A stretch of DNA of 64,000 nt from Dialister hominis. Lineage in GTDB: Bacteria; Bacillota; Negativicutes; Veillonellales; Dialisteraceae. Positions within the stretch are counted from its first letter, which is position 1; each line of letters begins with the position of its first letter. A program made the translations under genes and the position numbers. The notes under the pieces are model-generated. The model was not told where the DNA came from. It saw only the letters and a list, made by a program, of their open reading frames with translations, and searched no databases. Location: NCBI RefSeq assembly GCF_007164725.1, contig NZ_AP019697.1, positions 1,833,501-1,897,500 on the forward strand. The letters run 5' to 3'. Shown one piece after another: positions 1 to 64,000 of this stretch.

Positions 1-145
1 TGAAATTACGGCGAACCTTGACTCCGTCACGGAAAAGCAGGTCTTAGACGCCCTCCGCGCCGCTTCTGAAAAGCGCACCGTTCTCTCCATTTCCCACCGC
101 CTCTTCGAAGCCGCAGGTGGCAGGCAGGTCCGCATCGGTCATTGA
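1..145 (+). CDS. ABC transporter ATP-binding protein, C-terminal fragment (CydC-like)
   Basis: Only the last 47 codons lie in the window (reading frame from base 2). The peptide begins EITANLDS, which fits the end of a Walker B followed by the D-loop. About 25 residues later comes SISHRLFEAAGG, the H-loop (switch histidine) region. This spacing and the short tail after HRL are typical of exporter-type ABC half-transporters, and the tail resembles CydC/CydD cysteine/glutathione exporters needed for cytochrome bd assembly. The CydC assignment is inference because the membrane domain is outside the window. It ends only four bases before the -35 of the next promoter. Confidence 0.7.
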   Translation, partial: EITANLDSVTEKQVLDALRAASEKRTVLSISHRLFEAAGGRQVRIGH

Positions 146-148
146 TTC

Positions 149-177
149 TTGAAGAGACCATCTGATTCGACTATAAT
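149..177 (+). promoter_or_regulatory. Sigma-A type promoter for the dehydrogenase gene
   Basis: TTGAAG (149-154), 17 bp spacer, perfect TATAAT (172-177). It would start transcription about 45 bases before the dehydrogenase ATG, whose ribosome binding site is AGAGAGGGG. Confidence 0.75.
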
Positions 178-230
178 ACCTGTATACATTCCAAGGCCAT
201 GAGCCTTTTACATAAGAGAGGGGATCATTT

Positions 231-1295
231 ATGAATAGTACGTATTTTCCGCACTTCACCATCGGCAGCGATGCCTATGACAAGATTCCGGATATTTGCG
301 GCGAATATGGAAAAACCGCTGTCATCATCGGCGGCACCAAGGCCAGAATCGCCGCTGAACCGCTGATCAGAAAAGCAGTCAGCGGAAAGATCGACATCAC
401 CGGATCCTTCCTCTACGGCGACGACGCTACATTTGAAAACGCCGAAGCTCTGACAAAGATCCCGGAAATCCAGGAAGCCGACATGATTTTCGCCGTCGGC
501 GGCGGCCGCGCGACCGACACCTGCAAATGGGCTGCGCACCTCCTGAAGAAACCGATCTTCACATTCCCGACGCTCGCATCCAACTGCGCCTCCGTCACTG
601 CCGTCTGCATCATGTACAACCCGGATCACAGCTTCAAAGGCTCCATTTACAGAGAACGCGGTGCATGGCACACCTTCATCAATACGGAAATCATCGCACA
701 CTCCCCGCGCCAGTACTTCTGGGCAGGCCTCGGCGATGCTCTTGCCAAACAGTATGAAGTCCCCTTCTCCGCCAGAGGTATGGACCTCACATGGATCCAG
801 CAGACCGGCGTGAACAACGCACAGAACGTGGCACCAGGCATCCTGAAATACGGCAAAGAAGCCCTCGCTGACGTAGACAAGGGAATCGTGACAGACGCTC
901 TCGAAGCAGCCACACTTTCCATCATCGTGGCTCCCGGCATGGCCTCCGTCTGCATCGAAGACGATCTCGACTCCAGCCTCGCGCACGCCATCTACAACAG
1001 CCACACCCGCACTCCGCACAAAGGCGAGCACCTCCACGGCGCCGTCGTCAACTACGGCCTGCAGGTCATGCTCACCATGGACGGCCAGATCGAAGAAAGA
1101 GACAAGATCTACAACTTCGCCAAATCCATCAACCTTCCGCACTGCCTGGAAGACATCGGCATCGACCCCAAGCATCCCGATGAACTCGTAGAAAACTGCC
1201 TCCATACCAAGGATATGAGAGTCAAACCATACGACATCACCTTCGACATGGTCTATAAGGCTATGATGGATGTTGAAAAACTGAAGGATAAGTAA
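231..1295 (+). CDS. Iron-containing alcohol dehydrogenase family protein (glycerol dehydrogenase-like)
   Basis: A 354-residue protein of the GldA/iron-ADH superfamily, expected to be a cytosolic NAD(P)-dependent oxidoreductase acting on glycerol or a related polyol/alcohol. The dinucleotide-binding glycine run is VGGGRATDT (about residues 89-97). Candidate metal ligands are D169 in GLGDA, H252 in SLAHA and H267 in KGEHLHG, matching the Asp-His-His pattern of glycerol dehydrogenases. Length is close to the usual 360-380. The ATG is preceded by AGAGAGGGG at good spacing. It has its own promoter and terminator, so it is probably monocistronic. The exact substrate cannot be told from sequence; glycerol-1-phosphate dehydrogenase-like or hydroxyacid roles are alternatives. 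Confidence 0.85.
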   Translation: MNSTYFPHFTIGSDAYDKIPDICGEYGKTAVIIGGTKARIAAEPLIRKAVSGKIDITGSFLYGDDATFENAEALTKIPEIQEADMIFAVGGGRATDTCKWAAHLLKKPIFTFPTLASNCASVTAVCIMYNPDHSFKGSIYRERGAWHTFINTEIIAHSPRQYFWAGLGDALAKQYEVPFSARGMDLTWIQQTGVNNAQNVAPGILKYGKEALADVDKGIVTDALEAATLSIIVAPGMASVCIEDDLDSSLAHAIYNSHTRTPHKGEHLHGAVVNYGLQVMLTMDGQIEERDKIYNFAKSINLPHCLEDIGIDPKHPDELVENCLHTKDMRVKPYDITFDMVYKAMMDVEKLKDK

Positions 1296-1313
1296 AGATA
1301 GGAAAAGATAGGG

Positions 1314-1342
1314 AAAAAGGACTCTTGGCGGGTCCTTTTTTT
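1314..1342 (+). terminator. Rho-independent terminator of the dehydrogenase gene
   Basis: The 9 bp stem AAAAAGGAC / GTCCTTTTT (1314-1322 with 1332-1340) runs into a T tract 20 bases after the stop codon. Confidence 0.8.
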
Positions 1343-1372
1343 GTGGGGGATGGACAAGAATAGGATAAAAAT

Positions 1373-1411
1373 AAAAGTACCTGATTCTATTACCGTGAAT
1401 CAGGTACTTTT
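1373..1411 (-). terminator. Strong (bidirectional) terminator of the secreted protein gene
   Basis: A perfect 15 bp stem (1373-1387 with 1397-1411) and a 9-base loop, with A/T runs on both sides. It lies just downstream of the minus-strand gene that ends at 1427. Confidence 0.85.
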
Positions 1412-1426
1412 ATTTAATTACTTGTT

Positions 1427-2047
1427 TTAGTAAACATTGCCTTTATAAAAATCAGCAACATTTACTTCATCTAAAAGTTTATTTGTCGCACGGCTATAAG
1501 CTCTATCATAGCTGCCAGATGTCTTTCCGATCTCTGTATAACTCTGGTCAGCAAGATAATCTCCAGCTTTCGCATCATAAAGTACAATATTTGTCAGAAC
1601 GGTAAGATTCTTTCTCTGTCCAGTGAAGAAATTTGCTTTTACTTCTGCGGAAGTTGTTCTTGTAGAAACTAAAAGGACATACTGAACATTTTCTTTTGCA
1701 GCTAAAGCCTTAAAATCTTTTGATTTTAATACTACTCCGAGATCCTGTTCACGCTGAGTATCTGTATCGGCTTCTTCACGAAGATAAATACGAAGATCTT
1801 TCTGCGCCTGAGCAAATGGTACTACGGTGTGTCCTGCTTTTTTGACCTCATCAGCAAATGAATCAAAAATTCTTTTTTCAATTTCTCCCGGTTTACCAAC
1901 ATAATTCGGATCCAATTGAATAATAAGTAATGTATCCGGTCCCTTAGCAGATGCAGTCTTGGATCCTAAAGAAATTGCCTGTGCTGGTGCAACCTGTAAG
2001 AGGAACAAAGCAAATAAAGCCGATAGAAAAATAAATAATCTCTTCAT
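1427..2047 (-). CDS. Exported protein of unknown function
   Basis: 206 residues with a clear Sec signal peptide (MKRLFIF, a hydrophobic core, and likely cleavage after APAQA near residue 24). The mature part starts with a strand-rich segment DTLLIIQLDPNYVGKP and contains two VLL/IVL-type strands, as in small periplasmic proteins that bind other envelope components. No lipobox or enzyme motif was recognised. I do not know the family; similar exported proteins seem common in Negativicutes, but that is recollection. The start is supported by AAGGGAG seven bases upstream. The gene is AT-richer than its neighbours. It appears monocistronic with its own terminator. Confidence 0.75.
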   Translation of the reverse strand: MKRLFIFLSALFALFLLQVAPAQAISLGSKTASAKGPDTLLIIQLDPNYVGKPGEIEKRIFDSFADEVKKAGHTVVPFAQAQKDLRIYLREEADTDTQREQDLGVVLKSKDFKALAAKENVQYVLLVSTRTTSAEVKANFFTGQRKNLTVLTNIVLYDAKAGDYLADQSYTEIGKTSGSYDRAYSRATNKLLDEVNVADFYKGNVY

Positions 2048-2209
2048 AAATAATTCTCCCTTCCGTTTAAAATTGTTCCGGATTTAGATATTTACAGCAT
2101 ATCATAGGGAATTTGTATTCTCAAAAGCCAAAAAATCATAATTGTTACAATAATTAATAGAATTTTGTTATAGCTAATTTAAATATATATTTCCTATTCA
2201 CAAACTTTC

Positions 2210-3132
2210 TTTAAAGGGTTTCGGTTAAATTTGATTAGAGGATTATCTAACACAAATACATTTGTATTAAGCTTAGAACCGCACAACCGAGCTTTGCTAG
2301 TAGGAAAAGTAAAACATGAAAAACCATACAACCGGCTTGCAGCCTGGGAAATGAACCTCCTCAGTCGGCTCCGCCGCCAGCTCCCCCTACGGGGCGAGCT
2401 CTGACATCCTGAGCGATGATGCTTCGCCTTTTTAGAAACTGCACCCCTTTCGCCCTTCGGGCACTTCCCTCCGTTGGGGGCAGCCCTGCGATGAGAAATG
2501 AAAAATATCCAATCTGATTTGTCTTAAACTTATATAACTTCGTTCGTGGAAAAAGAGAAAACCGGACGACCGAGCTTCACTCGAAGGAACTGCACCCCTT
2601 TCTCCAGCATCAGTATAAATGTAGGCTGGATCCTTCCCCGACGGGCAGGTTAAAACCTTCCGTACCGACCCTTACCGATATTATCACTATCATTTAAATA
2701 CGTTCACCGTAAATGAAAACCGTAAGATACTCATTCGATACTATCCGTTAGCATCGTAGTGGAGGAACTTGACCTGCCTCAGCGGGGAAGAATGCCTTTG
2801 ACCTTGCTCCGTCAGGAGAAGGGGGACCACTTTTGTGGTGGATGAGATGTAGTTCCTCAGCCGCAGGCTGGTTGTGAAGGTTTTTAAAGAATGCATTTTC
2901 TAAAGTTGCCAGGGAAAGGGGTGTAGTATTCATTGGTTTTTATAAAAAGGTTTCACGAGCGCAGCGAGGTTGTGTGGTTTTGCACTTGACCTTGCCCTGG
3001 AAGGGAAGGTGCCCGACCCCAATTTCTGATGTCGGGCGGATGAGTTGCAGTTCCTTCGAGCGTCAGCTCGATTGTATGGTGTTCAGCCGCAGGCTGGTCG
3101 TCCTGTTTTAATTTCTTCATCCCACTAAAAAA
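2210..3132. repeat. Mosaic intergenic repeat block
   Basis: No credible gene. The block is made of short modules that recur elsewhere in the window. GATTAGAGGATTATCTAAC (about 2233) is shared with the repeats at 34.17 and 59.07 kb. ACCATACAACCGGCTTGCAG lies near 2325. The CTGCACCCCTTTCGCCC module lies near 2442. A 2630-2980 segment is repeated almost intact in direct orientation at 62.67-62.94 kb. Many modules are tiny hairpins (for example CTTCGTTCG, GAGCGCAGCGAGG). It directly abuts the IS1182-type element. Confidence 0.8.
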
Positions 3133-3164
3133 GGGGATGTGACAAAATTCATCCCAACAAAAAA

Positions 3165-3200
3165 GGCTCTGCCCCGGATCATTTGGTCCGGGGCAGAGCC
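3165..3200 (+). terminator. Hairpin in the left end of the IS1182-type element
   Basis: Stem GGCTCTGCCCCGGA (3165-3178) pairs with TCCGGGGCAGAGCC (3187-3200), followed by TTTCG. It probably insulates the transposase from outside transcription. A TATAAT at 3209-3214 lies only 8 bases before the ATG, so any transcript from it would be near-leaderless. Confidence 0.65.
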
Positions 3201-3222
3201 TTTCGTGTTATAATTTTTTACA

Positions 3223-4800
3223 ATGAAAAATAACAACACTAGCAATCATTTTACCGCAGAACAAGGCATTTTGCCAATGTTTCCCTCTGAGATTCTCAAT
3301 GTCGATGATCCTGTTTTAATGTATGACAGATTTATGGAGGAAATCGATCTTAAAAAGTACCTTCGTTACATACCGACGCGTGGCGCTGGCAGACCCAGGT
3401 ATAATCCCGTCAACATGCTGAAAACGATCATCTATGGTTTCGCAGAAGAAGGATATTGCTCTTTTAGAAAACTTGAAGATAATTGCAGGGTTAATATCAG
3501 ATATATGTACCTGATGAATTATGAAGCCCCATCCTATCGGACATTCTGTCATTTCGTGAAGGGCTTTCTTAAGTATTCTCTCAAGGATATCTTTTATTCA
3601 ATTACGAAAGAACTCTGCGGCAAACTCAACGTGGATTTGCAGCATATATATATTGACGGTTCCAAGTTTGAAGCGAACGCAAATAAATACAGCTGGGTAT
3701 GGAAGAAATCCGCTGAAAAATCCCGCTACAAGCATTTTGCCAAGATTACCAGCCTTTTTGAGTTACTCAATGATGATCTTAAGTATGACCATATGAGTGT
3801 AAACATCAATACAGAATACGCTCCGGACTATCTGCGTCTGGTATTGGATAAATTAAAAGAAATCTGGCAGATTGATGAGACGGCCTTTGTTCATGGAAGC
3901 GGGCATCGCAAGTCCGATCATCAACGCAAGTATGAGCAGCTTAAGGCATATACATCAAAACTTGAAGAATATGTTGAGAAGATACAGATATGCGGTACTT
4001 CCAGAAACAGTTATTCGAAGACCGATACGGATGCAACATTCATGCGAATCAAGTCGGACTACATGGGAAATGATCAGCTTCTGCCTGCATACAATGTCCA
4101 AATAGGTGTTGCCGATGAATTTATTGCCGTAATTGATGTTAACCAGTATCGTTCAGATATGGATTGCTTCGTACCGCTGATGGAGGAATTCCACGAAGTC
4201 TATGGGGCTTATCCTAAGTATCCTGTGGCAGATGCAGGATATGGATCTTTCAACAATTACATCTATTGCGAGCAGCACGGTATGGAAAAGTATATGAAAT
4301 TCCCCATGTACAAGAAAGAAACGAAAGACAAGAAATACCATACCAATCCGTTTCGGCCAATAAACTTTAGAGTTGATGAGAATGGAACCATCCGTTGTCC
4401 AAATGACAGGGCTTTCAAATTTATCTATAGACATCTGGTCAGAGGGAACTTATACGGCAGGCAGGAGGAAGTATTTGAATGCGAAGACTGCCAAGGATGC
4501 CCGCTGGCAGAGCAATGTAAAAAGACCCCGAAGAACAAAAGAATCTCATTGAGCAGAGAACGGAATAACATGTACCAGGAGGTTCAGGATAATCTGGAAA
4601 GCATCCATGGAGCCCTGCTAAGAATGAACCGGTCAATCCAGGCTGAAGGAACTTTTGGAATCATGAAACATGACAGATGGTACAAAAGAATCGTCAGAAA
4701 AGGGATAGATTCTGTAAAAGCCGAGTTATACCTGGTAGCACTTGGCTATAATTTAAGGAAATACATCACAAAAATAATGCGTATAAGGATTGCCGCCTAA
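3223..4800 (+). CDS. IS1182-family DDE transposase
   Basis: 525 residues, full length for IS1182 transposases. The N-terminal part (about residues 15-120: MFPSEIL, RGAGRPRYNP, TFCHFVK) is the DUF772-like domain. The DDE catalytic core shows YIDGSKFEANANK (first Asp), VADAGYGSFNNY (second Asp) and AEGTFGIMKHDRWY (Glu). A Cys cluster CEDCQGCPLAEQCKK (about residues 425-440) is usual for the family. No stop or frameshift is visible, so the enzyme could be active. No ribosome binding site precedes the ATG; initiation may be weak or leaderless. The protein probably recognises the GGGGMTGTGACAAAAT ends, which also bound repeat elements elsewhere in the window. Confidence 0.9.
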   Translation: MKNNNTSNHFTAEQGILPMFPSEILNVDDPVLMYDRFMEEIDLKKYLRYIPTRGAGRPRYNPVNMLKTIIYGFAEEGYCSFRKLEDNCRVNIRYMYLMNYEAPSYRTFCHFVKGFLKYSLKDIFYSITKELCGKLNVDLQHIYIDGSKFEANANKYSWVWKKSAEKSRYKHFAKITSLFELLNDDLKYDHMSVNINTEYAPDYLRLVLDKLKEIWQIDETAFVHGSGHRKSDHQRKYEQLKAYTSKLEEYVEKIQICGTSRNSYSKTDTDATFMRIKSDYMGNDQLLPAYNVQIGVADEFIAVIDVNQYRSDMDCFVPLMEEFHEVYGAYPKYPVADAGYGSFNNYIYCEQHGMEKYMKFPMYKKETKDKKYHTNPFRPINFRVDENGTIRCPNDRAFKFIYRHLVRGNLYGRQEEVFECEDCQGCPLAEQCKKTPKNKRISLSRERNNMYQEVQDNLESIHGALLRMNRSIQAEGTFGIMKHDRWYKRIVRKGIDSVKAELYLVALGYNLRKYITKIMRIRIAA

Positions 4801-4905
4801 GACAATATAATTAAAAGTCTTATGGGGGTAAGGGGGCTTACGCGCATTTTTACGTAAAAGGCTTACAGCAGAGCTAAAAATGATGAAATAAAGACGCAAA
4901 AAAGA

Positions 4906-4951
4906 GGCTGCAACAAAATGATTAACCATTTTGTCACAGCCCCTTTTTTTC
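4906..4951. terminator. Right-end hairpin of the IS element, likely terminator
   Basis: GGCTGCAACAAAATG (4906-4920) pairs with CATTTTGTCACAGCC (4927-4941), followed by a run of T. It also lies directly downstream of the minus-strand biotin synthase gene that ends at 4956, but the U tract favours plus-strand termination. Confidence 0.6.
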
Positions 4952-4955
4952 CCAT

Positions 4956-5939
4956 TTAGAGGACGCGGCCTAGGTCGCGTGCCATTTGTTTGTCCTTTTC
5001 CGGGGGACGGCCGGCGATGGTGAGGTAGCCTCCTATCATGGCGCCATTGAGGCCGGCGGCGAGTGCGAAGGACTGCATGTCGCGGAGGCCTCCTTCTCTT
5101 CCTGCGCATACGCGGATGATGGCGTGGGGCAGGATGAAGCGGTAGACGGCGAAGTAGCGGAGGATTTCAAGCGGCTGCGGCGGCTTGGTTTCTCCCATCG
5201 GGGTGCCCGGGATCGGGTTGAAGATGTTTAAGGGGACGGAGCGGATGTCTCTTTCCTTCAGGGCGAAGGCCATGTCGAGGCGGTCCTTTTCCGTTTCTCC
5301 CAGGCCGAAGATGCCTCCGGAGCAGACGTCGAGTCCTGCGGCATGGATGCGGCGGATGTGGTTCATTTTCTCGTCATAGGTATGCGTGGTGCATATTTCG
5401 GAGAAATAATCTCTCGACGTTTCCAGGTTGCAGTGGATTCTTTCGCAGCCTGCTTCCTTGAGTCTCTTCAGCTGTTCGTCGGTAAGGAGCCCCAGTGAGC
5501 AGCAGACGGAAAGTCCGGTGTGCTGTGTCACGAGGCGTACTGTTTCGACGATGGATTCGAATTGTTTGGGATCGGTCTGGCCTCTCCCGCTGGTGACGAT
5601 GCCGAATCGTTCGGCGCCATAGGCTTCTGCCTGACGGGCTTCTTTGAGAAGTTCTTCAGGACGGCGGAGCGGATACTCCTTGACGCCTGTGTTGTACCAG
5701 CCTGACTGCGCGCAGAAGCGGCAGTTTTCGCTGCAGCGTCCGCTTCTTGCGTTGACGTCGCTGCAGAAGTGCATCTCATCTCCGCAGAAAGTGCGGCGGA
5801 TGCGGTCGGCGGAGGCTATGAGGAAATAGGGTTCGCGCTTCCCGCAGTCGAGAAGTTTCTCCGCCATTTCCCTTGTTATTTCTCCGCCTTCCAGGACTTT
5901 GTCCATATACTCGGTAATGAGCGCTATATCCTGATTCAT
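4956..5939 (-). CDS. bioB: Biotin synthase family radical SAM protein, copy 1
   Basis: 327 residues from the ATG at 5939, chosen because GGAGGG lies 3 bases upstream; an in-frame ATG at 5951 has no such site. BioB converts dethiobiotin to biotin by sulfur insertion with two Fe-S clusters. Radical SAM cysteines are C69, C73 and C76 in GRCSENCRFCAQS. Of the classical [2Fe-2S] ligands, the position of E. coli C97 is G113, while C128 and C188 equivalents are C146/C147 and C206. Extra cysteines C59, C170 (IHCNLE) and C183 (EICTTHT) are shared with the two neighbouring paralogues. This is the most divergent of the three copies. A terminator separates it from copy 2, so it may have its own promoter. 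A different sulfur-insertion substrate cannot be excluded. Confidence 0.8.
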   Translation of the reverse strand: MNQDIALITEYMDKVLEGGEITREMAEKLLDCGKREPYFLIASADRIRRTFCGDEMHFCSDVNARSGRCSENCRFCAQSGWYNTGVKEYPLRRPEELLKEARQAEAYGAERFGIVTSGRGQTDPKQFESIVETVRLVTQHTGLSVCCSLGLLTDEQLKRLKEAGCERIHCNLETSRDYFSEICTTHTYDEKMNHIRRIHAAGLDVCSGGIFGLGETEKDRLDMAFALKERDIRSVPLNIFNPIPGTPMGETKPPQPLEILRYFAVYRFILPHAIIRVCAGREGGLRDMQSFALAAGLNGAMIGGYLTIAGRPPEKDKQMARDLGRVL

Positions 5940-5975
5940 TGTCCCTCCCATTGGTTCTTCCCGGTATGATCAAGG

Positions 5976-6001
5976 AAAAAGGCACGCCCTGCGGCATGCC
6001 T
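5976..6001 (-). terminator. Terminator between bioB copies 2 and 1
   Basis: On the minus strand AGGCATGCC and GGGCGTGCC pair across a 3-4 base loop and are followed by TTTTT. It sits 8 bases after the copy 2 stop codon. Confidence 0.75.
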
Positions 6002-6008
6002 CTTCCAC

Positions 6009-7010
6009 TTACTGTACGTTCGGCATGGTTCTTGTACGACCGAGGTCGCGCAGCATGGTGAGATCATCATGCGGGTCAGATCCCTTGCTGGTGAGGTAGT
6101 TGCCGATCATGACGCCATTCATTCCGCCTGCCAGAGCCATGGACTGCAGGCTTCTTAAGTTCAGCTGGCGGCCGCCTGCTGTACGGATCTGTGCCTTTGG
6201 AAGCACGAAGCGGAACATAGCGAATGAACGGAGGATTTCCAATGGAGCCAGAGGCTCGTTGTGTTCATAAGGGGTTCCCGGAATCGGGTTCAGCACGTTG
6301 AGCGGAATCGCATCAATGTGCAGTTTCTTTAGATGGAAAGCCATCTCGACTCTCTGGTCGAGGGTTTCGCCCAGACCGAGGATGCCGCCGCAGCAGACGC
6401 GGATGCCGGCTTTCTGAGCACGCTGGATGTTCTCAGCTTTTTCCTCGGCGGTATGTGTGGTGCAGACTTCCTGGAAGAAGGAAGGTGCGGATTCAATGTT
6501 GCAGTGAAGACGGTTTACGCCGGCTTCACTGAGCTGGTATGCCTGTTCCTGTGTGAGGAAACCAAGCGAGCAGCAGACTTCGATGCCGATTTCCGTGCGG
6601 ATACGGCGGATGAGATGCAGAATTTCTGCGAAGTCTTTCGGATTTCTCTGATCCCGGCCTGCGGTAACGATATCGAAGCGGGCAGCGCCTGCTTCTTTCG
6701 CTTTCTGGGCTGCTTTCATGACTTCTTCTTCCGGCAGGAAGGTGTAATTGTCTATGCCTGTGTCGTAACGGGCAGACTGGGCGCAGAACTTGCAGTCTTC
6801 CTGGCAGCGTCCGCTTCTTGCATTGACGATGGCGCAGAGGTCGACGCTTCTGCCGGAGAATTTCTGACGGATCTTATCAGCGCATGCCAGAAGAAGCATG
6901 GTGTCTTCGTCTGTCGCACGAATCAGTGCTTTTGCTTCTTCTTCGGTGATTTCTCCGCCGTCCAGAATTCTGTCTGTAATTTTTAAAATCTGTTCACAAC
7001 CGCTTTCCAT
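6009..7010 (-). CDS. bioB: Biotin synthase family radical SAM protein, copy 2
   Basis: 333 residues from the ATG at 7010, which has AAGGAG 9 bases upstream; the longer in-frame start at 7037 lacks a site. The residue numbering aligns without gaps with copies 1 and 3 through the core: radical SAM C69/C73/C76 (GRCQEDCKFCAQS), C59, C146/C147 (EVCCSLG), C170 (LHCNIE), C183 (EVCTTHT) and C206 (VCCGGILG). The classical C97 position is D113. IRTAGGRQLNLRSLQ keeps the Arg region used by BioB near its auxiliary cluster. Closest to copy 3. It lies 121 bases downstream of copy 3, with palindromes in the gap. Confidence 0.8.
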   Translation of the reverse strand: MESGCEQILKITDRILDGGEITEEEAKALIRATDEDTMLLLACADKIRQKFSGRSVDLCAIVNARSGRCQEDCKFCAQSARYDTGIDNYTFLPEEEVMKAAQKAKEAGAARFDIVTAGRDQRNPKDFAEILHLIRRIRTEIGIEVCCSLGFLTQEQAYQLSEAGVNRLHCNIESAPSFFQEVCTTHTAEEKAENIQRAQKAGIRVCCGGILGLGETLDQRVEMAFHLKKLHIDAIPLNVLNPIPGTPYEHNEPLAPLEILRSFAMFRFVLPKAQIRTAGGRQLNLRSLQSMALAGGMNGVMIGNYLTSKGSDPHDDLTMLRDLGRTRTMPNVQ

Positions 7011-7037
7011 GAATGACCACTCCTTAAACGAATACAT

Positions 7038-7056
7038 CCTGTTGTATAGTAACAGG
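7038..7056. promoter_or_regulatory. Palindrome upstream of bioB copy 2
   Basis: CCTGTT and AACAGG form a 6 bp inverted repeat around an AT-rich centre that includes TATAGT. Two further inverted repeats occupy 7075-7125. This could be an operator or an intercistronic RNA hairpin; the sequence cannot decide. Confidence 0.35.
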
Positions 7057-7131
7057 GTCTCTCCTTGGTGAAACCTTACGCGTCAAATGCGTAATTCTGA
7101 CCTCTCGGAAATCGGGAAATTTCCGTGAGGC

Positions 7132-8130
7132 TTAAAGCTGTGGCTGGGTTCTGCTTCTTCCCAGATCGTTGACCATGGTCAGGTCTTCTCTCGGATTTCT
7201 ACCGCCGGTGGTCAGATAACCGCCGACCATGATGCCGTTCAGGCCGCCCGAGAGAGCATGTGCCTGGAGGCTGCGAAGATTGACTTCACGTCCGCCTGCT
7301 GTGCGGATGAGCGCTTTTGGAAGTACGAAGCGGAATACTGCAAATGTACGGAGCACTTCCAGCGGAGCCAGACGTTCGTTCGTGTAGAACGGTGTCCCTT
7401 CGACAGGGTTGAGGATATTCAACGGAACAGAGTCGATGTGGAGCTTTTTCAGATGGAATGCCATTTCCACACGCTGGTCGAGGTCTTCGCCCAGTCCGAT
7501 GATGCCGCCCGAGCATACGCGGATGCCTGCCTTCTGCGCTGTCTGGATGATGTCTTCCTTATCTTCCATCGTGTGCGTGGTGCAGATTTCCGGGAAATAC
7601 GACGGTGATGTTTCGATGTTGCAGTGGATTCTTGTGATGCCTGCTTCGCGAAGACGGATGGCCTGTTCCTCAGTGATGAGGCCCAGGGAGCAGCAGACTT
7701 CAATGCCCACCTGATCGTGAATCTTCTTCACGACATCGATGATTTCCTCGAATTCATTCGGATTATCCTGATTTCTTCCGCTCGTTACCAGAGAGAAACG
7801 GACAGCGCCCGCATCCTTGGCTTTCTTGGCAGCGGCCAGAATCTGGTCCTCCGGCAAAAGACGGTAAGTCGTAGCTCCCGTCCTGTAATGACCGGACTGC
7901 GCGCAGAATTTGCAGTCCTCCTGGCAGTGTCCGCTGCGCGCATTGATGATGGCGCAGAAGTCAACAGCATTGCCGTTGTACTTCTGACGGATCTTATCTG
8001 CCATAGCCAGAAGCAGCATGGTATCTTCATCCTTTGTACGGATCAGACGGCCTGCTTCTTCTCTAGTGATCTCTCCCCCGTCCAACACTTTGTTGGCCAG
8101 GCGGATGATTTCCTCACAAGAGCTTTCCAT
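7132..8130 (-). CDS. bioB: Biotin synthase family radical SAM protein, copy 3 (promoter-proximal)
   Basis: 332 residues from the ATG at 8130, with GGGAGGA 8 bases upstream; the in-frame extension to 8214 has no homology. Core motifs are C69/C73/C76 in GHCQEDCKFCAQS, S113 in place of the classical C97, then C146/C147, C170, C183 and C206 as in the other copies. The C-terminus (IRTAGGREVNLRSLQ, GGYLTTGGRNP) resembles Firmicute BioB. It is first in a run of three same-strand paralogues and has a good promoter. No bioA, bioD, bioF or birA gene is in the window, so biotin synthesis itself is not proven by context. Confidence 0.82.
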   Translation of the reverse strand: MESSCEEIIRLANKVLDGGEITREEAGRLIRTKDEDTMLLLAMADKIRQKYNGNAVDFCAIINARSGHCQEDCKFCAQSGHYRTGATTYRLLPEDQILAAAKKAKDAGAVRFSLVTSGRNQDNPNEFEEIIDVVKKIHDQVGIEVCCSLGLITEEQAIRLREAGITRIHCNIETSPSYFPEICTTHTMEDKEDIIQTAQKAGIRVCSGGIIGLGEDLDQRVEMAFHLKKLHIDSVPLNILNPVEGTPFYTNERLAPLEVLRTFAVFRFVLPKALIRTAGGREVNLRSLQAHALSGGLNGIMVGGYLTTGGRNPREDLTMVNDLGRSRTQPQL

Positions 8131-8224
8131 ATGTAATTCCTCCCGAATAAAAAAATGGTTTCCCAGGTATTGGAGATTAACCTGTAAAATGACCGCAGGA
8201 ATCTGCACTGTCACTTTATGAAAT

Positions 8225-8254
8225 AGTATATTCTATAAACGGTTTATTTGTCAA
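8225..8254 (-). promoter_or_regulatory. Promoter of the bioB run
   Basis: On the minus strand TTGACA (8249-8254) and TATACT (8225-8230), spacer 18. The -35 lies in TTGACAA (8248-8254), which forms a 7 bp inverted repeat with TTGTCAA (complement of 8284-8290) across 29 bases. The half sites resemble BirA half sites, but the spacing is about twice the usual one, so BirA control is only a guess. Confidence 0.55.
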
Positions 8255-8373
8255 TTTCAGTATTTGCTTCAGTTCACAATAGGTTGACAAAGTAGACATT
8301 TAATCAAGCGTCTGGAATACACTGTGAAATCTTCGGTTTTATCGAAGGAAATGGGACATAGCTCCATAAAAAT

Positions 8374-8415
8374 AAGGGCTCTTCTGACACGTGATGCATT
8401 GTCAAAAGGGCCCTT
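8374..8415. terminator. Hairpin between hsp20 and the bioB run
   Basis: AAGGGCTCTTCTGACA pairs imperfectly with TGTCAAAAGGGCCCTT. On the minus strand it is followed by ATTTTT, so it may be a second terminator that isolates bioB from hsp20 transcription. Confidence 0.5.
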
Positions 8416-8504
8416 GATCGTCTACTAAGGAAATATGTATAAGTTGTCATACAAGATTTATATAACTTCAGGCGCTGCCTTGAGCGCTGCTGTTTTTGGA
8501 CGCG

Positions 8505-8541
8505 AAAAAGTCCCGGCAAGGATTTTCGTCCTTGCCGGGAC
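8505..8541 (-). terminator. Terminator of hsp20
   Basis: Perfect 13 bp stem GTCCCGGCAAGGA / TCCTTGCCGGGAC (8510-8541) followed on the minus strand by TTTTT, 55 bases after the hsp20 stop. Confidence 0.85.
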
Positions 8542-8596
8542 CTCCTCAGGAGTATATGCATCCGGCGGGAGAATCATCTCCCATGCGGCTCACCGG

Positions 8597-9022
8597 TCAG
8601 TCGATCTGAATTTTATGGGACGGTTCGATTTCAGGTTTCCCGGATTTCGGGAGCTCTACTTTCAAAACGCCATCCTTCAGGCTGGCTTTGATGCCCTCTT
8701 CCTTGACGCCACTCACGGCGAACTGACGCTGGAAACCGGCGAAGCTGCGTTCACGGCGGATAAACTTACGATCTGCGTCTTTCGTTTCCTTCGTGTCTTC
8801 TCTCTTTGCGGACAGGGACAGGATACCGTTTTCGTAAGTGACCTGAATCTCATCTTTCGTGTAGCCCGGCATGTCACAGGTTACTTCATAGTGATCTTTC
8901 AGATCTTCAATATCCGCTTTTGGAACGGAAACATAATCTTTGTAAATGGTCGGAACATCATCAAAGAAATGATCCAGGACCGTATCACCAAACAAACCAT
9001 CAAATGGAATCAAGCTTCTCAT
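8597..9022 (-). CDS. hsp20: Small heat shock protein, Hsp20 / alpha-crystallin family
   Basis: 141 residues, usual length for the family. It is an ATP-independent cytosolic chaperone that holds unfolding proteins. The N-terminal arm MRSLIPFDGLFGDT is followed by an alpha-crystallin domain from about residue 40 (YEVTCDMPGYTKDEIQVTYENGILSLSAKR) to the conserved LKDGVLKVELPKSGK, then a short tail ending KIQID with the I-x-I-type contact. The ribosome binding site AGAGGT lies 8 bases before the ATG. A CIRCE operator overlaps its promoter, so HrcA repression with heat induction is expected. Monocistronic, with its own terminator. Confidence 0.93.
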   Translation of the reverse strand: MRSLIPFDGLFGDTVLDHFFDDVPTIYKDYVSVPKADIEDLKDHYEVTCDMPGYTKDEIQVTYENGILSLSAKREDTKETKDADRKFIRRERSFAGFQRQFAVSGVKEEGIKASLKDGVLKVELPKSGKPEIEPSHKIQID

Positions 9023-9106
9023 AATAATGACCTCTTTCCTTTTGCGCTTACATTTGCGTTGTCAAACTTTTAGGATTCCCGGGGCCCCTTTCCTCCTGAC
9101 AACTAT

Positions 9107-9134
9107 AGTATAGCACTTTTAGCACTTAAATCAA
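9107..9134 (-). promoter_or_regulatory. hsp20 promoter
   Basis: On the minus strand TTGATT (9129-9134), 16 bp spacer, TATACT (9107-9112). The -35 and part of the spacer are covered by the CIRCE element. Confidence 0.75.
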
Positions 9135-9145
9135 GAGAGTGCTAA
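9119..9145. promoter_or_regulatory. CIRCE operator (HrcA binding site)
   Basis: TTAGCACTT, 9 bases, GAGTGCTAA. This matches the canonical CIRCE inverted repeat (TTAGCACTC-N9-GAGTGCTAA) at 17 of 18 positions with the correct 9-base spacer. Confidence 0.92.
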
Positions 9146-9313
9146 AAAATTTTTGACTTTTATTTTTCGATTTTTGAAAGTCCGCATATTTACGGAACAT
9201 TCACGTTCTAAACTTATTGATTTTTTGACTTTTATCTTGTCAAAGTTAGCCATAAAGCACCATTCATTTTTCTTTTGAAAAGGAGAAATTGCATCAAAAA
9301 GATAAAAGAAGAA

Positions 9314-9564
9314 GCTGTGGCAAAATGTACAATCATTTTGCCACAACCCCTTCTTTGTGTTGATATAGCTGCCCAGAGAATTAATCTAACATAGATATAC
9401 AATCTCTACAATCTAAAAACCTCAAAACCTCGCTACGCTCGTGGAACTACTGTATTCCCCGGCTTCGCCGGGACCTTCTCCTTCGGAGCAAGGTTAACAC
9501 CCTTAAACCGAACTTCGTTCGAGAAAAGGAGAAAGAGCGTCTTGGCGGATTTTGCCACAGCCCC
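9314..9564 (+). repeat. Terminal-inverted-repeat element, copy A
   Basis: About 250 bp, starting with GCTGTGGCAAAATG (followed by its own complement, forming a hairpin at 9314-9347) and ending with ATTTTGCCACAGCCCC. The interior carries CCTCGCTACGCTCG, a CCTTCTCCTTCGGAGCAAGG hairpin, TTAACACCCTTAAACCG and ACTTCGTTCGAGAAAAGG, all shared in the same order with copy B (59.0-59.26 kb) and copy C (split around 19.7/21.6 kb). No gene inside. Confidence 0.8.
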
Positions 9565-9593
9565 TTCCTTTTTCAATTCTCAAATCAATCAAA

Positions 9594-10511
9594 TCAGTTC
9601 AGCGCAAGTCCTTTGTCGATTTTTTCCAGGTTTTCTTTCATGGTCTTGACATAGTTTGCGTCTTGTTCGCCGCTTTCTATGGTGTCAAGGGTTTCGACTT
9701 TGGCGCCGGCTTCTTTGGAGATAGTCTCGGTCAGAGCCGGGCTGATCATGTCTTCGGTGAAGATGGTCTTGACGTTGTGCTTCTTGCAGAAGTCGATGAT
9801 GTCTGCAAGTTTGGCCGGGGACGGTTCGCCGGATGCGAATGCGTCTTCGACGCTGGCCTGTGTCAGGCCGAAGTCACGGCAGAGGTAGCCGAAGGCTGCA
9901 TGGCCTGCAACGAGTTCTTTGCTGTGGCCGGTGGAGAGTTTCTTTTTGTACTCTTCGGTCATAGCCGTGAGGTCTTTGTCGAGCTTCTCATAGTTCTTTT
10001 CGAAGTATTCCTTGTTTTCAGGAGAAGCGGCAGCAAGGGCATCAGCGATGTTCTTTGCTTCTTTTCTTGCTTCTTCCGGTCCGAGCCAGACGTGCGGGTC
10101 AAAGTCGCCGTGTTCCTTGATTTCATCCTCATCCGTCAGGCGGATGGGGTCGATTCCCTTGGATGCAACGACAGCGACGGGGCCGTCTTTCATGCTCTTG
10201 AGCATCTCTGGCGCCCAGCGTTCCATGCCCATCCCGTTGTAGATGAAGACTTTGGAATCTTTGACGCGCATCATGTCGGATGCTTTAGGTTCAAATTCGT
10301 GGGGTTCTGTGCCGTCCGGTATGATGACAGTGATAGCTACGCGGTCTCCCCCGATGGCCTGCGTGAGCTCTTTCATGGCTCCAAAGGATACGGTGACGGG
10401 AACTTTCCCTGCCGGGGCAGATGCCGCCGGTTTCTCTTCCTTGCCACAGCCTGCTGTAATGATGAGGCAAGCTGCCGCGCCAGCTAAAGCCAATTTTTTC
10501 CACAATTTCAT
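9594..10511 (-). CDS. znuA: Metal ABC transporter substrate-binding lipoprotein (ZnuA/TroA family)
   Basis: 305 residues. A lipobox LIITAGC puts the lipidated Cys at 22, so it is membrane-anchored outside the cytoplasm. TroA-family metal ligands are visible: H71 (TEPHEFEP), H140 (DPHVWLG), H204 (AGHAAFGYL) and an acidic residue near 253 (FTEDMISP). A long helix (about 160-195) joins the two lobes. The loop after residue 127 is acidic (TDEDEIKEHGDFD) rather than strongly His-rich, so zinc, manganese or another transition metal are all possible. It is the last gene of the znuC-znuB-znuA set, about 90 bases after znuB. Confidence 0.85.
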   Translation of the reverse strand: MKLWKKLALAGAAACLIITAGCGKEEKPAASAPAGKVPVTVSFGAMKELTQAIGGDRVAITVIIPDGTEPHEFEPKASDMMRVKDSKVFIYNGMGMERWAPEMLKSMKDGPVAVVASKGIDPIRLTDEDEIKEHGDFDPHVWLGPEEARKEAKNIADALAAASPENKEYFEKNYEKLDKDLTAMTEEYKKKLSTGHSKELVAGHAAFGYLCRDFGLTQASVEDAFASGEPSPAKLADIIDFCKKHNVKTIFTEDMISPALTETISKEAGAKVETLDTIESGEQDANYVKTMKENLEKIDKGLALN

Positions 10512-10604
10512 GATAGAGATACTCCTTTTTCTTCTAATGGCGGCCGGGCCGCCGGATCCGAGTACCGGAGACGCATTCCCTTCCTCCCAGGAAATGCGGA
10601 CTCA

Positions 10605-11396
10605 TCAGCGCAGGACTTTTTTCGCCAGGATCGTCACAAGGAGCAGTCCGGCGGCAAAGAGCGCTGTGACGCCGCCCGGTGCTGCGCCTATGTAATAGGC
10701 TGCGAAGAAGCCCCCCAGTATGGACAGGAAACTGTACACCATCGCGGCGAGGAAGGTTGCGCGGAAACCTTTCCCCAGCTGCAGCGCCGAGGCCACCGGA
10801 AGCGTGATCATCGAGGTAATGACTAATATCCCGACAGATCGGATGGAAACGGAGATGACAGCCGCCACAAGGAAGGCGAAGACATAATTCAGTACTTTGA
10901 CGTGCGCGCCGGCAACGCGCGCTGCTTCTTCATCGTAGGTGATGTAGAGAAGCTGGTGATAGTTCAGGATAACCGTCAGGACGGCGGCAAGGCTCAGGAG
11001 CCCTGTGATCGCCATGTCCTCATTGCTGACCGTCAGCATCGAGCCGAAGAGGTAGGCGTCGGCATTGGCATGGAGACGCCCGGAGCTGATCAGCGTGATG
11101 GCGATGCCCACGGAGACGGAAAGGACGACGGACAGGATGAGGTCGGTATATTTCTTGAAATACTGCCGGAGAAATTCGATCATCATCCCCGCAAAGGCGG
11201 TGAAGACGAAGGAAATGAGGACAGGACTCTCCCGGAAGAGAAGCCCGAGCGTGACACCCGCCAGAGACGAGTGCGCCAGGGTATCCCCGATCATCGAGTA
11301 CCGTTTCAGCACCAGGAAAAGCCCGATGCATGGGCAGAGAACGGCGATGCAGATGGAAATGATGAGCGCATTCTGCATGAAGGTATAGCTAAACAT
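10605..11396 (-). CDS. znuB: Metal ABC transporter permease (ABC-3 family)
   Basis: 263 residues with seven to eight hydrophobic helices, typical of the ZnuB/MntB membrane subunit. Family signatures include FLVLKRYSMIGDTLAHSSLAGV near residue 30 and IRSVGILVITSMITLPVA near residue 205. It forms the inner-membrane channel with the ATPase encoded just upstream. Its ATG overlaps the end of the ATPase gene by 8 bases, indicating translational coupling. Zinc is the default metal for this arrangement, but the sequence does not prove it. Confidence 0.88.
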   Translation of the reverse strand: MFSYTFMQNALIISICIAVLCPCIGLFLVLKRYSMIGDTLAHSSLAGVTLGLLFRESPVLISFVFTAFAGMMIEFLRQYFKKYTDLILSVVLSVSVGIAITLISSGRLHANADAYLFGSMLTVSNEDMAITGLLSLAAVLTVILNYHQLLYITYDEEAARVAGAHVKVLNYVFAFLVAAVISVSIRSVGILVITSMITLPVASALQLGKGFRATFLAAMVYSFLSILGGFFAAYYIGAAPGGVTALFAAGLLLVTILAKKVLR

Positions 11397-12051
11397 GGCC
11401 GCCCTCCTTTTCTATGTATTCTTCTATATAATGGCGGACACTGCAGAGGTGGCCGTGTCCGTGTTCGACGTGGTAGAGGCGGTCGGATACTTTGCCTGCC
11501 TCAGCGAGGTTGTGCTCGACGGCAAGGATGGTGACGCCCTTGTCCTTATGGAGGGTATCGAGTTCCTTGTAGATGTCGCGCTGGCTGGTCAGGTCGACGC
11601 CGGTCGATGGTTCATCGAGGATGAGGAGATCAGGGCTTCCCATGAGCGCCCTTGCGATCAGCACTTTCTGATGCTGGCCGCCCGAGAGGCTTCCCATGAG
11701 CTGTTTCTTGTACCCTTCCATGCCTGTCACGGAAAGGACCTGATCCACGTCGATTTTCTTCAAATGCAGCAGTTTCCCGTAGGAATGGATGACTTCTTCC
11801 ACGGTGATGGGAAAGGAGGCATCCGAGGCGGACCGCTGCGGTACGTAGCCGATGCGGCGGGCGCGGCGCGTGACCGTCCCGGAGACCGGTTTCAAGAAGC
11901 CCAGTATGATTTTCAGAAGGGTGCTCTTGCCGCTTCCATTATTTCCTACGATGGAAATATACTCTCCGCCCGCCAGATGGAAATCGACGTTTTCCAGGAG
12001 CCAGGGAGCGCTCCCCGTGTAGGAAAAATATAAATTCTCAATGGTCAGCAT
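11389..12051 (-). CDS. znuC: Metal ABC transporter ATP-binding protein
   Basis: 220 residues from the ATG at 12051, chosen for GGAGGG 7 bases upstream; an in-frame ATG at 12093 lies in weaker context. Walker A is GNNGSGKST (near residue 36), the signature is LSGGQHQKV, Walker B is LLILDEPSTGVD and the switch histidine lies in AVEHNLAE. It energises uptake by the ZnuB/ZnuA pair encoded downstream. It starts 61 bases after larC on the same strand, with a hairpin between, so partial read-through from the lar operon is possible. Confidence 0.9.
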   Translation of the reverse strand: MLTIENLYFSYTGSAPWLLENVDFHLAGGEYISIVGNNGSGKSTLLKIILGFLKPVSGTVTRRARRIGYVPQRSASDASFPITVEEVIHSYGKLLHLKKIDVDQVLSVTGMEGYKKQLMGSLSGGQHQKVLIARALMGSPDLLILDEPSTGVDLTSQRDIYKELDTLHKDKGVTILAVEHNLAEAGKVSDRLYHVEHGHGHLCSVRHYIEEYIEKEGGHV

Positions 12052-12076
12052 GATGGATCCCTCCGGACCTGCAATG

Positions 12077-12108
12077 AAAAGGGCGGCTGCCAATCCCGCC
12101 GCTCTTTC
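12077..12108 (-). terminator. Hairpin between larC and znuC
   Basis: On the minus strand AAAGAGCGGC pairs with GCCGCCCTTT and is followed by TTC only, so it is a weak terminator or an RNA processing/stability hairpin. Confidence 0.45.
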
Positions 12109-12112
12109 GTAA

Positions 12113-13750
12113 TCAATCTAATTCTTCTGCCGCTTTGCGGACAGCTTCAAATACTTCATGGAAGGACGCTTCATTTTCTTCCGCCAGTGCTTTCACGGAT
12201 TCGTATTCCGGATAGTTGCGGACGGTATCGGAAAATGTGACCTGCTTCACAAGTGCCTGCCCGAAAGGTGTTTCGACTTCCCTTTCTTCGCGCTTCAGGA
12301 TGACGCGCATGACGCTTGGAAATTCGCGGACGCCGATGGTCGTCGTTTCGCGAAAAATGATGTCTTCCAGTGTTTCACGGATTTCCTTCTTGCAGATAAC
12401 GGTCAGTTCCCATGCAGGACGGTTCTTCTTCATGAATACCGGCGCATAGTGGACGTCGAGCGCCCCTGCCTGCATCAGCTTTTCAAGGGTGTAGCCCAGG
12501 ACTTCGCCCGAGCAGTCGTCGATGTCGGTTTCAATCTTCAGGACTTCGTCTCTTTCTCCTTCTCCCTGATTGTCGGAAACGAGGAGTGCGCGGAGAATGC
12601 CGGCTCTTTCGGTGTAAGCGCGTTTGCCTGCGCCAAGGCCGATGCGTTCGATGCGGAAAAGGGACGGAAGCGTGTGGGATGTAGCCAGTGCGCATGCAAT
12701 CGCAGCACCAGTCGGGGTGACGAATTCCCCTGTGGCATCCATGATTTCAAGCGGCATGCCGCAGGCAGTCACGATGTTCAGCGTAGCTGGCACCGGTACG
12801 GGCAGGCGGCCATGCTGGCAGCGGACAGTGCCTGTGCCTTCGGAAAGCTTTGGCACGATGACTTCGGAAATGCCAAGGCTGTCGAAGCAGACGGCAGCGG
12901 AAATGATATCCACGATGGAATCGGCAGCGCCGACTTCGTGGAAGTGGACCTCATCGATCGGAAGGTTGTGTGCTTTCGCTTCTGCTTCCGCAATGAGCAT
13001 GAAAATCTTCTTTGCGATTTCACGGGCATGATCCGTCATGGAAGCGCCGTCAATGACCGCCATGACATCCGCCAGATTGCGGTGTTCATGATGGTGGTGA
13101 TGGCCATGAACGTGGTCATGATCATGATAATGGCCCTCTTCGCCATGGAAATGCGGGCAGTGATGTTCTTCATCATGGTGATGATGATGGTGTCCTTCCT
13201 CGCCATGGAAGTGCGGGCAATGGTGTTCTTCCTCATCATGATGGTGGTGATGATGATGTTCTTCACCGTCTTCATGGCAGTGGCAGTGGTGCTCGCCTTC
13301 TTCGTCATGGTGATGATGATGTTCGCCGTCTTCATGGCAGTGGCAATGATGTTCGCCTTCTTCGTCATGATGATGATGATGTTCGCCTTCTTCGTCATAA
13401 TGATGATGATGTTCGCCTTCTTCGTCATGATGATGATGTTGTTCGCCTTCTTCGTCGTGATGGTGATGATGTTCTTCCGGGACATCGGAAGAAACGACCG
13501 GATCAGGGCCGTAGAGGTATGCCATGTCATGGTCGTGGTTTTCATGTTCTGCATCGAGGATGACATTGAAGTCGCAACAGTTGATGCCGGATTTCTGTAC
13601 GCGGGAGATTTCTGTCTTGAAGCCCTTCACCGGAAGGGAAGCGAGTGCTGCTTCCAGTGCTTTCTGGTCAGCGCCCAAATCAAGCATGGCAGCAACGAAC
13701 ATATCTCCGCTGATGCCGGAACCGGTTTCCAGATATAATTTTTTACTCAC
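12113..13750 (-). CDS. larC: LarC, nickel-pincer cofactor metal insertion protein, with long His-rich insert
   Basis: 545 residues from a GTG start at 13750 (AAAGGGG 9 bases upstream), overlapping the larB end by 8 bases; the longer ATG frame runs into larB and is unlikely. LarC inserts nickel into the pincer nucleotide cofactor using CTP. The N-terminal domain begins LYLETGSGISGDMFVAAML. Residues about 71-222 are an exceptional His/Asp/Glu-rich stretch built from decapeptides such as EGEHHHHHDE and EGEHHCHCHE plus two HHCPHFHGEEGH units. The conserved core resumes at NLADVMAVID and continues through VHFHEVGAADSIVDII. It is one continuous frame, unlike species where larC needs a programmed frameshift. 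The insert probably stores or buffers nickel or zinc (inference). Confidence 0.9.
   Translation of the reverse strand: MSKKLYLETGSGISGDMFVAAMLDLGADQKALEAALASLPVKGFKTEISRVQKSGINCCDFNVILDAEHENHDHDMAYLYGPDPVVSSDVPEEHHHHHDEEGEQHHHHDEEGEHHHHYDEEGEHHHHHDEEGEHHCHCHEDGEHHHHHDEEGEHHCHCHEDGEEHHHHHHHDEEEHHCPHFHGEEGHHHHHHDEEHHCPHFHGEEGHYHDHDHVHGHHHHHEHRNLADVMAVIDGASMTDHAREIAKKIFMLIAEAEAKAHNLPIDEVHFHEVGAADSIVDIISAAVCFDSLGISEVIVPKLSEGTGTVRCQHGRLPVPVPATLNIVTACGMPLEIMDATGEFVTPTGAAIACALATSHTLPSLFRIERIGLGAGKRAYTERAGILRALLVSDNQGEGERDEVLKIETDIDDCSGEVLGYTLEKLMQAGALDVHYAPVFMKKNRPAWELTVICKKEIRETLEDIIFRETTTIGVREFPSVMRVILKREEREVETPFGQALVKQVTFSDTVRNYPEYESVKALAEENEASFHEVFEAVRKAAEELD
13136..13480 (-). repeat. In-frame 30 bp tandem repeats encoding the LarC His-rich decapeptides
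   Basis: About eight 30-base units (codons for D/E-E-G-E followed by four to six His or Cys) in tandem, followed by two longer Cys-Pro-His units. The exact multiple-of-three period keeps the frame, so length polymorphism between strains is likely. Confidence 0.85.
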
Positions 13751-14513
13751 TGCTTTTTCCCCTTTCTGCAAGCCTGTTAATTTGGGTCGCCACGTAGCCG
13801 GCACCAAATCCATTATCAATATTGACTGTGACGATGCCGTTCGCGCAGGAATTGATCATCGTCAGAAGCGCCGAAAGGCCGTGGAAGCTGGCGCCATAGC
13901 CGACCGATGTCGGAACGGCGATGACGGGATTCTTCACGAGGCCTCCGATGACAGAAGCAAGAGCCCCTTCCATCCCGGCGACGGCGACGACGCAGTTCGC
14001 GCTCCTGACCAGGGTTTCCTTGGAAAGGATCCTGTGGATGCCGCTCACGCCCACGTCGTAAATGCGCTCGACATGCGTGCCGAAGTATTCAGCCGTCTGG
14101 GCCGCTTCTTCGGCGACGGAAATGTCCGCCGTGCCGCCTGTGCAGACCGCGACGCAGCCGATGCGTTTCTTTCCTTCTTTTTCCTTCTTCAGGATATGGG
14201 AGACGGGGTCATAGGAAATGTCGGGGATCCTCTCTTTCACGAGTTCATACTGGTGGGAAGAAGCACGCGTCCCGAAGACTTCCCCGTCCAGCTCATAGAG
14301 CTTCTGGAAAATGTCTGCTATGAACTTGTCGGACTTTCCCTGGCAGTATACGACCTCGGCAAAGCCGGACCTTTCTCTTCTGTCCGTGTCGAGCTTTGCA
14401 TATCCCATTTCCTCATACGAACGCGAAGCAGGGTTGGCGCGGAGCAGCTCTTCGGCCGCTGCCGTATCCATCGTCCCCTTCTTCACTTCTTCGAGTATTT
14501 CCCTGACATCCAT
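13743..14513 (-). CDS. larB: LarB, pyridinium-3,5-biscarboxylate mononucleotide synthase
   Basis: 256 residues, usual LarB length. LarB carboxylates and hydrolyses NaAD in the first step of nickel-pincer nucleotide synthesis and resembles PurE. Visible family features are the N-terminal helical region, the segment IGCVAVCTGGTADISVAEEAA (about residues 140-160), the following VGVSGIHRIL, and the PurE-like tail with VAGMEGALASVIGGL and VPTSVGYGASFHGL. It lies between larE (15 bases upstream) and larC (8 base overlap) in one minus-strand operon. Confidence 0.92.
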   Translation of the reverse strand: MDVREILEEVKKGTMDTAAAEELLRANPASRSYEEMGYAKLDTDRRERSGFAEVVYCQGKSDKFIADIFQKLYELDGEVFGTRASSHQYELVKERIPDISYDPVSHILKKEKEGKKRIGCVAVCTGGTADISVAEEAAQTAEYFGTHVERIYDVGVSGIHRILSKETLVRSANCVVAVAGMEGALASVIGGLVKNPVIAVPTSVGYGASFHGLSALLTMINSCANGIVTVNIDNGFGAGYVATQINRLAERGKSSE

Positions 14514-14528
14514 CGTCTCACCGCTTTC

Positions 14529-15359
14529 TTACATTTCCAACTGATCCTTGCTCAATACTTCATCCATGCTTCCCATACGGTAGCCCAGAAGATCCATCGT
14601 CACATACGTGAAGCCGATCGCTTTGAATACGCGGGAGACTTCATCGTGCAGCTTGAAGAGCTTGAAGAGTTCTCCCGGGAGCACTTCGATACGCGCCAGA
14701 TTTCCTTCATGCACGCGGACGCGGAGCTGTGTGAAGCCTTTGGAGAAAAGGAAATTCTCTGCTGCTTCGACCATCGCAAGCTTCTTGGCCGTGATGCCTT
14801 CGTTGTAAACGAAACGTGTCGCCATGCAGGCAAAGGACGGCTTGCTCCATGTGGCAAGGCCGGCTTCTTTGGAAAGGGCACGGATGTCTGCCTTGTAAAG
14901 TCCGGCATGACGGAGCGGGCTCTTGATGCCGAGCTCTGAAAGCGCTGTGAGACCAGGCCTGTACTGCGATGCATCGTTCATATTTGTCCCGTCGATGACG
15001 TAAGCGAAGCCTTCTTCTTTGGCAATCTGCTGCAGCGTGCTGAAAAGGAAGTGCTTGCAGAGATAGCAGCGGTTCGTCGGATTTTCAGCGAAGCCTTCGA
15101 TGGCGAACTGGTCCATCCTGATGACCTTCTGGCGGATGCCTTCCTTCGTGCAGTATTCCATCGCGTCAGCCACTTCCCTTTCAGGAACGGATGCGAGATT
15201 CATCGTGACAGCCATGGCTTTGTCGCCGAGGACTTTATGAGCTTCATGCATAAGGTATGTGGAATCCACGCCGCCGGAGAACGCCAGCATGACGCTGCCG
15301 AGCTCCTTCAGGTATGCTTCCAGATCGTCTTGTTTCTTCTGTAATTCCTTAGTAAGCAT
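14529..15359 (-). CDS. larE: LarE, ATP-dependent sulfur transferase for the nickel-pincer cofactor
   Basis: 276 residues. LarE adds sulfur to the pyridinium carboxylates after adenylation. The PP-loop is SGGVDS (28-33). Three cysteines are placed as C98 and C101 (NRCYLCK) and C178 (PSFACMATR). Single-Cys LarE proteins sacrifice one Cys per sulfur, whereas those with this three-Cys pattern (as in Thermotoga) are reported to hold a [4Fe-4S] cluster. By that pattern this enzyme would be cluster-dependent. First gene of larE-larB-larC, with GGAG before the ATG and a TATAAT about 100 bases upstream. Confidence 0.92.
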   Translation of the reverse strand: MLTKELQKKQDDLEAYLKELGSVMLAFSGGVDSTYLMHEAHKVLGDKAMAVTMNLASVPEREVADAMEYCTKEGIRQKVIRMDQFAIEGFAENPTNRCYLCKHFLFSTLQQIAKEEGFAYVIDGTNMNDASQYRPGLTALSELGIKSPLRHAGLYKADIRALSKEAGLATWSKPSFACMATRFVYNEGITAKKLAMVEAAENFLFSKGFTQLRVRVHEGNLARIEVLPGELFKLFKLHDEVSRVFKAIGFTYVTMDLLGYRMGSMDEVLSKDQLEM

Positions 15360-15460
15360 AAGATTTCTCCATTCTTTTTTTGAAAAAGACCGCAGACTTC
15401 AGGCGCATGGCCGGAAGGAAAGAGAGCGGCTCTGTAACGCGGGGATTTCCCGTACTTTTT

Positions 15461-15466
15461 ATTATA
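15461..15466 (-). promoter_or_regulatory. Extended -10 of the lar operon promoter
   Basis: On the minus strand TGTTATAAT, an extended -10 (TG-N-TATAAT). The -35 position (GTTTTC) is poor. It would leave a leader of roughly 95 bases ahead of larE. Confidence 0.5.
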
Positions 15467-15515
15467 ACATTTCATAGAACAGAGAAAACATGACAGATAT
15501 GAATGTATAAAGAAA

Positions 15516-15722
15516 GCGGCTGTGGAAATGTAAAATCATTTCGTCACAGCCGCCTTTCGTGACGGTTTATTTGACTAGAGGATACCCGCAAGTATCTTGG
15601 GATTAGCTGAAGACAGAAAACCATACAACCAGCCTTCGGCTGAGGAAATGCAACTCATCCGCCCGACATCAGAATTTGAGGTCGGGCACCTTCCCTTCCA
15701 GGGCAAGGTCAAAACTGCCATA
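15516..15722 (+). repeat. Mosaic repeat with the GCTGTG hairpin head, copy E
   Basis: Starts with the hairpin GCGGCTGTGGAAATG / CATTTCGTCACAGCCGC (15516-15553), then a TTTGACTAGAGGATA-like spacer, CCATACAACCAGCCTTCGGC, AACTCATCCGCCCGACATC and CCTTCCCTTCCAGGGCAAGG. The same module order recurs at 34.35-34.43 kb. No gene inside. Confidence 0.7.
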
Positions 15723-15725
15723 AAA

Positions 15726-15992
15726 CTATTTTTCTTCCATCATCTTGCGGATTCGTTCCCTGCGTCTTCTTGCTGCTTCTTCATCGACGATGATATGATG
15801 TCCTGCCGGTGTCACGACTTCCATAGGCTTTTCGGGAACGGCTTCCCTGCCATAAGTGCCGTAATCGAAATCGCCGCCAAGTGCGCAGCTTGCGCAGTCA
15901 GCGCCTCTTGCACCGCGCCACATGCGGTACAGGCAGTATCCGAACCAGCCTGCAATGACAGCGATGATGAGTCCTACAAATATATTGTTCAT
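15726..15992 (-). CDS. Small membrane protein with Cys motif (FeoB-associated Cys-rich protein-like)
   Basis: 88 residues. One N-terminal transmembrane helix (NNIFVGLIIAVIAGWFGYCLY), then a short basic stretch and ADCASCALGG, followed by a hydrophilic tail ending in an Arg/Lys/Glu-rich helix. The helix plus C-x-x-C layout resembles the FeoB-associated Cys-rich membrane protein family, but no feo gene is nearby, so iron transport is only a guess. It has a good promoter and GGGGAGG before the ATG, which supports a real gene despite its size. The C-terminal tail is longer than in that family. Confidence 0.7.
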   Translation of the reverse strand: MNNIFVGLIIAVIAGWFGYCLYRMWRGARGADCASCALGGDFDYGTYGREAVPEKPMEVVTPAGHHIIVDEEAARRRRERIRKMMEEK

Positions 15993-16061
15993 AGATGCCT
16001 CCCCTAGTATCTTTTGGAACGAAAATTAAGAACAAATCGAGTGAAAACCTTTCTCAATATG

Positions 16062-16089
16062 ATTATAGCACGAAAGGCAACTTGGTCAA
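16062..16089 (-). promoter_or_regulatory. Promoter of the small Cys-motif membrane protein
   Basis: On the minus strand TTGACC (16084-16089), 16 bp spacer, TATAAT (16062-16067). Confidence 0.75.
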
Positions 16090-16200
16090 ATGCGAAACGA
16101 TTGCAGTTTCCTCAAAATTTCATGCGCGCCTTACTTCGAAATTCATCTATATCAAAGTGGGCAAACTCCCGTCTCTGTCTAATTTCTACGCCCTTTTAAC

Positions 16201-16229
16201 TTGTACTGAAATACAAAACAAGGTATAAT
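16201..16229 (+). promoter_or_regulatory. Promoter of lpxC
   Basis: TTGTAC (16201-16206), 17 bp spacer, TATAAT (16224-16229), about 40 bases before the lpxC start. Confidence 0.8.
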
Positions 16230-16271
16230 GAAATAATTGTAAAACGGAATTTAATGTAAAGGGAGCAAATT

Positions 16272-17111
16272 GTGAAAAGAAATCAGCACACCATCGGGAA
16301 AGATGTCACGTACAAGGGCCTGGGTCTCCACTCCGGCATGCCTGTCACCATGACCATGCATCCCGCCGCTCCGGGGGCAGGAATCATTTTCAAGCGAAGC
16401 GACCTGCCCGGAGGACCGGAAGTGCCGGCACAGTCCCGGTACATCACCAATACGCTGCGCGCAACGACACTGGAAAAAGGCGAAGCAAAGGTCTTCACCG
16501 TCGAACATGTCCTCTCCGCGCTCTACGCACTCCAGATCGACAACTGCGTGATCGAAATGGATTCACCTGAACCGCCCGTAGGCGACGGCTCTGCGAAAAC
16601 CTTCTGCGACATGGTTCAAGAAGCAGGCATTGAAACACAGGATGAGATGATCCCGATCCTGACACTCGATACAAGCGCTGCTGTCTACGAAGACAACAAA
16701 TTCATCACAGCCCTTCCCTATGACGGGCTCCGCATCACATTCACCTCGATCAATCCGCATCCCCTTCTGGGCACACAGATGAGAGACGTCGTGATTGACC
16801 ACGACTCCTATATGAAAGAAATCGCGCCGGCAAGAACGATCGGATTCACATGGGAACTCGAAGCCATGAGAAAGATGGGCCTTGGCAAAGGCGGCACACT
16901 GGAAAACGCCGTCGTTTACTCCGAGACCGAATGCCTCTCTCAGCTGCGCTTCCCCGACGAACTTGTCCGTCATAAGATACTCGACATCCTGGGAGACATT
17001 TCCCTCGTCGGCCCGCTTCATGCGCACATCATCGCCGTCCTCGGCAGCCATAAGCTGAACGCCGAACTTTCTGAGAAACTTCAGGCTTTGAAAAAAGACC
17101 TCAAGGAATAA
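16272..17111 (+). CDS. lpxC: LpxC, UDP-3-O-acyl-N-acetylglucosamine deacetylase
   Basis: 279 residues starting at a GTG with AAAGGGAG 7 bases upstream. It catalyses the committed, zinc-dependent deacetylation in lipid A synthesis in the cytosol. Zinc ligands are H79 (TVEHVLSAL), H234 and D238 (DELVRHKILDILGD), and the catalytic His follows in the GSHKLN region (about H260). Shorter than E. coli LpxC (305), mainly at the C-terminus. It heads the plus-strand set lpxC-fabZ-lpxA-lpxA2 and is strong evidence for an LPS-containing outer membrane. Confidence 0.95.
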   Translation: MKRNQHTIGKDVTYKGLGLHSGMPVTMTMHPAAPGAGIIFKRSDLPGGPEVPAQSRYITNTLRATTLEKGEAKVFTVEHVLSALYALQIDNCVIEMDSPEPPVGDGSAKTFCDMVQEAGIETQDEMIPILTLDTSAAVYEDNKFITALPYDGLRITFTSINPHPLLGTQMRDVVIDHDSYMKEIAPARTIGFTWELEAMRKMGLGKGGTLENAVVYSETECLSQLRFPDELVRHKILDILGDISLVGPLHAHIIAVLGSHKLNAELSEKLQALKKDLKE

Positions 17112-17158
17112 AGGAATAAATCCGTACGCACCACCCACATTTCAAGGAGGAAATTATT

Positions 17159-17626
17159 ATGGAAGAAACACAGGAAAAGTTACATCTGAACGTTGAAGAA
17201 ATCATGGAAATCCTGCCGCACCGCTATCCGATGCTTCTCGTCGACAAGATCACGGAAATGGTACCGATGGACTATGCGATCGGGCAGAAATCCGTCACCA
17301 TGAATGAACCGTTCTTCCAGGGCCACTTCCCGGGCCGTCCGATCATGCCGGGCGCCCTCATCTGCGAAGCTATGGCTCAGGTAGGCGGCGTTGCCCTTCA
17401 GTATCCGGAAGAAAACAGAGGACTCATCCCCATGTTCACAGGCATGGAACGCGTCCACTTCCGTTCCCCGGTCGTACCGGGAGACGTTCTCGTCACCAAA
17501 GCTGTCATTGAAAAGATCAAGGGCCGCATGGGCAAAGTCCACTGCGAAGGCACCGTAGACGGCGTCCGCAAAGCAGATGCTGACTTCATCTTCTACCTGA
17601 TGGATCAGAACAAATCTAAGAAATAA
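17159..17626 (+). CDS. fabZ: FabZ, 3-hydroxyacyl-ACP dehydratase
   Basis: 155 residues, normal length. It dehydrates 3-hydroxyacyl-ACP in fatty acid elongation and competes with LpxA for hydroxyacyl-ACP. The hot-dog fold signature is complete: [11 protein letters not shown], then [14 protein letters not shown] with catalytic H56, and LICEAMAQ with E70. CAAGGAGG precedes the ATG. It is 47 bases after lpxC, the common lpxC-fabZ-lpxA order of Negativicutes and many Gram-negatives. Confidence 0.96.
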
Positions 17627-17765
17627 GACTCACCAATAAGCAAGACCGTCCAGGCCGCTTCCCCGCAGCAGGAAACAGCCGATTTCAAAATCATGGACAA
17701 TCATTCAGGGACCCGCCCGGCTCCGCTGCCCGGCCGCCCGTAAAACAAAGGGGAAATATAAGAAC

Positions 17766-18578
17766 ATGGAATTAAAAGTGATCAAACCGATAGATCCGGC
17801 GATTCATCCGACTGCCATCATCAATCCTACCGCTATCATTCATAAAAACGTCACCATCGGACCATACGTAGTCATCGGTCCGAGATGCGAAATCGGAGAA
17901 GGCACCATCATTGAATCTCACGCCGTCATCGCGGAAAACGTCCGCATGGGCAAGAAGAACCACATCTTCCCGCACGCCGTCATCGGAGAATCACCGCAGG
18001 ACCTCAAGTATGCAGGCGAGTACAGCACCGTCGTCATCGGAGATGAAAACGACATCCACGAATTCGCTACCATCCACCGTGCAACCGGTGAAAACTGCGA
18101 AACCCGCATCGGTTCTCACAACATGCTTCAGGCATACACCCACGTAGCCCACAACAGCAACTTCGGCGATTACATCGTCGTATCCAGCTTCTCCGGCGTT
18201 GCCGGCCACGTCACTGTCGAAGACCATGCTGTCATCGGCGCCATGAGCGGCGTCCACCAGTTCGTCAAGATTGGTGCTTTTGCCATGATCGGCGGTATGT
18301 CCAAGATCGTTCAGGACGTATGCCCCTTTGTCATCGCTGACGGCAACCCTGCCAGAGTCGTAGGACTCAACGCAGTCGGCATTGCCAGAAACAAGATCCC
18401 GGCCGAATCCAAGAGCGCGCTCAAAAAAGCATACCGCCTCATTTTCCGCTCGGGCTTGAAACTCAACGATGCTATCCAGGAAATGGAACAGGAACTCCCG
18501 TCCACTCCGGAAATCGAACATCTTCTCCGGTTCCTCAGGAACTGTGACCGCGGCCTCTGCCGTACAAGAGACAGATAA
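17766..18578 (+). CDS. lpxA: LpxA, UDP-N-acetylglucosamine acyltransferase, copy 1
   Basis: 270 residues of left-handed beta-helix hexapeptide repeats (IHPTAII, AVIAENV, HAVIGE), plus a C-terminal helical domain from about residue 195. It transfers a 3-hydroxyacyl chain from ACP to UDP-GlcNAc, the first step of lipid A synthesis. The catalytic pair corresponds to H126 and H129 in THVAHNS. The downstream QDLKYAGE and GMSKIVQDV segments are typical. AAAGGGGA precedes the ATG. A terminator follows, so it ends the lpxC-fabZ-lpxA transcript. A near-identical second copy follows 257 bases later. Confidence 0.95.
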   Translation: MELKVIKPIDPAIHPTAIINPTAIIHKNVTIGPYVVIGPRCEIGEGTIIESHAVIAENVRMGKKNHIFPHAVIGESPQDLKYAGEYSTVVIGDENDIHEFATIHRATGENCETRIGSHNMLQAYTHVAHNSNFGDYIVVSSFSGVAGHVTVEDHAVIGAMSGVHQFVKIGAFAMIGGMSKIVQDVCPFVIADGNPARVVGLNAVGIARNKIPAESKSALKKAYRLIFRSGLKLNDAIQEMEQELPSTPEIEHLLRFLRNCDRGLCRTRDR

Positions 18579-18583
18579 TACAG

Positions 18584-18622
18584 AAACCTCCCGTCGTCCC
18601 CTTTCGACCGGGAGGTTTTTTC
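18584..18622 (+). terminator. Terminator between the two lpxA copies
   Basis: AACCTCCCG (18585-18593) pairs with CGGGAGGTT, followed by TTTTTT. It makes the second lpxA dependent on another promoter. Confidence 0.8.
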
Positions 18623-18835
18623 GTGCCCGGAATACCCGCTATTTCCGACCCGCCATTGAACGTCAAAAAACTGACCGTCTCGAATCTGTAAAAATTTTCA
18701 CGATTTCATATCGCATCTATTATGATATGATGAGAATTTATCACAATTGCAGAATTATTTGACAAACAGGTCTATAATATAAGAAAGTGTCCGACAGTCA
18801 ATTTTTAACGTTACTAATGAAATGGGGAATGGATC

Positions 18836-19648
18836 ATGGAACTTAAAGCTATCAGACCAATAGAGCCGGACATTCATCCGACGGCCATCATCGCCCCGAC
18901 GGCAATTCTGCATCACAACGTGAAAATCGGACCGTACGCCGTCATCGGCCCAGGGTGTGAAATCGGAGAAGGCAGCATCATCGAATCCCATGCAGTCATT
19001 GCGGAAAACGTGCGCATGGGCAAAAACAATCACATCTTTCCGCACGCCGTCATCGGAGAAGCGCCGCAGGACCTGAAATTCAAAGGTGAATACAGCACCG
19101 TCGTCATCGGGGACGAAAATGAAATCAGAGAATTCGCCACCATCCACCGCGCGACCGGCGAAAACTGCGAGACCCGCATCGGATCCCACAATATGCTTCA
19201 GGCATACACCCACGTAGCCCACAACAGCTGCTTCGGCGATTACATCGTCGTATCCAGCTTCTCAGGCGTAGCAGGCCACGTCACCGTCGAAGACCATGCC
19301 GTCATCGGCGCCATGAGCGGCGTCCACCAGTTCGTCAAAGTAGGAGCCCTCGCCATGGTAGGCGGCATGTCCAAGATCGTTCAGGACGTATGCCCCTTCG
19401 TCATCGCCGACGGCAACCCCGCCAGAGTCGTAGGCTTGAACAGCGTAGGCATCGCAAGAAACAACATCTCTGCCGACGTCAAGAGCGCCCTCAAGGAAGC
19501 CTACCGCCTCCTCTTCCGCTCGGGCTTGAAACTCAACGAAGCCATAGAAGAAATGGAACAGGAACTCCCCTCCACCCCGGAAATCGAGCACCTGCTCTAC
19601 TTCCTGAGAAACTGCGACAGAGGCCTCTGCCGTACAAGAGACAGATAA
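18836..19648 (+). CDS. lpxA: LpxA, UDP-N-acetylglucosamine acyltransferase, copy 2
   Basis: 270 residues, co-linear with copy 1 without gaps. By hand alignment about 31 positions differ (roughly 88 percent identity). All hexapeptide repeats and H126/H129 are kept. Differences cluster in the N-terminal 100 residues (for example R40 to G) and the C-terminal helices; residues 100-200 are nearly invariant, with N132 to C as one exception next to the active site. The DNA in that part is also nearly identical, suggesting gene conversion. A TATAAT-like box at 18773-18778 lies in the gap upstream, but no good -35 was found. Acyl-chain specificity could differ from copy 1 (speculation). Confidence 0.93.
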   Translation: MELKAIRPIEPDIHPTAIIAPTAILHHNVKIGPYAVIGPGCEIGEGSIIESHAVIAENVRMGKNNHIFPHAVIGEAPQDLKFKGEYSTVVIGDENEIREFATIHRATGENCETRIGSHNMLQAYTHVAHNSCFGDYIVVSSFSGVAGHVTVEDHAVIGAMSGVHQFVKVGALAMVGGMSKIVQDVCPFVIADGNPARVVGLNSVGIARNNISADVKSALKEAYRLLFRSGLKLNEAIEEMEQELPSTPEIEHLLYFLRNCDRGLCRTRDR

Positions 19649-19666
19649 AAGATTGTAATAAGAAGA

Positions 19667-19758
19667 GGCTGTGCCAAAATCCGCTAAAACGCTGCTTTTT
19701 CCTTTTCTCGAGCGAAGCGAGGTTTAAGGGTGTTAACCTTGCTCCGAAGGAGAAGGTG
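19667..19758 (-). repeat. Terminal-inverted-repeat element, copy C, right half
   Basis: Reading the minus strand, CACCTTCTCCTTCGGAGCAA, TTAACACCCTTAAACC, CGCTTCGCTCGAGAAAAGG and the terminal ATTTTGGCACAGCC match the right half of copies A and B. It ends exactly where the IS3/IS150-type element begins. Confidence 0.85.
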
Positions 19759-19821
19759 GTGCGGATTTGTTAATACAGACAAATAAATATCATAAAAAAT
19801 CTAATCGTACCTTAATCTTAA

Positions 19822-20700
19822 TCATGCAGCCATTGGAGCTGCGTTGAATACTTCCATTGGGGCTAAAAGATGTAATTTGCGCTGAATGCGTTTGTTGTTG
19901 TAGAAGTAGATGTAGCCGTTGATCATGCTTACCACTGCTTTGCGGCTGGTGAATTTACGTGTGTAGTAACGTTCGCGCTTCAGCATTCCCCAGAACCCTT
20001 CCATCAGACCGTTGTCTGCACAGTAGCCTACGCGGGACATGCTGTGAACCAGTCCTGCTTTTTCAACGATCTTATGGAATCCGTTGCTTGTATACTGGAA
20101 TCCGCGGTCAGTATGAATCATTGGATGTGCTCCTGGATTCTCTTTAAGCGCCTTTTCCATTGTCTCAAAAGCCAGTGCAGTATTGTTTCTGTCGCCGATG
20201 ACATAAGAGACAATCCGACGGTTATGGCCATCAATAATGGCGCTTAAATATAACTTATGCAAAACTCCATCAGCCGTTGTGTATTTGAATTCGGTGACAT
20301 CCGTCATCCATCTTGCATTGGATACGCCTGCATCGAAATCACGGTTCAGCAGGTTTTCAAAAATGTACTTTGGATCCTTTGCGTTACGAGTGCAGCCATC
20401 GGTCTTGTATTTGATCACGGACTTAATATTAAGTATCCGCCTGACACGAAGAACCAGACTGTCACTTACCATAAGGTGGCTCTCGCTATACTTCTTGATC
20501 CAATCGTTCATCCGGCGGTATCCCATATCCGGATATTCCTGATGGATTTTCACGACCTCCTGTGCGACCTTTTCTCTCAGCAGTTCACGGCCGCTCTTAA
20601 TATGATTCAGCCAGCCGTAATAAGCTGCCCTGGAGACCTTTGAGAGTCGGCAGAGACTTTCTATGGAGATGTTGGTTTCTTCATGGACTTCTTTTATGGC
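19822..20700 (-). CDS. IS150-type transposase OrfB (frameshifted product)
   Basis: The reading frame continues upstream of any good start to the frameshift site near 20700, so it is probably made only as an OrfA-OrfB fusion; a GTG at 20553 is the only internal candidate. The N-terminal part is the HTH_21-like segment (GYRRMNDWIKKY). The rve integrase core shows WMTDVTEF (first Asp), MIHTDRGFQYTS (second Asp) and DNGLMEGFWGMLKRE (Glu). The C-terminus NGYIYFYNNKRIQRKLHLLAPMEV is the usual IS3 tail. No lesion is visible. Confidence 0.9.
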   Translation of the reverse strand, partial: AIKEVHEETNISIESLCRLSKVSRAAYYGWLNHIKSGRELLREKVAQEVVKIHQEYPDMGYRRMNDWIKKYSESHLMVSDSLVLRVRRILNIKSVIKYKTDGCTRNAKDPKYIFENLLNRDFDAGVSNARWMTDVTEFKYTTADGVLHKLYLSAIIDGHNRRIVSYVIGDRNNTALAFETMEKALKENPGAHPMIHTDRGFQYTSNGFHKIVEKAGLVHSMSRVGYCADNGLMEGFWGMLKRERYYTRKFTSRKAVVSMINGYIYFYNNKRIQRKLHLLAPMEVFNAAPMAA

Positions 20701-21425
20701 TTTAAAATCTCTGAGAAGGTGAGTAAGGCTGAATCCTTCGAGGAACGCAACCTTTCCTCTATCTCCATCTTTTTTTTTAGCAGGGCAATCTCTGCTATAA
20801 GATCCTTCTTCTCTTCAAGAAGTCTGGCATTCTCCTGACGCAGCCGTTCTTCTTCGGTCCGGGGCGTTTGGAGCCTGATTGGCTTTCCTCTGTAATCCTC
20901 AAGACCAACTTCTCCCATCTCCTTGAACTTTTTTACCCATGTGTAGAGTGTTTGGTAGGACATGTTGTACTTCTTGGCTATCTTGTTGTAATCGCATCCA
21001 CTGGCGATGCACTCCTGAACGATTCTGACTCGCTCTTCCTTGACCGATTGCTGGCGTTTGCCCATAAGATCTCCTCCTTCAGAAACGAGGTCTGTCAACT
21101 TATGCTCATTATACGCCTCAATCCATGTTTTAAGGGAGAGAGTGCCGGAAATTCTGTATTTGGCACAGACGGAAAGCATGGAAACGCCGCCTTTAAGATA
21201 TTCCTTTACGGCCTGGATCTTCATCTGATTGGAGTAGTAAGACAAATGCTGCCTGGGCCGCAATCCCTTAAAGCCCTCCTCTTTATACCGGAGAACCCAT
21301 TTTCTGAATGTTATGCGGCTCATATGAAGATTTTCAGCTGCCTGGGTAATCGTAACACCTTGATAGAGATATGAAGCAATCTGGTCTAACATTTCCTCCG
21401 GGGACGCTTTGGTTTTACATGGCAT
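20694..21425 (-). CDS. IS150-type OrfA (DNA-binding helix-turn-helix protein)
   Basis: 243 residues. Two helix-turn-helix domains (about 10-60, with ITQAAENLHMSRITFRKWVL, and about 125-165, with CDYNKIAKKYNMSYQTLYTW), then a leucine-zipper-like coiled coil (about 185-225) for dimerisation with the transposase. AGGGGG lies upstream of the ATG near the element end. It overlaps OrfB in the -1 frame. The long OrfA with repeated HTH is characteristic of the IS150 group. Confidence 0.9.
   Translation of the reverse strand: MPCKTKASPEEMLDQIASYLYQGVTITQAAENLHMSRITFRKWVLRYKEEGFKGLRPRQHLSYYSNQMKIQAVKEYLKGGVSMLSVCAKYRISGTLSLKTWIEAYNEHKLTDLVSEGGDLMGKRQQSVKEERVRIVQECIASGCDYNKIAKKYNMSYQTLYTWVKKFKEMGEVGLEDYRGKPIRLQTPRTEEERLRQENARLLEEKKDLIAEIALLKKKMEIEERLRSSKDSALLTFSEILKP
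20700..20706 (-). other. Programmed -1 frameshift heptamer of the IS3-type element
   Basis: On the minus strand the orfA codons ATT TTA AAG contain the X XXY YYZ heptamer T TTA AAG. After a -1 slip the next codon is GCC of orfB. OrfA itself stops two codons later. Confidence 0.8.
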
Positions 21426-21483
21426 AAGAATGACCCCCTAATATATTTATGATATTATTCTGTCTTTCTTGTTGAATCATACC

Positions 21484-21641
21484 AAGGTGTCAGCGTAGCT
21501 GACGGATACAGTAGTTCTCGAGCGAAGCGAAATTTTATGGTTTTCAAGCAGAACCAATAAATACAGTTGTTAGATAACCTTTTAATGAAATATCCCAACA
21601 CAAAAGGGAGCTGCAGAAATGATTGTACATTTCTACAGCCC
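21484..21641 (-). repeat. Terminal-inverted-repeat element, copy C, left half
   Basis: On the minus strand it starts GGGCTGTAGAAATG with a hairpin partner CATTTCTGCAGCTCC. It continues through GTTATCTAACAACTG and CGCTTCGCTCGAGAACTACT and breaks at GACACCTT, where the IS sits. It matches the left half of copy B at 59.0 kb. Confidence 0.85.
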
Positions 21642-21648
21642 CTCATTT

Positions 21649-23076
21649 TTACTGGTTATACGATTCTGATACTGCCATTTCTGTTTTTTCCATTTCGTCT
21701 TCTGCTCTTCCAATGCCTTTTGGAATCAGGGTGACGATAGCGAGGATGGCGAGGAGGCCGAAGGCTACGTTGACGAGGATGCCGGCGGTAGCAGCGGCGG
21801 CGAGGTTTGTGCTTTCGGCGAAGGCTCCGTAGACAGCGGCGGAGATGGCTACGCCGAAGGCGCCTCCCAAGGAGCTGGCCATTTTATAGACACCGGCCGC
21901 CTGGCCGACTTTGTCGGACGGTGCATTGGAGACGGAGGTGTCGGTGGACGGGGTCGCGTAGATGCCGAGGCCAAATCCGAAGAGGCAGAAGCCTACGAAG
22001 ACGACGACGGTATAGGTGAGGTCCGGGAGGAAGGTCAGGCCCATCATGGCGATGCCTGCTGTGGTGATGGAGGCGCCCCACTGCATCGGTTTTCTGGCAC
22101 CGACTCTCTGGAGGATCTTTTCTCCGACGCGGATCATGGCAAGGACGGCGACGAGGTAGCCGAGGGAGAGCATGCCGGACTGGAAGGCGGTGAAACCGCG
22201 GCCTACCTGCGCATAGGTATTGGCGACGATCAGTGTGCCTGCGACGGCATTCAAAAGGAAGTTCGACGCGGCAGCACCGGCATAGGGCTTGCTCCTGAAG
22301 AGTTTGAAATCAAGGAGTGCGTTGTGTTTATTTCTTTCCACTTTCACAAATGCGGCAAATCCGATCAGGATGGTGGCAAGAAGGCCGAGTGTCCTTCCGC
22401 TCGTCCAGCCAAAAGCAGCGCCGAAGTTGATGAATATATTCAGTGCGACCATGGTCACGATGAAAATGGAAAGGCCTGCAAAGTCGAAATGGAAGGGTTC
22501 GTCGGAATCTCTTTTGCTTTCCGGCGTCGCCCAGAGGAGTATCATGCCAAGGGCAGCGAAAATGATGGAAAAGACGAAGATGCCTCGCCAGCCGAAGCTG
22601 GATGCAATGGCGCCGCCCGCGAAGGATGCGATGCCGCCGCCTCCCCGGGAGCCGATAGACCAGAAGCTCAGGGCTCTCTGGCGGGCTTTCCCTTCGAAAT
22701 AGGCATTCATGAGGGCAATGGTCGAAGGCATGATGCATGCGGCCGACAAACCCTGAATGATGCGGCCCGCGATGAGGAGCACCGCGCCCTGCGAAAGGAC
22801 GAGGCAGGAAGAGCCGATGATGCTCAGGACAAATCCCAGGTAAGCAATCTTCTTCCTACCGGTCTTATCCGCCAGACCTCCGGCAGCCACGATGAAGAGG
22901 CCCGAGAAAAGAGCCGTCAGGCTGACCGCAATATTCAGCGTATCCAGCGGAATCCCAAGATCCGCCTGCACGGCAGGTCCGACATTCACGATGGCCTGCG
23001 CGAAAAGCCAGAACGTAATCACGCCAAAAACAATCCCGGCGATCATCCGGTCTGTCCCTTTATACCCCATTTTCAT
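21649..23076 (-). CDS. MFS transporter, DHA2 (14-TMS) drug exporter family
   Basis: 475 residues from the ATG at 23076, which has AGAAGGA about 10 bases upstream; an in-frame extension to 23235 is non-homologous and lies in the promoter. Fourteen hydrophobic segments. Motif A appears as GGLADKTGRKKIAYLG (about residues 67-82) after the second helix. A motif-C-like GGGGIASFAGGAIASSFGWRGIF follows in helix 5. Proton-coupled export of drugs or other amphiphiles at the inner membrane is expected; the substrate is unknown. It has its own promoter with a perfect palindrome just downstream, suggesting a dedicated repressor encoded elsewhere. Confidence 0.85.
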   Translation of the reverse strand: MKMGYKGTDRMIAGIVFGVITFWLFAQAIVNVGPAVQADLGIPLDTLNIAVSLTALFSGLFIVAAGGLADKTGRKKIAYLGFVLSIIGSSCLVLSQGAVLLIAGRIIQGLSAACIMPSTIALMNAYFEGKARQRALSFWSIGSRGGGGIASFAGGAIASSFGWRGIFVFSIIFAALGMILLWATPESKRDSDEPFHFDFAGLSIFIVTMVALNIFINFGAAFGWTSGRTLGLLATILIGFAAFVKVERNKHNALLDFKLFRSKPYAGAAASNFLLNAVAGTLIVANTYAQVGRGFTAFQSGMLSLGYLVAVLAMIRVGEKILQRVGARKPMQWGASITTAGIAMMGLTFLPDLTYTVVVFVGFCLFGFGLGIYATPSTDTSVSNAPSDKVGQAAGVYKMASSLGGAFGVAISAAVYGAFAESTNLAAAATAGILVNVAFGLLAILAIVTLIPKGIGRAEDEMEKTEMAVSESYNQ

Positions 23077-23179
23077 ACTTTCGACATTCCTTCTTCTCAG
23101 ACGGATTTCCAGAAGATCCGCTGAGCTTTGACCATAAGAAATTCCGAAAAAAAGATGTTCCCGCATCCTCTTTCGGTTG

Positions 23180-23200
23180 TCTAAGGCATCCCGCCTTAGA
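23180..23200. promoter_or_regulatory. Palindromic operator candidate in the MFS gene leader
   Basis: TCTAAGGC, 5 bases, GCCTTAGA: a perfect 8 bp inverted repeat, 13 bases downstream of the -10. Position and size fit a TetR/MarR-type repressor site. Confidence 0.55.
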
Positions 23201-23212
23201 GCGCATACGTCT

Positions 23213-23241
23213 ATTATATGAAAAAAAAGAGCCAATCACAA
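23213..23241 (-). promoter_or_regulatory. Promoter of the MFS exporter gene
   Basis: On the minus strand TTGTGA (23236-23241), 17 bp spacer, TATAAT (23213-23218). Confidence 0.7.
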
Positions 23242-23299
23242 ATTTGATTTGACAAAAACGCATGATTGCATGGAACGATGTGGGAATTAGAAGGATGGG

Positions 23300-23566
23300 T
23301 GGGGAAATGGAAAACCATACAGCCTCGCTTCGCTCGTGGTAATCAACCCTATCCGCCCTTTTTAGAAACTGCACCTTTGGGAAACCCTAAAACCAGCCTA
23401 CGGCTGAGGAAATGCTGTTTCCGCCCGGCATAAGAATTTAAGGCCGGGCACCTTCCCTTCCAGGGCAAGGTCAAAACCGGCCTACGGCCCTTCTTCTCCG
23501 TCTGGGAAGGCAAGTATTAGCGGCGCTCAGGGAAATACACCGGCCCTACCGCCCATTTCCCTACGC
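23300..23566. repeat. Mosaic intergenic repeats, block H
   Basis: Contains CCATACAGCCTCGCTTCGCT, CCTATCCGCCC, TTTTTAGAAACTGCACC, CCAGCCTACGGCTGAGGAAA and CCTTCCCTTCCAGGGCAAGG modules seen in other blocks. No gene. Confidence 0.75.
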
Positions 23567-23606
23567 AAAAAGGGCTGTGATGAATGGTTTCCCATTTACC
23601 ACGGTC
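23567..23606 (-). terminator. Terminator of the EAL-domain gene
   Basis: GGGCTGTGATGAATGG (23572-23587) pairs with CCATTTACCACGGTCC, followed on the minus strand by TTTTT. It resembles the GCTGTG hairpin heads of the repeat family. Confidence 0.65.
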
Positions 23607-23620
23607 CTTCTTTTTATTCT

Positions 23621-26155
23621 TTATTCTGCTTTGTTTTCGGCTGTTTTCAGTTCTGGTTTGTCGTCTTTGATGTATTCCTTGAGGACGTGTTTGCGGAGGG
23701 TCTCGTCGTCCAGGGGCGAGAGTTTCGCGGTGTAGAGGAATACTTTGCCATTGGTCTTCGGGATGGAGATGATGGTGTGGACGTCCCAGGTGAAGTTGCC
23801 GTCGGCGCCTTTGGTTCTGAAGTAGTCGGCAATCATGCCTTCGGGGCTGTCTTCGATGCGCTGTTCCATGTTATCGAGACGGACGAATTCGAGGAAGCGT
23901 TCCTGGTCATCCGGGTGGATGTTCTGCCTTGCGTAGCTCAGGCGGACTTCTTCAAGGCCGTAGGTCTTCTGATGGAGGAATTCCCAGGAGCTGGCGGAGG
24001 CGACGATCGGGTTACAGGAGTTTTCGTCGAAGTTGATGATGAAAACGGTATTGTAGAGGTAGTAGATACTTCTGACAAGGCCGTCGAGCATGTCCTGCTG
24101 GCGCTGGTCGCTGTTGAATGTGACGTTGATAAGTTCAGCCCTGTGGATGTGCTTATTTCCGCAGGAGGCGATGGTCTTGCAGCGCAGGCGCATGTACTGG
24201 TTCTTGGATGTATAGGTAAGGACCTGCTCTTTCCCGGATTCCGCGATTTCATTGGCAAAATTCCTGAAAAGGTGGGACAGCGGCGAGGCATTGTCGTTGA
24301 TCGTATGCTCGGACATGTCCGTAGAGGTCGTCCCGGCAGTAGCGAGGGATTTCATGAATTCATTATTGACGAAGAGGTATCTGAATTTCGTTCCGTCGTC
24401 TTCCAGAAGGGCAAACGGGCAGTTCGTCAGGAAATCTTCTCTTCCTGCTGCATCATAGTACTGCGCCATTTCTCTTGTTTCCGTGACCCAGTGCTGTTCT
24501 TTGATGCGTTCTACGACGTTATCGTAGGGCATTGGTTTTCCGAAGTAGTAGCCCTGGATTTTTTCGCATCCGATGCTCTTCAGGAAATTGAGCTGTTCTT
24601 TCGTCTCGACGCCTTCAGCGAGTGTCTGCACGCCGATTTTTTTGGCCATGCGGACGGTGCTTTCGATGACGCTCTTCGCTTTTTCGGTGAAGTGCGCCAG
24701 GAATTCCATATCGATCTTCAGTTCATCGAAGCTGTAGTCCTTGAGGACATTCAGCGAGGAATAGCCGCTGCCGAAGTCGTCCATCCAGACCTGGAAGCCT
24801 GCTTTATGGAAATTGTCGATTTCTTCGCTGATCTTGCGGAAGTCATGGACGAAGACGCTTTCAGTAATTTCCACATTCAGCATGTAGTGCGGGACGCAGT
24901 ACTTGTCGGTGATGCGGTTCAGTTCCTCGAGCACTTCGCAGGTGAAGAAGTCGATGCGGGAAAGGTTGAAGGAAACGGGCACAACCGGTTCTCCGCGGTT
25001 GACGCGTTCCCTGTAGTTCTGGCAGACATGCTCGATCATGTACATATCGAGCTTGCTGATTTGACGGCTGTCTTCGAGAGCCGGGATGAAGATGCCGGTC
25101 GAAATGAAGCCCTTCTCAGGATCTTCCCAGCGGGCCAGTGCCTCCAGGCCGCAGAGCGTGCCGGAAAGGGAACGCATGACAGGCTGGTAGTAGACCTTGA
25201 TATATCCGTTCTTCAGCGCTTCGTCGATATGGTAGACAGCGTAATTTCTGAGCTCGGACAGGTTCCAGACTTCATCGGTATATTCGAGGATATGGACATC
25301 GAGGCGGTCGCGGATGCTGTCGCAGGCAAGCTTGGCCAGATCGCAGGCAAGTTCCGGATTGACATTGAAATCGGTGACATGGTACACGCCGAATTTCGCA
25401 TCGAGGCGTACGCCGCTTCTGAGGCTCACAAGCTTCTGATAGACCTCGCGGGCCCTCAGCTTCAGATCCACATAATCGGTCAGGACGACGAAATGGTCGT
25501 CAGCAAAACGCGCGATGTAATCATGCGGGAATACTTCCTTCAGTATATCCGCCACATCACGCAGCAGCTGGTCGCCTTCCTTGCCGCCGTACTGCACGTT
25601 GAACATTTTGAAATTCTTGATATTGAAATAGAGGATTGCCGTCTCGGGCGCTTCTGTATTGAAGCTGCGGTGCTTGAGTTCATTGCCCGCATGTTCCAGG
25701 AATCGCTTCTGCCCGGGGAATCCCGTCAGCGAATCAATGTCCCTCGTCAGATCCTTGACACGCGAGTCCATGACAAAGGCGCAGAAAACATCTCCTTCGC
25801 CGGGCAGTTTCACCCTGCGTCCGAAGTTTTCCACGTACACAATTTTCCCCGTGATGGTTCTCACTCTGTAATTCACGTAATCATGGAGGTCCTTGCTGGA
25901 ACGCATCTGTTCGTCGATCTCGCGTTCCACGCGGCCTACATCATCGATATACACAAAATGACGGAATGAGCCGAAAGTGTAATTGATAAATTCATGCGCA
26001 TCTTTGCACTCCAGCATCTGAATGACGCCCTTGCTCGCATAAAGGATTTCCTTTTCCCGGGTACCCCGATACACAAGCACACCACCCGGGAGTTCGTCCA
26101 GAACACTTCTGAACGCATCCGGGATACCGTTGCCCGGATATGTTAATTCTCCCAT
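23621..26155 (-). CDS. PAS / degenerate GGDEF / EAL signalling protein (c-di-GMP phosphodiesterase candidate)
   Basis: 844 residues. N-terminal PAS-like sensor (about 15-130). The GGDEF domain (about 140-300) has the active loop replaced by RFADDHFVVL, so cyclase activity is unlikely. The EAL domain (about 315-560) keeps GLEALARW, NVEITES, DDFGSGYSS, KIDMEFL and AEGVETKEQ, the residues expected for c-di-GMP hydrolysis. A further PAS-like region follows (about 575-840, with NIHPDDQERFLEFV). No transmembrane helix, so probably cytosolic. The likely role is lowering c-di-GMP, affecting adhesion or pilus use (inference). The start at 26155 is the first ATG; no strong ribosome site was seen, so a later start is possible. 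Confidence 0.85.
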   Translation of the reverse strand: MGELTYPGNGIPDAFRSVLDELPGGVLVYRGTREKEILYASKGVIQMLECKDAHEFINYTFGSFRHFVYIDDVGRVEREIDEQMRSSKDLHDYVNYRVRTITGKIVYVENFGRRVKLPGEGDVFCAFVMDSRVKDLTRDIDSLTGFPGQKRFLEHAGNELKHRSFNTEAPETAILYFNIKNFKMFNVQYGGKEGDQLLRDVADILKEVFPHDYIARFADDHFVVLTDYVDLKLRAREVYQKLVSLRSGVRLDAKFGVYHVTDFNVNPELACDLAKLACDSIRDRLDVHILEYTDEVWNLSELRNYAVYHIDEALKNGYIKVYYQPVMRSLSGTLCGLEALARWEDPEKGFISTGIFIPALEDSRQISKLDMYMIEHVCQNYRERVNRGEPVVPVSFNLSRIDFFTCEVLEELNRITDKYCVPHYMLNVEITESVFVHDFRKISEEIDNFHKAGFQVWMDDFGSGYSSLNVLKDYSFDELKIDMEFLAHFTEKAKSVIESTVRMAKKIGVQTLAEGVETKEQLNFLKSIGCEKIQGYYFGKPMPYDNVVERIKEQHWVTETREMAQYYDAAGREDFLTNCPFALLEDDGTKFRYLFVNNEFMKSLATAGTTSTDMSEHTINDNASPLSHLFRNFANEIAESGKEQVLTYTSKNQYMRLRCKTIASCGNKHIHRAELINVTFNSDQRQQDMLDGLVRSIYYLYNTVFIINFDENSCNPIVASASSWEFLHQKTYGLEEVRLSYARQNIHPDDQERFLEFVRLDNMEQRIEDSPEGMIADYFRTKGADGNFTWDVHTIISIPKTNGKVFLYTAKLSPLDDETLRKHVLKEYIKDDKPELKTAENKAE

Positions 26156-26579
26156 CGCTCTTCACTTTCCTATTCTTCTGAAATTGACGCCGGCCTTCCC
26201 TTGCCGCGTCTTTATAATGTCCGGACTCTTCCGTTCCATGACAGCTTTTTGCCTTTATAAGTATATCGAATTATATCGTTCTTGTATAGGTTATTATCGC
26301 TGCCAATACACCTCGCATACCCTTTCCGCGGGAATCCGCCATCCGCGAGAAAACCTCGGAGACGCGGAAAAAGCGGGACAAAAAGCCCCTCCGCATTTCC
26401 GGTAAACGTACCGTTCCCTTCCTTATAGAATATTTAAGGAATTAGATATACTAAATGTTTATAACATTTCTATTAATAAATATCTCTAAATAGAATTTAT
26501 TTACATGGTTCCGCAATAATATTTTTATGAATTATTTATATTTATCTATAGTATATATGTTTTTCAGGGAAATTGCAAA
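26156..26579. other. Intergenic region, AT-rich, no gene
   Basis: Bases 26420-26560 are very AT-rich, with several TATAAT/TATACT-like strings on both strands, so the promoter of the EAL gene probably lies here, but no -35/-10 pair stood out. No ORF with family features. Confidence 0.5.
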
Positions 26580-26625
26580 GGAGGAAAGCGCAGCAGAATG
26601 AATTTTGCTCAACTTTCCTCCCTTT
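26580..26625 (-). terminator. Terminator of the ROK kinase operon
   Basis: GGAGGAAAG (26580-26588) pairs with CTTTCCTCC (26613-26621); additional pairing of CAGCA/TGCT lies inside. Short T runs follow on both strands, so it may work in both directions. Confidence 0.7.
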
Positions 26626-26638
26626 TATTTCCGATTCC

Positions 26639-27545
26639 TCAAGATTTCAGCCAATCATAGCCCATGCGGCAGGCACCGGCAAGTCCTGCATCGTCTCCCA
26701 AAGCGGGCGGGACGATGTAGTCCGAGAGGTCTCCGTCAAGGATCGGTGCATGGACGTAGCCGTGCATCTGGTCCTTTACCCTTTCCCTGACCATCGGGAA
26801 GAGGGATGCCTGGTGCATGACGCCGCCTCCCAGGATGATGATATCCGGCGAGCAGAGAAGCGCGATCTGTGATACGCCCTGCGAGAGATAGAACGCTTCC
26901 GTCTCCCAGACTTCGCTGCGGCTTCCCAGGTTTTCCCCCTTCTCGCCCCATCGTTTTTCGATGGCAGGCCCTGCGGCATACCCTTCGAGGCATCCGGCAG
27001 GCAGGAAGGAATCCCTGTGGAAGGTGCAGCAGCCTTCATACGTATCTCCAGGCGCGCGGACGACAGGCATGTGGCCGGCCGCCTTCGGGATGGACGAGGC
27101 CGTGGAGAGGCTTGCCGCCGATCGAAAGGCCGACACCGATGCCGGTCCCGACGGTGATGTAAGCGACGACGGACTTCCCCTTTCCTGCGCCGTAAGCGCC
27201 TTCACCAAGCGCCGCGCCGTTCACGTCCGTATCGAGCACGGCCGGCACGCCGATTTCCTTTTCGAAAGGTCCCAGAAGATCGAAATGCTCCCAGCCCTTC
27301 TTCGGTGTCGCCATGATATGGCCGTAAGTCGCAGAGTCCTTCCGGAGATCCAGCGGTCCGAAGCAGGCAACGCCCAATGCTTTGATCGGGAAATCTTTGA
27401 AATAGTCCGCCGCTTTCCTGACTGCCTCTTCCGGGCGCCCTGTCGCAAAGCGCATCCGGTCCAGGATATGGATGCCTTCCTCCGTTACCTCTGCCGCTCC
27501 GCAGACGATCTTCGTCCCGCCGGCCTCAATTCCTCCGATCAGCAT
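26639..27545 (-). pseudogene. ROK-family sugar kinase (fructokinase-like), frameshifted
   Basis: Two overlapping frames together make one full ROK kinase, which would phosphorylate fructose or another hexose. The first part has the ATP site GIEAGGTK, TDVNGAALGE and VGTGIGVGLSIGG up to GLVHPE. The frame breaks near 27090 in a run GAAGGCGGCCGGCC; the second frame resumes at HMPVVRAPGDTYEGCCTFHRD and runs to the end. The expected HPEaGH zinc-site sequence is restored by removing 1 or 4 bases. The zinc-site loop also has an unusual six-residue insertion (SFLPAG) before CLEG. The start at 27545 is preferred. Either a recent pseudogene or a sequencing error in a GC-rich run. Confidence 0.8.
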
Positions 27546-28002
27546 TTCTTTCCTCACTTTCTATATCCATCGGAATCCGTCCTGCTGCCAGATCTTCCTC
27601 ATCATAGACAGGGATTCCGGCCTCCTTCAGCATCGCGGCAAAGACGCCTTCTCCGGGCACCCTTGTCCCGGAAAATGTACCGTCATAGACTTCATGCACG
27701 CCGCAGGTCGGGCTTCTTGCTTTCAGAATGGCAAAGGCAATGTCTTCACCCTCGATTTCTTTCATGATCTTTCTTGCGCCGGCTCTGTAGATTTCATCCA
27801 TATCCGTCCCGTCTTTCCGGACGATACGGCCGCGTAGGATCTCCACGGGCGGACGCGGAATGGGCATGCCGGCAGCAACTTCGGGGCAGACGGGGATGAC
27901 GTCCATCCCTGCTACGAAGGAAATGACGCCTTTATCCGTATTCGCGCCTCCCTTGTAGCGGCAGGGAACGCCAAGGAGACAGGCACTCACGATGACCTTC
28001 AT
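27526..28002 (-). CDS. DUF523 family protein (YbbK-like)
   Basis: 158 residues, complete for the family. The N-terminus IVSACLLGVPCRYKGG has the two conserved cysteines, followed by VIPVCPEVAAGMPIPRPPVEI and KARSPTCGVHEVYDGTFSG, the defining DUF523 motifs. The conserved Cys pattern suggests metal or Fe-S binding, but the biochemical function is not established. It overlaps the ROK kinase start by 20 bases and the lipoprotein gene by 4 (ATGA), so all three are translationally coupled. Confidence 0.9.
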   Translation of the reverse strand: MKVIVSACLLGVPCRYKGGANTDKGVISFVAGMDVIPVCPEVAAGMPIPRPPVEILRGRIVRKDGTDMDEIYRAGARKIMKEIEGEDIAFAILKARSPTCGVHEVYDGTFSGTRVPGEGVFAAMLKEAGIPVYDEEDLAAGRIPMDIESEERNADRRN

Positions 28003-28466
28003 GATTTTGCCACCGAGAAATGCAGACGGGAAACGGCTTCCGTCAGCGCATCATACGGCAGGTACGTCGCGGCATAGAGGTACGTGTCATTTCCGATCGG
28101 CTCGATGTAGTAATTGACCAGTCCCTGCGGTCCTGCCATGCCGTAGCTGAACGTCTCGCCGTCCTGCTTGTAAATGTCTGCTACGCCCATCTCATTCACA
28201 CGGTCGAGGAGCTGCGCCTTCTGTGCTTTCGTGAGGAATGCGCAGGTCAGCATGACTTTCTTCGCCTGATGGACGATGAGCGAATCGCTCGTATACTCCA
28301 TCGAATAATCATCCTTCGTGTCGAGCTTGACCTCCAGCTTCTCGCCAGCCGGTGTCTTGAAGGAAAGCGACTGCGTATTCCCGCAGCCCGCCATCATGAA
28401 GACCGCCACAAGGACGAGAAGGAAGGACAGCGCTTTCTTCCAGGATTCTCTTGCCAGTTCCGTCAT
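27999..28466 (-). CDS. Small lipoprotein of unknown function
   Basis: 155 residues from the ATG at 28466, chosen for GGAG just upstream; a longer frame to 28655 runs through repeat DNA. Signal sequence with lipobox FMMAGC, so the mature protein is lipid-anchored. The mature part is mostly beta: SLSFKTPAGEKLEVKL, IVHQAKKVMLTCAFLTKAQ, YIEPIGNDTYLYAATYLPYD. No family recognised. First gene of the lipoprotein-DUF523-ROK kinase operon. Confidence 0.75.
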   Translation of the reverse strand: MTELARESWKKALSFLLVLVAVFMMAGCGNTQSLSFKTPAGEKLEVKLDTKDDYSMEYTSDSLIVHQAKKVMLTCAFLTKAQKAQLLDRVNEMGVADIYKQDGETFSYGMAGPQGLVNYYIEPIGNDTYLYAATYLPYDALTEAVSRLHFSVAKS

Positions 28467-28505
28467 ATATACTCCATTTCTATTTCTATTTCTAGTAAAA
28501 AGATA

Positions 28506-28793
28506 AGCTGCGGCAAAATGCGCAATCATCCTGCCACAGCCGCTTTTTCTCTGAAATTTATCTATCGAGGAAATAGACAAATTCAGTCCTAACAAAAATC
28601 TGATAAAAATAAGAAGGGCTGGTCTGCTCAAATAAAGAGCGAATGGAAAAATCATACAACCGGACTTCGTCCGTGGTAATCAGCCCTATCCGCCCGGTCT
28701 TTTTAGAAACTGCACCTTTGAAAACCATAAAACCAGCCTGACGGCTGAGGAACTACATCTCATCCGTCTCGTACACTAACTTATTAGGCATTT
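28506..28793 (+). repeat. Mosaic repeat with GCTG hairpin head, copy F, cut by the IS110-type element
   Basis: Begins AGCTGCGGCAAAATG with a hairpin partner (28506-28540). It continues with CATACAACCGGACTTCGTCC, CCTATCCGCCCGG, TTTTTAGAAACTGCACC and CTCATCC, then CGTACACTAACTTAT. The last module also occurs at 30.69 and 62.5 kb, where it continues without interruption, so the IS110-type element probably inserted here. Confidence 0.65.
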
Positions 28794-28839
28794 GTGCAAT
28801 TACCATTATTGTCAACTGGTATACGAGCCACCTAGTACA

Positions 28840-29000
28840 ATAGAAGTGTAGTAGATAGGTCGCTCCTATCCGCTGCACTTATTGCATATAATTAGGGGAG
28901 TAGATGGCTTGACGGCGACCCACCGGTCCGTTTACTGGACGTGGAGAAGAGGGTCAGCCTTCCCCTTATTATGTGTGCTCGCGTTAGGCAGGTTTATCTC
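28840..29000 (+). ncRNA. Candidate IS110 bridge RNA (structured 5' non-coding region)
   Basis: Two strong hairpins lie between the element end and the transposase. The first (28846-28878) pairs GATAGG with CCTATC, closed by GTG/CAC. The second (28894-28966) is a multi-part stem: AGGGGA with TCCCCT, then GGCT/AGCC and GAC/GTC, then CACCGGTCC with GGACGTG around an inner loop. IS110-group elements are known to express a bridge RNA with target- and donor-binding internal loops from this position. Boundaries and loop assignments are inference. Confidence 0.55.
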
Positions 29001-29092
29001 CGTGTTCGTGTAAAAAAACTAGTTTGAGTGGTAATAAGTGTGTGAAGGATTAGCGTCTACCAACTACAAATATCTTTTATAGGAGGTCACTT

Positions 29093-30298
29093 ATGATCTG
29101 TGTAGGTATTGATGTATCCAAGAGAAAAAGTACGGTGTGTTTCATGGCGCCTGGCGACAAGATCATCCGCAGGCCCTTTGATGTTAAGCACACAAAAGAG
29201 GAACTTCAGCCTCTGGTCGATGAAATTCGGGTACAAGCAAAGTATGACGAGATAAAAGTCGTCATGGAATCAACAGGTGTCTATCACCTGTCGATAGCCT
29301 ATTTCTTGCAGCAGAATGGGATTTTTGTATCTGTCGTCAACGCTCTGAAGGTTGCTAATTTTAATAAGGCAGAGAACTTCAGACACACAAAGACAGACTC
29401 CATCGACTCCACGAATATTGCCAGATATGGAATCGCTTATTGGGCAAAGTTACCGCAATTCGATCTTAATGGAGATAAGTATTTCCTCTTGAAGAGACTC
29501 TGCGATGCTTATCTTAACTTTTCGGAGGAAAGAAGCCGCATCCTTCTCCAGCTGCAAAGTCAATTGGAGCAGACCATGCCAGGAATCTTCGATCTTTTTG
29601 GAGGATTCGACATAAACAGCGGTAAAGGCAAACTGCTGGATTTCCTGGAAAGGTATTGCCACATTGAGGATATTATTGCTAAATCGGAAGCAGAATTTGT
29701 CTCATCTTATCGCGAATGGGCAAAAGAAAAAGGATACCGTTCCAATGAGAGTAAAGCAGCGACGATCTACGCTCAAGCAAAGAATGGTATCCCTTCCATC
29801 CCCAATAATCCAATTGTTAGAGAAACCATCATGTGGTAAGCCGACGAGGCTCTTATGGCTAGTTTAACACGAATGGAAGATATAGCCAAGGATCTGCCGG
29901 AATATGAACTCGTCGGCGAGATGGGCGGAGTCGGAAGAGTTACCAGAGTAGCGCTTATTGCCCAGATCGGAGATGTGAGACGCTTTAAAAACAAGCATCC
30001 TCTGATCTGCTTTGCAGGCCTGACCCCATCAATACATGAATCAGGGAAATTCCGAGCCTCGCAGAATCACATAGTAAAGAAAGGTCCTGCGCGGCTGCGG
30101 AAAGTATTGTATCAAGTAATGATGTTGTTAGTTATGCATAAAATCCCCAAAGATGATGCAGTATATAGGTTCATAAAGAAGAAAGAGGCAAAAGGAAAGT
30201 ATAAAAAAGTAGCAAAAGTAGCAGGAATGGCTAAGTTTTTACGAATATACTACGGCCGGGTGATGCATTTGTATCGCGACTTAGGCCTTGCTGCGTAA
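29093..30298 (+). pseudogene. IS110-family transposase interrupted by an in-frame stop codon
   Basis: The frame encodes about 401 codons with a single TAA at 29837-29839 (between IMW and ADEALMAS); both sides are in the same frame. N-terminal RuvC-like DEDD domain: GIDVSK (Asp 7), VVMESTGVYH (Glu) and KTDSIDSTNIARYG (two Asp). C-terminal transposase_20 domain: GEMGGVGRVTRVALIAQIGD, then ESGKFRASQNHIVKKGPARLRK, which carries the expected catalytic serine. A strong AGGAGG precedes the ATG. With the stop, the DEDD and serine parts are separated, so the copy should be inactive unless the stop is read through or the second part (ATG at 29855) is made separately. Confidence 0.88.
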
Positions 30299-30324
30299 AT
30301 AAGGCAAACAAGTGAAGAAAAGCG

Positions 30325-30353
30325 AAAAAAGCCGAGTGTGAGATCGGCTTTTT
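30325..30353 (+). terminator. Terminator after the IS110 transposase
   Basis: AAAAAAGCCGA pairs with TCGGCTTTTT across an 8-base loop. Confidence 0.8.
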
Positions 30354-30364
30354 CGTAGTGCAAT

Positions 30365-30900
30365 GAATTAGTCGGCCAAACTCCAAAATCTAATCAGTTA
30401 GGATCAGTCAGGAAATCCGACAAGAAATTCTATAAGAAATTCAAAAAATACCAAAAAATTAAAATTGGGGCTTGTTCTTGTGTAGCAGGTCTTCTCCTTC
30501 GGAGCAAGGTAAAAGGCAATTCTTCCCTCCGTGGGGGGCAGCTTCACAAGGAATAAGGAAAAGAGTTCAGTTCTTATTTGTTTTGGACCTTTTGTACCCC
30601 ATCCCATACGCCCTTCCCCGTCTGGGAAGGCGAGTTTAAACCGGACAGCCGGCTTGCAGCCTGGGAAATGCAACTCATCCGCCCCGTACACTGGCTTATG
30701 AGACATTTGTGTCGCTACCGCTGATATCCTTTCCTATTTACTGCACCCCTTTCGTCGCCTAACGGCGCCGCTTCCCTCCGTCGGGGGCAGCTTCACGAGG
30801 AATAAAAGAAAAAGCTCGACTCTTATTTGTTTGAAACCTTTCTTAATCTTATCCCGACCTTCTCTTCCAGAGCAAGGTCAAGAGCATTCTACCGCAAGCC
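30365..30900. repeat. Mosaic intergenic repeats, block I
   Basis: No gene. Holds CTTCTCCTTCGGAGCAAGG, the CCTCCGTGGGGGGCAGCTTCAC module, CCGGACAGCCGGCTTGCAGC and CAACTCATCCGCCCCGTACA. A segment from about 30665 to 30880 is nearly identical, in inverted orientation, to 62.33-62.54 kb. Confidence 0.8.
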
Positions 30901-30916
30901 CTCCCTCTTTATTCAA

Positions 30917-31486
30917 TTATTCTTTGGTGAATTTGGTTCCTTCTCTCCATGCGCGGCCTGCAACATCGCCTAAACGGATGTAGGTGCCGTGGACGGGGTC
31001 GAATGTCAGGGGTTCGATAAGAGACGGGTCGAGCTTGCCGCCGGTCAGGACGGATTCATCAGCCAGGATATTGACGATTTCTCCTACGATGTACCAGTCT
31101 TCGCCTTCCTGTGTGGTCTTCACGACCTTGCATTCGAAAGTGAGCGGGAATTCTTCAATGACAGGAGCGTCTACATGCTCGCTCTTGACGGCATGGAAGC
31201 CTGCCTTCTCGATTTTCCCTTTTACCTTGTGGCCGCTGACGGTGCCGAAGTAGTCAGCTTCTGCCATCGTCTTCAGGGTCGCCATGCTGACGGTGAAGGC
31301 GCCGGTTTCCAGGATATTGTCCGTCGTCTTGTGGTTATGGTCGAGCATGAAGCCAATCTTGTTCGTGTCATAGATGCCGCCCCAGGCAGCGACCATGGCA
31401 TCAGTCTCCCCTGCTTTGTCCTGGGAAACGATGACGAGCGCCGGCTGCGGATAAATCCATGATGCGGGTTTGAAACTTTTCTTCAT
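30917..31486 (-). CDS. Flavin reductase family protein (flavoredoxin-like)
   Basis: 189 residues from the ATG at 31486 with GGAGGG 7 bases upstream; the longer frame to 31507 is not needed. FMN-binding split-barrel fold: PALVIVSQDKAGETDAMVAAWGG near residue 15 is the typical FMN phosphate region, followed by DHNHKTTDNILETGAFTVSM and YFGTVSGHKVKGK. It probably acts as a soluble electron carrier or NAD(P)H:flavin oxidoreductase in anaerobic metabolism. No operon partner; repeats lie on its downstream side. Exact partner unknown. Confidence 0.85.
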   Translation of the reverse strand: MKKSFKPASWIYPQPALVIVSQDKAGETDAMVAAWGGIYDTNKIGFMLDHNHKTTDNILETGAFTVSMATLKTMAEADYFGTVSGHKVKGKIEKAGFHAVKSEHVDAPVIEEFPLTFECKVVKTTQEGEDWYIVGEIVNILADESVLTGGKLDPSLIEPLTFDPVHGTYIRLGDVAGRAWREGTKFTKE

Positions 31487-31595
31487 AGAAATCCCTCCTG
31501 TATCCAAAATTCCCTTTATTTTATTTATACATTCTAAAGATTATTATACCACGGGCGGGGAGCGTGAGCGCCCTTCCCCGTTGGCCCCGCGCAGT

Positions 31596-31634
31596 AAAAA
31601 TCCCGATGGAATCCGGGAAGAGATTCCATCGGGA
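31596..31634 (-). terminator. Terminator of the AEC transporter gene
   Basis: Perfect 13 bp stem TCCCGATGGAATC (31601-31613) with GATTCCATCGGGA (31622-31634), followed on the minus strand by TTTTT. Confidence 0.88.
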
Positions 31635-31658
31635 GGAAGGGATTATTTATGTATATCC

Positions 31659-32597
31659 TCAGGAGAGGAGGTACATATAAAAGGGAATGAAGAAGATCCC
31701 CAGCATCAGGGAGACGCAGTTGATCATCGTCGAGTAATCAGCATCGGCGCCGACGGAATTGGCGAGAATCGTCATGTTCGTCATAGCCGGCATGCCTGCC
31801 TGCATGAGGAAGACCTTCGCGGACATCGCGCTGACCGGAATGAACGGCAGCAGGATGAAAAGGCAGAGCGGTGAAAGGACGAAGCGCCCGAACATCGCGC
31901 CCACAAGATCGCGGTCGAGACGGATCTCGGAGAACGGAATATGCGCCATCTGGATCCCGATGACGATAAGGGCCATCGGCGTTGCGATATTTCCTACGTA
32001 ATGGCATGCCGTCAAAAGGAAGTGCGGCAGCGGAATATTGAGGAGAATGAGGAGAACGCCTGTGATGAATCCCATGAGCGGCGGTGTGCGCAGCTTCAGG
32101 AGCATTTCCTTCACAGTGAATTTATGGTCACCGCCGGCATCCTTGACGATGAGGTACGCGCCAAGAAACCAGAACATCGCGGTATTTGCGATATAGTACA
32201 GCATGCAGGAAGGCACGCTCGCTTCACCGAAGAGTGCCATATTGACCGGAAGGCCGATGAAGATGGCATTCGCAATGCAGCAGGTGCAGGTGAAGACGCC
32301 GCGGCGGCTCTTCGTGATATTCAGCACTTTGGCCAGGACGCGGCCGGCGAGGTACGCCACGAAAATCGAGGCAAAAGGAAGAAGCATGTCCGGCGCTGTT
32401 TCGATCAGCTGGTCATGCGTGAAATTCGAGTATAAAGAGTAAATCATCAGAGGCGGCAGCGCCACTGACATCGTAAACTTCGTCAGATCTTTCCCGGCGG
32501 ACTCCCAGAAGAAACCCATCCGGCTCAAAAAGAAACCTAGACCCGCAATCACAGCTACTTCAAAAATACCTGACAACCCCTGCAGAATCGCATCCAT
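31659..32597 (-). CDS. AEC family transporter (auxin efflux carrier-like permease)
   Basis: 312 residues, about ten hydrophobic helices in two repeats of five. The start MDAILQGLSGIFEVAVIAGLGFFLSRMGFF and the central SRRGVFTCTCCIANAIFIGLPV, with the broken-helix G-x-P, are typical of bacterial AEC proteins that move dicarboxylates such as malate or succinate. The divergent LysR gene 247 bases away probably controls it. Monocistronic with a strong terminator. The substrate is a guess by family. Confidence 0.85.
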   Translation of the reverse strand: MDAILQGLSGIFEVAVIAGLGFFLSRMGFFWESAGKDLTKFTMSVALPPLMIYSLYSNFTHDQLIETAPDMLLPFASIFVAYLAGRVLAKVLNITKSRRGVFTCTCCIANAIFIGLPVNMALFGEASVPSCMLYYIANTAMFWFLGAYLIVKDAGGDHKFTVKEMLLKLRTPPLMGFITGVLLILLNIPLPHFLLTACHYVGNIATPMALIVIGIQMAHIPFSEIRLDRDLVGAMFGRFVLSPLCLFILLPFIPVSAMSAKVFLMQAGMPAMTNMTILANSVGADADYSTMINCVSLMLGIFFIPFYMYLLS

Positions 32598-32671
32598 ACC
32601 CCAAATACCTCAAATTTTCTAAATTTTCAATAACTAACCCAAGATTTATACAAAATTGCACTGAAATTCTG

Positions 32672-32701
32672 TTTACAGCATAGCCTATCTTGTCATATAA
32701 T
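32672..32701 (+). promoter_or_regulatory. Promoter of the LysR regulator gene
   Basis: TTTACA (32672-32677), 18 bp spacer, TATAAT (32696-32701). The shared 247 bp gap with the AEC gene is AT-rich and also holds GAAT-N5-ATTC near 32790, a possible regulator site. Confidence 0.6.
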
Positions 32702-32844
32702 TCAAATTAAGATAATGAATTTCACTTATAACGATTCAGTATAATTAAACATCTCGATTGTTCTATGTTCATTATTTTTTCGAATAAGCGGAATCGCGTA
32801 TTCGCATAAGTTCTTTTTTATCAATAGAATAGGGGGGAATTCAC

Positions 32845-33738
32845 TTGAATCTGGAATTTTACAAAAATTTCATTGCGATCGTCGAGGCGGGGGGCCTCAA
32901 TAAGGCATCGCGCCAGATCCATGTCGCACAGCCTGCACTGACCCGTCAGCTCCAGCTGATGGAAAAAGAATACGGGGCTGCGCTCGTCGACCCAAGAAGA
33001 GGCCGGCACAGTTTGAAACTCACGGAAGCCGGATGGATCTTCTATCGCCAGGCAAAACAGATTTATGAGACAGACCAGACAACGCACGCGGAAATCGAAG
33101 CGCTCACAGCAGGCCTCACAGGCACCCTGCGCATCAGCGTCTTCCCGTCGTACGCGCCTTTCCTGTTCCAGAAAATCATTCCGCAGTTCCATGAGAAATA
33201 CCCGGACCTCTGCTTCCGCATCCGCGAATCCTATCACACTACGCTCGTCGACGACATCCGCACCGGCGTCTCTGAAATAGGCATCGCCAATGCGCCGCTT
33301 CCTGATCCGTCCTTCTTTAAGATCCTCAGAAAGGAAGAATGCCAGATCATGATCGCAGGCCCGAAGGGAAGCCCGCTTCTTGCAGAAAACGAGACCATCA
33401 CGCCCGACATGCTCGCCGGACAGCCTCTCGCCGTCAGCAGAAGCACCGAAGAAATCATCAAGAAACTCTTCCGCTCCCACAACATCGTCCCGAGAATCCT
33501 CTTCTCCCTCGACACACGCTCCTCCGCCATGGACGCCGCTGAAAGCAAAATGGCATTCGGCATCGTCGTCAGGGACGAAGGCGATATCTATCCGACAGAA
33601 ACCCTCACCTTCCGTCCGCTCGCCATGCCAGACGTACCGATTGGAAAGACCTTCTTCTGCCAGAAAGGCCACCGCCTGAGCAAAGCCATGGAAGAATTCC
33701 TGGCAGCATTCCCGGAAACCGCTGAAATCGAAGAATAA
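32845..33738 (+). CDS. LysR-type transcriptional regulator
   Basis: 297 residues starting at a TTG with AGGGGGG 7 bases upstream. The N-terminal winged HTH is clear: NLEFYKNFIAIVEAGGLNKASRQIHVAQPALTRQLQLMEKEYGAALVDP (residues 1-50). A linker helix follows, then the periplasmic-binding-like effector domain from about residue 88 (GTLRISVFPSYAPFLFQKIIPQF). It is transcribed away from the AEC transporter, the usual arrangement for a LysR protein and its target. The effector is unknown; an organic acid carried by the transporter is plausible. Confidence 0.92.
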   Translation: MNLEFYKNFIAIVEAGGLNKASRQIHVAQPALTRQLQLMEKEYGAALVDPRRGRHSLKLTEAGWIFYRQAKQIYETDQTTHAEIEALTAGLTGTLRISVFPSYAPFLFQKIIPQFHEKYPDLCFRIRESYHTTLVDDIRTGVSEIGIANAPLPDPSFFKILRKEECQIMIAGPKGSPLLAENETITPDMLAGQPLAVSRSTEEIIKKLFRSHNIVPRILFSLDTRSSAMDAAESKMAFGIVVRDEGDIYPTETLTFRPLAMPDVPIGKTFFCQKGHRLSKAMEEFLAAFPETAEIEE

Positions 33739-33752
33739 TAGAACATAAACAT

Positions 33753-33795
33753 AAAAAGAGCACATAAAGCCAGCCTGCTTTCGTGTGCTCTTTTT
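33753..33795 (+). terminator. Terminator of the LysR gene
   Basis: AAAAAGAGCACA (33753-33764) pairs with TGTGCTCTTTTT (33784-33795). Confidence 0.88.
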
Positions 33796-33829
33796 GCGTG
33801 GGGAATGCGGAGCATCGCGAGTTCCGTAT

Positions 33830-34080
33830 TTTCCTGACCGCAGCGAGGTTGTATGGTTTAGGCGTCCCCGTCAGGGGAAGGAGTATGGCAGGGATGGGGA
33901 CATAAGGTTTCAAACAAATAAGAGCTGCGCTCTTTCTTTTATTCCTTGCGAAGCTGTCCCCGTCAGGGGAAAGTGGCGCGCATGCGCCGAAAGGGGTTCA
34001 TTTTTGCCAGCAATGCAAGCACTCGCCTTCCCTGGCAGTAAAGTTCTTCCTTTTACGCCGAAAAGGGTTCATTTCCCCAT
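33830..34080. repeat. Mosaic intergenic repeats next to copy D
   Basis: CAGCGAGGTTGTATGG, then AAGGTTTCAAACAAATAAGAG with TTCTTTTATTCCTTGCGAAG and GAAAGTGGCGCGCATGCGCC: a diverged copy of the segment at 30.78-30.84 and 62.36-62.45 kb. No gene. Confidence 0.75.
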
Positions 34081-34120
34081 CTTATCCACAAATATTATAA
34101 GTCGCTCCACTAACCAAAAA

Positions 34121-34455
34121 GGAGCTTTGACAAAAATGATTGCACTTTTTGTCAAAGCTCCTTTTGTGTGGGTATATTCGATTAGAGGATTATCCAACAA
34201 AATAAAAACCTGAGCGATGATGCTTCGCCTTCTTAGAAAATGCAACTCTTTCGCCCAGCATCGGAAAAGTGATAGGCTGGGCACTTTCCCCTCCGGGAAC
34301 AGTTCGGCGATGTGAAATATAAGAAATCAGTTCTGTTTTGTTTTGAACTTATATACCTGCGGCTGAGGAAATGCAACTCATCCGCCCGACATCAGAATTT
34401 GAGGTCGGGCACCTTCCCTTCCAGGGCAAGGTCAAAGGCGTTTTGCCACAGTTCC
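34121..34455 (+). repeat. Terminal-inverted-repeat element, copy D
   Basis: Starts with a perfect 16 bp hairpin GGAGCTTTGACAAAAA / TTTTTGTCAAAGCTCC (34121-34161), then GATTAGAGGATTATCCAAC. It ends with GTTTTGCCACAGTTCC next to pfkA. The interior differs from copies A-C: a CCGCCCGACATCAGAATTTG module and CCTTCCCTTCCAGGGCAAGG, shared with copy E. Confidence 0.7.
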
Positions 34456-34467
34456 TTCTTCTTTTTC

Positions 34468-35463
34468 TTACAGTCCTGATTCTCTTATGTTTCCTTCTAC
34501 CTGGGCTGCGCCAAGCATTTCTGCCAGGTCGTAGAGTTTCTGGTTGAAGGGTTTCTTTATATGTTTTGCATCTTCGTAGGATACTTTTCTGACTTTGCCT
34601 TCCCACATACCGACGAGGGCGGCTGTTTCTCCATCAAGGAGTGCTTTGACGGCTGCGGCTCCCAGGGTGGATCCAAGGATGGCGTCTTTGGCGCTTGGCT
34701 GGCCGCCTCTCTGGATGAAGCCCAAGATAGTGGTGCAGATGTCGATGTCAGTGCGTTCCTTGAGCCATTCGCCGAGGGCTCTTCCGTCATCGGCGCCTTC
34801 TGCGCAGATGATGATGCTGTTCGTCCTGCCCTCTTCCATCTGTCGTTTGAGGCTTCTGGCGAGTTTCTCGCGGCTGAAGGGAACTTCAGGGACGAGGATG
34901 TATTCGGCGCCGCAGGCAAGGCCTGAGTCTAAGGCGATGTTTCCTGCAAAGCGTCCCATGACTTCGACGATGGCAGCACGGTTGTGGGCGCTGGCGGTGT
35001 CGCGGATGCGGCTGACAGCGGATACGACGGCATTCACGGCGGTATCGTGACCGATGGTTTCATCGGTGCCGTGCATGTCGTTATCGATAGTGCCCGGAAT
35101 GGTGACGGTCGAAATGCCCAGTTTCGAAAGGACTTCGGCGCCTTTGATGGAGCCGTCCCCGCCTACGACGACGAGGCCGTCGATGCCTCTATGCTTCAGC
35201 GTTTCTGCCGCTTTGATCTGGTTTTCTTCTTCCAAGAATTCCTTGCATCTGGCCGTTTTCAGCATGGTGCCGCCATGGAGGACAACGCCGCTCACGGAGG
35301 AGGATTCCATGCGGACGAAGTCATCGTCCAGAAGTCCTGCATAGCCTCTGTATATTCCATAAATCTGGCATCCAAGCGCCAGGGCTGTCCTTACGACCGC
35401 CCGTACGGCCGCATTCATGCCCGGCGCATCTCCGCCGCTTGTGAGCACAGCTAGTCTTTTCAT
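34468..35463 (-). CDS. pfkA: 6-phosphofructokinase
   Basis: 331 residues from the ATG at 35463 (GGAGGG 6 bases upstream); the longer frame to 35586 overlaps aroK and is unlikely. It phosphorylates fructose 6-phosphate in glycolysis. Motifs: RLAVLTSGGDAPGMNAAVRA at the N-terminus, VVVGGDGSIKGA, TIPGTIDNDMHGTDETIGHDTA with the catalytic Asp, EVMGRFAG, and RGGQPSAKDAILGS. Length and the GGDGS motif fit the ATP-dependent bacterial type. It is 22 bases after aroK at the end of the pilus operon, an unusual place that may only reflect shared transcription. Confidence 0.93.
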   Translation of the reverse strand: MKRLAVLTSGGDAPGMNAAVRAVVRTALALGCQIYGIYRGYAGLLDDDFVRMESSSVSGVVLHGGTMLKTARCKEFLEEENQIKAAETLKHRGIDGLVVVGGDGSIKGAEVLSKLGISTVTIPGTIDNDMHGTDETIGHDTAVNAVVSAVSRIRDTASAHNRAAIVEVMGRFAGNIALDSGLACGAEYILVPEVPFSREKLARSLKRQMEEGRTNSIIICAEGADDGRALGEWLKERTDIDICTTILGFIQRGGQPSAKDAILGSTLGAAAVKALLDGETAALVGMWEGKVRKVSYEDAKHIKKPFNQKLYDLAEMLGAAQVEGNIRESGL

Positions 35464-35485
35464 GAAAATCCCTCCCTGCGGCCGA

Positions 35486-36109
35486 CTACTGGGATCTTCT
35501 CCCATGGGAAGAGGGCCGGCCGTTCCGCTCTCTCTTCTCGGTATGTTCCTCACGGCCGGGATACCCCGGTCCCCGCCGTGCTGCAAATCCTATATTGTGC
35601 TTGTCAATGTAGCGCGCAATCATGAGCGCTGTCTGTTCCGGATGGCAGTTCGTCGTATTGATGACAAGATCGACCCTGTCTCTCCATTTCGTCCATTTCC
35701 TCAGCATCTGACGGACGTATCCGTCCACATCGGAGTAGTCCATCGTCGGACGTTTCCCGATGCGGCGCCTCACGCGCTCGGCCAGGCGGAATGGTTTCGC
35801 ATAGAGCAGGATGACGACACCATGCTCGGAGAGGAGATGAAATTTCTCCTCCGTCATGGGATAATTTCCGCCCATCGCAATCACCGCCTCATGGTAGAAG
35901 CGCACTCTGTTGATGATTTCCTTTTCCTTGGCAGTGAACGCATCCGGCCCCGCACTCTGGTAGTACTCGGCGATGCGCATCCCCGTGTCCTTTTCCATCA
36001 TGCGGTCCGTATCGGCCAGCTGCCAGTCCAGGCCGTCAGCGAGAATCCTCGCCGCGCGGCTCTTTCCTGTCCCCATGGGACCGATCAGAACTATATTTCT
36101 CTTTTTCAT
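35486..36109 (-). CDS. aroK: Shikimate kinase-like protein
   Basis: 207 residues. P-loop GPMGTGKS (10-17) and DTDRMMEKDTGMRIAEYY fit the shikimate-binding Asp region. IAMGGNYPM stands where shikimate kinases have GGG. RVRRRIGKRPTMD fits the lid. It would phosphorylate shikimate in aromatic amino acid synthesis. It is about 30 residues longer than usual, with a basic tail ending SSHGRRSQ. The ATG has GAGGT close upstream and overlaps the pilO-like gene by 74 bases. The GGN change leaves slight doubt about substrate; another small-molecule kinase is possible. Confidence 0.78.
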   Translation of the reverse strand: MKKRNIVLIGPMGTGKSRAARILADGLDWQLADTDRMMEKDTGMRIAEYYQSAGPDAFTAKEKEIINRVRFYHEAVIAMGGNYPMTEEKFHLLSEHGVVILLYAKPFRLAERVRRRIGKRPTMDYSDVDGYVRQMLRKWTKWRDRVDLVINTTNCHPEQTALMIARYIDKHNIGFAARRGPGYPGREEHTEKRERNGRPSSHGRRSQ

Positions 36110-36593
36110 AGGTACCTCGGCTTTGGAAGGTACGGATCTCCGCGTCGAAGGACAACTGTCCTCCCTCTCTTTTCAATGATTTGAGATCCATCGCATTCCA
36201 TCTCTCTTTGCCTTTTATTATATCAAAGCCGCGGACAATTTGGGCAAAGCTTCCGGTACCTTGTACACGTATTTTTTGAAATTTTCCGTTTTCGTCGATA
36301 GTTCCTTCACTTTCCGAGATATTCGTCACGGTGGCGCCGCTCTCCTCGAGCGCTTCCGCAAGCTCCGGCGCGCTTGCTTTCCCGAAAAGCTCCGTCAGAA
36401 ACGGCAGGTACGTCCCCTCTTCCGGCGCCCTGAAATGGAGCGCCTTCTGGTTCTCTGCCGCCATGAGGCCGGCCGATTCTTCCTTGTCCCATGAACGCTC
36501 GACGAAAAAGCAGCCCGTCAGGGCGAGGAGAAAGGCGAGCGCGAGGTACTCTCTCTTGTACTTCGTATCATGCAGGATTGGTTCGAGCCTCAT
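36036..36593 (-). CDS. PilO-like pilus assembly protein
   Basis: 185 residues. A short cytosolic N-terminus, one transmembrane helix (YLALAFLLALTGCFFVE) and a periplasmic domain with an alternating fold (TYLPFLTELFGKASAPELAEALEESGATVTN), as in PilO/GspM. The last 25 residues are very charged and overlap aroK, so the functional end may be near FDAEIRTFQS. It overlaps the PilM/N-like gene by 4 bases. Assigned mainly by position and topology; direct similarity to PilO is weak. Confidence 0.6.
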   Translation of the reverse strand: MRLEPILHDTKYKREYLALAFLLALTGCFFVERSWDKEESAGLMAAENQKALHFRAPEEGTYLPFLTELFGKASAPELAEALEESGATVTNISESEGTIDENGKFQKIRVQGTGSFAQIVRGFDIIKGKERWNAMDLKSLKREGGQLSFDAEIRTFQSRGTYEKEKYSSDRSHGDRKEPRGEDSR

Positions 36594-38128
36594 TTCTTCA
36601 CCGTCCTTTTGACTGCTTTTCTGGGCGCATCCGTCTTCGGCGTTTCATCAGCCCTCGTCCAGATGATTGTGAAATCGGTGAGCTTCGTCAGCGGATTTCC
36701 CTTCCGCTTCCCGATTCTCGTCTCACCGCCCCAGGAAGAGGCGACGACATCGCGGAGAAACCCGACGGCCTCAGGTGTCTGCGCCGTTCCTTCAAGGCGC
36801 ACTTCCCCGCTCTCCTCAGCGATTTCCCTCAAGACGACACCGGACGGCATCGATTCTCCGAGGTACGCGAGCTTCTGTTCCCAGCGCATGTTTTCCTTCT
36901 CCAGCTTCCGCAGCATGCCTTCGAGCGCCCGCGCCTCATGCTGCTCCTTCTCATACGCTTCCATTTCCTTCCTGACCGGCGAGAGGGAAATGGAAAGCTC
37001 CTTCTCATGGAGGAAATCCTTCTCGGCAGAGACGAACATTCCTAGGCCCGTCAGGCAGAAAAGGAACGATAGTACCGCCGCTCCCTGCGCCATGCGAAGG
37101 CCGCGGTTCTCTTCCGTGAAGAGCCTCCGCACCGCGCCGGAGGGGATGACCGTCCCTGCCTTATCCGCGCCCATGAGGAGACGGAATGCCGTTTCATGAA
37201 GAAATCCTTCTTCCTCGGCTGGAATCATCACTTTGAGATTCGCAGATGATTCTTCTTCCGAGAAATCCCTGATGTCAGGCGCATCCTCATAGGCAAGCAC
37301 CGCCGAGAAAGTATCCTCATCCTCGTACTCTTCGCTGTCCGGATTTTCCTCAGGGACTTCCCCGCCAGAAATGGCGGCAAGCAGGGCTGCCTTCCAGTAC
37401 ACCATCTCTTCTTCCGTGCAGGAGAAAAGCGGGATGAGGAAGCATGGCACTTCCCCTTCCATGCCGTCTGCCTCCCTCAAAAAGAAGCGGCGTATCTTGT
37501 CCCTCTCGCTCTGCCTGGCCTTGAGGCTTCTGACCTTTTCGCCGCAGTAGAAGAAGAGCTGCGCCGTCGATTCCGCGGCGAAGCAGACGCCGTAAGGACC
37601 ATCTGCAAGCGGGATATCCGTCACGGGGAGAATCGAAACGAGGCGTTTCTTTACCAGACGCGCGCCTTCTATCCAGCGCGTGACCGTGATTTCATAGACA
37701 GAAGAAAAGAGGATGTGCCAGGCCTGCGGCGTGTGCGAGAGGACGCGAAGACCGGTCCGGAGCGGCTCATCACCGGGGAATATCCTGTCCTCTTCCCAGG
37801 ATAGCGACTCGTGCATTTCATCCTCATCCATTTCCGGAAGATTCAGCACCTTCGTTCGAAGATCACGGCTCGTCGCAATGAGCATCAGGGACTTTCCGCG
37901 GATGCCCTTCTCTGCGAGCGCTTCCAGAGCTTCGGCAATCTTTTCCGGCTCCTTGTCGTGGGGAAAGGGAACGGAGGCGAAACGGAGGAACTTCCCCTCC
38001 TGCATGTCCACTCCATAAAGACGGCCTGCCATCGGAAGGAGTATCGTTTTCTTCGTACCCGAAAAGAAGCGCCTTGCCCGCATGAGCAGCGCTTCCTTCG
38101 CAAGAACTGAGGTATCAAAATGGAACAC
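36590..38128 (-). CDS. Fused PilM/PilN-like (GspL-like) pilus assembly protein
   Basis: 512 residues. The N-terminal half (about 25-250) looks like an actin-like PilM/GspL cytosolic domain: TILLPMAGRLYGVDM, the phrase RTKVLNLPEMDEDEMHESLSWEEDRIF and ITVTRWIEGARLVKKRLVSILP. An acidic linker (about 255-300) follows. Near 350-370 comes a transmembrane helix (AAVLSFLFCLTGLGMFVS), a coiled coil (about 375-425) and a PilN-like periplasmic domain (SGVVLREIAEESGEVRLEGTAQTPEAVGFLRDV). PilM and PilN are usually separate proteins. It links the cytosolic motor to PilO and the pseudopilus. Confidence 0.7.
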   Translation of the reverse strand: MFHFDTSVLAKEALLMRARRFFSGTKKTILLPMAGRLYGVDMQEGKFLRFASVPFPHDKEPEKIAEALEALAEKGIRGKSLMLIATSRDLRTKVLNLPEMDEDEMHESLSWEEDRIFPGDEPLRTGLRVLSHTPQAWHILFSSVYEITVTRWIEGARLVKKRLVSILPVTDIPLADGPYGVCFAAESTAQLFFYCGEKVRSLKARQSERDKIRRFFLREADGMEGEVPCFLIPLFSCTEEEMVYWKAALLAAISGGEVPEENPDSEEYEDEDTFSAVLAYEDAPDIRDFSEEESSANLKVMIPAEEEGFLHETAFRLLMGADKAGTVIPSGAVRRLFTEENRGLRMAQGAAVLSFLFCLTGLGMFVSAEKDFLHEKELSISLSPVRKEMEAYEKEQHEARALEGMLRKLEKENMRWEQKLAYLGESMPSGVVLREIAEESGEVRLEGTAQTPEAVGFLRDVVASSWGGETRIGKRKGNPLTKLTDFTIIWTRADETPKTDAPRKAVKRTVKK

Positions 38129-38516
38129 TTGAAATATCCTCCACCGTCAAAATGCGCTTTCCATCCACCGTTTCCGAAGAGAAATCAATCGTCAGGAACC
38201 GGCGGTGATCCCCCTTTTCATTTTCCGAGCGGACCTTGATCCTGCCGCTCTCCCCGTCATCTGTGATCCTCACAAGGATCGTCCGGTCTCCCTCCTCCAG
38301 CGTGAGCGCCGTGCTTCCGCCTGCGCCTGAGGAAAGGCGAGAAAGAGCCCAGTTCGCCCCACTCTCTGCCGCATAGACCGAGCGGAGCCCCTCTTCATGC
38401 GACACCGCCGCGGCGCTGCCCCTTGTGAGGAAAAAGACGAGCGCCGTCGATGCTGAAAGGAGCGCCGAGAAGAGGAGAATCAGGATGATTGAAAGCGTCC
38501 CCTTCCTCCTACACAT
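38115..38516 (-). CDS. Minor pseudopilin / PilX-GspK-like protein
   Basis: 133 residues from the ATG at 38516, which overlaps the upstream stop (ATGTGTAG). Short basic leader MCRRKGTLS followed by a hydrophobic helix (SIILILLFSALLSASTALVFFLT), and the phrase YAAESGANWALSRLSSG, typical of PilX/GspK proteins. The rest is beta-rich. The G-T cleavage site lacks the usual +5 Glu, which is also the case in GspK. It overlaps the PilM/N-like gene by 14 bases. Confidence 0.7.
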   Translation of the reverse strand: MCRRKGTLSIILILLFSALLSASTALVFFLTRGSAAAVSHEEGLRSVYAAESGANWALSRLSSGAGGSTALTLEEGDRTILVRITDDGESGRIKVRSENEKGDHRRFLTIDFSSETVDGKRILTVEDISSVPF

Positions 38517-39033
38517 ACGGCTGCCCCTTCTTATACAAATCCGCATAAGGAATGACCGACGTCTCGCAGTCCACCTGGTCGATCCCGTTCTTATGCTCCA
38601 TCAGGAAATGAAGATGCAGCGCGCCCATTTCCTGGGAAAATACCGGATCCTCAGACGGCGAGAAAATGATCGTCTCGCCCGTTCCCGTCTTCTCGCCCGT
38701 TACCGGTTCCGAAAGGCCGTTGTAGAGGAGAAGCTTCAGCTTTTCCCTGTCGATATAAAACGTATACCGTGCCTCGACGTCCCTTTCATTCAGATCGTAG
38801 TACGTGTACCGGTCGCCGGAGACCGGTGCCTGTGCCATCCGACTGCCGTTCCTGATCTTTTCCGTCATGTAGTCGGAAACCGAGAGCGCCTCGCTCGAAA
38901 GCCGTCCGCGCCTTGCAAGGCTATCGATCACCCGCGCCGTCTCCGTGGCCAGCGGGAAGATTGAAAGCGCCAGCGAGGTCAGTATGAAGAGGGAAATCAG
39001 AGCTTCCAGAAGAAGAAATCCTTTTCGCTTCAT
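38509..39033 (-). CDS. Minor prepilin with N-methylation motif (PilW/GspJ-like)
   Basis: 174 residues. Class III signal KRKG-FLLLEALISLFILTSLAL, with cleavage after G5 and Glu at +5. The mature part has a helix followed by strands (YTYYDLNERDVEARYTFYIDREKLKLLLYN), as in PilW/GspJ. It overlaps both neighbours by a few bases, so translation is coupled. A structural component at the pseudopilus tip is likely. Confidence 0.8.
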   Translation of the reverse strand: MKRKGFLLLEALISLFILTSLALSIFPLATETARVIDSLARRGRLSSEALSVSDYMTEKIRNGSRMAQAPVSGDRYTYYDLNERDVEARYTFYIDREKLKLLLYNGLSEPVTGEKTGTGETIIFSPSEDPVFSQEMGALHLHFLMEHKNGIDQVDCETSVIPYADLYKKGQPYV

Positions 39034-39392
39034 TGCGGATCCTCCATCAGGACGGAAAAAGAAACGGACTTCCCGGACGAATCTGAGACCTCCGCCTTTA
39101 TCCGCCTCATCGGGACAGATTCGACATAAACGGGCTCCTCAGTCATATCGACCGTATACGTCCGGCCATTTTTCACGATTTCTTTCGGCATAGAAACGGG
39201 CTCACCCAGACGCACGCTGGCCTTCATCTGCTCCATGGCATCCTGGGCAATCAACGTTTCATCAAGGGAAATTTCCCTTTCCGCCTCCCGCCTTGCCGCC
39301 ACGGACACTGAGAGGAAAACGCCCGCGCCAAGTGTCATGACAATCGCCAATGCTGCGGCCGCCCACACCAGAAGAAAGCCTTCTCTCCTCAT
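39030..39392 (-). CDS. Minor pseudopilin-like protein
   Basis: 120 residues. RREG-FLLVWAAAALAIVMTLGAGVFLSVSV resembles a class III signal and helix, but the +5 position is Trp rather than Glu, as in some atypical minor pilins. The soluble part is short (about 85 residues), with TYTVDMTEEPVYVESV strands. Its order between the GspH-like and PilW-like genes suggests a GspI/PilV equivalent. 4-base overlaps on both sides. Confidence 0.68.
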   Translation of the reverse strand: MRREGFLLVWAAAALAIVMTLGAGVFLSVSVAARREAEREISLDETLIAQDAMEQMKASVRLGEPVSMPKEIVKNGRTYTVDMTEEPVYVESVPMRRIKAEVSDSSGKSVSFSVLMEDPQ

Positions 39393-39934
39393 GCGTCCCT
39401 CACGATCCGAACGCGTCCCGTGTACGCCGCCACCACGATCTGGCGCGCATACTTTCCGTCCTTCGTCCTCAAATACATCGAATACTTGCTGCTCTCCCCG
39501 GCATAGCCGTCTTTGCGGAGCGTCAGGTTCAGATTTCCCGTTCCGCGGATGTTTTCAGGAAACGAGCCTTTCGGGCGGATCGTCGTCGTGCCCTTTCTTG
39601 TGAAATACGAGACGTGATCGCCGTCCTGCGCACAGAAAAAGTACGTCCGCGCCACGACATTTCCATACCGCGACGTCTCGCTCCTTGCCTCTGTCTCTGC
39701 CTCACGGATGGCCGAGGCCAGCTCTTCGGCCGCCAGATCGAGCTGCCGCTCCTCCTGCCAGTCGGAAAGCGAGGGGACCGCCATCGCCATCCCCAAGGAG
39801 ACGATCAGGAGCACGATGAGCGCCTCAGCGAGAACAAAGCCACGATGCCGCCAGAAGCGTAAGCCCCGTTTCCTCGAAGAAGAAAGCCGCGATCCCTCCG
39901 GCAGCAAGGAACGGCGCGAAACGGATCCCGTCAT
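39389..39934 (-). CDS. Minor prepilin (GspH/FimT-like)
   Basis: 181 residues from the ATG at 39934, supported by AGGAGGT 6 bases upstream. A long basic leader ends RHRG, followed by FVLAEALIVLLIVSLGMAMAVPSLSDW, with cleavage before Phe and Glu at +5. The C-terminal domain (RYGNVVARTYFFCAQDGDHVSYF and on) fits GspH/FimT. It begins inside the prepilin peptidase gene (110 base overlap), an unusually long overlap, so the peptidase C-terminus or the long leader may be dispensable. Confidence 0.78.
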   Translation of the reverse strand: MTGSVSRRSLLPEGSRLSSSRKRGLRFWRHRGFVLAEALIVLLIVSLGMAMAVPSLSDWQEERQLDLAAEELASAIREAETEARSETSRYGNVVARTYFFCAQDGDHVSYFTRKGTTTIRPKGSFPENIRGTGNLNLTLRKDGYAGESSKYSMYLRTKDGKYARQIVVAAYTGRVRIVRDA

Positions 39935-40403
39935 CAAGCGACCTCCTTCCTGAAATCAAAAGAGGCAGGGAAAAGAGCGCGCATGATGCCGATGCGGCCC
40001 AGAGGAAACCGAGCGTTCCCACCGGCGAAAGCCAGGATGCAATCGCAGCGGAGAGGAATATATCTCCCTCGCCTGCGCCTCCGCCGGACGCCAGGCGCAG
40101 CACGAAGAAAACACCGCCGGCCAGCGATGCCGAAAGGATACCAAAGTAAATCATCCCCGCTTCATACGAAGTCAGAAGACCGCAGAGAAGAAGAAGCGCG
40201 CTCCAGCCGTCCGAAATATACCCCGTCCGCCTGTCCTCCATCGCGGGGAAGAAGAGCAAAAATGGCAGCAGAAAACGGGCCTTCCCCTCCGTCATGAAAA
40301 GAAGACCCGCATACAGGGCGCACGAAATCACGAGCAGAAGGAATCCTCTCCCGCCCTGCCAGACATTCTCCCACAATAACCGGTCTTCCACTCCGCTTCT
40401 CAT
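39825..40403 (-). CDS. Prepilin peptidase (A24 family), catalytic domain only
   Basis: 192 residues with six hydrophobic helices. The two catalytic aspartates are recognisable: D57 in FFPAMEDRRTGYISD and D114 in SGGGAGEGDIFLSAA, the G-x-G-D motif. The N-terminal Cys-rich methyltransferase domain of PilD is absent, as in TadV/ComC-short types. It would cleave the prepilins encoded around it at the inner membrane. It lies 9 bases after the major pilin gene and overlaps the GspH-like gene. Confidence 0.8.
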   Translation of the reverse strand: MRSGVEDRLLWENVWQGGRGFLLLVISCALYAGLLFMTEGKARFLLPFLLFFPAMEDRRTGYISDGWSALLLLCGLLTSYEAGMIYFGILSASLAGGVFFVLRLASGGGAGEGDIFLSAAIASWLSPVGTLGFLWAASASCALFSLPLLISGRRSLDDGIRFAPFLAAGGIAAFFFEETGLTLLAASWLCSR

Positions 40404-40412
40404 GGGAACCTC

Positions 40413-40811
40413 TTACGACTGCTGCGTACTTGTGCTCGTCGTTCCGTAAGACGAGTACGTCACAGAATTGAAAACAGCCGTCACTTCACCTTTGGAACCC
40501 ATCGTGTACGTCACACTCTTATCCGGCGGCTCCGGTATTTTTTTCAGATACCCATTCGCCCCTGTCGTATCCACCAGCTGCGAAAGCGCCGTCGGGTACT
40601 CGCCATTCTTCACGTAATACATCTCTGACGCCGTTCCGATCGCCGACAGATCCGCCTGAATACGAGCCGCCTTCGCATCATTTGTCATGCCAAGGATATC
40701 CGGCATAGCCACCGCCGACAAAATCCCCACAATCGCCACGACGATGATGAGCTCTAGGAGCATGAAACCTTTCCTTTTCCTTCCCAATCCACTGCCCTTG
40801 TAATTTTCCAT
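40413..40811 (-). CDS. Major type IV pilin / GspG-like pseudopilin
   Basis: 132 residues from the ATG at 40811 (GGAAGG upstream); in-frame starts at about 40829 or 40889 are alternatives. Basic leader ending GRKRKG, then FMLLELIIVVAIVGILSAVAMPD, with Glu at +5, the classic type IV pilin N-terminus. The globular part has DAKAARIQADLSAIGTASEMYYVKNGEYP and a GspG-like tail with TYTMGSKGEVTAVFNS. Only two or three strands follow, so it is a compact pilin. First gene of the operon, with a hairpin and T run about 65 bases upstream. Confidence 0.88.
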   Translation of the reverse strand: MENYKGSGLGRKRKGFMLLELIIVVAIVGILSAVAMPDILGMTNDAKAARIQADLSAIGTASEMYYVKNGEYPTALSQLVDTTGANGYLKKIPEPPDKSVTYTMGSKGEVTAVFNSVTYSSYGTTSTSTQQS

Positions 40812-40876
40812 TGTACCTTCCATCATGGACCAACCTTTCCCACAACACACCGGCCCCGCCGGTTTTTGAGCACAAC

Positions 40877-40906
40877 AAAAAGGCGGCACTTTGACTGGCG
40901 CCCGCC
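40877..40906 (-). terminator. Hairpin with T run upstream of the pilin gene
   Basis: On the minus strand GGCGG and CCGCC pair across a 15-base loop and TTTTT follows; a second GC hairpin, ACCGGC / GCCGGT, lies at 40849-40863. This could be an upstream terminator or a leader attenuator of the pilus operon. Bases 40907-41212 hold no gene that I can support. Confidence 0.4.
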
Positions 40907-41212
40907 TGCAAAAGACCTATCACTCCTCCCCGCACGAAACCCGACGCAGCCTTCCCGCTGCCAGCTCCCTTCCACAGAGCTCGTCAAGAAACATAAACAG
41001 AACAGCCAGACCTTCCGCAGCCGGCCAGTCCTTTATTGATACCAGCCCTTCCCTCCATCGGAAAGACACGGATCAATCACGTAATTTTCCTATATTATCC
41101 AAAATGCTGTATCAATATTCAAATAGAAAATAATCATAAAGATTATAAACTCCATGAAGCCGATGCATAGCAGAATAAAGATTTGGGAATGAGGAGAAAA
41201 GAGTAGCAAGGA

Positions 41213-41239
41213 AATAAAAAACCGCCCGTGAAGGGCGGT
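41213..41239 (-). terminator. Terminator of the LPS glycosyltransferase operon
   Basis: ACCGCCC (41221-41227) pairs with GGGCGGT (41233-41239), followed on the minus strand by TTTTTTATTT. Confidence 0.85.
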
Positions 41240-41243
41240 GAAA

Positions 41244-42437
41244 TTATTGTTTTTTATTTTGAACCAGCTTGGAAAGAAGTTTCTCCCACTCATCCCATAC
41301 TCTTTCAGGAGAAAATTCTTCCATTTCCAATTTTGCCGCATGACCCATTTTCTTCCTAAGCATCGGGTCTGCCATCAGTTTTCTAAGGGCTTCCGCATAG
41401 GCCTCCGGCCCATCATCTGTCAAAAATCCTGATACTTCATCCCGAATGATTTCATTCACTGCATCACAGCTTTTAAAACCAACTGCCGGGAGGCCTGCAC
41501 TCATTGCTTCTGTCATGGCAAGGCCAAATCCTTCAAATGAACTGGGAATAGCAAAAATATCTGAATTCAGATAAACAGAAAGAACATCCGTCGTTACACC
41601 ACGGAAGAAAACCCGATCGTTTAATCCTAATTTCCCTACGAGATCACTAAGATACTTTTGATAAGATCCATCACCGGGATCAACTCCCCAGAATTCCAAG
41701 TCCCAATCAGGAAATTCTTTTGCAAGCAGGCTGAATGCTGTAATTAAAACATGAGGCTGTTTCTGCTCCCTGGTTAAACGGGCAACATCAATAATCGTGT
41801 GTCGCGTTCTTTCTTTCCCGGGGTCTGCTTCCTTGCTATATTGCGGAACAGCATTGGGAATACGAAAAGCCCGAGCCTTCGGCAGCCTTTTCTTTAAACT
41901 ATCGATATCTGCATTCATCAAGACCTGAACTACATCACTGTCTAAGAGAGCCTGTCTTTCCTGCGGATCATCCCAATTCACCGCCATAGCTGTCGGGAAA
42001 TGGAACATAGTCACAAGAGGGAGATGATTCTTTCCCATAGCATCCAGGAAAAGTGCACTGGAAGAGGCCTCAAAAGAAACGATAACATCAGGATTTGCTT
42101 CTTCCAGTGCGCGTTGGATGGACCCTCTCATGCGAAGTGCACGCCCACGGTTCTTCCAGCTCATAGCAGCTCCCTTGCTTACCGGCCTGGCAAGTTCACG
42201 CATCACTTTAAAAAGGGCCTGCCTGACAGGCGCCTTTTCTTCTCCATAATCCGCTAAATTCACAAAATGAGTACTTTCATCATATTGGAAATACATCATT
42301 CCGCCATCGGGATCATCAGAGATAACCGTAACATCATGGCCGCGTTTAATCATTTCATTAGCCATTCTGGCACAGACATTTTCCATGCCGCCGTTCAAGC
42401 CACGCATCTGATGAACACGTCCCAGCACAATTTTCAT
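41244..42437 (-). CDS. Glycosyltransferase family 4
   Basis: 397 residues from the ATG at 42437 (GGAG 9 bases upstream). GT-B fold: the N-terminal RVHQMRGLNGGMENVCARMANEM is the acceptor-side glycine region. The C-terminal donor domain carries IPSSFEGFGLAMTEAMSAGLPAV, the E-x7-E motif of retaining GT4 enzymes. It transfers a sugar from a nucleotide or lipid donor in LPS core or O-antigen synthesis on the cytosolic face. Last gene of the minus-strand cluster, 16 bases after the GT2 gene. AT-richer than the flanking pilus operon. Confidence 0.9.
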   Translation of the reverse strand: MKIVLGRVHQMRGLNGGMENVCARMANEMIKRGHDVTVISDDPDGGMMYFQYDESTHFVNLADYGEEKAPVRQALFKVMRELARPVSKGAAMSWKNRGRALRMRGSIQRALEEANPDVIVSFEASSSALFLDAMGKNHLPLVTMFHFPTAMAVNWDDPQERQALLDSDVVQVLMNADIDSLKKRLPKARAFRIPNAVPQYSKEADPGKERTRHTIIDVARLTREQKQPHVLITAFSLLAKEFPDWDLEFWGVDPGDGSYQKYLSDLVGKLGLNDRVFFRGVTTDVLSVYLNSDIFAIPSSFEGFGLAMTEAMSAGLPAVGFKSCDAVNEIIRDEVSGFLTDDGPEAYAEALRKLMADPMLRKKMGHAAKLEMEEFSPERVWDEWEKLLSKLVQNKKQ

Positions 42438-42453
42438 TAAATTCAGCTCCACT

Positions 42454-43410
42454 TTATTTCAACTTATGGCGCGCATACAAGCGGCAAATCCATTCCTTGC
42501 GATGAACGATTGCATAACGCAGAATTTTGTCTCTTGGGCTGATGCTCGCAGGATGATTCTCCATATGGGAAAGCCAGCGGAAAAGTCCTTGTTTTCTCTT
42601 ATCCTCAAGATCACGCAGAACGACAGAGATACAATAACTTTTAATTGCTGCTTTAGACGCATTTAAGCAACAATAGGAAAATATTTCCGGGAAGCGGCAT
42701 TTGGCAATCATGGCTCTTTCCTTCCACATCCAGAAACTTCCCCAAAACTTACGCGACGTAACACGATGCGTTGAAGATGCTTCATTTGCTACATCCTGAT
42801 AATACATTCCTCCACAGCCATGTACAATATTTCTGGCCCTGTAAAAGAGATGCAGTGATAAGTATCCGTCTTCTCCGGAATATGTTAATTCAACAGGAAT
42901 TTTTAGACCTTTCCACAGACTCCTTCTAGATGCAAACATCCAAAGGACAGAGCAATCTGCCTGAACAGCCCGGCGCTGCCATCCCCTTAAATCTGATTCA
43001 GTAAAGTGAACCTTCCTGATTTTGCCATTATTATCATCTGCAATATCATATACAACTATATCTGCATTTTCTTCTTCAAAAAGAAAATACGTTTTTTCTA
43101 GTAGATCTGGACTAATATAATCATCCGCATCAATCCAATAAAGAATATCTCCGGAAGATTTTTCAAAGCCAGCTTTTCTTGCAACACTTACACCGCCGTT
43201 TTTCTGATGGAATACATGAAATCGGGAATCTCTTCTCGCATATGCATCACAAATTTCAGGAGACCTGTCTTCTGACCCGTCATCAATGACAATAACCTCA
43301 AAATCTTTATATGTCTGATTCAAAATACTGTCAAAACAGCGTGCCAAGTACTCCTCTGCCTGATAGACTGGTACGATAAGCGAAATTTTCGTATTTCCGT
43401 TGCTCTCCAT
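42454..43410 (-). CDS. Glycosyltransferase family 2
   Basis: 318 residues. GT-A fold: ISLIVPVYQAEEYLARCFDSIL, then IDDGSEDRS, NGGVSVARKAG and the D-x-D-like WIDADDYISPD that binds the metal and nucleotide sugar. The C-terminal half is helical and basic, typical of LPS transferases. Its start overlaps the O-antigen ligase stop (TGATG). Sugar specificity is unknown. Confidence 0.9.
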   Translation of the reverse strand: MESNGNTKISLIVPVYQAEEYLARCFDSILNQTYKDFEVIVIDDGSEDRSPEICDAYARRDSRFHVFHQKNGGVSVARKAGFEKSSGDILYWIDADDYISPDLLEKTYFLFEEENADIVVYDIADDNNGKIRKVHFTESDLRGWQRRAVQADCSVLWMFASRRSLWKGLKIPVELTYSGEDGYLSLHLFYRARNIVHGCGGMYYQDVANEASSTHRVTSRKFWGSFWMWKERAMIAKCRFPEIFSYCCLNASKAAIKSYCISVVLRDLEDKRKQGLFRWLSHMENHPASISPRDKILRYAIVHRKEWICRLYARHKLK

Positions 43411-44651
43411 CAGATCAATCTCCTTTGGCGGTAACTCTCATAAGCAATATATCCTGCATACCATCCGAGAATCATATAGTACATACGGCCCGGTATTTTA
43501 TTAATAATTGTCGTATCCACCAGACCATGCAGTGTAAATATCAAAAAAGAAAGCATCATTGCGGATGCAAGGGCCTTATTCTGAGAGGTACGAATAGCTC
43601 TATACAAGTATCCATATGTCAAAAGCAGAAATGCAAAGTATGCTGCCACGCCAAATATGCCATCTTCCGTCAGGAAAAGCATAGGCATATCATGCGGCAT
43701 GGTATGTCCTTTTTCATGCCCGTCTTTCGGATGATACTTGGGACTGTAATAATACTCTCCCCACTTGCCAGGACCTACACCAGTCAGCTTATGATCATTC
43801 CACATCTCCCAGCTGGCTTCCAGCATCATAAGGCGTTCTCCGCCGACCCTCTCTGGATCAAGGCCTGTTTTCTTATCATGTGATAAATACAAAAATCCGC
43901 CGGCACATACAGCAGTAACAAGTGCAATAACAGCAAGCCCTTTAAAAATCAGGCCTAAATTAAATTTTCCGCGCAAAGCTGCTATGAGAGTGATGCCGGT
44001 CAATATCAAGCCACCCGAAAGAGCTAACACCGCACCTCTTGATTTAGAAGTGTAAAGAGCTCCCGCCATCAACACAAGCAAAACAGCCCACATGACTTTT
44101 TTCTTTGTATCCTGCGTCCTATACATCATGTACAGTACGAAAGGCCACATGAGATTAATACCTGTGCCTAAATGATTTTGCTGTGCATAACCGGCCATGG
44201 CTGGTACATTGGGGTCAGCGTGAAACTGAACAAAGGCCCAGATGCAGTTGACAAGAGCCCCTGCGGCCATACCACATAAAAATCCCTTATCAATATCATA
44301 ACGAGCACGCCAGAAAAGCATCAGAAAAAACGGTATCGTCAGATTAAACTGCCATAGAACCGTATTAACGCTTCCTTTGGTACCATGGAGAAAAGCAGAA
44401 ATCAGAAGAACTCCATAAAAAATAACGATACCAGTAAACAGCCATTTAGCTGAACGAACATCTGGAAGGAAGCTGCGGTCAATGGGTCTTGACATATATA
44501 AATCATAAAAGAGGAAAAGAAGAAAAGCAGCCAAAGCATATGAGAAATAAGAGGCACTAAAACCATTCTCAGCGATTCCCGCAAAAAGTGCCGCAGCAAC
44601 TCCTGATGCTTTAATTAAATACCTCTGTTTATCCATGCTGACATCATTCAT
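43410..44651 (-). CDS. O-antigen ligase family protein (Wzy/WaaL type)
   Basis: 413 residues with about twelve hydrophobic helices. The Wzy_C region has GERLMMLEASWEMWNDHKLTGVGPGKWGEYY, followed by a large periplasmic loop with HTMPHDMPMLFLTEDGIFG, containing the conserved His seen in ligases. It either joins O-antigen to the lipid A core or polymerises O units in the periplasm; the two functions are not separable by sequence here. It is coupled to the GT2 gene downstream by a 1-base overlap. Confidence 0.85.
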   Translation of the reverse strand: MNDVSMDKQRYLIKASGVAAALFAGIAENGFSASYFSYALAAFLLFLFYDLYMSRPIDRSFLPDVRSAKWLFTGIVIFYGVLLISAFLHGTKGSVNTVLWQFNLTIPFFLMLFWRARYDIDKGFLCGMAAGALVNCIWAFVQFHADPNVPAMAGYAQQNHLGTGINLMWPFVLYMMYRTQDTKKKVMWAVLLVLMAGALYTSKSRGAVLALSGGLILTGITLIAALRGKFNLGLIFKGLAVIALVTAVCAGGFLYLSHDKKTGLDPERVGGERLMMLEASWEMWNDHKLTGVGPGKWGEYYYSPKYHPKDGHEKGHTMPHDMPMLFLTEDGIFGVAAYFAFLLLTYGYLYRAIRTSQNKALASAMMLSFLIFTLHGLVDTTIINKIPGRMYYMILGWYAGYIAYESYRQRRLI

Positions 44652-44684
44652 GTCCCGCTCTCCCTTTTCGTCTATATTGATTAC

Positions 44685-45704
44685 TTATTTTACCACTTTG
44701 GGATGACTCCTGATTCTTGCCTCGCGTCGTCTGCACTGCCACTCAACGAGTTTCCCCTGAATTCCGCCGAAAATAGTTATAAATGCACTGTTATTCAGGA
44801 TCATATTTTTCATCAAATTCATAATAAAACTCATAGGTATATCTTTATGACCGATCACATAGTCATGAATATCCTGAATTTGAACCTCTGTTAGAATAGG
44901 AAATCTTTCATTCAAATAATAGGAACGAATCGCTGCATGCAAAGCCTTAGCTGCACACTCTTCAGCATATTTCGGGGCATAAAGGAGTGCGAGTTTTTCA
45001 TGTTCTCTCCAGGCTAAGTACTTACCATAACGTATTTTCAGATATCCAGTACCCGAAATACTAGTAATACTCCCCGCATTTTCATGACTGTAGTAATAGA
45101 GCGGATTCTTTCTGACAACAACCTTATTGGCAATATACATTGCCTTACCTATGACATACATGTCCTCCATAACAACACCAACAGGAAATCGTAAATCATT
45201 CCAAATCCAGCTACGGAAGAGCTTGCTGCAGACAAAATTGGGAATTTTATTTCTAAGCACAGCCAGTCTCGCTTCTTCAGTTGAATGAATCTCTGGCCAG
45301 ACCGCAGCGTCATCACGAATTTCCCCACTAGATTCCACCCGATAATGGCCGGAAATAACAATATCGGCATCTTCATTCTTGGCAGTGTCGACCAAAACAG
45401 AAATCGTATTTAGATCTATATAGTCATCTGAATCGAGAAAATAAATAAAGTCACCCTTTGCAGCATCCAGACCAGTATTTCTTGCAGCCGACGACCCTGC
45501 ATTTTCCTGATGAATGACAACAATCCTATTGTCTTCCTTGGCATGTCGATCACATATATCCCCGCAACGATCCGGTGAACCATCATCCACCAAGACGATT
45601 TCAAGATTTTGATATGTCTGGTGGAGCGCGCTTTCTATACAGCGGTCAAGAAACTGTTCTGCATCATAAACAGGAACAATGATTGACACCAAATCCGTTT
45701 CCAT
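44685..45704 (-). CDS. Glycosyltransferase family 2
   Basis: 339 residues. VSIIVPVYDAEQFLDRCIESAL, LVDDGSPDRC, NAGSSAARNTGLDAAKG and the acidic FLDSDDYIDL define a GT2 GT-A domain over the first 200 residues. The C-terminal part has YYYSHENAGSITS, common in LPS galactosyl/glucosyl transferases. 33 bases before the O-antigen ligase gene. Distinct from the other GT2 in this cluster. Donor sugar unknown. Confidence 0.9.
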   Translation of the reverse strand: METDLVSIIVPVYDAEQFLDRCIESALHQTYQNLEIVLVDDGSPDRCGDICDRHAKEDNRIVVIHQENAGSSAARNTGLDAAKGDFIYFLDSDDYIDLNTISVLVDTAKNEDADIVISGHYRVESSGEIRDDAAVWPEIHSTEEARLAVLRNKIPNFVCSKLFRSWIWNDLRFPVGVVMEDMYVIGKAMYIANKVVVRKNPLYYYSHENAGSITSISGTGYLKIRYGKYLAWREHEKLALLYAPKYAEECAAKALHAAIRSYYLNERFPILTEVQIQDIHDYVIGHKDIPMSFIMNLMKNMILNNSAFITIFGGIQGKLVEWQCRRREARIRSHPKVVK

Positions 45705-45842
45705 AAATTCTCCTCTCCTACGCCCCCATTGAGATTTTTATACTTTTATGAATTAGACAATTTAGATCTCGTAGAAGTCTAAATCCAAGAAATTACTTTA
45801 AATCCCCTAACAATCAACGGTTTGTCCGAAGGAACTCCGCCA

Positions 45843-46826
45843 TTACAGTTTTGCGGCAAAATACTTCAAATACCAACCAATCATAGCACCATACTGGCCA
45901 TTCATGCGTGCTGTTCTTGCTGCCTGATGAAGGTTCTTTGTCCCCTTCGGAGGAACAAGAGGTACGTCTTTCCAGGGCGAAGATTTCTGGATAGCAGCAT
46001 ATTCTTTCACAACCGGCCATCCCTGGACCCAACTGTGCCATGGCTTAGCATGCCCGGCAAAATGAATGATGACCTGATTCTTATAATCTTCATTCACTGG
46101 CTGTTTCTTGAACAATGACTGGCGATCCAAGTTGTAGAGGTAGTTATATTTCTTTTCAATATAGAGACACTTACCATCCAGCATCTCATTATGGATATCC
46201 TGATCATGATGAGAAAGACGGTTGCCTACACGCTTTACATTTTCCTGCGCACGGCGGACAATGTCATCAAAGCAGCCCTGCTCCATCCACGGACCGAGGT
46301 TCATCAGCATCATACCTGCATTGAAATAACGACTTGTATGCATGCGTTTCATCTGTGCTTTTTCATTTCTGTCCGATACGACGGCAACAATCTTATCTCC
46401 AAAGTCGAGTTCTTTCAGGTAACGAAGCGATCCTCGGCACATCATATCCCCATCCAGGTAAAGCCCACGATCTGTCAAAGGCGCCAGTGTCGGTGCTACC
46501 AGGAAACGATAGAAGAAAGCAGGATTGCCATCTGAGAGAAGCAGAGTCTTGAATGCTCTGTCATCGATCAGATGAACCTGCACAGGGCATCCTGTAATCA
46601 ACGCCATTTCCTCCAAATGCTTTTTCTCTTCATCCACAAGCTGATTCACAAAGAAATGAAAACAAAGCGGGAGATCCTTATTATGCTCACGCACCGTCAA
46701 AGCCACAACACCCATATGCGGAATATAGTCTGCTGTCCCGGTCAGCGCAATATGAAAGGCATCTTTCTCAGGCTCTCCGCCAATAAAGACCGTATCTTTC
46801 ACAGCATGAAGAAGTACATTTTCCAT
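45843..46826 (-). CDS. Glycosyltransferase family 8 (LPS galactosyl/glucosyltransferase-like)
   Basis: 327 residues. GT8 features: MGVVALTVREHNKDLPLCFHFF near residue 35, FFYRFLVAPTLAP, the D-x-D motif YLDGDMMCRGSL, YFNAGMMLMNL, and HFAGHAKPWHS near the C-terminus. It resembles WaaJ/RfaJ enzymes that add hexoses to the LPS core, with retention and metal dependence. First gene of the minus-strand cluster; competing hairpins lie in its upstream region. Confidence 0.9.
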   Translation of the reverse strand: MENVLLHAVKDTVFIGGEPEKDAFHIALTGTADYIPHMGVVALTVREHNKDLPLCFHFFVNQLVDEEKKHLEEMALITGCPVQVHLIDDRAFKTLLLSDGNPAFFYRFLVAPTLAPLTDRGLYLDGDMMCRGSLRYLKELDFGDKIVAVVSDRNEKAQMKRMHTSRYFNAGMMLMNLGPWMEQGCFDDIVRRAQENVKRVGNRLSHHDQDIHNEMLDGKCLYIEKKYNYLYNLDRQSLFKKQPVNEDYKNQVIIHFAGHAKPWHSWVQGWPVVKEYAAIQKSSPWKDVPLVPPKGTKNLHQAARTARMNGQYGAMIGWYLKYFAAKL

Positions 46827-46852
46827 AAGTTAATTAAACTCCTTAATCATAT

Positions 46853-46899
46853 GAGAAAGCATACAATATAAAATGCTTTCTCAAGCATTCATATTGTAT
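46853..46899. promoter_or_regulatory. Overlapping palindromes upstream of the GT8 gene
   Basis: GAGAAAGCAT (46853-46862) pairs with ATGCTTTCTC (46873-46882). ATACAATAT (46861-46869) pairs with ATATTGTAT (46891-46899), with AATGCTT / AAGCATT nested inside. The two structures share bases and exclude each other. On the minus strand a TACAAT -10-like box overlaps the outer arm, so this may be an operator or a switching leader. Confidence 0.5.
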
Positions 46900-47135
46900 A
46901 CGAACACAGCAGTAGTTGTCATTACATCAAAATTACTGTTGCTTTATGACTCACAAAATCCGTTTAAAGTAAAAAATACCAATTTATATTATCCATAGAG
47001 AATCTTCCTTTTTCCATGAGAATATACGGCGCCTAAAGCATATTGCGTTTTCCGCACTTCAAATCTTTCACTTATGAAGATTCATTTCTATGTAATGTGG
47101 TATGATAAATGCGTATATCTTAAGGAGGAATCTGA

Positions 47136-49001
47136 ATGCTGAAAAAAGATATAGGCGAAATCCTATCTGTTCGAAATATAACTAAAAAAGATGCTGCGTG
47201 GTATTGTTTAGTTTCCATTATTTTTACAGCAGTCCTTTGGGGCTGGTTTGCATTCACCGGAATTAAATTTCTGTGGGAATGGAACCTCAGTTTAAGGGAT
47301 GCTTTATTAACTTTCGTAACTATATTTTTGCTGGAACTAACTTGTGGTCAGGATATTCGCGGGCGTCTCTGGCATGCGGCATACCCCGGATTTCTTGCTT
47401 TAATGCTTGTTTTCCCTTATGTAATCGGTACTGGAAGCGGAAATCGTGACCCGGATTTCCGTCATCTTTTAAATCCATATGTTATGGAAGCACTGGGATT
47501 CTTGAGCATTTCTGTCATTACTGCATTCTGGCAGCAAAAAGCAAGACGCCCTTTATCCATCCTGATTGCCATAGGCACCTTTCTCATCACAACATTCCAA
47601 ATCATTTGCGCTTTGATATATTTCTCATACTTCCTCATTTATGGCAGTACGTTTGCTACGGCTGATTTTCTTCCTTTTGTACAGACTCATCTTTCTGAAG
47701 CGATTGGATTTCTCAAATCCTTTATCAGCGTGAAGACACTTTGCCTCGGTGTTATTCTCCTTCTTGTTTTATTTGTGCCAACGATTACACTTCTTGTCCG
47801 CAACATAAAAAACGGTGGAATGTCATCCGCGAAATGGCCAAAATGGATCATTGCCCTTTCTGTTCTTCTTTTTGCAGCTGGGATCATCAATGTTCGTCAT
47901 TGGATTCCACGTTCGTTTCCTGTTCTTGACTACCAATTGTCGCAGGCATACATCCACAGCATTCGTGATGCAAAAAAATTACACACTATCAATGCCGCTA
48001 AGCTGGTCTTAGCAAATGGCATAAATAATACTCTTGCATCCCGTGTTCCAGGCACTGTTCTTTTAGTCATCGGAGAGAGCGAGACAAGCGACTTAATGAC
48101 TGCATTCACCCCTTCTCTTCCTGTTGATACGACGCCCTGGCTTACCTCTGAAAAAGAAAATAAAGATTTTTATCTCTTTAACCATGCTTATACCAATTTC
48201 CCAGCAACTGCTGGCGCACTCTCCATGGCTTTGACCGGTATTAATCAGTATAACGAAAAAGAAATTGGTCAGGTTGTCACACTGCTTGATGTTGCTAAGA
48301 AAGCAGGTTACGACACCTGGTGGATCAGCAATCACCGTCAGTTGGCAGCCGGCAACCCTAGTGTGGATCTCGTTTCATCCGGTGCTGATCATACGTTATG
48401 GACTACACATGCCGAAGGAGCTGATATTGATCTCATTTCTCTCCTTAAAAAAGTACCGAGAAACGGCAATCATTTTATAATCCTTCATCTCATGGGCAGC
48501 CATGCTAAATACGACAGCCGCATTCCTGACGACTGGCCCTATCTGTCTCTTCCCGGCGCTGATGAAACGGAGAATGATTATGCAACAACTGTAGATTATA
48601 CAGATTATGTTCTCAAAAATATCTTCAACTACTCGAAAGAAAATCTTCATATGACAGCCATGGCTTATCTTTCCGATCATGGAGAAGATATGAAATATGG
48701 TCACGGTGAAGGGCACGTCACATGGTCTATGCTGCACATTCCTTTATTTTTCTATTTATCCCCTGAGTATGAAACTGCTTTTCCGAATACGGCCAAAGCA
48801 CTTCGTAATAACAGAGAAAAGATTTTTACCAATGATCTTCTCTTTGATACCATGTGTGGTCTTATCCAAGCACCAAATAATGACTATTCTCCCACGTATG
48901 ATCTCACCTCCCCTCTTTATTCTTTAAACGCAGATCAGGCTTTGGCAGTAAATGGAAAATGGATTGTAGCAAATGATCCATCCCTGCACGATATAAAGTG
49001 A
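47136..49001 (+). CDS. Phosphoethanolamine transferase / sulfatase-family envelope enzyme
   Basis: 621 residues. Five or so N-terminal helices (about 25-235), then a periplasmic alkaline-phosphatase-fold domain from about 305. Motifs: VLLVIGESETSDLM (metal Glu), NHAYTNFPATAGALSMALTG (probable Thr nucleophile region), WWISNHRQ, HLMGSHAKYDSRIP and YLSDHGEDMKYGHGEGH (metal Asp-His). This is the EptA/CptA pattern for adding phosphoethanolamine to lipid A or core, but LTA-synthase-like polymer transfer is an alternative. AAGGAGG precedes the ATG. A TGGTATGAT extended -10 lies about 30 bases upstream. Transcribed away from the LPS cluster. Confidence 0.8.
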   Translation: MLKKDIGEILSVRNITKKDAAWYCLVSIIFTAVLWGWFAFTGIKFLWEWNLSLRDALLTFVTIFLLELTCGQDIRGRLWHAAYPGFLALMLVFPYVIGTGSGNRDPDFRHLLNPYVMEALGFLSISVITAFWQQKARRPLSILIAIGTFLITTFQIICALIYFSYFLIYGSTFATADFLPFVQTHLSEAIGFLKSFISVKTLCLGVILLLVLFVPTITLLVRNIKNGGMSSAKWPKWIIALSVLLFAAGIINVRHWIPRSFPVLDYQLSQAYIHSIRDAKKLHTINAAKLVLANGINNTLASRVPGTVLLVIGESETSDLMTAFTPSLPVDTTPWLTSEKENKDFYLFNHAYTNFPATAGALSMALTGINQYNEKEIGQVVTLLDVAKKAGYDTWWISNHRQLAAGNPSVDLVSSGADHTLWTTHAEGADIDLISLLKKVPRNGNHFIILHLMGSHAKYDSRIPDDWPYLSLPGADETENDYATTVDYTDYVLKNIFNYSKENLHMTAMAYLSDHGEDMKYGHGEGHVTWSMLHIPLFFYLSPEYETAFPNTAKALRNNREKIFTNDLLFDTMCGLIQAPNNDYSPTYDLTSPLYSLNADQALAVNGKWIVANDPSLHDIK

Positions 49002-49008
49002 AATAAAA

Positions 49009-49041
49009 AACGGACGAGCCTTTCCGGGTTCGTTCGTTTTT
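49009..49041 (+). terminator. Terminator of the phosphoethanolamine transferase-like gene
   Basis: AACGGACGA pairs (with G-T pairs) with TCGTTCGTT and a run of T follows. Confidence 0.75.
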
Positions 49042-49119
49042 TTGTTTCATTTATCCCCGCCTTTGCTATAATTAAATCACCATGGGAAGATTATATCTTT
49101 CCTTCATCAGGAGGTTCAT

Positions 49120-50793
49120 ATGGCTGACAGTTCATTTTCATATACATCCATCTTCAGAGGAAAGACATTGATGGTCGTCATCCCTCATGAGGATGATGAA
49201 ATCAACGTTGCCGGATCAACGATTCACGGCGCCATTCTGGAAGGGGTTCACGTTATCTGCGTTTTCTCCACATGGGGCGATGATTTATATACGCCAGATA
49301 TCCGGAGGAGAGAAGCTGTAAAGGCACTGAAAACATTAGGCGTCAAGGAGGATGATGTCATATTCCTTGGCTATCCGGATGGAGGGCGTTATGGGGAATC
49401 TGACCCTTACATATACGGTCTAAATGAACCAATTACCGTTCGCGGCCGCCATGAAACGTACGGGACAAAAGCTGCTCCTGATTTCTGTATGGCAGCACAT
49501 GGATTCCACCGTCCTTTCACGCGGGAAGGCATGATTCAGGATATGGAAGATGTCGTCCTTGCTCATAAGCCGGATGCCATTCTCTGCATTGATTATGACA
49601 TCCATCCGGATCATCGTGCCTGTTCGGCTGCCTTCGAGACAGCTATGGGACGGATCCTTCAGCGCCCGGGAAATGAATATTTCCCTGTCATTTTCAAAGG
49701 ATTTGCTTATAAGACCGCTTTTGAATCCGTACCGGATTTCTATGCGCCTCACATGCTGTCCACCGTTTTCGCACGGGATAATCTTCCCGAACCTTCCTGG
49801 GAAACGTCAAATCCTGCCTATGCATGGGATGAGAGAATCAGGCTTCCTGTTCCCGAGGAATGCAGAAGGCCTCTTCTTTCTGATAACCTCATTCATAAGG
49901 CTTTTTGCTGTCACGTATCACAAAAAGGCTACCGATATGCCGCTAAGGTCGCCAATGGTGATCAGGTCTTCTGGAAACGCCGCACGGATAATCTCTCCAT
50001 GCAGGCTGCTGTTTCAGCATCCTCTGGAAATATCAAGTATCTGAATGACTTTCTCCTTCTGGGCAGTTCAGACATGGCAAAGCCCGCCATGCCGATGGAT
50101 GACTGCCTCTGGGCACCTCCCGAAGATGACAAAGTAAAAACCTGCCGCCTTACATTTACCCATCCGGTGACCATCCGCGAAGCGGTTCTCTATGGGAACA
50201 TTGATACGGAAAGCCGCATCCTTGACGGTACGCTTCGGTTCAGTACAGGATATGAATTCCGCACAGGACCATTCCGAAAGAACGGCCTCCCTAATGACTT
50301 TTCCATCGAAGTGCAGAAATCTGTAGACTGGGTGGAATTTACCATCAATGAAGCAGAAGGATCCACTCCTGGTCTCACGGAACTTGAACTCTATGAAGAA
50401 GAAGATACTGCTTCAATGATCCATATTCTTGCCGATGGAAACTTTGCTTATGACTGGACCGTTTGGCCTGGTGAAAAGCCCAAGATTTCTGCATGGACTT
50501 ATGGCTCGGATGATGATGTATCCTGGGAAATGAACGGAAGTCCATCAAGCATCGGGCAAATCCAAGAAGAGCTGAATCGACTAAAGAAACCGATTACCAT
50601 CTGTGCTTTTCTTACAGAGCATCCAGACATTTGGGATGAAGCCGTTTTTGCTCCGGGCTCTTCCGCTGCTCTCCGCTCTTTACGTTTCCATCAGAAACTG
50701 GATCGTTGGAAAAATACATTTGAAAGGTTCCGCCAGAAATCTCAGCATCACGCACTCCGTAAAGAAGCAAAAAAAGAAAAATCGAAGAAATAA
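49120..50793 (+). CDS. PIG-L family deacetylase with C-terminal extension
   Basis: 557 residues, about twice the usual length. The N-terminal zinc deacetylase (about 1-260) has VIPHEDDEIN (His23 and Asp25/26 region) and DYDIHPDHRACSAAF, the Zn-binding H-x-x-H. Family members remove acetyl groups from GlcNAc-type substrates. The C-terminal 300 residues have a beta-sandwich-like part (LTFTHPVTIREAVLYGNIDTESRILDGTLRF) reminiscent of carbohydrate-binding F5/8 modules, and a basic tail KKEKSKK. Next to LPS genes, so a role in modifying an envelope glycan is likely. AGGAGG precedes the ATG. Confidence 0.82.
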   Translation: MADSSFSYTSIFRGKTLMVVIPHEDDEINVAGSTIHGAILEGVHVICVFSTWGDDLYTPDIRRREAVKALKTLGVKEDDVIFLGYPDGGRYGESDPYIYGLNEPITVRGRHETYGTKAAPDFCMAAHGFHRPFTREGMIQDMEDVVLAHKPDAILCIDYDIHPDHRACSAAFETAMGRILQRPGNEYFPVIFKGFAYKTAFESVPDFYAPHMLSTVFARDNLPEPSWETSNPAYAWDERIRLPVPEECRRPLLSDNLIHKAFCCHVSQKGYRYAAKVANGDQVFWKRRTDNLSMQAAVSASSGNIKYLNDFLLLGSSDMAKPAMPMDDCLWAPPEDDKVKTCRLTFTHPVTIREAVLYGNIDTESRILDGTLRFSTGYEFRTGPFRKNGLPNDFSIEVQKSVDWVEFTINEAEGSTPGLTELELYEEEDTASMIHILADGNFAYDWTVWPGEKPKISAWTYGSDDDVSWEMNGSPSSIGQIQEELNRLKKPITICAFLTEHPDIWDEAVFAPGSSAALRSLRFHQKLDRWKNTFERFRQKSQHHALRKEAKKEKSKK

Positions 50794-50823
50794 GCGCAGC
50801 AAAAAATCTGTGATAACTCAAAT

Positions 50824-50893
50824 AAAAGGTTGTGCCCTGGATCATTGATCCGGGACACAACCTTTTTGGCTGGAATGAATTTTGTCACATTCC
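50824..50893 (-). repeat. Solitary IS1182-type left end used as a gene-end hairpin
   Basis: On the minus strand GGAATGTGACAAAATTCATTC is followed by a GGTTGTGTCCCGGATC hairpin. Together they match the left end of the IS1182-type element (3134-3205) over about 70 bases, with compensating changes in the stem (AAAGGTTGTGCCCTGGATC / GATCCGGGACACAACCTTT). No transposase is attached. It lies between two convergent genes and probably terminates both. Confidence 0.75.
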
Positions 50894-50917
50894 TTTTTTA
50901 CTATTATTCTCTCTCCT

Positions 50918-52102
50918 TTAGTCTCTTGTGAAGAGGTCTCTTGTATAAACCTTTTCCTTCACATCTTCGAGGTCTTTTTCTTCGCGGTTGGTGAGGATGA
51001 TGTCGCATTCATCCTTGAGCTGCTGGAGGTCTTTCGTGACGGGGATGCCCATGAAGGAGTCTCCCTTATAAGACGGTTCGTAGATGAGAAGGGGAATGTC
51101 CTTGTTCTTCAGACGCTCGATGACGCCCTGAATGGCGGAGGAGCGGAAGTTGTCGCTGCCGCTCTTCATGATGAGGCGGTAGATGCCGGCTTTCTTCGGA
51201 TTTCTGGCGGCAATGCGGTCAGCGATGAAGGATTTCCTTGTCTCGTTGGAATCGACGACGGCGCGGATCATGGTTTCCGGGATGCCTTCGAAGTTCGAGA
51301 GGAGCTGTCGGGTGTCTTTCGGCAGGCAGTATCCGCCGTAGCCGAAGGAAGGATTGTTGTAGAAATCGCCGATTCTGGGGTCGTAGCCCATGCCTTTGAT
51401 AATGTCGGCGGTCTTCAGGCCCTTTTCTTCGGCATAGGTGTCGATTTCATTGAAGTAGGCGACGCGGATGGCGAGGAAGGTGTTGGAGAAGAGTTTGATG
51501 GACTCTGCTTCAGACGATCCTGTGATGAGGACCGGAATGTTCTCGCGGACGGCGCCTTCCTGTTCCAGGGCTGCGAATTTTTCTGCTTCGGGGCGGAGGG
51601 CTTCTTTTCCTTTCGGGATCCCGACGATGATGCGGGACGGGTAGAGGTTGTCGTAGAGAGCTTTGCCTTCGCGGAGGAATTCCGGTGCGAAGAGAATGGA
51701 AAGGTCAGGATAGACGGCAGAAATTTCCTGGGTGTATCCGATCGGAATGGTGGATTTGATGACGACGATGGCCTTGGAACCGACGCGCTGGATCTGGGAG
51801 AGGATGGCTTCGACGGCCGATGTGTCGAAGTGGTTCGTCTCCGTGTCGTAGTTCGTCGGAGCGGCGATGACGATCAGGTCTGCTTCCCTGTATGCGCTGT
51901 CACCGTCCATGGTGGCGGTGAGGTCGAGATCCTTGTGCGCCAGGTAGTCTTCGATATAATCGTCGACGATCGGGGATTCCTTCCTGTTGACCATATCCAC
52001 TTTTTCCTGGATGACGTCCACGGCAGTGACCTTATGGTGCTGGGAGAGGAGGATGGCATTGGAGAGGCCGACGTAGCCTGTGCCTGCAATTGCGATTTTC
52101 AT
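50918..52102 (-). CDS. ugd: UDP-glucose 6-dehydrogenase
   Basis: 394 residues, normal for bacterial Ugd. It oxidises UDP-glucose to UDP-glucuronate with 2 NAD+. The N-terminal Rossmann motif is GTGYVGLSNA. KSTIPIGYTQE and FAPEFLREGKALYD follow. The catalytic Cys is in GYGGYCLPKDTRQL, and the C-terminal UDP-binding domain includes LLIYEPSYKGDSFMGIPV. It supplies glucuronate or derived sugars for surface polysaccharide, in keeping with the nearby LPS cluster. Single gene with its own promoter. Confidence 0.95.
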   Translation of the reverse strand: MKIAIAGTGYVGLSNAILLSQHHKVTAVDVIQEKVDMVNRKESPIVDDYIEDYLAHKDLDLTATMDGDSAYREADLIVIAAPTNYDTETNHFDTSAVEAILSQIQRVGSKAIVVIKSTIPIGYTQEISAVYPDLSILFAPEFLREGKALYDNLYPSRIIVGIPKGKEALRPEAEKFAALEQEGAVRENIPVLITGSSEAESIKLFSNTFLAIRVAYFNEIDTYAEEKGLKTADIIKGMGYDPRIGDFYNNPSFGYGGYCLPKDTRQLLSNFEGIPETMIRAVVDSNETRKSFIADRIAARNPKKAGIYRLIMKSGSDNFRSSAIQGVIERLKNKDIPLLIYEPSYKGDSFMGIPVTKDLQQLKDECDIILTNREEKDLEDVKEKVYTRDLFTRD

Positions 52103-52136
52103 GGTGAGCCCTCTTTCTGAAGAAATTATCCCTTTT

Positions 52137-52165
52137 ATTATACACTTTTTTCTGGCCTTCAGTCA
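52137..52165 (-). promoter_or_regulatory. Promoter of ugd
   Basis: On the minus strand TGACTG (52160-52165), 17 bp spacer, TATAAT (52137-52142). Confidence 0.6.
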
Positions 52166-52303
52166 TGAAGAGTCGAATGAAAACCGTAAGGCTTTTACGC
52201 TTATGCAAGAAAATATGAGGATCTAGGCCGTATTAATCTGATCATCCCATGTAATATTTCAAAATTATCCGGAACACTAAATCATTCTCCTGCTTGCATA
52301 ATC

Positions 52304-52344
52304 AAAAAACTGTGAAATTAGGATTTCTGATTTCACAGTTTTTT
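52304..52344 (-). terminator. Terminator of the ThrE-type exporter gene
   Basis: AACTGTGAAAT (52308-52318) pairs with ATTTCACAGTT (52330-52340), with A and T runs outside, so it can work in both directions. Confidence 0.88.
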
Positions 52345-52359
52345 ATTACCTTTATTCTT

Positions 52360-53727
52360 TTACCTTCTCTCGCTTGCGTGGTCGAGATTGGCGGCGTCTT
52401 CTATGACGGCTTCCTGGCCATCTCTTTCTTCGAGGATTTTTCTCAAGCGTTCTCTCTTGGAGCGGTCGATGAACTGGTGGGCTATGACGTCGGGGAGTGT
52501 GGCTCCTAAGGCTATGCCCAGGATGACGAGGGCGGCTTCGACGCCGTTTTGCATGGCTAACATGAATTCATCGGTGGTCAGTGTATGGATACGGATGACG
52601 GCGAAGAGGAAGCGGTAGAGGAGGACGCCGGGGATGAGTGGGATGATGGCCGGTGTGGTCAGGACGAATACCGGGGCATGCAGGTTGCGTGCGACGATCA
52701 AGAGGAAGAGTGACAGTGTGGCAGCGCCTATGAAAGAAGCGGTGGCCATGCCTGTTCCGAAGTCGACCATGAGGATGTTTCTCATGTCGACGGTGATGAT
52801 GGCGCCTAAGCATGCGAGCGGTATATATCGTTTCGGGATGTTGAACATGACGCAGAAGCCGGCGGCTGCCATGGCGGCGGCGAGGGCCTGCGCGATGTAG
52901 AGGCTTTCAGGGGCGATGCGGACGCCGGTGAAGTTCGGGACGCTTGTCATGACGGCGACGGCGGAGAGGCCGAATGTCATGGCGGTCATGACAAGGATGG
53001 TCTGCGTAAATCGTGTCATGCCTGAGTTCAGATAGTTCGACAGGAAGTCATCGACGCAGTTGATCAGCGGGACGCCTGGTATAAGTGTCAGCGCACAGGC
53101 GACGACGGGCAGCCACGAGCAGGGCGGCCCCGGTATGTAGAGTGTGAGGTAGGCTGTCGCGGTCGCAAAGAAGGCGCTGGCGGCGATGCCGATGTAAATA
53201 TTGACACCGAAGCGTTCGCAGAGTGTCTTGACGTAGGCACCCACGACAGCGGCGATGAATGTGTAGAGGGCTTCGTACCAGTGCCCGCCAAAGAGGAGGC
53301 AGAAGGCGCTGGATGCCATGCCGATGCAGAAGAGTGTCAGCCACTGGGGATAGAGTCTTTTCCTTGCCATCTGCTGGATGGTCATCATCTGATTCCGGTA
53401 GATGAGGTAGGATTCATTGCTCGTCAGTGCGTCCCAGCTGAGCTGGTTGGCGAGAAGCGTCGTCATCATGTTGACGCCGTGCTTGTAGCATTTGCGGAAC
53501 ATGGTTTCCGACGTGACGCCGTCATCCACATTGATCATGATGGTGCTGTATGTGATGTGGATCTGGACGTTTTCCCAGTAAATGCCAAGGTAAGCGGCGG
53601 CACGGAGCATGTCTCTGACGACACGCTTGCTGCTGGCGCCGTTTTCCATCATGAGCTGTCCGATGTCGAGGATGAGCTGCATCTTGTCCCTGACGGTCAG
53701 CTCTGCTTTATCTGATTTCTTATACAA
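52360..53727 (-). CDS. Threonine/serine exporter family protein (ThrE-like)
   Basis: 455 residues. The cytosolic N-terminus contains the DUF1212 signature (LDIGQLMMENGASSKRVVRDMLRAAAYLGI), then ten hydrophobic helices in two halves. GPPCSWLPVVACALTLIPGVPLIN is the first ThrE_2 repeat, and HAPVFVLTTPAIIPLIPGVLLYR the second. Both halves are fused, as in Corynebacterium ThrE, rather than split in two proteins. It exports threonine or serine, or related small molecules, across the inner membrane. It lies 40 bases downstream of the membrane-domain gene on the same strand. Confidence 0.88.
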   Translation of the reverse strand: MYKKSDKAELTVRDKMQLILDIGQLMMENGASSKRVVRDMLRAAAYLGIYWENVQIHITYSTIMINVDDGVTSETMFRKCYKHGVNMMTTLLANQLSWDALTSNESYLIYRNQMMTIQQMARKRLYPQWLTLFCIGMASSAFCLLFGGHWYEALYTFIAAVVGAYVKTLCERFGVNIYIGIAASAFFATATAYLTLYIPGPPCSWLPVVACALTLIPGVPLINCVDDFLSNYLNSGMTRFTQTILVMTAMTFGLSAVAVMTSVPNFTGVRIAPESLYIAQALAAAMAAAGFCVMFNIPKRYIPLACLGAIITVDMRNILMVDFGTGMATASFIGAATLSLFLLIVARNLHAPVFVLTTPAIIPLIPGVLLYRFLFAVIRIHTLTTDEFMLAMQNGVEAALVILGIALGATLPDVIAHQFIDRSKRERLRKILEERDGQEAVIEDAANLDHASERR

Positions 53728-53767
53728 AAGGCATCACCTCTGATAACCCCTAACGGGATGCGCTGCC

Positions 53768-54643
53768 TTAGAGCGGCGTATTCCTGATGATATCGAAATA
53801 CTCCTGGTACTGCCTTGCCTGTTCGTAGTCGTGGAGCGGGAAGCATTCGCTCACCCAGCGGATGAGGAGCCATGCGCAGCCGAAGAATACGAGGAACTGG
53901 AGTGTCCTGTGAATGGCGGAATAGGACGCTGTGTCCTTCCTGATCCATTTTTTGTCCAGATTGTACGCGCTCTGGTAAATCCAGCGGGCATAGAGGATGA
54001 CGAAGGCCAGGATCCCGAGGTTCATCAGGATGAGGCTCATTCCCCCGATGTGCGTCAGGACGACGTGGGAGAACCACTTGCCCGGGCTGTACAGCGCGAA
54101 GAACATTTCCCTTGGCGTCATCATGATTCCCATGTATGCGTAATGCGTGAGGAAGATGAAGGCGCTGAAGGAAAAGAAACACACGGCTATGAGGCAGATG
54201 AGGACCGCCAGTTTCCGTCCCATGACGACGCGGCAGATGACGTTCATGATGAAGAAGATCAGGAGCAGGATCGCGATCGCTGTCAGGAAGTACGGGCTCA
54301 GGTGGTTGAAGGAGGCGTCCTTCAGTCCGTTCACCGCGTGCAGGAGTACGTAAGGAAATATGACTATCCATGAGAAGAAAGGAATGTAGCCGATCCGCCA
54401 GAACGGATGGAGAAGGCTCTTCCTTGTCATAAATTGTGTCAGGAAAAGGAGAATGAAGCATTCCCCCATGCTCCTCTGGAAGCGGTACCATTCGAAAAGG
54501 CCGGTGATTCCGAGGGCAAAATAGTAAATGAAAACGAGGAACAGGAGAAAAATGGCACCAAAAAAGTACGTCCCGATTTCGCGTTTCGAGACACCTTCCC
54601 ACCAAAGCTTGAGTTTTTCCTGCTCCTGCTCCCAGAAGTTCAT
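53768..54643 (-). CDS. Multi-spanning membrane protein resembling the membrane half of the sulfatase-type transferase
   Basis: 291 residues from the ATG at 54643 (GGGAG 8 bases upstream). Six to seven hydrophobic helices and no soluble catalytic domain. Segments line up by eye with the N-terminal part of the transferase at 47136: FEWYRFQRSMGECFILLFL...FFSWIVIFPYVL against the transferase's LWEWNLSLRDALLTF...LALMLVFPYVI, and a later YAYMGIMMTPREMFFAL against YFLIYGSTFATADFLPF. It may be a membrane-only paralogue or the remnant of such an enzyme. Function unknown. 40 bases upstream of the ThrE-like gene. Confidence 0.7.
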   Translation of the reverse strand: MNFWEQEQEKLKLWWEGVSKREIGTYFFGAIFLLFLVFIYYFALGITGLFEWYRFQRSMGECFILLFLTQFMTRKSLLHPFWRIGYIPFFSWIVIFPYVLLHAVNGLKDASFNHLSPYFLTAIAILLLIFFIMNVICRVVMGRKLAVLICLIAVCFFSFSAFIFLTHYAYMGIMMTPREMFFALYSPGKWFSHVVLTHIGGMSLILMNLGILAFVILYARWIYQSAYNLDKKWIRKDTASYSAIHRTLQFLVFFGCAWLLIRWVSECFPLHDYEQARQYQEYFDIIRNTPL

Positions 54644-54766
54644 TATGTTCACTCCCCTGTCCTCCCGGAAAAGTGCCGGAAGGGACGGTTATTGTTATCG
54701 ATTTCTATCTGTTTCTATCTTTAAGTATATAAGGCGCGGGCCCTGCGGGCAATAGCAGGAGGCCTG

Positions 54767-55495
54767 TCAGGTCAGAAGATGGTCATAAATTTTTCTGACG
54801 GATTCGATGTCCTTCATCTTGAAGGGCGCAAGCTGGCGTGTCAGGGATCCGACGATAGAATGCTTCATCAGGAAACGGCGCGCTTCCTCTCTCGTCTCTT
54901 CGCCGCCGTTTTTGACGTAGCCCCGTTCAAGGGCGTCTGCTCTTTCGCGGGCTTCAGGATAGTTTTCGCGGTAGATTCCCTGAAGAAGAAGGATGAAATC
55001 GAGCGCTTTCTGCGTAGCCGGGTCCTGGGAGTACATGCGGTTTTCCCAGTCAAGGAAATGGATGACTCCGTCGTTCCATGTGATGTCGCGGAGAGCCGGA
55101 CGGCCATGGACGATGCCGTTCTTGTGGAGGGCAGCGAGCGCTGCACCCGCCTCTTCCAGGATGAGTTCCTTCTCTGCTTCGGACTTGTCCGAGTCGAGCC
55201 AGTTTTTCACGGTAGGACCGCCGTCCTTTGTCACCATGTAATCCGGCGTGAGGACTTCGATCTCCGGAACGAGGTCAGGATTATTTCTCCCGGCAATCGT
55301 CATGCGGGCGATTTCATAATAAAATTCCTTTTCGACGGAGTACTTCACGAGCTGGTTTCTTCCGTTCCCCAGCTTTCTTTTGATCCAATACTTCTCCCCG
55401 TCCAGTGTAAAATTCAGGACGCGGTCAGAGGGTCTTTCCGAGATCACCCTGTCCGCCATCCGTCTCAAACGTTCCATTAAAGTTCCTTCCATCAT
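54767..55495 (-). CDS. Lipopolysaccharide kinase-like protein (KdkA/InaA-type fold)
   Basis: 242 residues from an ATG at 55495 (GGAG 7 bases upstream); an ATG at 55477 with GGAAGGA upstream is equally good. Kinase-like pattern: DGEKYWIKRKLGNG (Lys of the N-lobe), VEKEFYYEIARM (Glu helix), YMVTKDGGPTVKNWL (hinge), NGIVHGRPALRDITW and IHFLDWENR (metal Asp). The usual catalytic Asp after His-Gly is Arg here (HGR), so activity is uncertain. Eukaryote-like kinases of this type phosphorylate LPS core sugars, which would suit the neighbourhood. Confidence 0.65.
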   Translation of the reverse strand: MMEGTLMERLRRMADRVISERPSDRVLNFTLDGEKYWIKRKLGNGRNQLVKYSVEKEFYYEIARMTIAGRNNPDLVPEIEVLTPDYMVTKDGGPTVKNWLDSDKSEAEKELILEEAGAALAALHKNGIVHGRPALRDITWNDGVIHFLDWENRMYSQDPATQKALDFILLLQGIYRENYPEARERADALERGYVKNGGEETREEARRFLMKHSIVGSLTRQLAPFKMKDIESVRKIYDHLLT

Positions 55496-55612
55496 CCTTT
55501 GTCTCCTGTATCTTTCAATCATGCATTTACCCTTTATTTTAACATGTGGAGTGTTTCTCGTCAGCATGGAGGAAGGAAATGGGATAGAGAGAATGAAACG
55601 GGAGGGAAATTA

Positions 55613-55790
55613 AAACCATACTACCGGACTTCGTCCGCGGAAATACAACTCATCCCTTTACTTATTAACTTCTGTTTTCGCGCAGCCCTTTTTAGAAACT
55701 GCACCCCTTTCGCCCTTCGGGCACCTTCCCCGTCTGGGAAGGCAAGTATAAATGCCGGCCCCGTTCCTCTCTCTCCGCCCTTCTAAAATA
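55613..55790. repeat. Mosaic intergenic repeats, block J
   Basis: CCATACTACCGGACTTCGTC, CAACTCATCC, TTTTTAGAAACTGCACCCCT, TTCGCCCTTCGGGC and CCCCGTCTGGGAAGGCAAGT modules. No gene. Confidence 0.75.
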
Positions 55791-55876
55791 AGGATTTTTT
55801 ATGGATTGATTGCCTTTTCATAACATTTCTTTATTTATTTTAATCATATAATTTAGTGTCTTATACTCTTTTTCGA

Positions 55877-55904
55877 TTTACATTTCTTTAATCTATGATA
55901 AAAT
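55877..55904 (+). promoter_or_regulatory. Promoter of the first brnQ gene
   Basis: TTTACA (55877-55882), 16 bp spacer, TAAAAT (55899-55904), about 46 bases before the ATG. No T-box motif in this leader. Confidence 0.65.
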
Positions 55905-55949
55905 AGCATAAAATACGTTTCACTCTGCAGTAAAGATGGGGTATCGCTT

Positions 55950-57296
55950 ATGAAAAAATCATCACAGGAATCTTCCCGAGAGTTTATCTCGATCGGGCTC
56001 ATGCTTTTCGCGCTGTTTTTCGGCGCAGGGAATCTGATTTTCCCGGTATTCTTGGGCCAAAATGCTGGCTGGAATACGCCCTGGGCTACGATCGGCTTCC
56101 TGATTACGGGTGTCGGCCTTCCTTTTGCGGCTGTGCTTGCGATTTGTTATTCGGGCGCAGGTCTTAAGGAGCTGGCTTCGCGTGTCCATCCGGTGTACGG
56201 TGTGCTGTTCAGCTCTCTTCTGTACCTGACGATCGGACCGTTCTTCGCGATTCCCCGTACGGCTACGGTTTCTTTTGAAATTGCGGCGGCTCCATTCCTG
56301 ACGGATGCACAGAAAACAATCGGGCTGTATGTCTTCGTTTTCATTTTCTTCCTTCTGTCCTGGTGGCTGGCTGTCACTCCTTCCAAGCTTGTTCCGCGTA
56401 TCGGCAAGGTCATCACGCCGATGCTGCTTCTTTTCCTCTTCATTCTGATCGGTTCTTCTATCCTCTTCCCGATGGGACCATGGATGGAACCTTCCGCTGC
56501 TTATTCGGCTCCGTTGAAGGCTTTCACGAATGCACTGGTTGAAGGCTACAACACGATGGACTGCCTGGCTGGTCTTGTCTTCGGCGTCATTGTCGTGGAA
56601 TCGATTCGTTTCTTCGGCGTAAAGACGAATGAGGAAGTGGCTCGTTCTGCTATGAAGTCCGGCCTCATTTCCACATTCTTCATGTTCATCATCTATGCAT
56701 CCCTGGTCGTTCTGGGCGCTGATGCTGTCAGTGTTCTGGGCCATATGGAAACAGGCGCTCCGGTTCTTTCCGGCGCTTCTGCTTACTACTTCGGCACTTC
56801 CGGTGCTGTCCTCCTGGGACTCATCGTCATCCTGGCATGCCTCACGACTTCCATCGGCCTGATTGCTTCCTGCGCTGCTTATTTCCATCAGCTCTTCCCG
56901 ATGCTGCATCGTCAGACCTGGGCTGCTCTCTTTGCAGGCTTCTCTTTCCTGATCGCTCTCTTCGGTCTTTCTGCCATCATCAAGGGCGCTATCCCGGTAC
57001 TGCTTTTCCTGTACCCGCTGGCTGTTTCCCTGATCATCCTGGCATTGCTCGACAAGCGTTTCGACGGAAGCCAGAAGGTCTATGCACTAGCAACGGCTTT
57101 CACCTTCGTTCCGGCTCTCTATGACGGACTCAAGATGCTGAAGCTCACGACCCCTGCCATGGATCAGTTCATGCATTCCCTGCCGCTTGCTGAATACGAC
57201 ATGGCATGGACACTCTTCTTCATCACAGGCTTCGTCCTCGGATTCATCTGGCACAAGGCCGCTGACAAGGCGCCTGCCACAGCAGAATCCAATTAA
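55950..57296 (+). CDS. brnQ: Branched-chain amino acid:cation symporter BrnQ, copy 1
   Basis: 448 residues with twelve hydrophobic helices. The LIVCS family signature near the N-terminus is ISIGLMLFALFFGAGNLIFPVFLGQNAG. GPFFAIPRTATVSFEIA and YNTMDCLAGLVFGVIVVESIR follow. It imports leucine, isoleucine or valine with Na+ or H+. The start at 55950 has only a weak ribosome site (GATGGGG). The next gene, after about 370 bases, is a close paralogue with a different leader, so the two are probably regulated differently. Confidence 0.93.
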   Translation: MKKSSQESSREFISIGLMLFALFFGAGNLIFPVFLGQNAGWNTPWATIGFLITGVGLPFAAVLAICYSGAGLKELASRVHPVYGVLFSSLLYLTIGPFFAIPRTATVSFEIAAAPFLTDAQKTIGLYVFVFIFFLLSWWLAVTPSKLVPRIGKVITPMLLLFLFILIGSSILFPMGPWMEPSAAYSAPLKAFTNALVEGYNTMDCLAGLVFGVIVVESIRFFGVKTNEEVARSAMKSGLISTFFMFIIYASLVVLGADAVSVLGHMETGAPVLSGASAYYFGTSGAVLLGLIVILACLTTSIGLIASCAAYFHQLFPMLHRQTWAALFAGFSFLIALFGLSAIIKGAIPVLLFLYPLAVSLIILALLDKRFDGSQKVYALATAFTFVPALYDGLKMLKLTTPAMDQFMHSLPLAEYDMAWTLFFITGFVLGFIWHKAADKAPATAESN

Positions 57297-57350
57297 GTGT
57301 ATACTCTTTCAAGTTTCTAAAATTTTTCTAAAATATATGCAATATTCCCT

Positions 57351-57379
57351 TTGACATTCTCATTTCCTCATGCTAGAAT
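57351..57379 (+). promoter_or_regulatory. Promoter of the T-box controlled brnQ
   Basis: TTGACA (57351-57356), 17 bp spacer, TAGAAT (57374-57379). Confidence 0.82.
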
Positions 57380-57385
57380 ATCTCT

Positions 57386-57620
57386 AAATCATTAGAGACG
57401 ATGATCGGAATCAGGCTAGGGATCTTCTCAGAGAGGCGATGGATGGTGCAAATCGCTGAAGTTGAATCAGCCGCGTCACCCGTGAGTTCCTTTTTCGTAC
57501 TCCAATTGGAGGCAGGGAAAGGCGGGAGCCCCGTTAGCGGCGAATTGAGTAATTGGACAAGGTGGTACCTCACAGCATATGTGCCCTGTCGGAGTTTTTC
57601 CGGCGGGGCTTTTTTGTACC
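57386..57620 (+). promoter_or_regulatory. T-box riboswitch (tRNA-sensing leader) upstream of brnQ copy 2
   Basis: Leader of about 235 bases. Stem I features are the AGAGAGGCGATGG and GGTGCAAATCGC distal loop region (57430-57457). The conserved T-box AAGGTGGTACC (57559-57569) is followed by a strong terminator. The specifier is probably ATC (Ile) in TTGAATCAG (57466-57468), which would suit an amino acid carrier, but the loop was not folded computationally. Uncharged tRNA would favour the antiterminator and expression. Confidence 0.85.
57583..57615 (+). terminator. Regulated terminator of the T-box leader
   Basis: Eleven-base stem GCCCTGTCGGA (57583-57593) with TCCGGCGGGGC (57599-57609), then a T run. 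Confidence 0.85.
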
Positions 57621-57664
57621 TACCGGAAGTAGAAGGCGAGTCCTTCGGAAAAGGAGATGTTATT

Positions 57665-58990
57665 ATGGAGAAATCTAAGAATTCCTTCATCGCCATCGGG
57701 CTGATGCTGTTCGCGCTGTTCTTCGGCGCCGGCAACCTGATCTTCCCGGTATTCATGGGGCAGAATTCAGGTGTGGAAACGATTCCCGCTACGATCGGCT
57801 TTCTGCTCACAGGCGTGGGTCTTCCGATCCTTGGCATTGCAGCCATCGGTTACTCCGGGGACGACCTGCAGAAGCTGGCTTCCCGTATCTGCACACCGTA
57901 CGCCATTTTCTTCACCGTCGCCCTGTACCTGACCATCGGGCCGGCCTTCGCTATCCCCCGTACGGCTACGACATCTTTTGAAATCGCCTTCGCTCCGCTC
58001 TTCTCGGAAGAAAGCCGTCAGATGGCTCTCTATGGCTTCGCTTTCGTCTTCTTCGCCGTTTCTTGGTGGCTCTCCGTCACCCCGTCGAAACTGGTCGACC
58101 GTATCGGCAAAGTCATCACTCCGGTTCTTCTGGCATTCCTTGCCCTGCTCTTCATCTTTGCAACGATCGCTCCGATCGGACCCTGGCAGGCTGCTTCGAA
58201 GGACTACATCGATCCGATGAAAGCTCTTTCCCAGGGATTCCTTGACGGCTACGGCACTATGGATGCCCTCGCCGCTTTCGTATTCGGCATCATCGTCGTC
58301 AATTCCGTCCGCCAGTACGGCGCCACGACAAATGAAGAAATCGCATTCATGACCCTGCGTTCCGGTCTCATCGCAGGCCTCTGCCTCGGCATTATTTACG
58401 TATTCCTCTGCTTCATCGGCGCCTCCTCTGTCTCTGAACTGGGACATCTGGAAAACGGCGCTGAAGTCCTCGTAGGCGTTGCACTTCACTACTTCGGTTC
58501 TTACGGCAGTCTCATCATGGGCGTCATCGTCCTCCTCGCCTGCCTAACCACAAGCGTCGGCCTCATCACCGCATGCGCTGAATACTTCGGCCGCCTGATT
58601 CCGGTCCTCTCTTACAAAATCTGGGTGACCGTCTTCGCATTCACTTCCTTCTGCGTTGCACTCTTCGGCCTGACCACCATCATCCATGCCGCTATTCCGG
58701 TCCTGATGTTCCTCTATCCGCTGACGATCTCCCTCATGATCCTCACCTTCACGGATAAACTTTTCCACGGCCACAGAGCTGTCTATGCCTGCGCTACCCT
58801 CTTCACTCTGATCCCGTCCCTCTACGACGGCATCCACACCGCAGGCCTCCAGATCACCACCCTCGACAACGTCATGTCGAACCTTCCGTTCGCACACTAC
58901 GGCCTCGCATGGGTTACCTTCTGCGCCGCCGGCTACATCGTAGGCCTCATCATCGCCCACATGTCGCCGTCTAAAGAAAAGACTGCATAA
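57665..58990 (+). CDS. brnQ: Branched-chain amino acid:cation symporter BrnQ, copy 2
   Basis: 441 residues from the ATG at 57665 (AAAGGAG 8 bases upstream); an open frame extends upstream to 57401 but passes through the T-box RNA. Twelve helices with the family signature FIAIGLMLFALFFGAGNLIFPVFMGQNSG. GPAFAIPRTATTSFEIA and YGTMDALAAFVFGIIVVNSVR parallel copy 1. Clearly a paralogue of copy 1, but well diverged. Control by a T-box implies induction when the cognate amino acid (probably isoleucine) runs short. Confidence 0.93.
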   Translation: MEKSKNSFIAIGLMLFALFFGAGNLIFPVFMGQNSGVETIPATIGFLLTGVGLPILGIAAIGYSGDDLQKLASRICTPYAIFFTVALYLTIGPAFAIPRTATTSFEIAFAPLFSEESRQMALYGFAFVFFAVSWWLSVTPSKLVDRIGKVITPVLLAFLALLFIFATIAPIGPWQAASKDYIDPMKALSQGFLDGYGTMDALAAFVFGIIVVNSVRQYGATTNEEIAFMTLRSGLIAGLCLGIIYVFLCFIGASSVSELGHLENGAEVLVGVALHYFGSYGSLIMGVIVLLACLTTSVGLITACAEYFGRLIPVLSYKIWVTVFAFTSFCVALFGLTTIIHAAIPVLMFLYPLTISLMILTFTDKLFHGHRAVYACATLFTLIPSLYDGIHTAGLQITTLDNVMSNLPFAHYGLAWVTFCAAGYIVGLIIAHMSPSKEKTA

Positions 58991-59008
58991 GGAAATAGAA
59001 AAAGGAGA

Positions 59009-59259
59009 GGGCTGTGACAAAATGTGTAATCATTTCGTCACAGTCCCTTTTTCTATTGGAATATTCCAGTAAAGGATTATCTAACAAATGTATTTATTGG
59101 GTCTATCTGAAAATTTCAAAACCTCGCTGCGCTCGAGAACTACTGTATCCGTCGCCTCCGGCGACACCTTCTACTTTCGGAGCAAGGTTAACACCCTTAA
59201 ACCGAACTTCGTTCGAGAAAAGGAAAAAGCAGAGTTTTAACGGATTTTGTCACATCCCC
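59009..59259 (+). repeat. Terminal-inverted-repeat element, copy B
   Basis: About 250 bp. Left end GGGCTGTGACAAAATG with hairpin partner CATTTCGTCACAGTCCC (59009-59047), right end ATTTTGTCACATCCCC. The interior order matches copy A: AAAACCTCGCTGCGCTCGAG, the CCGTCGCCTCCGGCGACACC hairpin, GGAGCAAGGTTAACACCC and AACTTCGTTCGAGAAAAGG. The best-preserved copy. Bases 59260-59440 continue with other mosaic modules. Confidence 0.85.
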
Positions 59260-59464
59260 TTTTTGTGGGGGAACATGGTAAGACCCGATAGCAAAGAGAG
59301 AGTAAGCCGGACAACCAGCCTGATGGCTGGAGAAATGCTCTATCCGTTTACACCTTCCCTTCCCAGGGCAAGGTCAAGACCGGCCTACGGCCCTGGTAAT
59401 CGTCCCTAACCGTCACTCCTCATTTTCAGTTAATACCCCATTTTTTGTTTTGATTGTTCTTCAT

Positions 59465-59494
59465 TTGCAAATTGTTCCTGCATGATTCTATAAT
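59465..59494 (+). promoter_or_regulatory. Promoter of thiW
   Basis: TTGCAA (59465-59470), 18 bp spacer, TATAAT (59489-59494). The leader of about 60 bases is too short for a TPP riboswitch and shows none of its motifs. Confidence 0.65.
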
Positions 59495-59557
59495 AGGTAA
59501 AATATATTACTTTATTAATGAATCAAGATTTCAGGATTTTTTCTTCAAGGAGGAGTT

Positions 59558-60061
59558 ATGGATAGACAGGATTCTCTTCGGAAGTGGATTTTCTCGGCGC
59601 TTTTGGTGGCGGCGGGGGTGCTGCTTTCTCCGCTTTTTTCTTTCCCTCTGGGTGTGACGAGGGCTTTTCCTTTGCAGCATATGATTAATATTTTCCTCGC
59701 GGTTCTTTGCGGGACAAGGTTCAGTACGTCGGCTGCGTTCGGGACGGCTTTGATCCGGAATATTCTTGGCACGGGCAGCCTCCTGGCTTTCCCGGGTTCC
59801 ATGATCGGTGCTTTCCTTTCTGGTTATCTTTACAGCAAGACGCAGAAGCTCTGGTGCGCTGTGCTTGGTGAATTCGTCGGGACTTCGATTATCGGCGGCC
59901 TGGTTTCCTATCCGATTGCCGCTCTTCTCATGGGTTCTTCGAAGGGTGCGCTCTTCTATGTGTCCCTCTTCTCCATTTCCTGCGGCGCCGGCTGCGTCAT
60001 CGCTTTCTGTGTTTTAAAAAGTGCTAGCTTAATTCAAACAGAATTACTCAAAAACAGATAA
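59558..60061 (+). CDS. thiW: ThiW family ECF-type S component (thiamine precursor uptake)
   Basis: 167 residues with five to six hydrophobic helices. The stretch GTRFSTSAAFGTALIRNILG, then GTGSLLAFPGSMIGAFLSGYLY and GEFVGTSIIGGLVSYPIA, is the ThiW signature. ThiW is thought to bind a thiazole precursor of thiamine and to work with the shared ECF energising module (EcfT/EcfA), which is not in the window. AAGGAGGAG precedes the ATG. Usually near thiM/thiE; here it stands alone between repeats and the porin. Confidence 0.85.
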   Translation: MDRQDSLRKWIFSALLVAAGVLLSPLFSFPLGVTRAFPLQHMINIFLAVLCGTRFSTSAAFGTALIRNILGTGSLLAFPGSMIGAFLSGYLYSKTQKLWCAVLGEFVGTSIIGGLVSYPIAALLMGSSKGALFYVSLFSISCGAGCVIAFCVLKSASLIQTELLKNR

Positions 60062-60132
60062 CATCTTTATCTATAAGTCTCTATAAACTATTATTTATAA
60101 TAATAAAATCTCATGCTTAGCGTATATTTTTT

Positions 60133-60164
60133 CCGCAGAAAACTTCGATTTTCTGCGGTTTTTT
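60133..60164 (+). terminator. Terminator of thiW
   Basis: CCGCAGAAAA pairs with TTTTCTGCGG across a 6-base loop, followed by TTTTTT. Confidence 0.9.
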
Positions 60165-60212
60165 CGTGCTCTGACTATGAGTCAAAGTTTTAGCACCTGC
60201 TGTTAACTGCTA

Positions 60213-60242
60213 TTGACACCCCTCTAAAATAAAATGTATAAT
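60213..60242 (+). promoter_or_regulatory. Strong promoter of the porin gene
   Basis: Consensus TTGACA (60213-60218), 18 bp spacer, TATAAT (60237-60242), with a leader of about 115 bases. Fits a highly expressed envelope protein. Confidence 0.82.
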
Positions 60243-60362
60243 GTTTTAGTTTCTAAAGTATTTTATCACTCAAAGTGAGTGTTTTGTATAAAAATAATCC
60301 TGGGAAGGATTGATAAGGGAGTTTCCACTGGGAGGGATATCCCTGGAAAAGAGGGGAATTTT

Positions 60363-62171
60363 ATGAAGCACCGTCTACTGAAAGCCGCGGCCGCCGTCGT
60401 ATTTACGTGCGCCGCGTTCCATGTACAGGCAGCCAATCCGTTCACGGACGTCGATACGAACTCCTGGGCTTACCAGGCAGTTTCCAAGCTGTCCGCTGAA
60501 AACGTCGTCGAAGGATATCCGGACGGCACGTTCCGCGGGGAAAAGAATATTTCCCGTTATGAAGTTGCACAGATCATTGCGCACCTTGTCGCAAGAAAGG
60601 ACAGCCTGACTGCTGATCAGCAGGCTACCGTCGACAAGCTCGCTCAATCTTATAGAGACGACCTCGCCAATCTTGGCGTCCGCGTCACTGAACTTGAAAA
60701 GAAGACCGGTCACACAGAACTCATCACTGAACTCCGTATTCAGGATGTCGACCGCTATGGCAATATCTTCAAAGGTCACACGGAAAAGGACAATGAGCTC
60801 AGCACCCGCGTCCGCCTGAATACGATCACCACCGTCAATGACAGAAGCACCGTTTACGGACAGCTCGAAACCTTCCTCGGTTTCTCTGGAAATGATGTGT
60901 ACAGTGTCAACAAGTACAGCTATAACTCTGATGGCTCCCGCTATCAGAATAATGGCTACGGCGAAGGTGAAGTCCATCTGAACCGCTTATGGACGACCTA
61001 CCAGTTCGGACCGAAGCAGGATACGACAGGGCTTCCATTCGGACCGTCCAAGAACCTCATCGGTATCGGCCAATTCCCCGTCAAGATGGGCGTCACTGGC
61101 TACACCTATGATGGCGAATTCAAGGGTGCATTCCTTACCCTTGGCGATTACAGAGAAGGCGGCCACTTCACGCTCGCATACGGCCGCTCAACAAACATCA
61201 ACGTCGACTACACGGCGCCAATGATGCATGGATTTGGAATAACGAATGATGAAGTTACCGATCTCGCTAACAAAATGGCAACTCTAACCGCCTACAATCA
61301 GGCCGTTGCTGCTGGCCCTAACAGTCAGCAGACCGCAGCAGTCATTTCACAAGCTCAACAAAAGGTTGCAGCCATAACTTCTCAACTTTACAGCAACGAC
61401 GCTCAGACAAGAGCAACCGCAGCTGCAACGATAAAAGGCATGATTGCAGCCAGCGGCTCTGATCTGGCATCCATGGCCAATGACCTCGTAGCTACCGCTG
61501 ACGGCAATATCGCTCTCACTCTTTACCCGATGGGCGATAAGGTCCAGATGGCATGGGGCGAAGATGAAGATATACCGATTGCTTACGCATCCTACATCTA
61601 CAAGAAACCGCAGCAGTATGAATTCCATGTCTACGGCATGAGAGCCGTCGGACCAGTCAGCCACATCGTCGCTGCTTACGGCCTTGCAGGACAGTACTAC
61701 GTCACCCCGATGTGGAACGTCCACGCTGAATACGTCAAGAACATGAGAAAGCTTCCGCTGAACAACGAGCGCCCGTACTCCTTCAACTACGGCGTCGCTT
61801 ACGGCACAGCTGATGTACTGAAAGCCAAGTCCTACTCCATCGGCCTTGACTACATCTACAGCCAGGCAGGCACCTACTTCGGCGGATCTACCAATGACAT
61901 CGCCGACCAGTACATGGGCCATGTCTACAAAGACTGGAGAGGCAGAAGCAACGTCCCGGCTTACTTCGCCGACAAGATGGACGCAGTTCTCGATGGCACC
62001 GACAACCCGAACAGAAACTACGGCGGCGCGAAATTCTTCCTCGCCAAAGCAGCCTACGTTCCAATGAAAGGCCTCATCATCGAAGCCAACTACGGCTTCA
62101 ACGCCCAGGACATGGGCGGCAAGAAGATGGACAACATGTTCCTCCTCAAAGCCACCGCCTATATTAAATAA
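60363..62171 (+). CDS. SLH-domain outer membrane porin (OmpM-like)
   Basis: 602 residues from the ATG at 60363 (GAGGGGA 6 bases upstream); the in-frame upstream start is not supported. Signal peptide cut after HVQA (about 23). SLH domain about 25-78 (NPFTDVDTNSWAYQAV, GYPDGTFRGEKNISRYE), which binds the peptidoglycan-linked polyamine. A coiled coil follows (about 85-115), then a beta-barrel to the C-terminal aromatic strand FLLKATAYIK. Residues about 295-380 are an Ala/Gln/Thr-rich, apparently helical insertion inside the barrel. OmpM proteins tether the outer membrane in Negativicutes and act as porins. Strong promoter and terminator; monocistronic. Confidence 0.92.
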   Translation: MKHRLLKAAAAVVFTCAAFHVQAANPFTDVDTNSWAYQAVSKLSAENVVEGYPDGTFRGEKNISRYEVAQIIAHLVARKDSLTADQQATVDKLAQSYRDDLANLGVRVTELEKKTGHTELITELRIQDVDRYGNIFKGHTEKDNELSTRVRLNTITTVNDRSTVYGQLETFLGFSGNDVYSVNKYSYNSDGSRYQNNGYGEGEVHLNRLWTTYQFGPKQDTTGLPFGPSKNLIGIGQFPVKMGVTGYTYDGEFKGAFLTLGDYREGGHFTLAYGRSTNINVDYTAPMMHGFGITNDEVTDLANKMATLTAYNQAVAAGPNSQQTAAVISQAQQKVAAITSQLYSNDAQTRATAAATIKGMIAASGSDLASMANDLVATADGNIALTLYPMGDKVQMAWGEDEDIPIAYASYIYKKPQQYEFHVYGMRAVGPVSHIVAAYGLAGQYYVTPMWNVHAEYVKNMRKLPLNNERPYSFNYGVAYGTADVLKAKSYSIGLDYIYSQAGTYFGGSTNDIADQYMGHVYKDWRGRSNVPAYFADKMDAVLDGTDNPNRNYGGAKFFLAKAAYVPMKGLIIEANYGFNAQDMGGKKMDNMFLLKATAYIK

Positions 62172-62183
62172 GAAATAAAAAGA

Positions 62184-62215
62184 AACCCCGGAAAGCCGAA
62201 AGGCCCGGGGTTTTT
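62184..62215 (+). terminator. Terminator of the porin gene
   Basis: AACCCCGG pairs with CCGGGGTT, followed by TTTTT, 12 bases after the stop. Confidence 0.9.
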
Positions 62216-62229
62216 GATTGTGATTTTTC

Positions 62230-62990
62230 AGAGAGCGGCACGAGGCCTCATGGTTTTCTATCGAACGTAGTTCGGTTTAAGGGTGTCAGAGCTCACCCCG
62301 TAGGGGGAGCTGATTGCCTTTGACCTTGCTCTGGAAGAGAAGGTCGGGATAAGATTACGAAAGGTTTCAAATAAATAAGAGTCGAGCTCTTTCTTTTATT
62401 CCTCGTGAAGCTGCCCCCGACGGAGGGAAGTGGCGCCGTTAGGCGACGAAAGGGGTGCAGTAAATAGGAAAGGACATCAGCGGTAGCACCACAAATGTCT
62501 CATAAGTTAGTGTACGGGGCGGATGAGTTGCATTTCCCAGGACATGGGCCGGTTGTACGGTTTTATCATATTTTACGTTTCCCACGAGCGAAGCGAGGTC
62601 GTGTGGTTTCGAATAAACACCGGACAACCTCGCTAGCGCTCGTGGAACTACACCCCTTTCTGCCGCATTCGCGGCGTCCTTCCCCGACGGGCAGGTCAAA
62701 ACCTTCCGTACCGGCACTTAACGATATTATCACTATCATTTAAATACGAACCGTAAATGACAATCGTAAAATACTCATTCGATACTATCCGTCAGCAACG
62801 AAGCGGAGGACTTTAATCTCCCCGTCGGGGGAGAATGGTCAGCCTATCTTTTTACTGTTGCTGACAAAAGGGGTGCAGTATTCATTGGTTTTTATAAAAA
62901 GGTTCCATCGAGCCCCGCGAGGTTGTATGGTTTTATCTTCTTTCCCTCGCATCAGCGAGGTCGTATGGTTTTTCATAGCTGTATGGTTTT
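62230..62990. repeat. Large mosaic intergenic repeat block K
   Basis: No gene. Bases about 62326-62535 are an inverted, nearly identical copy of 30.67-30.88 kb. Bases about 62672-62936 repeat 2.63-2.98 kb in direct orientation (GATATTATCACTATCATTTA and CATTGGTTTTTATAAAAAGG are shared). Several GAGGTTGTATGGTTTT modules close the block. Confidence 0.85.
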
Positions 62991-63006
62991 ATCATATTTC
63001 TCCCAC

Positions 63007-63043
63007 GCAAAACCCGCCGCAGTCCAATTCCTGCGGCGGGTTT
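63007..63043 (-). terminator. Terminator after the hydrolase remnant
   Basis: AACCCGCCGCAG pairs with CTGCGGCGGGTT, followed on the minus strand by TTTTGC. It lies 13 bases downstream of the remnant's stop codon. Confidence 0.8.
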
Positions 63044-63056
63044 CCTTACTATTTCC

Positions 63057-63362
63057 TTATTTCAAGTTTGTCTTGAAGAATTCTGCAATCTTGGCGAATG
63101 GGATGACGTCCATATGATCGTAGAGGTCGGTGTGGACGGCGCCCGGGATGATGAGGAGTTCTTTGTTATTTCCTTTCATCTTCTTGTAGACGTCTTCGCT
63201 GAAGTAGCGGGAATGGGCTTTTTCTCCATGGATGAGGAGGACGGGTGTCTCGATTTCATCGGCGTAGATATTGATCGGCATGCCGGCGAAGTCCGGGAGG
63301 GAGCTCAGTGTCGCACCTGTGGTGGAGCCGAAGGATCTCGGGCTGTAGCCTCTCTTTGTCTG
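63057..63362 (-). pseudogene. Alpha/beta hydrolase, C-terminal remnant
   Basis: About 101 codons. The segment PVLLIHGEKAHSRYFSEDVYKKM followed by ELLIIPGAVHTDLYDHMDVIPF contains the catalytic-His region (VHTDLYD) of small alpha/beta hydrolases. The nucleophile half is missing; upstream the frame meets a stop at 63363 and then transketolase sequence. It keeps its terminator, so a deletion or insertion removed its 5' part. Unlikely to be functional. Confidence 0.8.
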
Positions 63363-63372
63363 TTACAGGCAA

Positions 63373-63789
63373 TTACGTTTCCCTGGCCTTGTGGGCGGCA
63401 GCGACGATATCCGCTGCTGTGAGGCCGTATTTCTTTAAGAGGTCGGCCGATGAGCCCGATTCGCCGAAGGTGTCCTGAATGCCGACGAATTCCTGGCGGA
63501 CAGGATAGCGGCGCACCAGCGTTTCAGCTACGGCCGAGCCCAGGCCGCCGATGACGGAGGCTTCTTCTGCCGTGACAAAGCAGCCTGTTTAGCGGGCTGC
63601 TTTGTCGATGAGGTCTGCATCGATGGGCTTCAGCGTAGGCATGTTGATGACCATGGCCTGAATCCCTTCTTGGGCCAGCGTGTCTGCTGCTGCCAAGGCT
63701 TCTGCCGTCATGCGGCCTGTGCCGATGAGGGCTACGTCTGAACCGTCACGGAGGATTTCCCCCGTGTTGATTGTGCCATCAGCCTTCAC
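63373..63789 (-). pseudogene. Transketolase C-terminal subunit, deleted and nonsense-mutated
   Basis: The open frame begins ADGTINTGEILRDGSDVALIG, the C-terminal transketolase domain, and runs to MPTLKPIDADLIDKAAR, where TAA (63589-63591) stands in place of the Glu codon expected in KAAxETG. After it the same frame continues as TGCFVTAEEASVIGGLGSAVAE and ends KARET. The pyrimidine-binding half (about 180 residues) that should precede this is absent: the likely original ATG (63779, MAQSTRG) is out of frame with the remnant. So there is an internal deletion plus a nonsense mutation. A sequencing or assembly artefact is the alternative. Confidence 0.85.
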
Positions 63790-64000
63790 CTCCCAGTTCC
63801 TTCAGTGCCGTTGCGGCATCCTTGGCATCTAAGGCTTTATTGTGCCATTCCTTGTTATTTTCCATAAAATCGACGCCCTTGCCCTTGACCGTTTCGGCAA
63901 TGATGACCGTCGGCTGGCCTTTGTGGGCCAGGGCTTCCTGCAAGGCGCTTTTGATTTGCGTAAAGTCGTAGCCGTTAATGGTAATCGTGTGCCAATGGAA
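63779..64000 (-). CDS. Transketolase N-terminal subunit, partial at window edge
   Basis: The last 73 residues are visible. HTITINGYDFTQIKSALQEA and PTVIIAETVKGKGVDFMEN are the end of the thiamine-diphosphate-binding domain of split transketolases, including the GKGV motif. It stops at 63779 with TGATG, overlapping the start of the C-terminal subunit gene by one base, the normal coupling for split transketolases. Since the partner gene is broken, this subunit may be non-functional too; its 5' part is outside the window. Confidence 0.85.
   Translation of the reverse strand, partial: FHWHTITINGYDFTQIKSALQEALAHKGQPTVIIAETVKGKGVDFMENNKEWHNKALDAKDAATALKELGGEG

Follow-up and report, generated by a model that had tools for sequence, protein, structure and literature searches.

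Three complete biotin synthase (BioB) open reading frames lie in tandem on the minus strand of the 64,000-nt stretch of DNA from the gut bacterium Dialister hominis analysed here (the window), and are transcribed in the order c3, c2, c1. All three encode type II biotin synthases and all three are under purifying selection, and their phylogeny points to old copies, not recent duplicates. We consider it probable, with a fair margin of doubt, that they form an operon in which c3 would be the main biotin synthase and c1 and c2 would be specialised partners in the same pathway. The three genes are:

7132..8130, minus strand: bioB copy c3 (332 aa), which opens the probable operon; 405 bits against TIGR00433, and placed by trees
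6009..7010, minus strand: bioB copy c2 (333 aa); 402 bits against TIGR00433, and placed by trees
4956..5939, minus strand: bioB copy c1, the most diverged of the three (327 aa when counted from the ATG at 5939); 382 bits against TIGR00433

Each protein scores more than 150 bits over the curated 225-bit cut-off of the NCBIfam bioB model TIGR00433, and the frames are intact, in agreement with a sequence-only reading of this DNA that had described three BioB-like proteins on one strand. The c1 frame spans 4956–5951, with the ATG at 5939, preceded by GGGAGGGACA, as the preferred start codon. Pairwise identity is 66% for c2 and c3, 51% for c1 and c3 and 50% for c1 and c2, and identity to the Veillonella parvula enzyme in PDB 8vdw falls from 67.5% for c3 through 62.9% for c2 to 49.8% for c1; c3 is 85% identical to that of D. 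succinatiphilus, the nearest named relative. The BioB identity that had been proposed also held in phylogenetic and family placement, in which none of the three is grouped with HydE or PylB. The window copies have the broad radical-SAM fold in common with these two families, but their scores are far below the cut-offs (33–55 bits where reported against 254.6 for the HydE model, and 85–100 bits against 348.2 for PylB). The highest scores were 40 bits for the LipS1 model (cut-off 230) and 58 bits for LipS2 (cut-off 270).

The type II biotin synthases were reportedly published by Lachowicz in 2024, and we take PDB 8vdw (V. parvula) and 8vcw (B. obeum) to be the enzymes of that study. The predicted structure of c1 (pLDDT 90.8) has its best structural match in 8vdw (TM 0.95), followed by 8vcw and E. 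coli BioB (1r30), with HydE and PylB behind these. An earlier suggestion that the copies are type II enzymes is upheld: among solved structures, the biotin synthases of V. parvula and B. obeum are the nearest to them, and the four type II cysteines are present. In the alignment, the cysteines fall where they had been listed in c2 and c3 numbering, with c1 numbering shifted by +4, so that the radical-SAM CxxxCxxC motif is C69/C73/C76 in c2 and c3 and C73/C77/C80 in c1. The alignment also bears out the absence of an equivalent of E. coli C97, a ligand of the [2Fe–2S] cluster in type I enzymes; position 113 is G, D or S across the three copies, different in each and fixed within each orthologue group. 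C59, C146, C183 and C206 are present in c1, c2 and c3 and in 104 of 104 aligned type II rows, 8vdw and 8vcw included, as are the CxxxCxxC cysteines and R276 (E. coli R260).

These four cysteines (c3 numbering) are most likely the ligands of the auxiliary cluster. The sequence-only reading had raised C146, C170, C183 and C206 as a set that might converge on one cluster site, and had pointed to C170 and C183 as shared extra cysteines. C183 survives on both counts, being invariant in type II rows and fitting the cluster set, and C59, which had been listed without interpretation, becomes the fourth candidate. C170 does not: it is a cysteine in only 18 rows, of which 16 come from the window's own family, is mostly H, S, A or N in relatives, and aligns with E. 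coli H152. Because of this poor conservation and the alignment with H152, C170 is unlikely to be a ligand and was rejected as one. A type II class of biotin synthases from anaerobes, with a [4Fe–5S] cluster, has been described (PMC11099021, PMC11138216). Cysteine conservation and similarity to 8vdw predict a [4Fe–5S] auxiliary cluster in the window copies as well.

The organization of the locus suggests that the genes are expressed together. The elements around and between them, in the direction of transcription, are:

8272..8290, minus strand: operator-like block TTGTCAACCTATTGTGAAC, upstream of the −35 element; a similar block occurs in relatives
8225..8254, minus strand: sigma-70-type promoter TTGACA-18-TATACT, aligned with the bioB upstream regions of six relatives
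7011..7131, minus strand: moderately stable RNA structure between c3 and c2 (z −2.8), partly conserved in D. succinatiphilus
5975..6006, minus strand: terminator-like or attenuator-like 14-bp hairpin with a U-tract, in the c2–c1 gap (z −3.7)
4902..4945, minus strand: strong intrinsic terminator after c1 (z −7.9)

The promoter is the sole promoter-like site detected upstream of the three genes. With this one promoter before c3 and a strong terminator after c1, the genes probably constitute an operon, and a single c3–c2–c1 transcript would be expected. Separate hairpins had been noted in both gaps; that between c2 and c1 is strong (minimum free energy of −29.6 kcal/mol over a 73-nt stretch), whereas the gap between c3 and c2 holds only the weaker structure. 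The c2–c1 hairpin may lower c1 expression, or may separate c1 from the transcript; in D. succinatiphilus the c2–c1 gap is about 850 bp. An Rfam search of the window returned nothing at gathering thresholds, and the intergenic structures are thus not explained by a known riboswitch. The operator-like block TTGTCAACCTATTGTGAAC resembles two BirA half-sites and could be an operator. With up to two mismatches allowed it has no second match in the genome, hence in this form is not common to the other bio promoters of the genome, and at three mismatches the genome matches no more often than a reversed control. We therefore rejected it as a genome-wide biotin box, and control by BirA and biotin is only suggested, because the block does not recur. 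Different stress conditions had been offered as one reason for keeping three copies; in such a case biotin would be made at different levels of iron, sulfide or oxygen by enzymes whose auxiliary clusters differ in stability. The copy-specific, orthologue-fixed residue at the C97 position would agree with this, but the copies appear to stand under one promoter and separate regulation was not found, and we regard this explanation as unlikely.

Other features were seen in the window. Similar terminator-like palindromes at 4894–4960 and 9294–9360 are inverted copies (73% complementary), perhaps of a dispersed repeat. A complete DDE transposase gene of an insertion sequence lies just downstream of c1 (3223–4800, plus strand). 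Further away, at 12113–13819 on the minus strand, a LarC-like nickel insertion protein with a long histidine-rich stretch is encoded; its neighbours are a PP-loop gene and an AIR carboxylase-like gene (probably larE and larB, respectively).

When the window genes are compared with those of D. succinatiphilus, dN/dS comes to about 0.11 for c1, 0.08 for c2 and 0.08 for c3, with dS near saturation. Among 61 genomes of the order, G000, G005 and G007 alone have three BioB copies over the cut-off, G011, a genome of another genus, has two, and the remaining positive genomes have one each (n = 54). In the trees, c3 clusters with BioBs from related single-copy genera of the same family. The c2 proteins of the window and D. 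succinatiphilus form one group with the first G011 copy (support 100/100), and the c1 proteins form another, long-branched group with the second G011 copy (100/100); the family's BioBs together make one clade of moderate support (86/89). The c2-type and c1-type genes of G011 are paired among unrelated neighbours, and c3 is not alongside; at 75% completeness, this genome may carry c3 elsewhere. The tree topology thus places the duplications before the split of the two genera.

Moreover, the diverged copies carry fixed changes at columns that are at least 95% conserved in single-copy type II enzymes (here termed invariant, in c3 numbering). Every c1-type copy is altered at six such positions, namely 57, 61, 240, 278, 284 and 308 (D57H, I61D, L240F, A278C and T308I, with N284 also changed), and every c2-type copy has S234A, plus D at the C97 position 113. 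D57H and I61D flank C59 in c1; in the alignment, A278 corresponds to E. coli S262, two residues past R260, and T308 corresponds to E. coli T293, which we take to be located at the substrate tail in the E. coli structure. Old, selected and different around their predicted active sites, c1 and c2 do not look like spare copies. This bears on the idea that three equivalent low-turnover enzymes are kept to raise output. The genes are in tandem on one strand, all are under purifying selection, and BioB turnover is known to be low, with less than one turnover per monomer in some studies; on the other side, c1 is only about 50% identical to c2 and c3, the six changes and S234A are fixed in their respective types, and 54 other genomes of the order are single-copy. 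As the duplications predate the split of the two genera and the c1 changes are fixed at otherwise invariant sites, simple dosage is the least consistent of the three reasons for retention that had been put forward, and we judge it quite unlikely.

The long branch of c1, together with the changes close to its predicted active site, would also be compatible with a change of substrate, in which c1, and perhaps c2, inserts sulfur into another small molecule and is no longer a biotin synthase. The changes on both sides of C59, at the T293 position and just past the conserved arginine could be read in this way. Against this, c1 lies in tandem with other bioB genes and clears the bioB cut-off by a wide margin, and we hold a change of substrate to be improbable. 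Lipoyl synthesis by c1 is disfavoured, as the lipoyl synthase model TIGR00510 gave no match above its cut-off in the window's family and c1 reaches only 34 bits for LipS1 and 58 bits for LipS2.

The genome has the rest of the pathway. A family search found bioF, bioD and three bioY genes, and bioA and bioW, identified by eye from the sequence, adjoin these in the clusters bioY–bioD–bioA and bioW–bioF. With bioW, bioF, bioA and bioD all encoded, dethiobiotin should be made in the cell. In the model that we favour, c3 would be the main enzyme converting dethiobiotin to biotin. Each protein would most likely hold a radical-SAM cluster, presumably [4Fe–4S], on C69/C73/C76 and a sulfur-donating auxiliary cluster on C59, C146, C183 and C206. 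As older, selected duplicates that retain both cluster sites, c2 and c1 would have stayed in the pathway and become specialised through residues beside the auxiliary-cluster cysteines and at the T293-equivalent position, probably still acting on dethiobiotin or its thiol intermediate.

A class-wide search with c1 uncovered, in many families, an ancient pair of adjacent type II BioBs that is distinct from the window set and ordered A then B; each of the two types is monophyletic (support 100/99 for A and 100/100 for B). Two adjacent BioBs, the upstream one reduced to a fragment in G144, were present in 30 of 32 genomes chosen for a suggested two or more copies in the c1 search, a sample that is uninformative on overall frequency. 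The A/B pair (loci L096, L098–L106, L109, L111–L115, L118, L163 and L166–L173) is the sole BioB over the cut-off in 24 of the 30, and bioD is found in 23 of these 24. In all loci classed by residue, A has S113/N148/A169/F308 and B has C113/S148/H169/T308; B thus carries the type I C97 cysteine on top of the type II set. That T308 is altered in c1, c2 and A alike is suggestive only, and the c2-type copy of G011 retains T. B stands without a whole A alongside at L107 (G364), L110 (G367), L157 (G376) and L147 (G144), where the upstream A is a fragment, and A without B was seen at none of the loci read. L144 (G110) holds another tandem pair, apparently an independent duplication, whose type II BioBs are 8vcw-like. 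The extra single BioB of G151 (L162), which lies outside the 104 aligned rows, has S at position 146; this genome also has an A/B pair.

These pairs raise the prospect that paralogues split the reaction, with c3 (or B) and a diverged c1 (or A) either joined in a mixed dimer or acting one after the other. We give such a split a low probability. If true, one copy would serve the first C–S bond and another the second, as LipS1 and LipS2 do for lipoate, and this class would have seen split biotin synthases arise on at least two occasions.

Whatever the division of labour, the paralogue sets bear on the long-standing question of how the sulfur inserted by biotin synthase is supplied and renewed. 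Together, c3/c2/c1 and A/B are natural variants that have the cluster cysteines in common and differ in fixed residues beside them, and could reveal the residues on which cluster type, stability and turnover depend. The enzyme type is known; a partial literature search found no published description of such ancient, divergent paralogue sets in tandem.

Among known systems, the type II enzymes of V. parvula (8vdw) and B. obeum (8vcw) have in common with the window copies the fold, the radical-SAM motif, C59/C146/C183/C206 and the conserved arginine. These relatives are usually single-copy, whereas the window has three copies, with c1 and c2 altered at positions invariant in single-copy enzymes. 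Type I E. coli BioB (1r30) is 32–35% identical and has the fold, CxxxCxxC and the equivalents of C128, C188 and R260 in common with the window copies, but its C97 has no equivalent in them, and it has S and I where they have C59 and C183. LipS1 and LipS2, both BioB-like, jointly carry out a single task of inserting two sulfurs (PMC9585515), and are a precedent for paralogues dividing labour, although their auxiliary cluster ligands differ and the window copies score far under the LipS cut-offs.

Follow-up and report, generated by a model that had tools for sequence, protein, structure and literature searches.

An insertion-sequence left end between two convergent genes

The window analyzed here, a stretch of 64,000 nucleotides from Dialister hominis, contains two convergent genes: one on the plus strand (49120..50793), encoding a 557-aa protein with a PIG-L (GlcNAc-PI de-N-acetylase) domain and a DUF7402 domain, and one on the minus strand (50918..52102), encoding a 394-aa UDP-glucose 6-dehydrogenase. 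Between them lies a 70-base segment (50824-50893), read on the minus strand, that corresponds to the left end of an insertion sequence (IS). The segment starts 30 bases past the stop codon of the plus-strand gene, and 24 bases separate its inverted repeat from the end of the minus-strand gene. Read along the minus strand, an A-tract is followed by the inverted repeat with a small hairpin, and then by a strong hairpin. The A-tract (a T-tract on the plus strand, 50894..50899) sits just outside the inverted repeat, as it does at most copies of the resident IS described below. According to folding and alignment, minus-strand positions 50872..50893 hold the IS lineage's left inverted repeat together with a small hairpin of 6 pairs. 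The strong hairpin (50824..50867) forms on both strands, has an A-tract on one side and a T-tract on the other, and is probably a bidirectional terminator.

The UDP-glucose dehydrogenase gene has a paralog in the same genome (G000:C1:1983374-1984555) with 98.2% DNA identity; identity is 92% in the final stretch, and the divergence lies mostly at the 3′ end. The pair points to a recent duplication or gene conversion. A different hairpin stands 3′ of the paralog. Both genes share the string ATAGTAA before the hairpin, which fits a replacement but is too short to count.

The reference for the 70-base segment is a resident IS1182-family element on the plus strand of the window (3133..4943), made up of a left repeat and hairpin (~3133-3203), a transposase gene (3223-4800) and a right-end hairpin (~4904-4943). 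Its terminal inverted repeats, one per end, are GGGGaTGTGACAAAAT and GGGGcTGTGACAAAAT. The transposase belongs to the IS1182 family (NF033551, 290.7 bits against a cut-off of 270) and carries DDE_Tnp_1_6 and DUF772 domains; a sequence search of the PDB returned no structure of any relative. The genome holds 36 copies of the element, 34 with a near full-length transposase match and two with a split gene, and one of the 34 has a stop codon in the transposase. We noted that this copy (L143, G000:C1:1052895-1056114) has its ends 3.2 kb apart and was probably interrupted or extended through another insertion. Another copy (L057, G000:C1 ~31140-32950) differs in its right-end hairpin. By eye, the foot of this hairpin fits the copy's own left flank, as if the copy had adopted the hairpin of its target; the inverted arm of the copy is zero at the boundary set by the script.

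The initial annotation had matched about 70 bases of the intergenic region to an IS1182-type left end, and the alignment bears this out: 69 of the 70 bases can be aligned, at 81% identity, with the left end of the resident element (3133-4943; E = 3.7 × 10–12, single genome). By this alignment and the pair counts given below, the strong hairpin and the one at the left end of the resident element are homologous. A chance match as the source of the similarity was ruled out by this E value together with a left-end covariance model built from the segment and the resident end. In its own genome, this model found 37 strong sites (96–106 bits), namely the 36 IS copies and the segment under study; the remaining matches were these 37 sites read on the opposite strand (43–53 bits) and one weak site (26 bits). 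The segment is also the only one of the 37 strong sites without a transposase, and the closest transposase of this kind in the genome (3223-4797) lies ~46 kb away. A solitary left end is thus real and unique in this genome.

No trace of the rest of an element was detected around the segment. A right end of a lost copy was sought with both motif and model, and none lies close by: to the left, the end motif with at most one mismatch is absent over ~31 kb, and the closest right-end-type hairpin found by the model is a single one at 34117, ~17 kb away. Beyond the strong hairpin, an alignment to the IS promoter was not significant (801 and 1436 of 5000 shuffles were as good), nor was an inverted match between the two outer flanks (4091 of 5000 shuffles as good); hence no insertion or deletion scar is visible at the site. 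Three matches to known RNA families in Rfam were all far below gathering scores and of no relevance.

The family's 11 other genomes contained no end of this particular type; the left-end model gave three weak matches there, all of at most 27 bits. A search of 380 class genomes, with two candidates scored per genome, returned short matches only, in 10 other genomes, and the end motif was absent from genome_contigs, a collection that possibly does not include this genome. No full-length element with such an end was recovered in the family, class and genome_contigs searches. The single match in viral_contigs (IMGVR_UViG_2883940520_000001, L205/L206, an IMG/VR viral contig) is a copy of the resident IS and not of the type studied here; since its left flank equals that of copy L059, its source is this genome or a near twin of it.

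Folding and stem changes of the left-end hairpin

Folding energies of the strong hairpin are –27.7 kcal/mol on one strand and –28.7 kcal/mol on the other (z = –7.1 and –7.5, respectively), and none of 200 shuffles folded as well. Consistent with the compensating stem changes described in the initial annotation, three of the 25 pairs differ on both sides between this stem and that of the resident IS; two more differ on one side, where G-U keeps the pairing, and on the minus strand a single cell is unpaired. The small hairpin over the inverted repeat (50872..50893) likewise has one pair changed on both sides relative to the resident IS. When partners were slid by 1–3 columns, paired cells fell from 98% to 31–54%, although covariation as high as that observed arose in 60 of 500 shuffles of what are only two sequences. 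The pairing of the stem looks kept; with just two sequences and one solitary left end, the timing of the changes cannot be set, and neither timing nor beneficiary is readable from the pairing itself.

The annotation had gone further and read the stem covariation as a sign that the host selects for the hairpin. To weigh this reading, we turn to the left ends of related elements. Transposase relatives (E up to 10–60) occur in 48 of 380 class genomes, this one included, and at 32 loci in genome_contigs, among them loci from Pectinatus, Megasphaera and Lachnospiraceae. Identity to the resident transposase is 51–69% in the long genome_contigs matches, and the best match in the class is 63% over the full length. 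In the relatives that were read, the left end has the same order as in the resident IS, with an inverted repeat, a strong hairpin, a promoter-like sequence and the transposase following one another; the elements of Pectinatus, Megasphaera and Lachnospiraceae also have a right-end hairpin where this was looked at, but they differ from the resident IS in their transposases (51–69% identical) and in their largely unrelated stem sequences.

Among 36 loci of relatives, 23 were usable, the other 13 having an upstream region too short for the purpose or a transposase start that was not recognized. A strong hairpin (–26 to –38 kcal/mol) precedes the transposase in all 21 loci with a recognizable left repeat, a count that was made without demanding a hairpin and that includes several loci from one Pectinatus genome. 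At the two loci without a recognizable repeat, the best folds were –16.3 and –8.3 kcal/mol. In a set of 15 distinct left ends, picked by a script with a hairpin as one of its requirements, the stems of different lineages share little sequence apart from an A/T foot. Given the 21 of 21 hairpins and the divergent stems, mobile elements themselves retain hairpin pairing while the stem sequence turns over. Covariation of the stem therefore does not imply selection by the host. Because paired but divergent stems occur in mobile elements, the changes in the solitary end may predate the loss of its transposase, having arisen in a second IS lineage that diverged from the resident one while still mobile. 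We conclude that the original observation is right and that a terminator function is plausible, but that the argument from covariation is unsound.

A solitary end between convergent genes, with a hairpin on both strands and A- and T-tracts on its two sides, is most naturally read as a shared terminator, and the site probably stops transcription of both genes. A simple consensus terminator scan reported nothing here, yet by sequence and fold a hairpin with a U-tract fits on both strands. The same scan recovered just a five-pair piece, on one strand, from the left end of the resident IS, and so seems to be a poor detector of this kind of hairpin.

Insertion at gene ends and right-end-type hairpins

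Flanks were compared for 34 of the 36 resident copies, the two with a split transposase being left out since their right end was missed by the text pattern; the 34 include the copy with ends 3.2 kb apart and the copy with a different right end. An A-tract and a T-tract flank 25 of the 34 copies. The left flank is A-rich in 30 and the right flank T-rich in 28; the corresponding rates at randomly chosen places are 5.5% and 5.2%. The two flanks of a copy are mutually inverted, with a mean exact arm of 4.2 compared with 2.7 when flanks were re-paired (reached in 0 of 20,000 permutations; for the 12-base match, 3 of 20,000). The exact inverted arm reaches 16 bp in one copy and at least 7 in five of the 34, and it is zero in eight, with the boundary set by the analyst. 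The signature of replacement is thus statistical, and weak or absent at single copies. Direct repeats of more than three bases were not found in the flanks of the 34 copies.

Gene ends were also compared with those of G005, a genome of another species, using 80 reciprocal best pairs from simple open reading frames in parts of the two genomes. By the analyst's reading, 13 of the 80 pairs have an element or hairpin at the gene end in D. hominis: six are copies of the resident IS, three are ends of other elements and four are solitary hairpins. The same text pattern occurs at none of the 13 orthologous gene ends in G005; about 11 of these have, by eye, a different hairpin with a T-run. One of the six IS copies, L040, is preceded by a second hairpin that the gene has retained as its own. 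From the A- and T-tracts, the inverted flanks and the orthologous gene ends, the resident IS seems to replace terminator hairpins upon insertion.

A precedent exists in staphylococci. According to the available parts of the reports on IS1272 and TnSha1, which belong to the IS1182 family, these elements insert by replacing a stem-loop (PMC5678879). IS1272 targets hairpins, for five of which RNA-seq confirmed a terminator function (PMC4923244), and the target hairpin is lost wholly or partly, without target duplication (PMC5678879; PMC4923244). The resident IS resembles IS1272 in its IS1182-family transposase and matching flank signature. The two cases differ in that empty sites were compared directly for IS1272, whereas orthologs of another species were used here, and the available portions of the two reports do not describe a solitary end serving as a terminator (PMC5678879; PMC4923244). 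Likewise, the accessible part of the literature on solitary IS ends, MITEs or domesticated ends as terminators, and that on Dialister and IS elements, contained no description of such a case, and the accessible text of PMC3281130 held nothing on palindromes.

The right-end hairpin carries the IS inverted repeat on both of its arms. Its motif, TGTGACAAAAT, has 126 occurrences in this genome, compared with zero for a reversed control, and among the matches listed it marks the ends of IS copies, elements of ~230–260 bp, elements of 1.6–2.1 kb and single hairpins at gene ends. Two short elements of ~260 bp lie in the window (9307-9567 and 59004-59262); both pair a right-end-type hairpin with a left-end-type repeat at the opposite end and have no evident gene. 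Motif pairs at similar spacing were seen, among the matches listed, at 247357, 284781 and 1224362 of G000. Elements of ~1.6–2.1 kb with the same end motif, again among the matches listed, lie at G000:C1 235371-237390, 318546-320665, 995737-997340, 1386970-1388573, 1404114-1406090 and 1457816-1459787, and their left ends differ from that of the resident IS.

A right-end covariance model was built from 21 of 29 hairpins and one from the window. Searches with it were capped at 150 scored candidates per genome, and a palindrome counted on both strands. Matches occurred in 10 of 12 genomes of the family; for this genome and two others of the genus, they reached or came close to the cap. G005 has hairpins that match the model and no transposase relatives at E = 10–60. 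We noted that right-end-type hairpins are abundant also in the relatives G003, G005 and G006, and that those of G005 have, by eye, a somewhat different sequence form, CTGTGAAAAAATG. Within the window, the model matched at 15512-15557, 21603-21646, 23567-23612, 28500-28547 and 34117-34165 (29–52 bits); two of these five hairpins adjoin the 3′ end of an open reading frame.

In 464 kb of the genome (the window plus 20 stretches, with a small overlap), the model gave 26 distinct sites of at least 40 bits. Nine of them are solitary, with no left end in the 3 kb to either side, or in as much of it as the stretch covers; two of the nine are at most 1.5 kb from the end of a stretch, so that one side is only partly seen. 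A tenth single hairpin adjoins an IS copy without being part of it, and six of these ten lie 5–24 bp from a stop codon. The search for other solitary ends suggested in the initial annotation thus gave none of the left-end type; right-end-type solitary hairpins are present, several near stop codons, and are not rare, unlike the unique solitary left end. Single hairpins of this type are alike in their loops as well as in their stems, a resemblance that speaks for common descent. They bring to mind REP sequences, reportedly dispersed extragenic palindromes targeted by IS elements. The likeness lies in those very properties; the difference is that the hairpins here carry the IS's own ends and often stand just past a stop codon, as probable terminators.

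Origin and meaning of the solitary left end

We consider it likely that the segment at 50824-50893 is a left-end fossil from a lineage older than, or sister to, that of the resident IS1182-family element; a copy would have replaced a terminator and then lost everything except this end. Elements of this kind carry a strong hairpin between the left inverted repeat and the transposase promoter, presumably as a barrier that keeps outside transcription from running into the transposase gene, and would insert at gene ends by replacing terminator hairpins. An ancient copy would have taken the place of the terminator between the two convergent genes; transposase and right end would later have been lost, and the built-in left-end hairpin would have stayed, most likely stopping transcription from both sides today. 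The homology, the anatomy, the fold, the uniqueness of the site, its lack of a transposase and the replacement signature of the resident IS are observations; how the events followed one another, the deletion and a stop of transcription at the site are inferred, as is the parent lineage, since no full-length element with such an end was found.

A different history would have the IS end adopted by the host, with the stem changes arising after the end had become solitary and the pairing kept by selection for terminating both genes. Three two-sided changes set against one unpaired minus-strand cell, a fold about equally good on the two strands and the usefulness of a bidirectional terminator between two convergent stops all agree with such an adoption. 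Mobile elements show the same paired yet divergent stems, however, so that the changes need not follow the loss of the transposase, and those of a single solitary left end are undatable; we regard this history as rather unlikely. Alternatively, the inverted repeat and terminator could have moved in as a small non-autonomous unit that never had a transposase at this site. The genome does contain elements of ~230–260 bp (9307-9567 and 59004-59262) and solitary right-end-type hairpins, but it has no second transposase-free copy of the left-end unit, and the right-end motif was not found next to the segment, which makes such an arrival quite improbable. Finally, the direction could be reversed, an old host terminator having been captured by an ancestor of the IS as its left end. 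That the IS seems to target terminators would suit a capture, and the wholly different left-end stems of IS lineages would fit repeated captures. Because the match also spans the inverted repeat and the small hairpin, both of which belong to the IS, and nothing above 27 bits occurs in 11 other genomes of the family, a capture is very unlikely. A left-end fossil of the IS lineage thus remains our preferred explanation.

IS1182-type elements appear to remove terminators on insertion and yet bring hairpins at both ends. Their own hairpins would make insertions at gene ends tolerable and would leave a working stop signal behind when an element decays. The case also carries a caution: paired changes in the stem of an IS-derived hairpin are no evidence of adoption by the host, since the mobile elements themselves keep the pairing. 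A broader and more speculative idea, to which we give limited credence, is that terminators of the genus are mobile, a right-end hairpin of ~40 bp spreading by hairpin replacement through an IS1182-type transposase, with the solitary left end as a side product. Such hairpins may spread as units, through the decay of longer elements or by gene conversion. Mobile terminators are possibly the wider pattern and a more interesting lead than the single site described here. If right-end hairpins do move alone, terminators would belong to the mobile portion of the genome, and many genes would end in the same transposable terminator.
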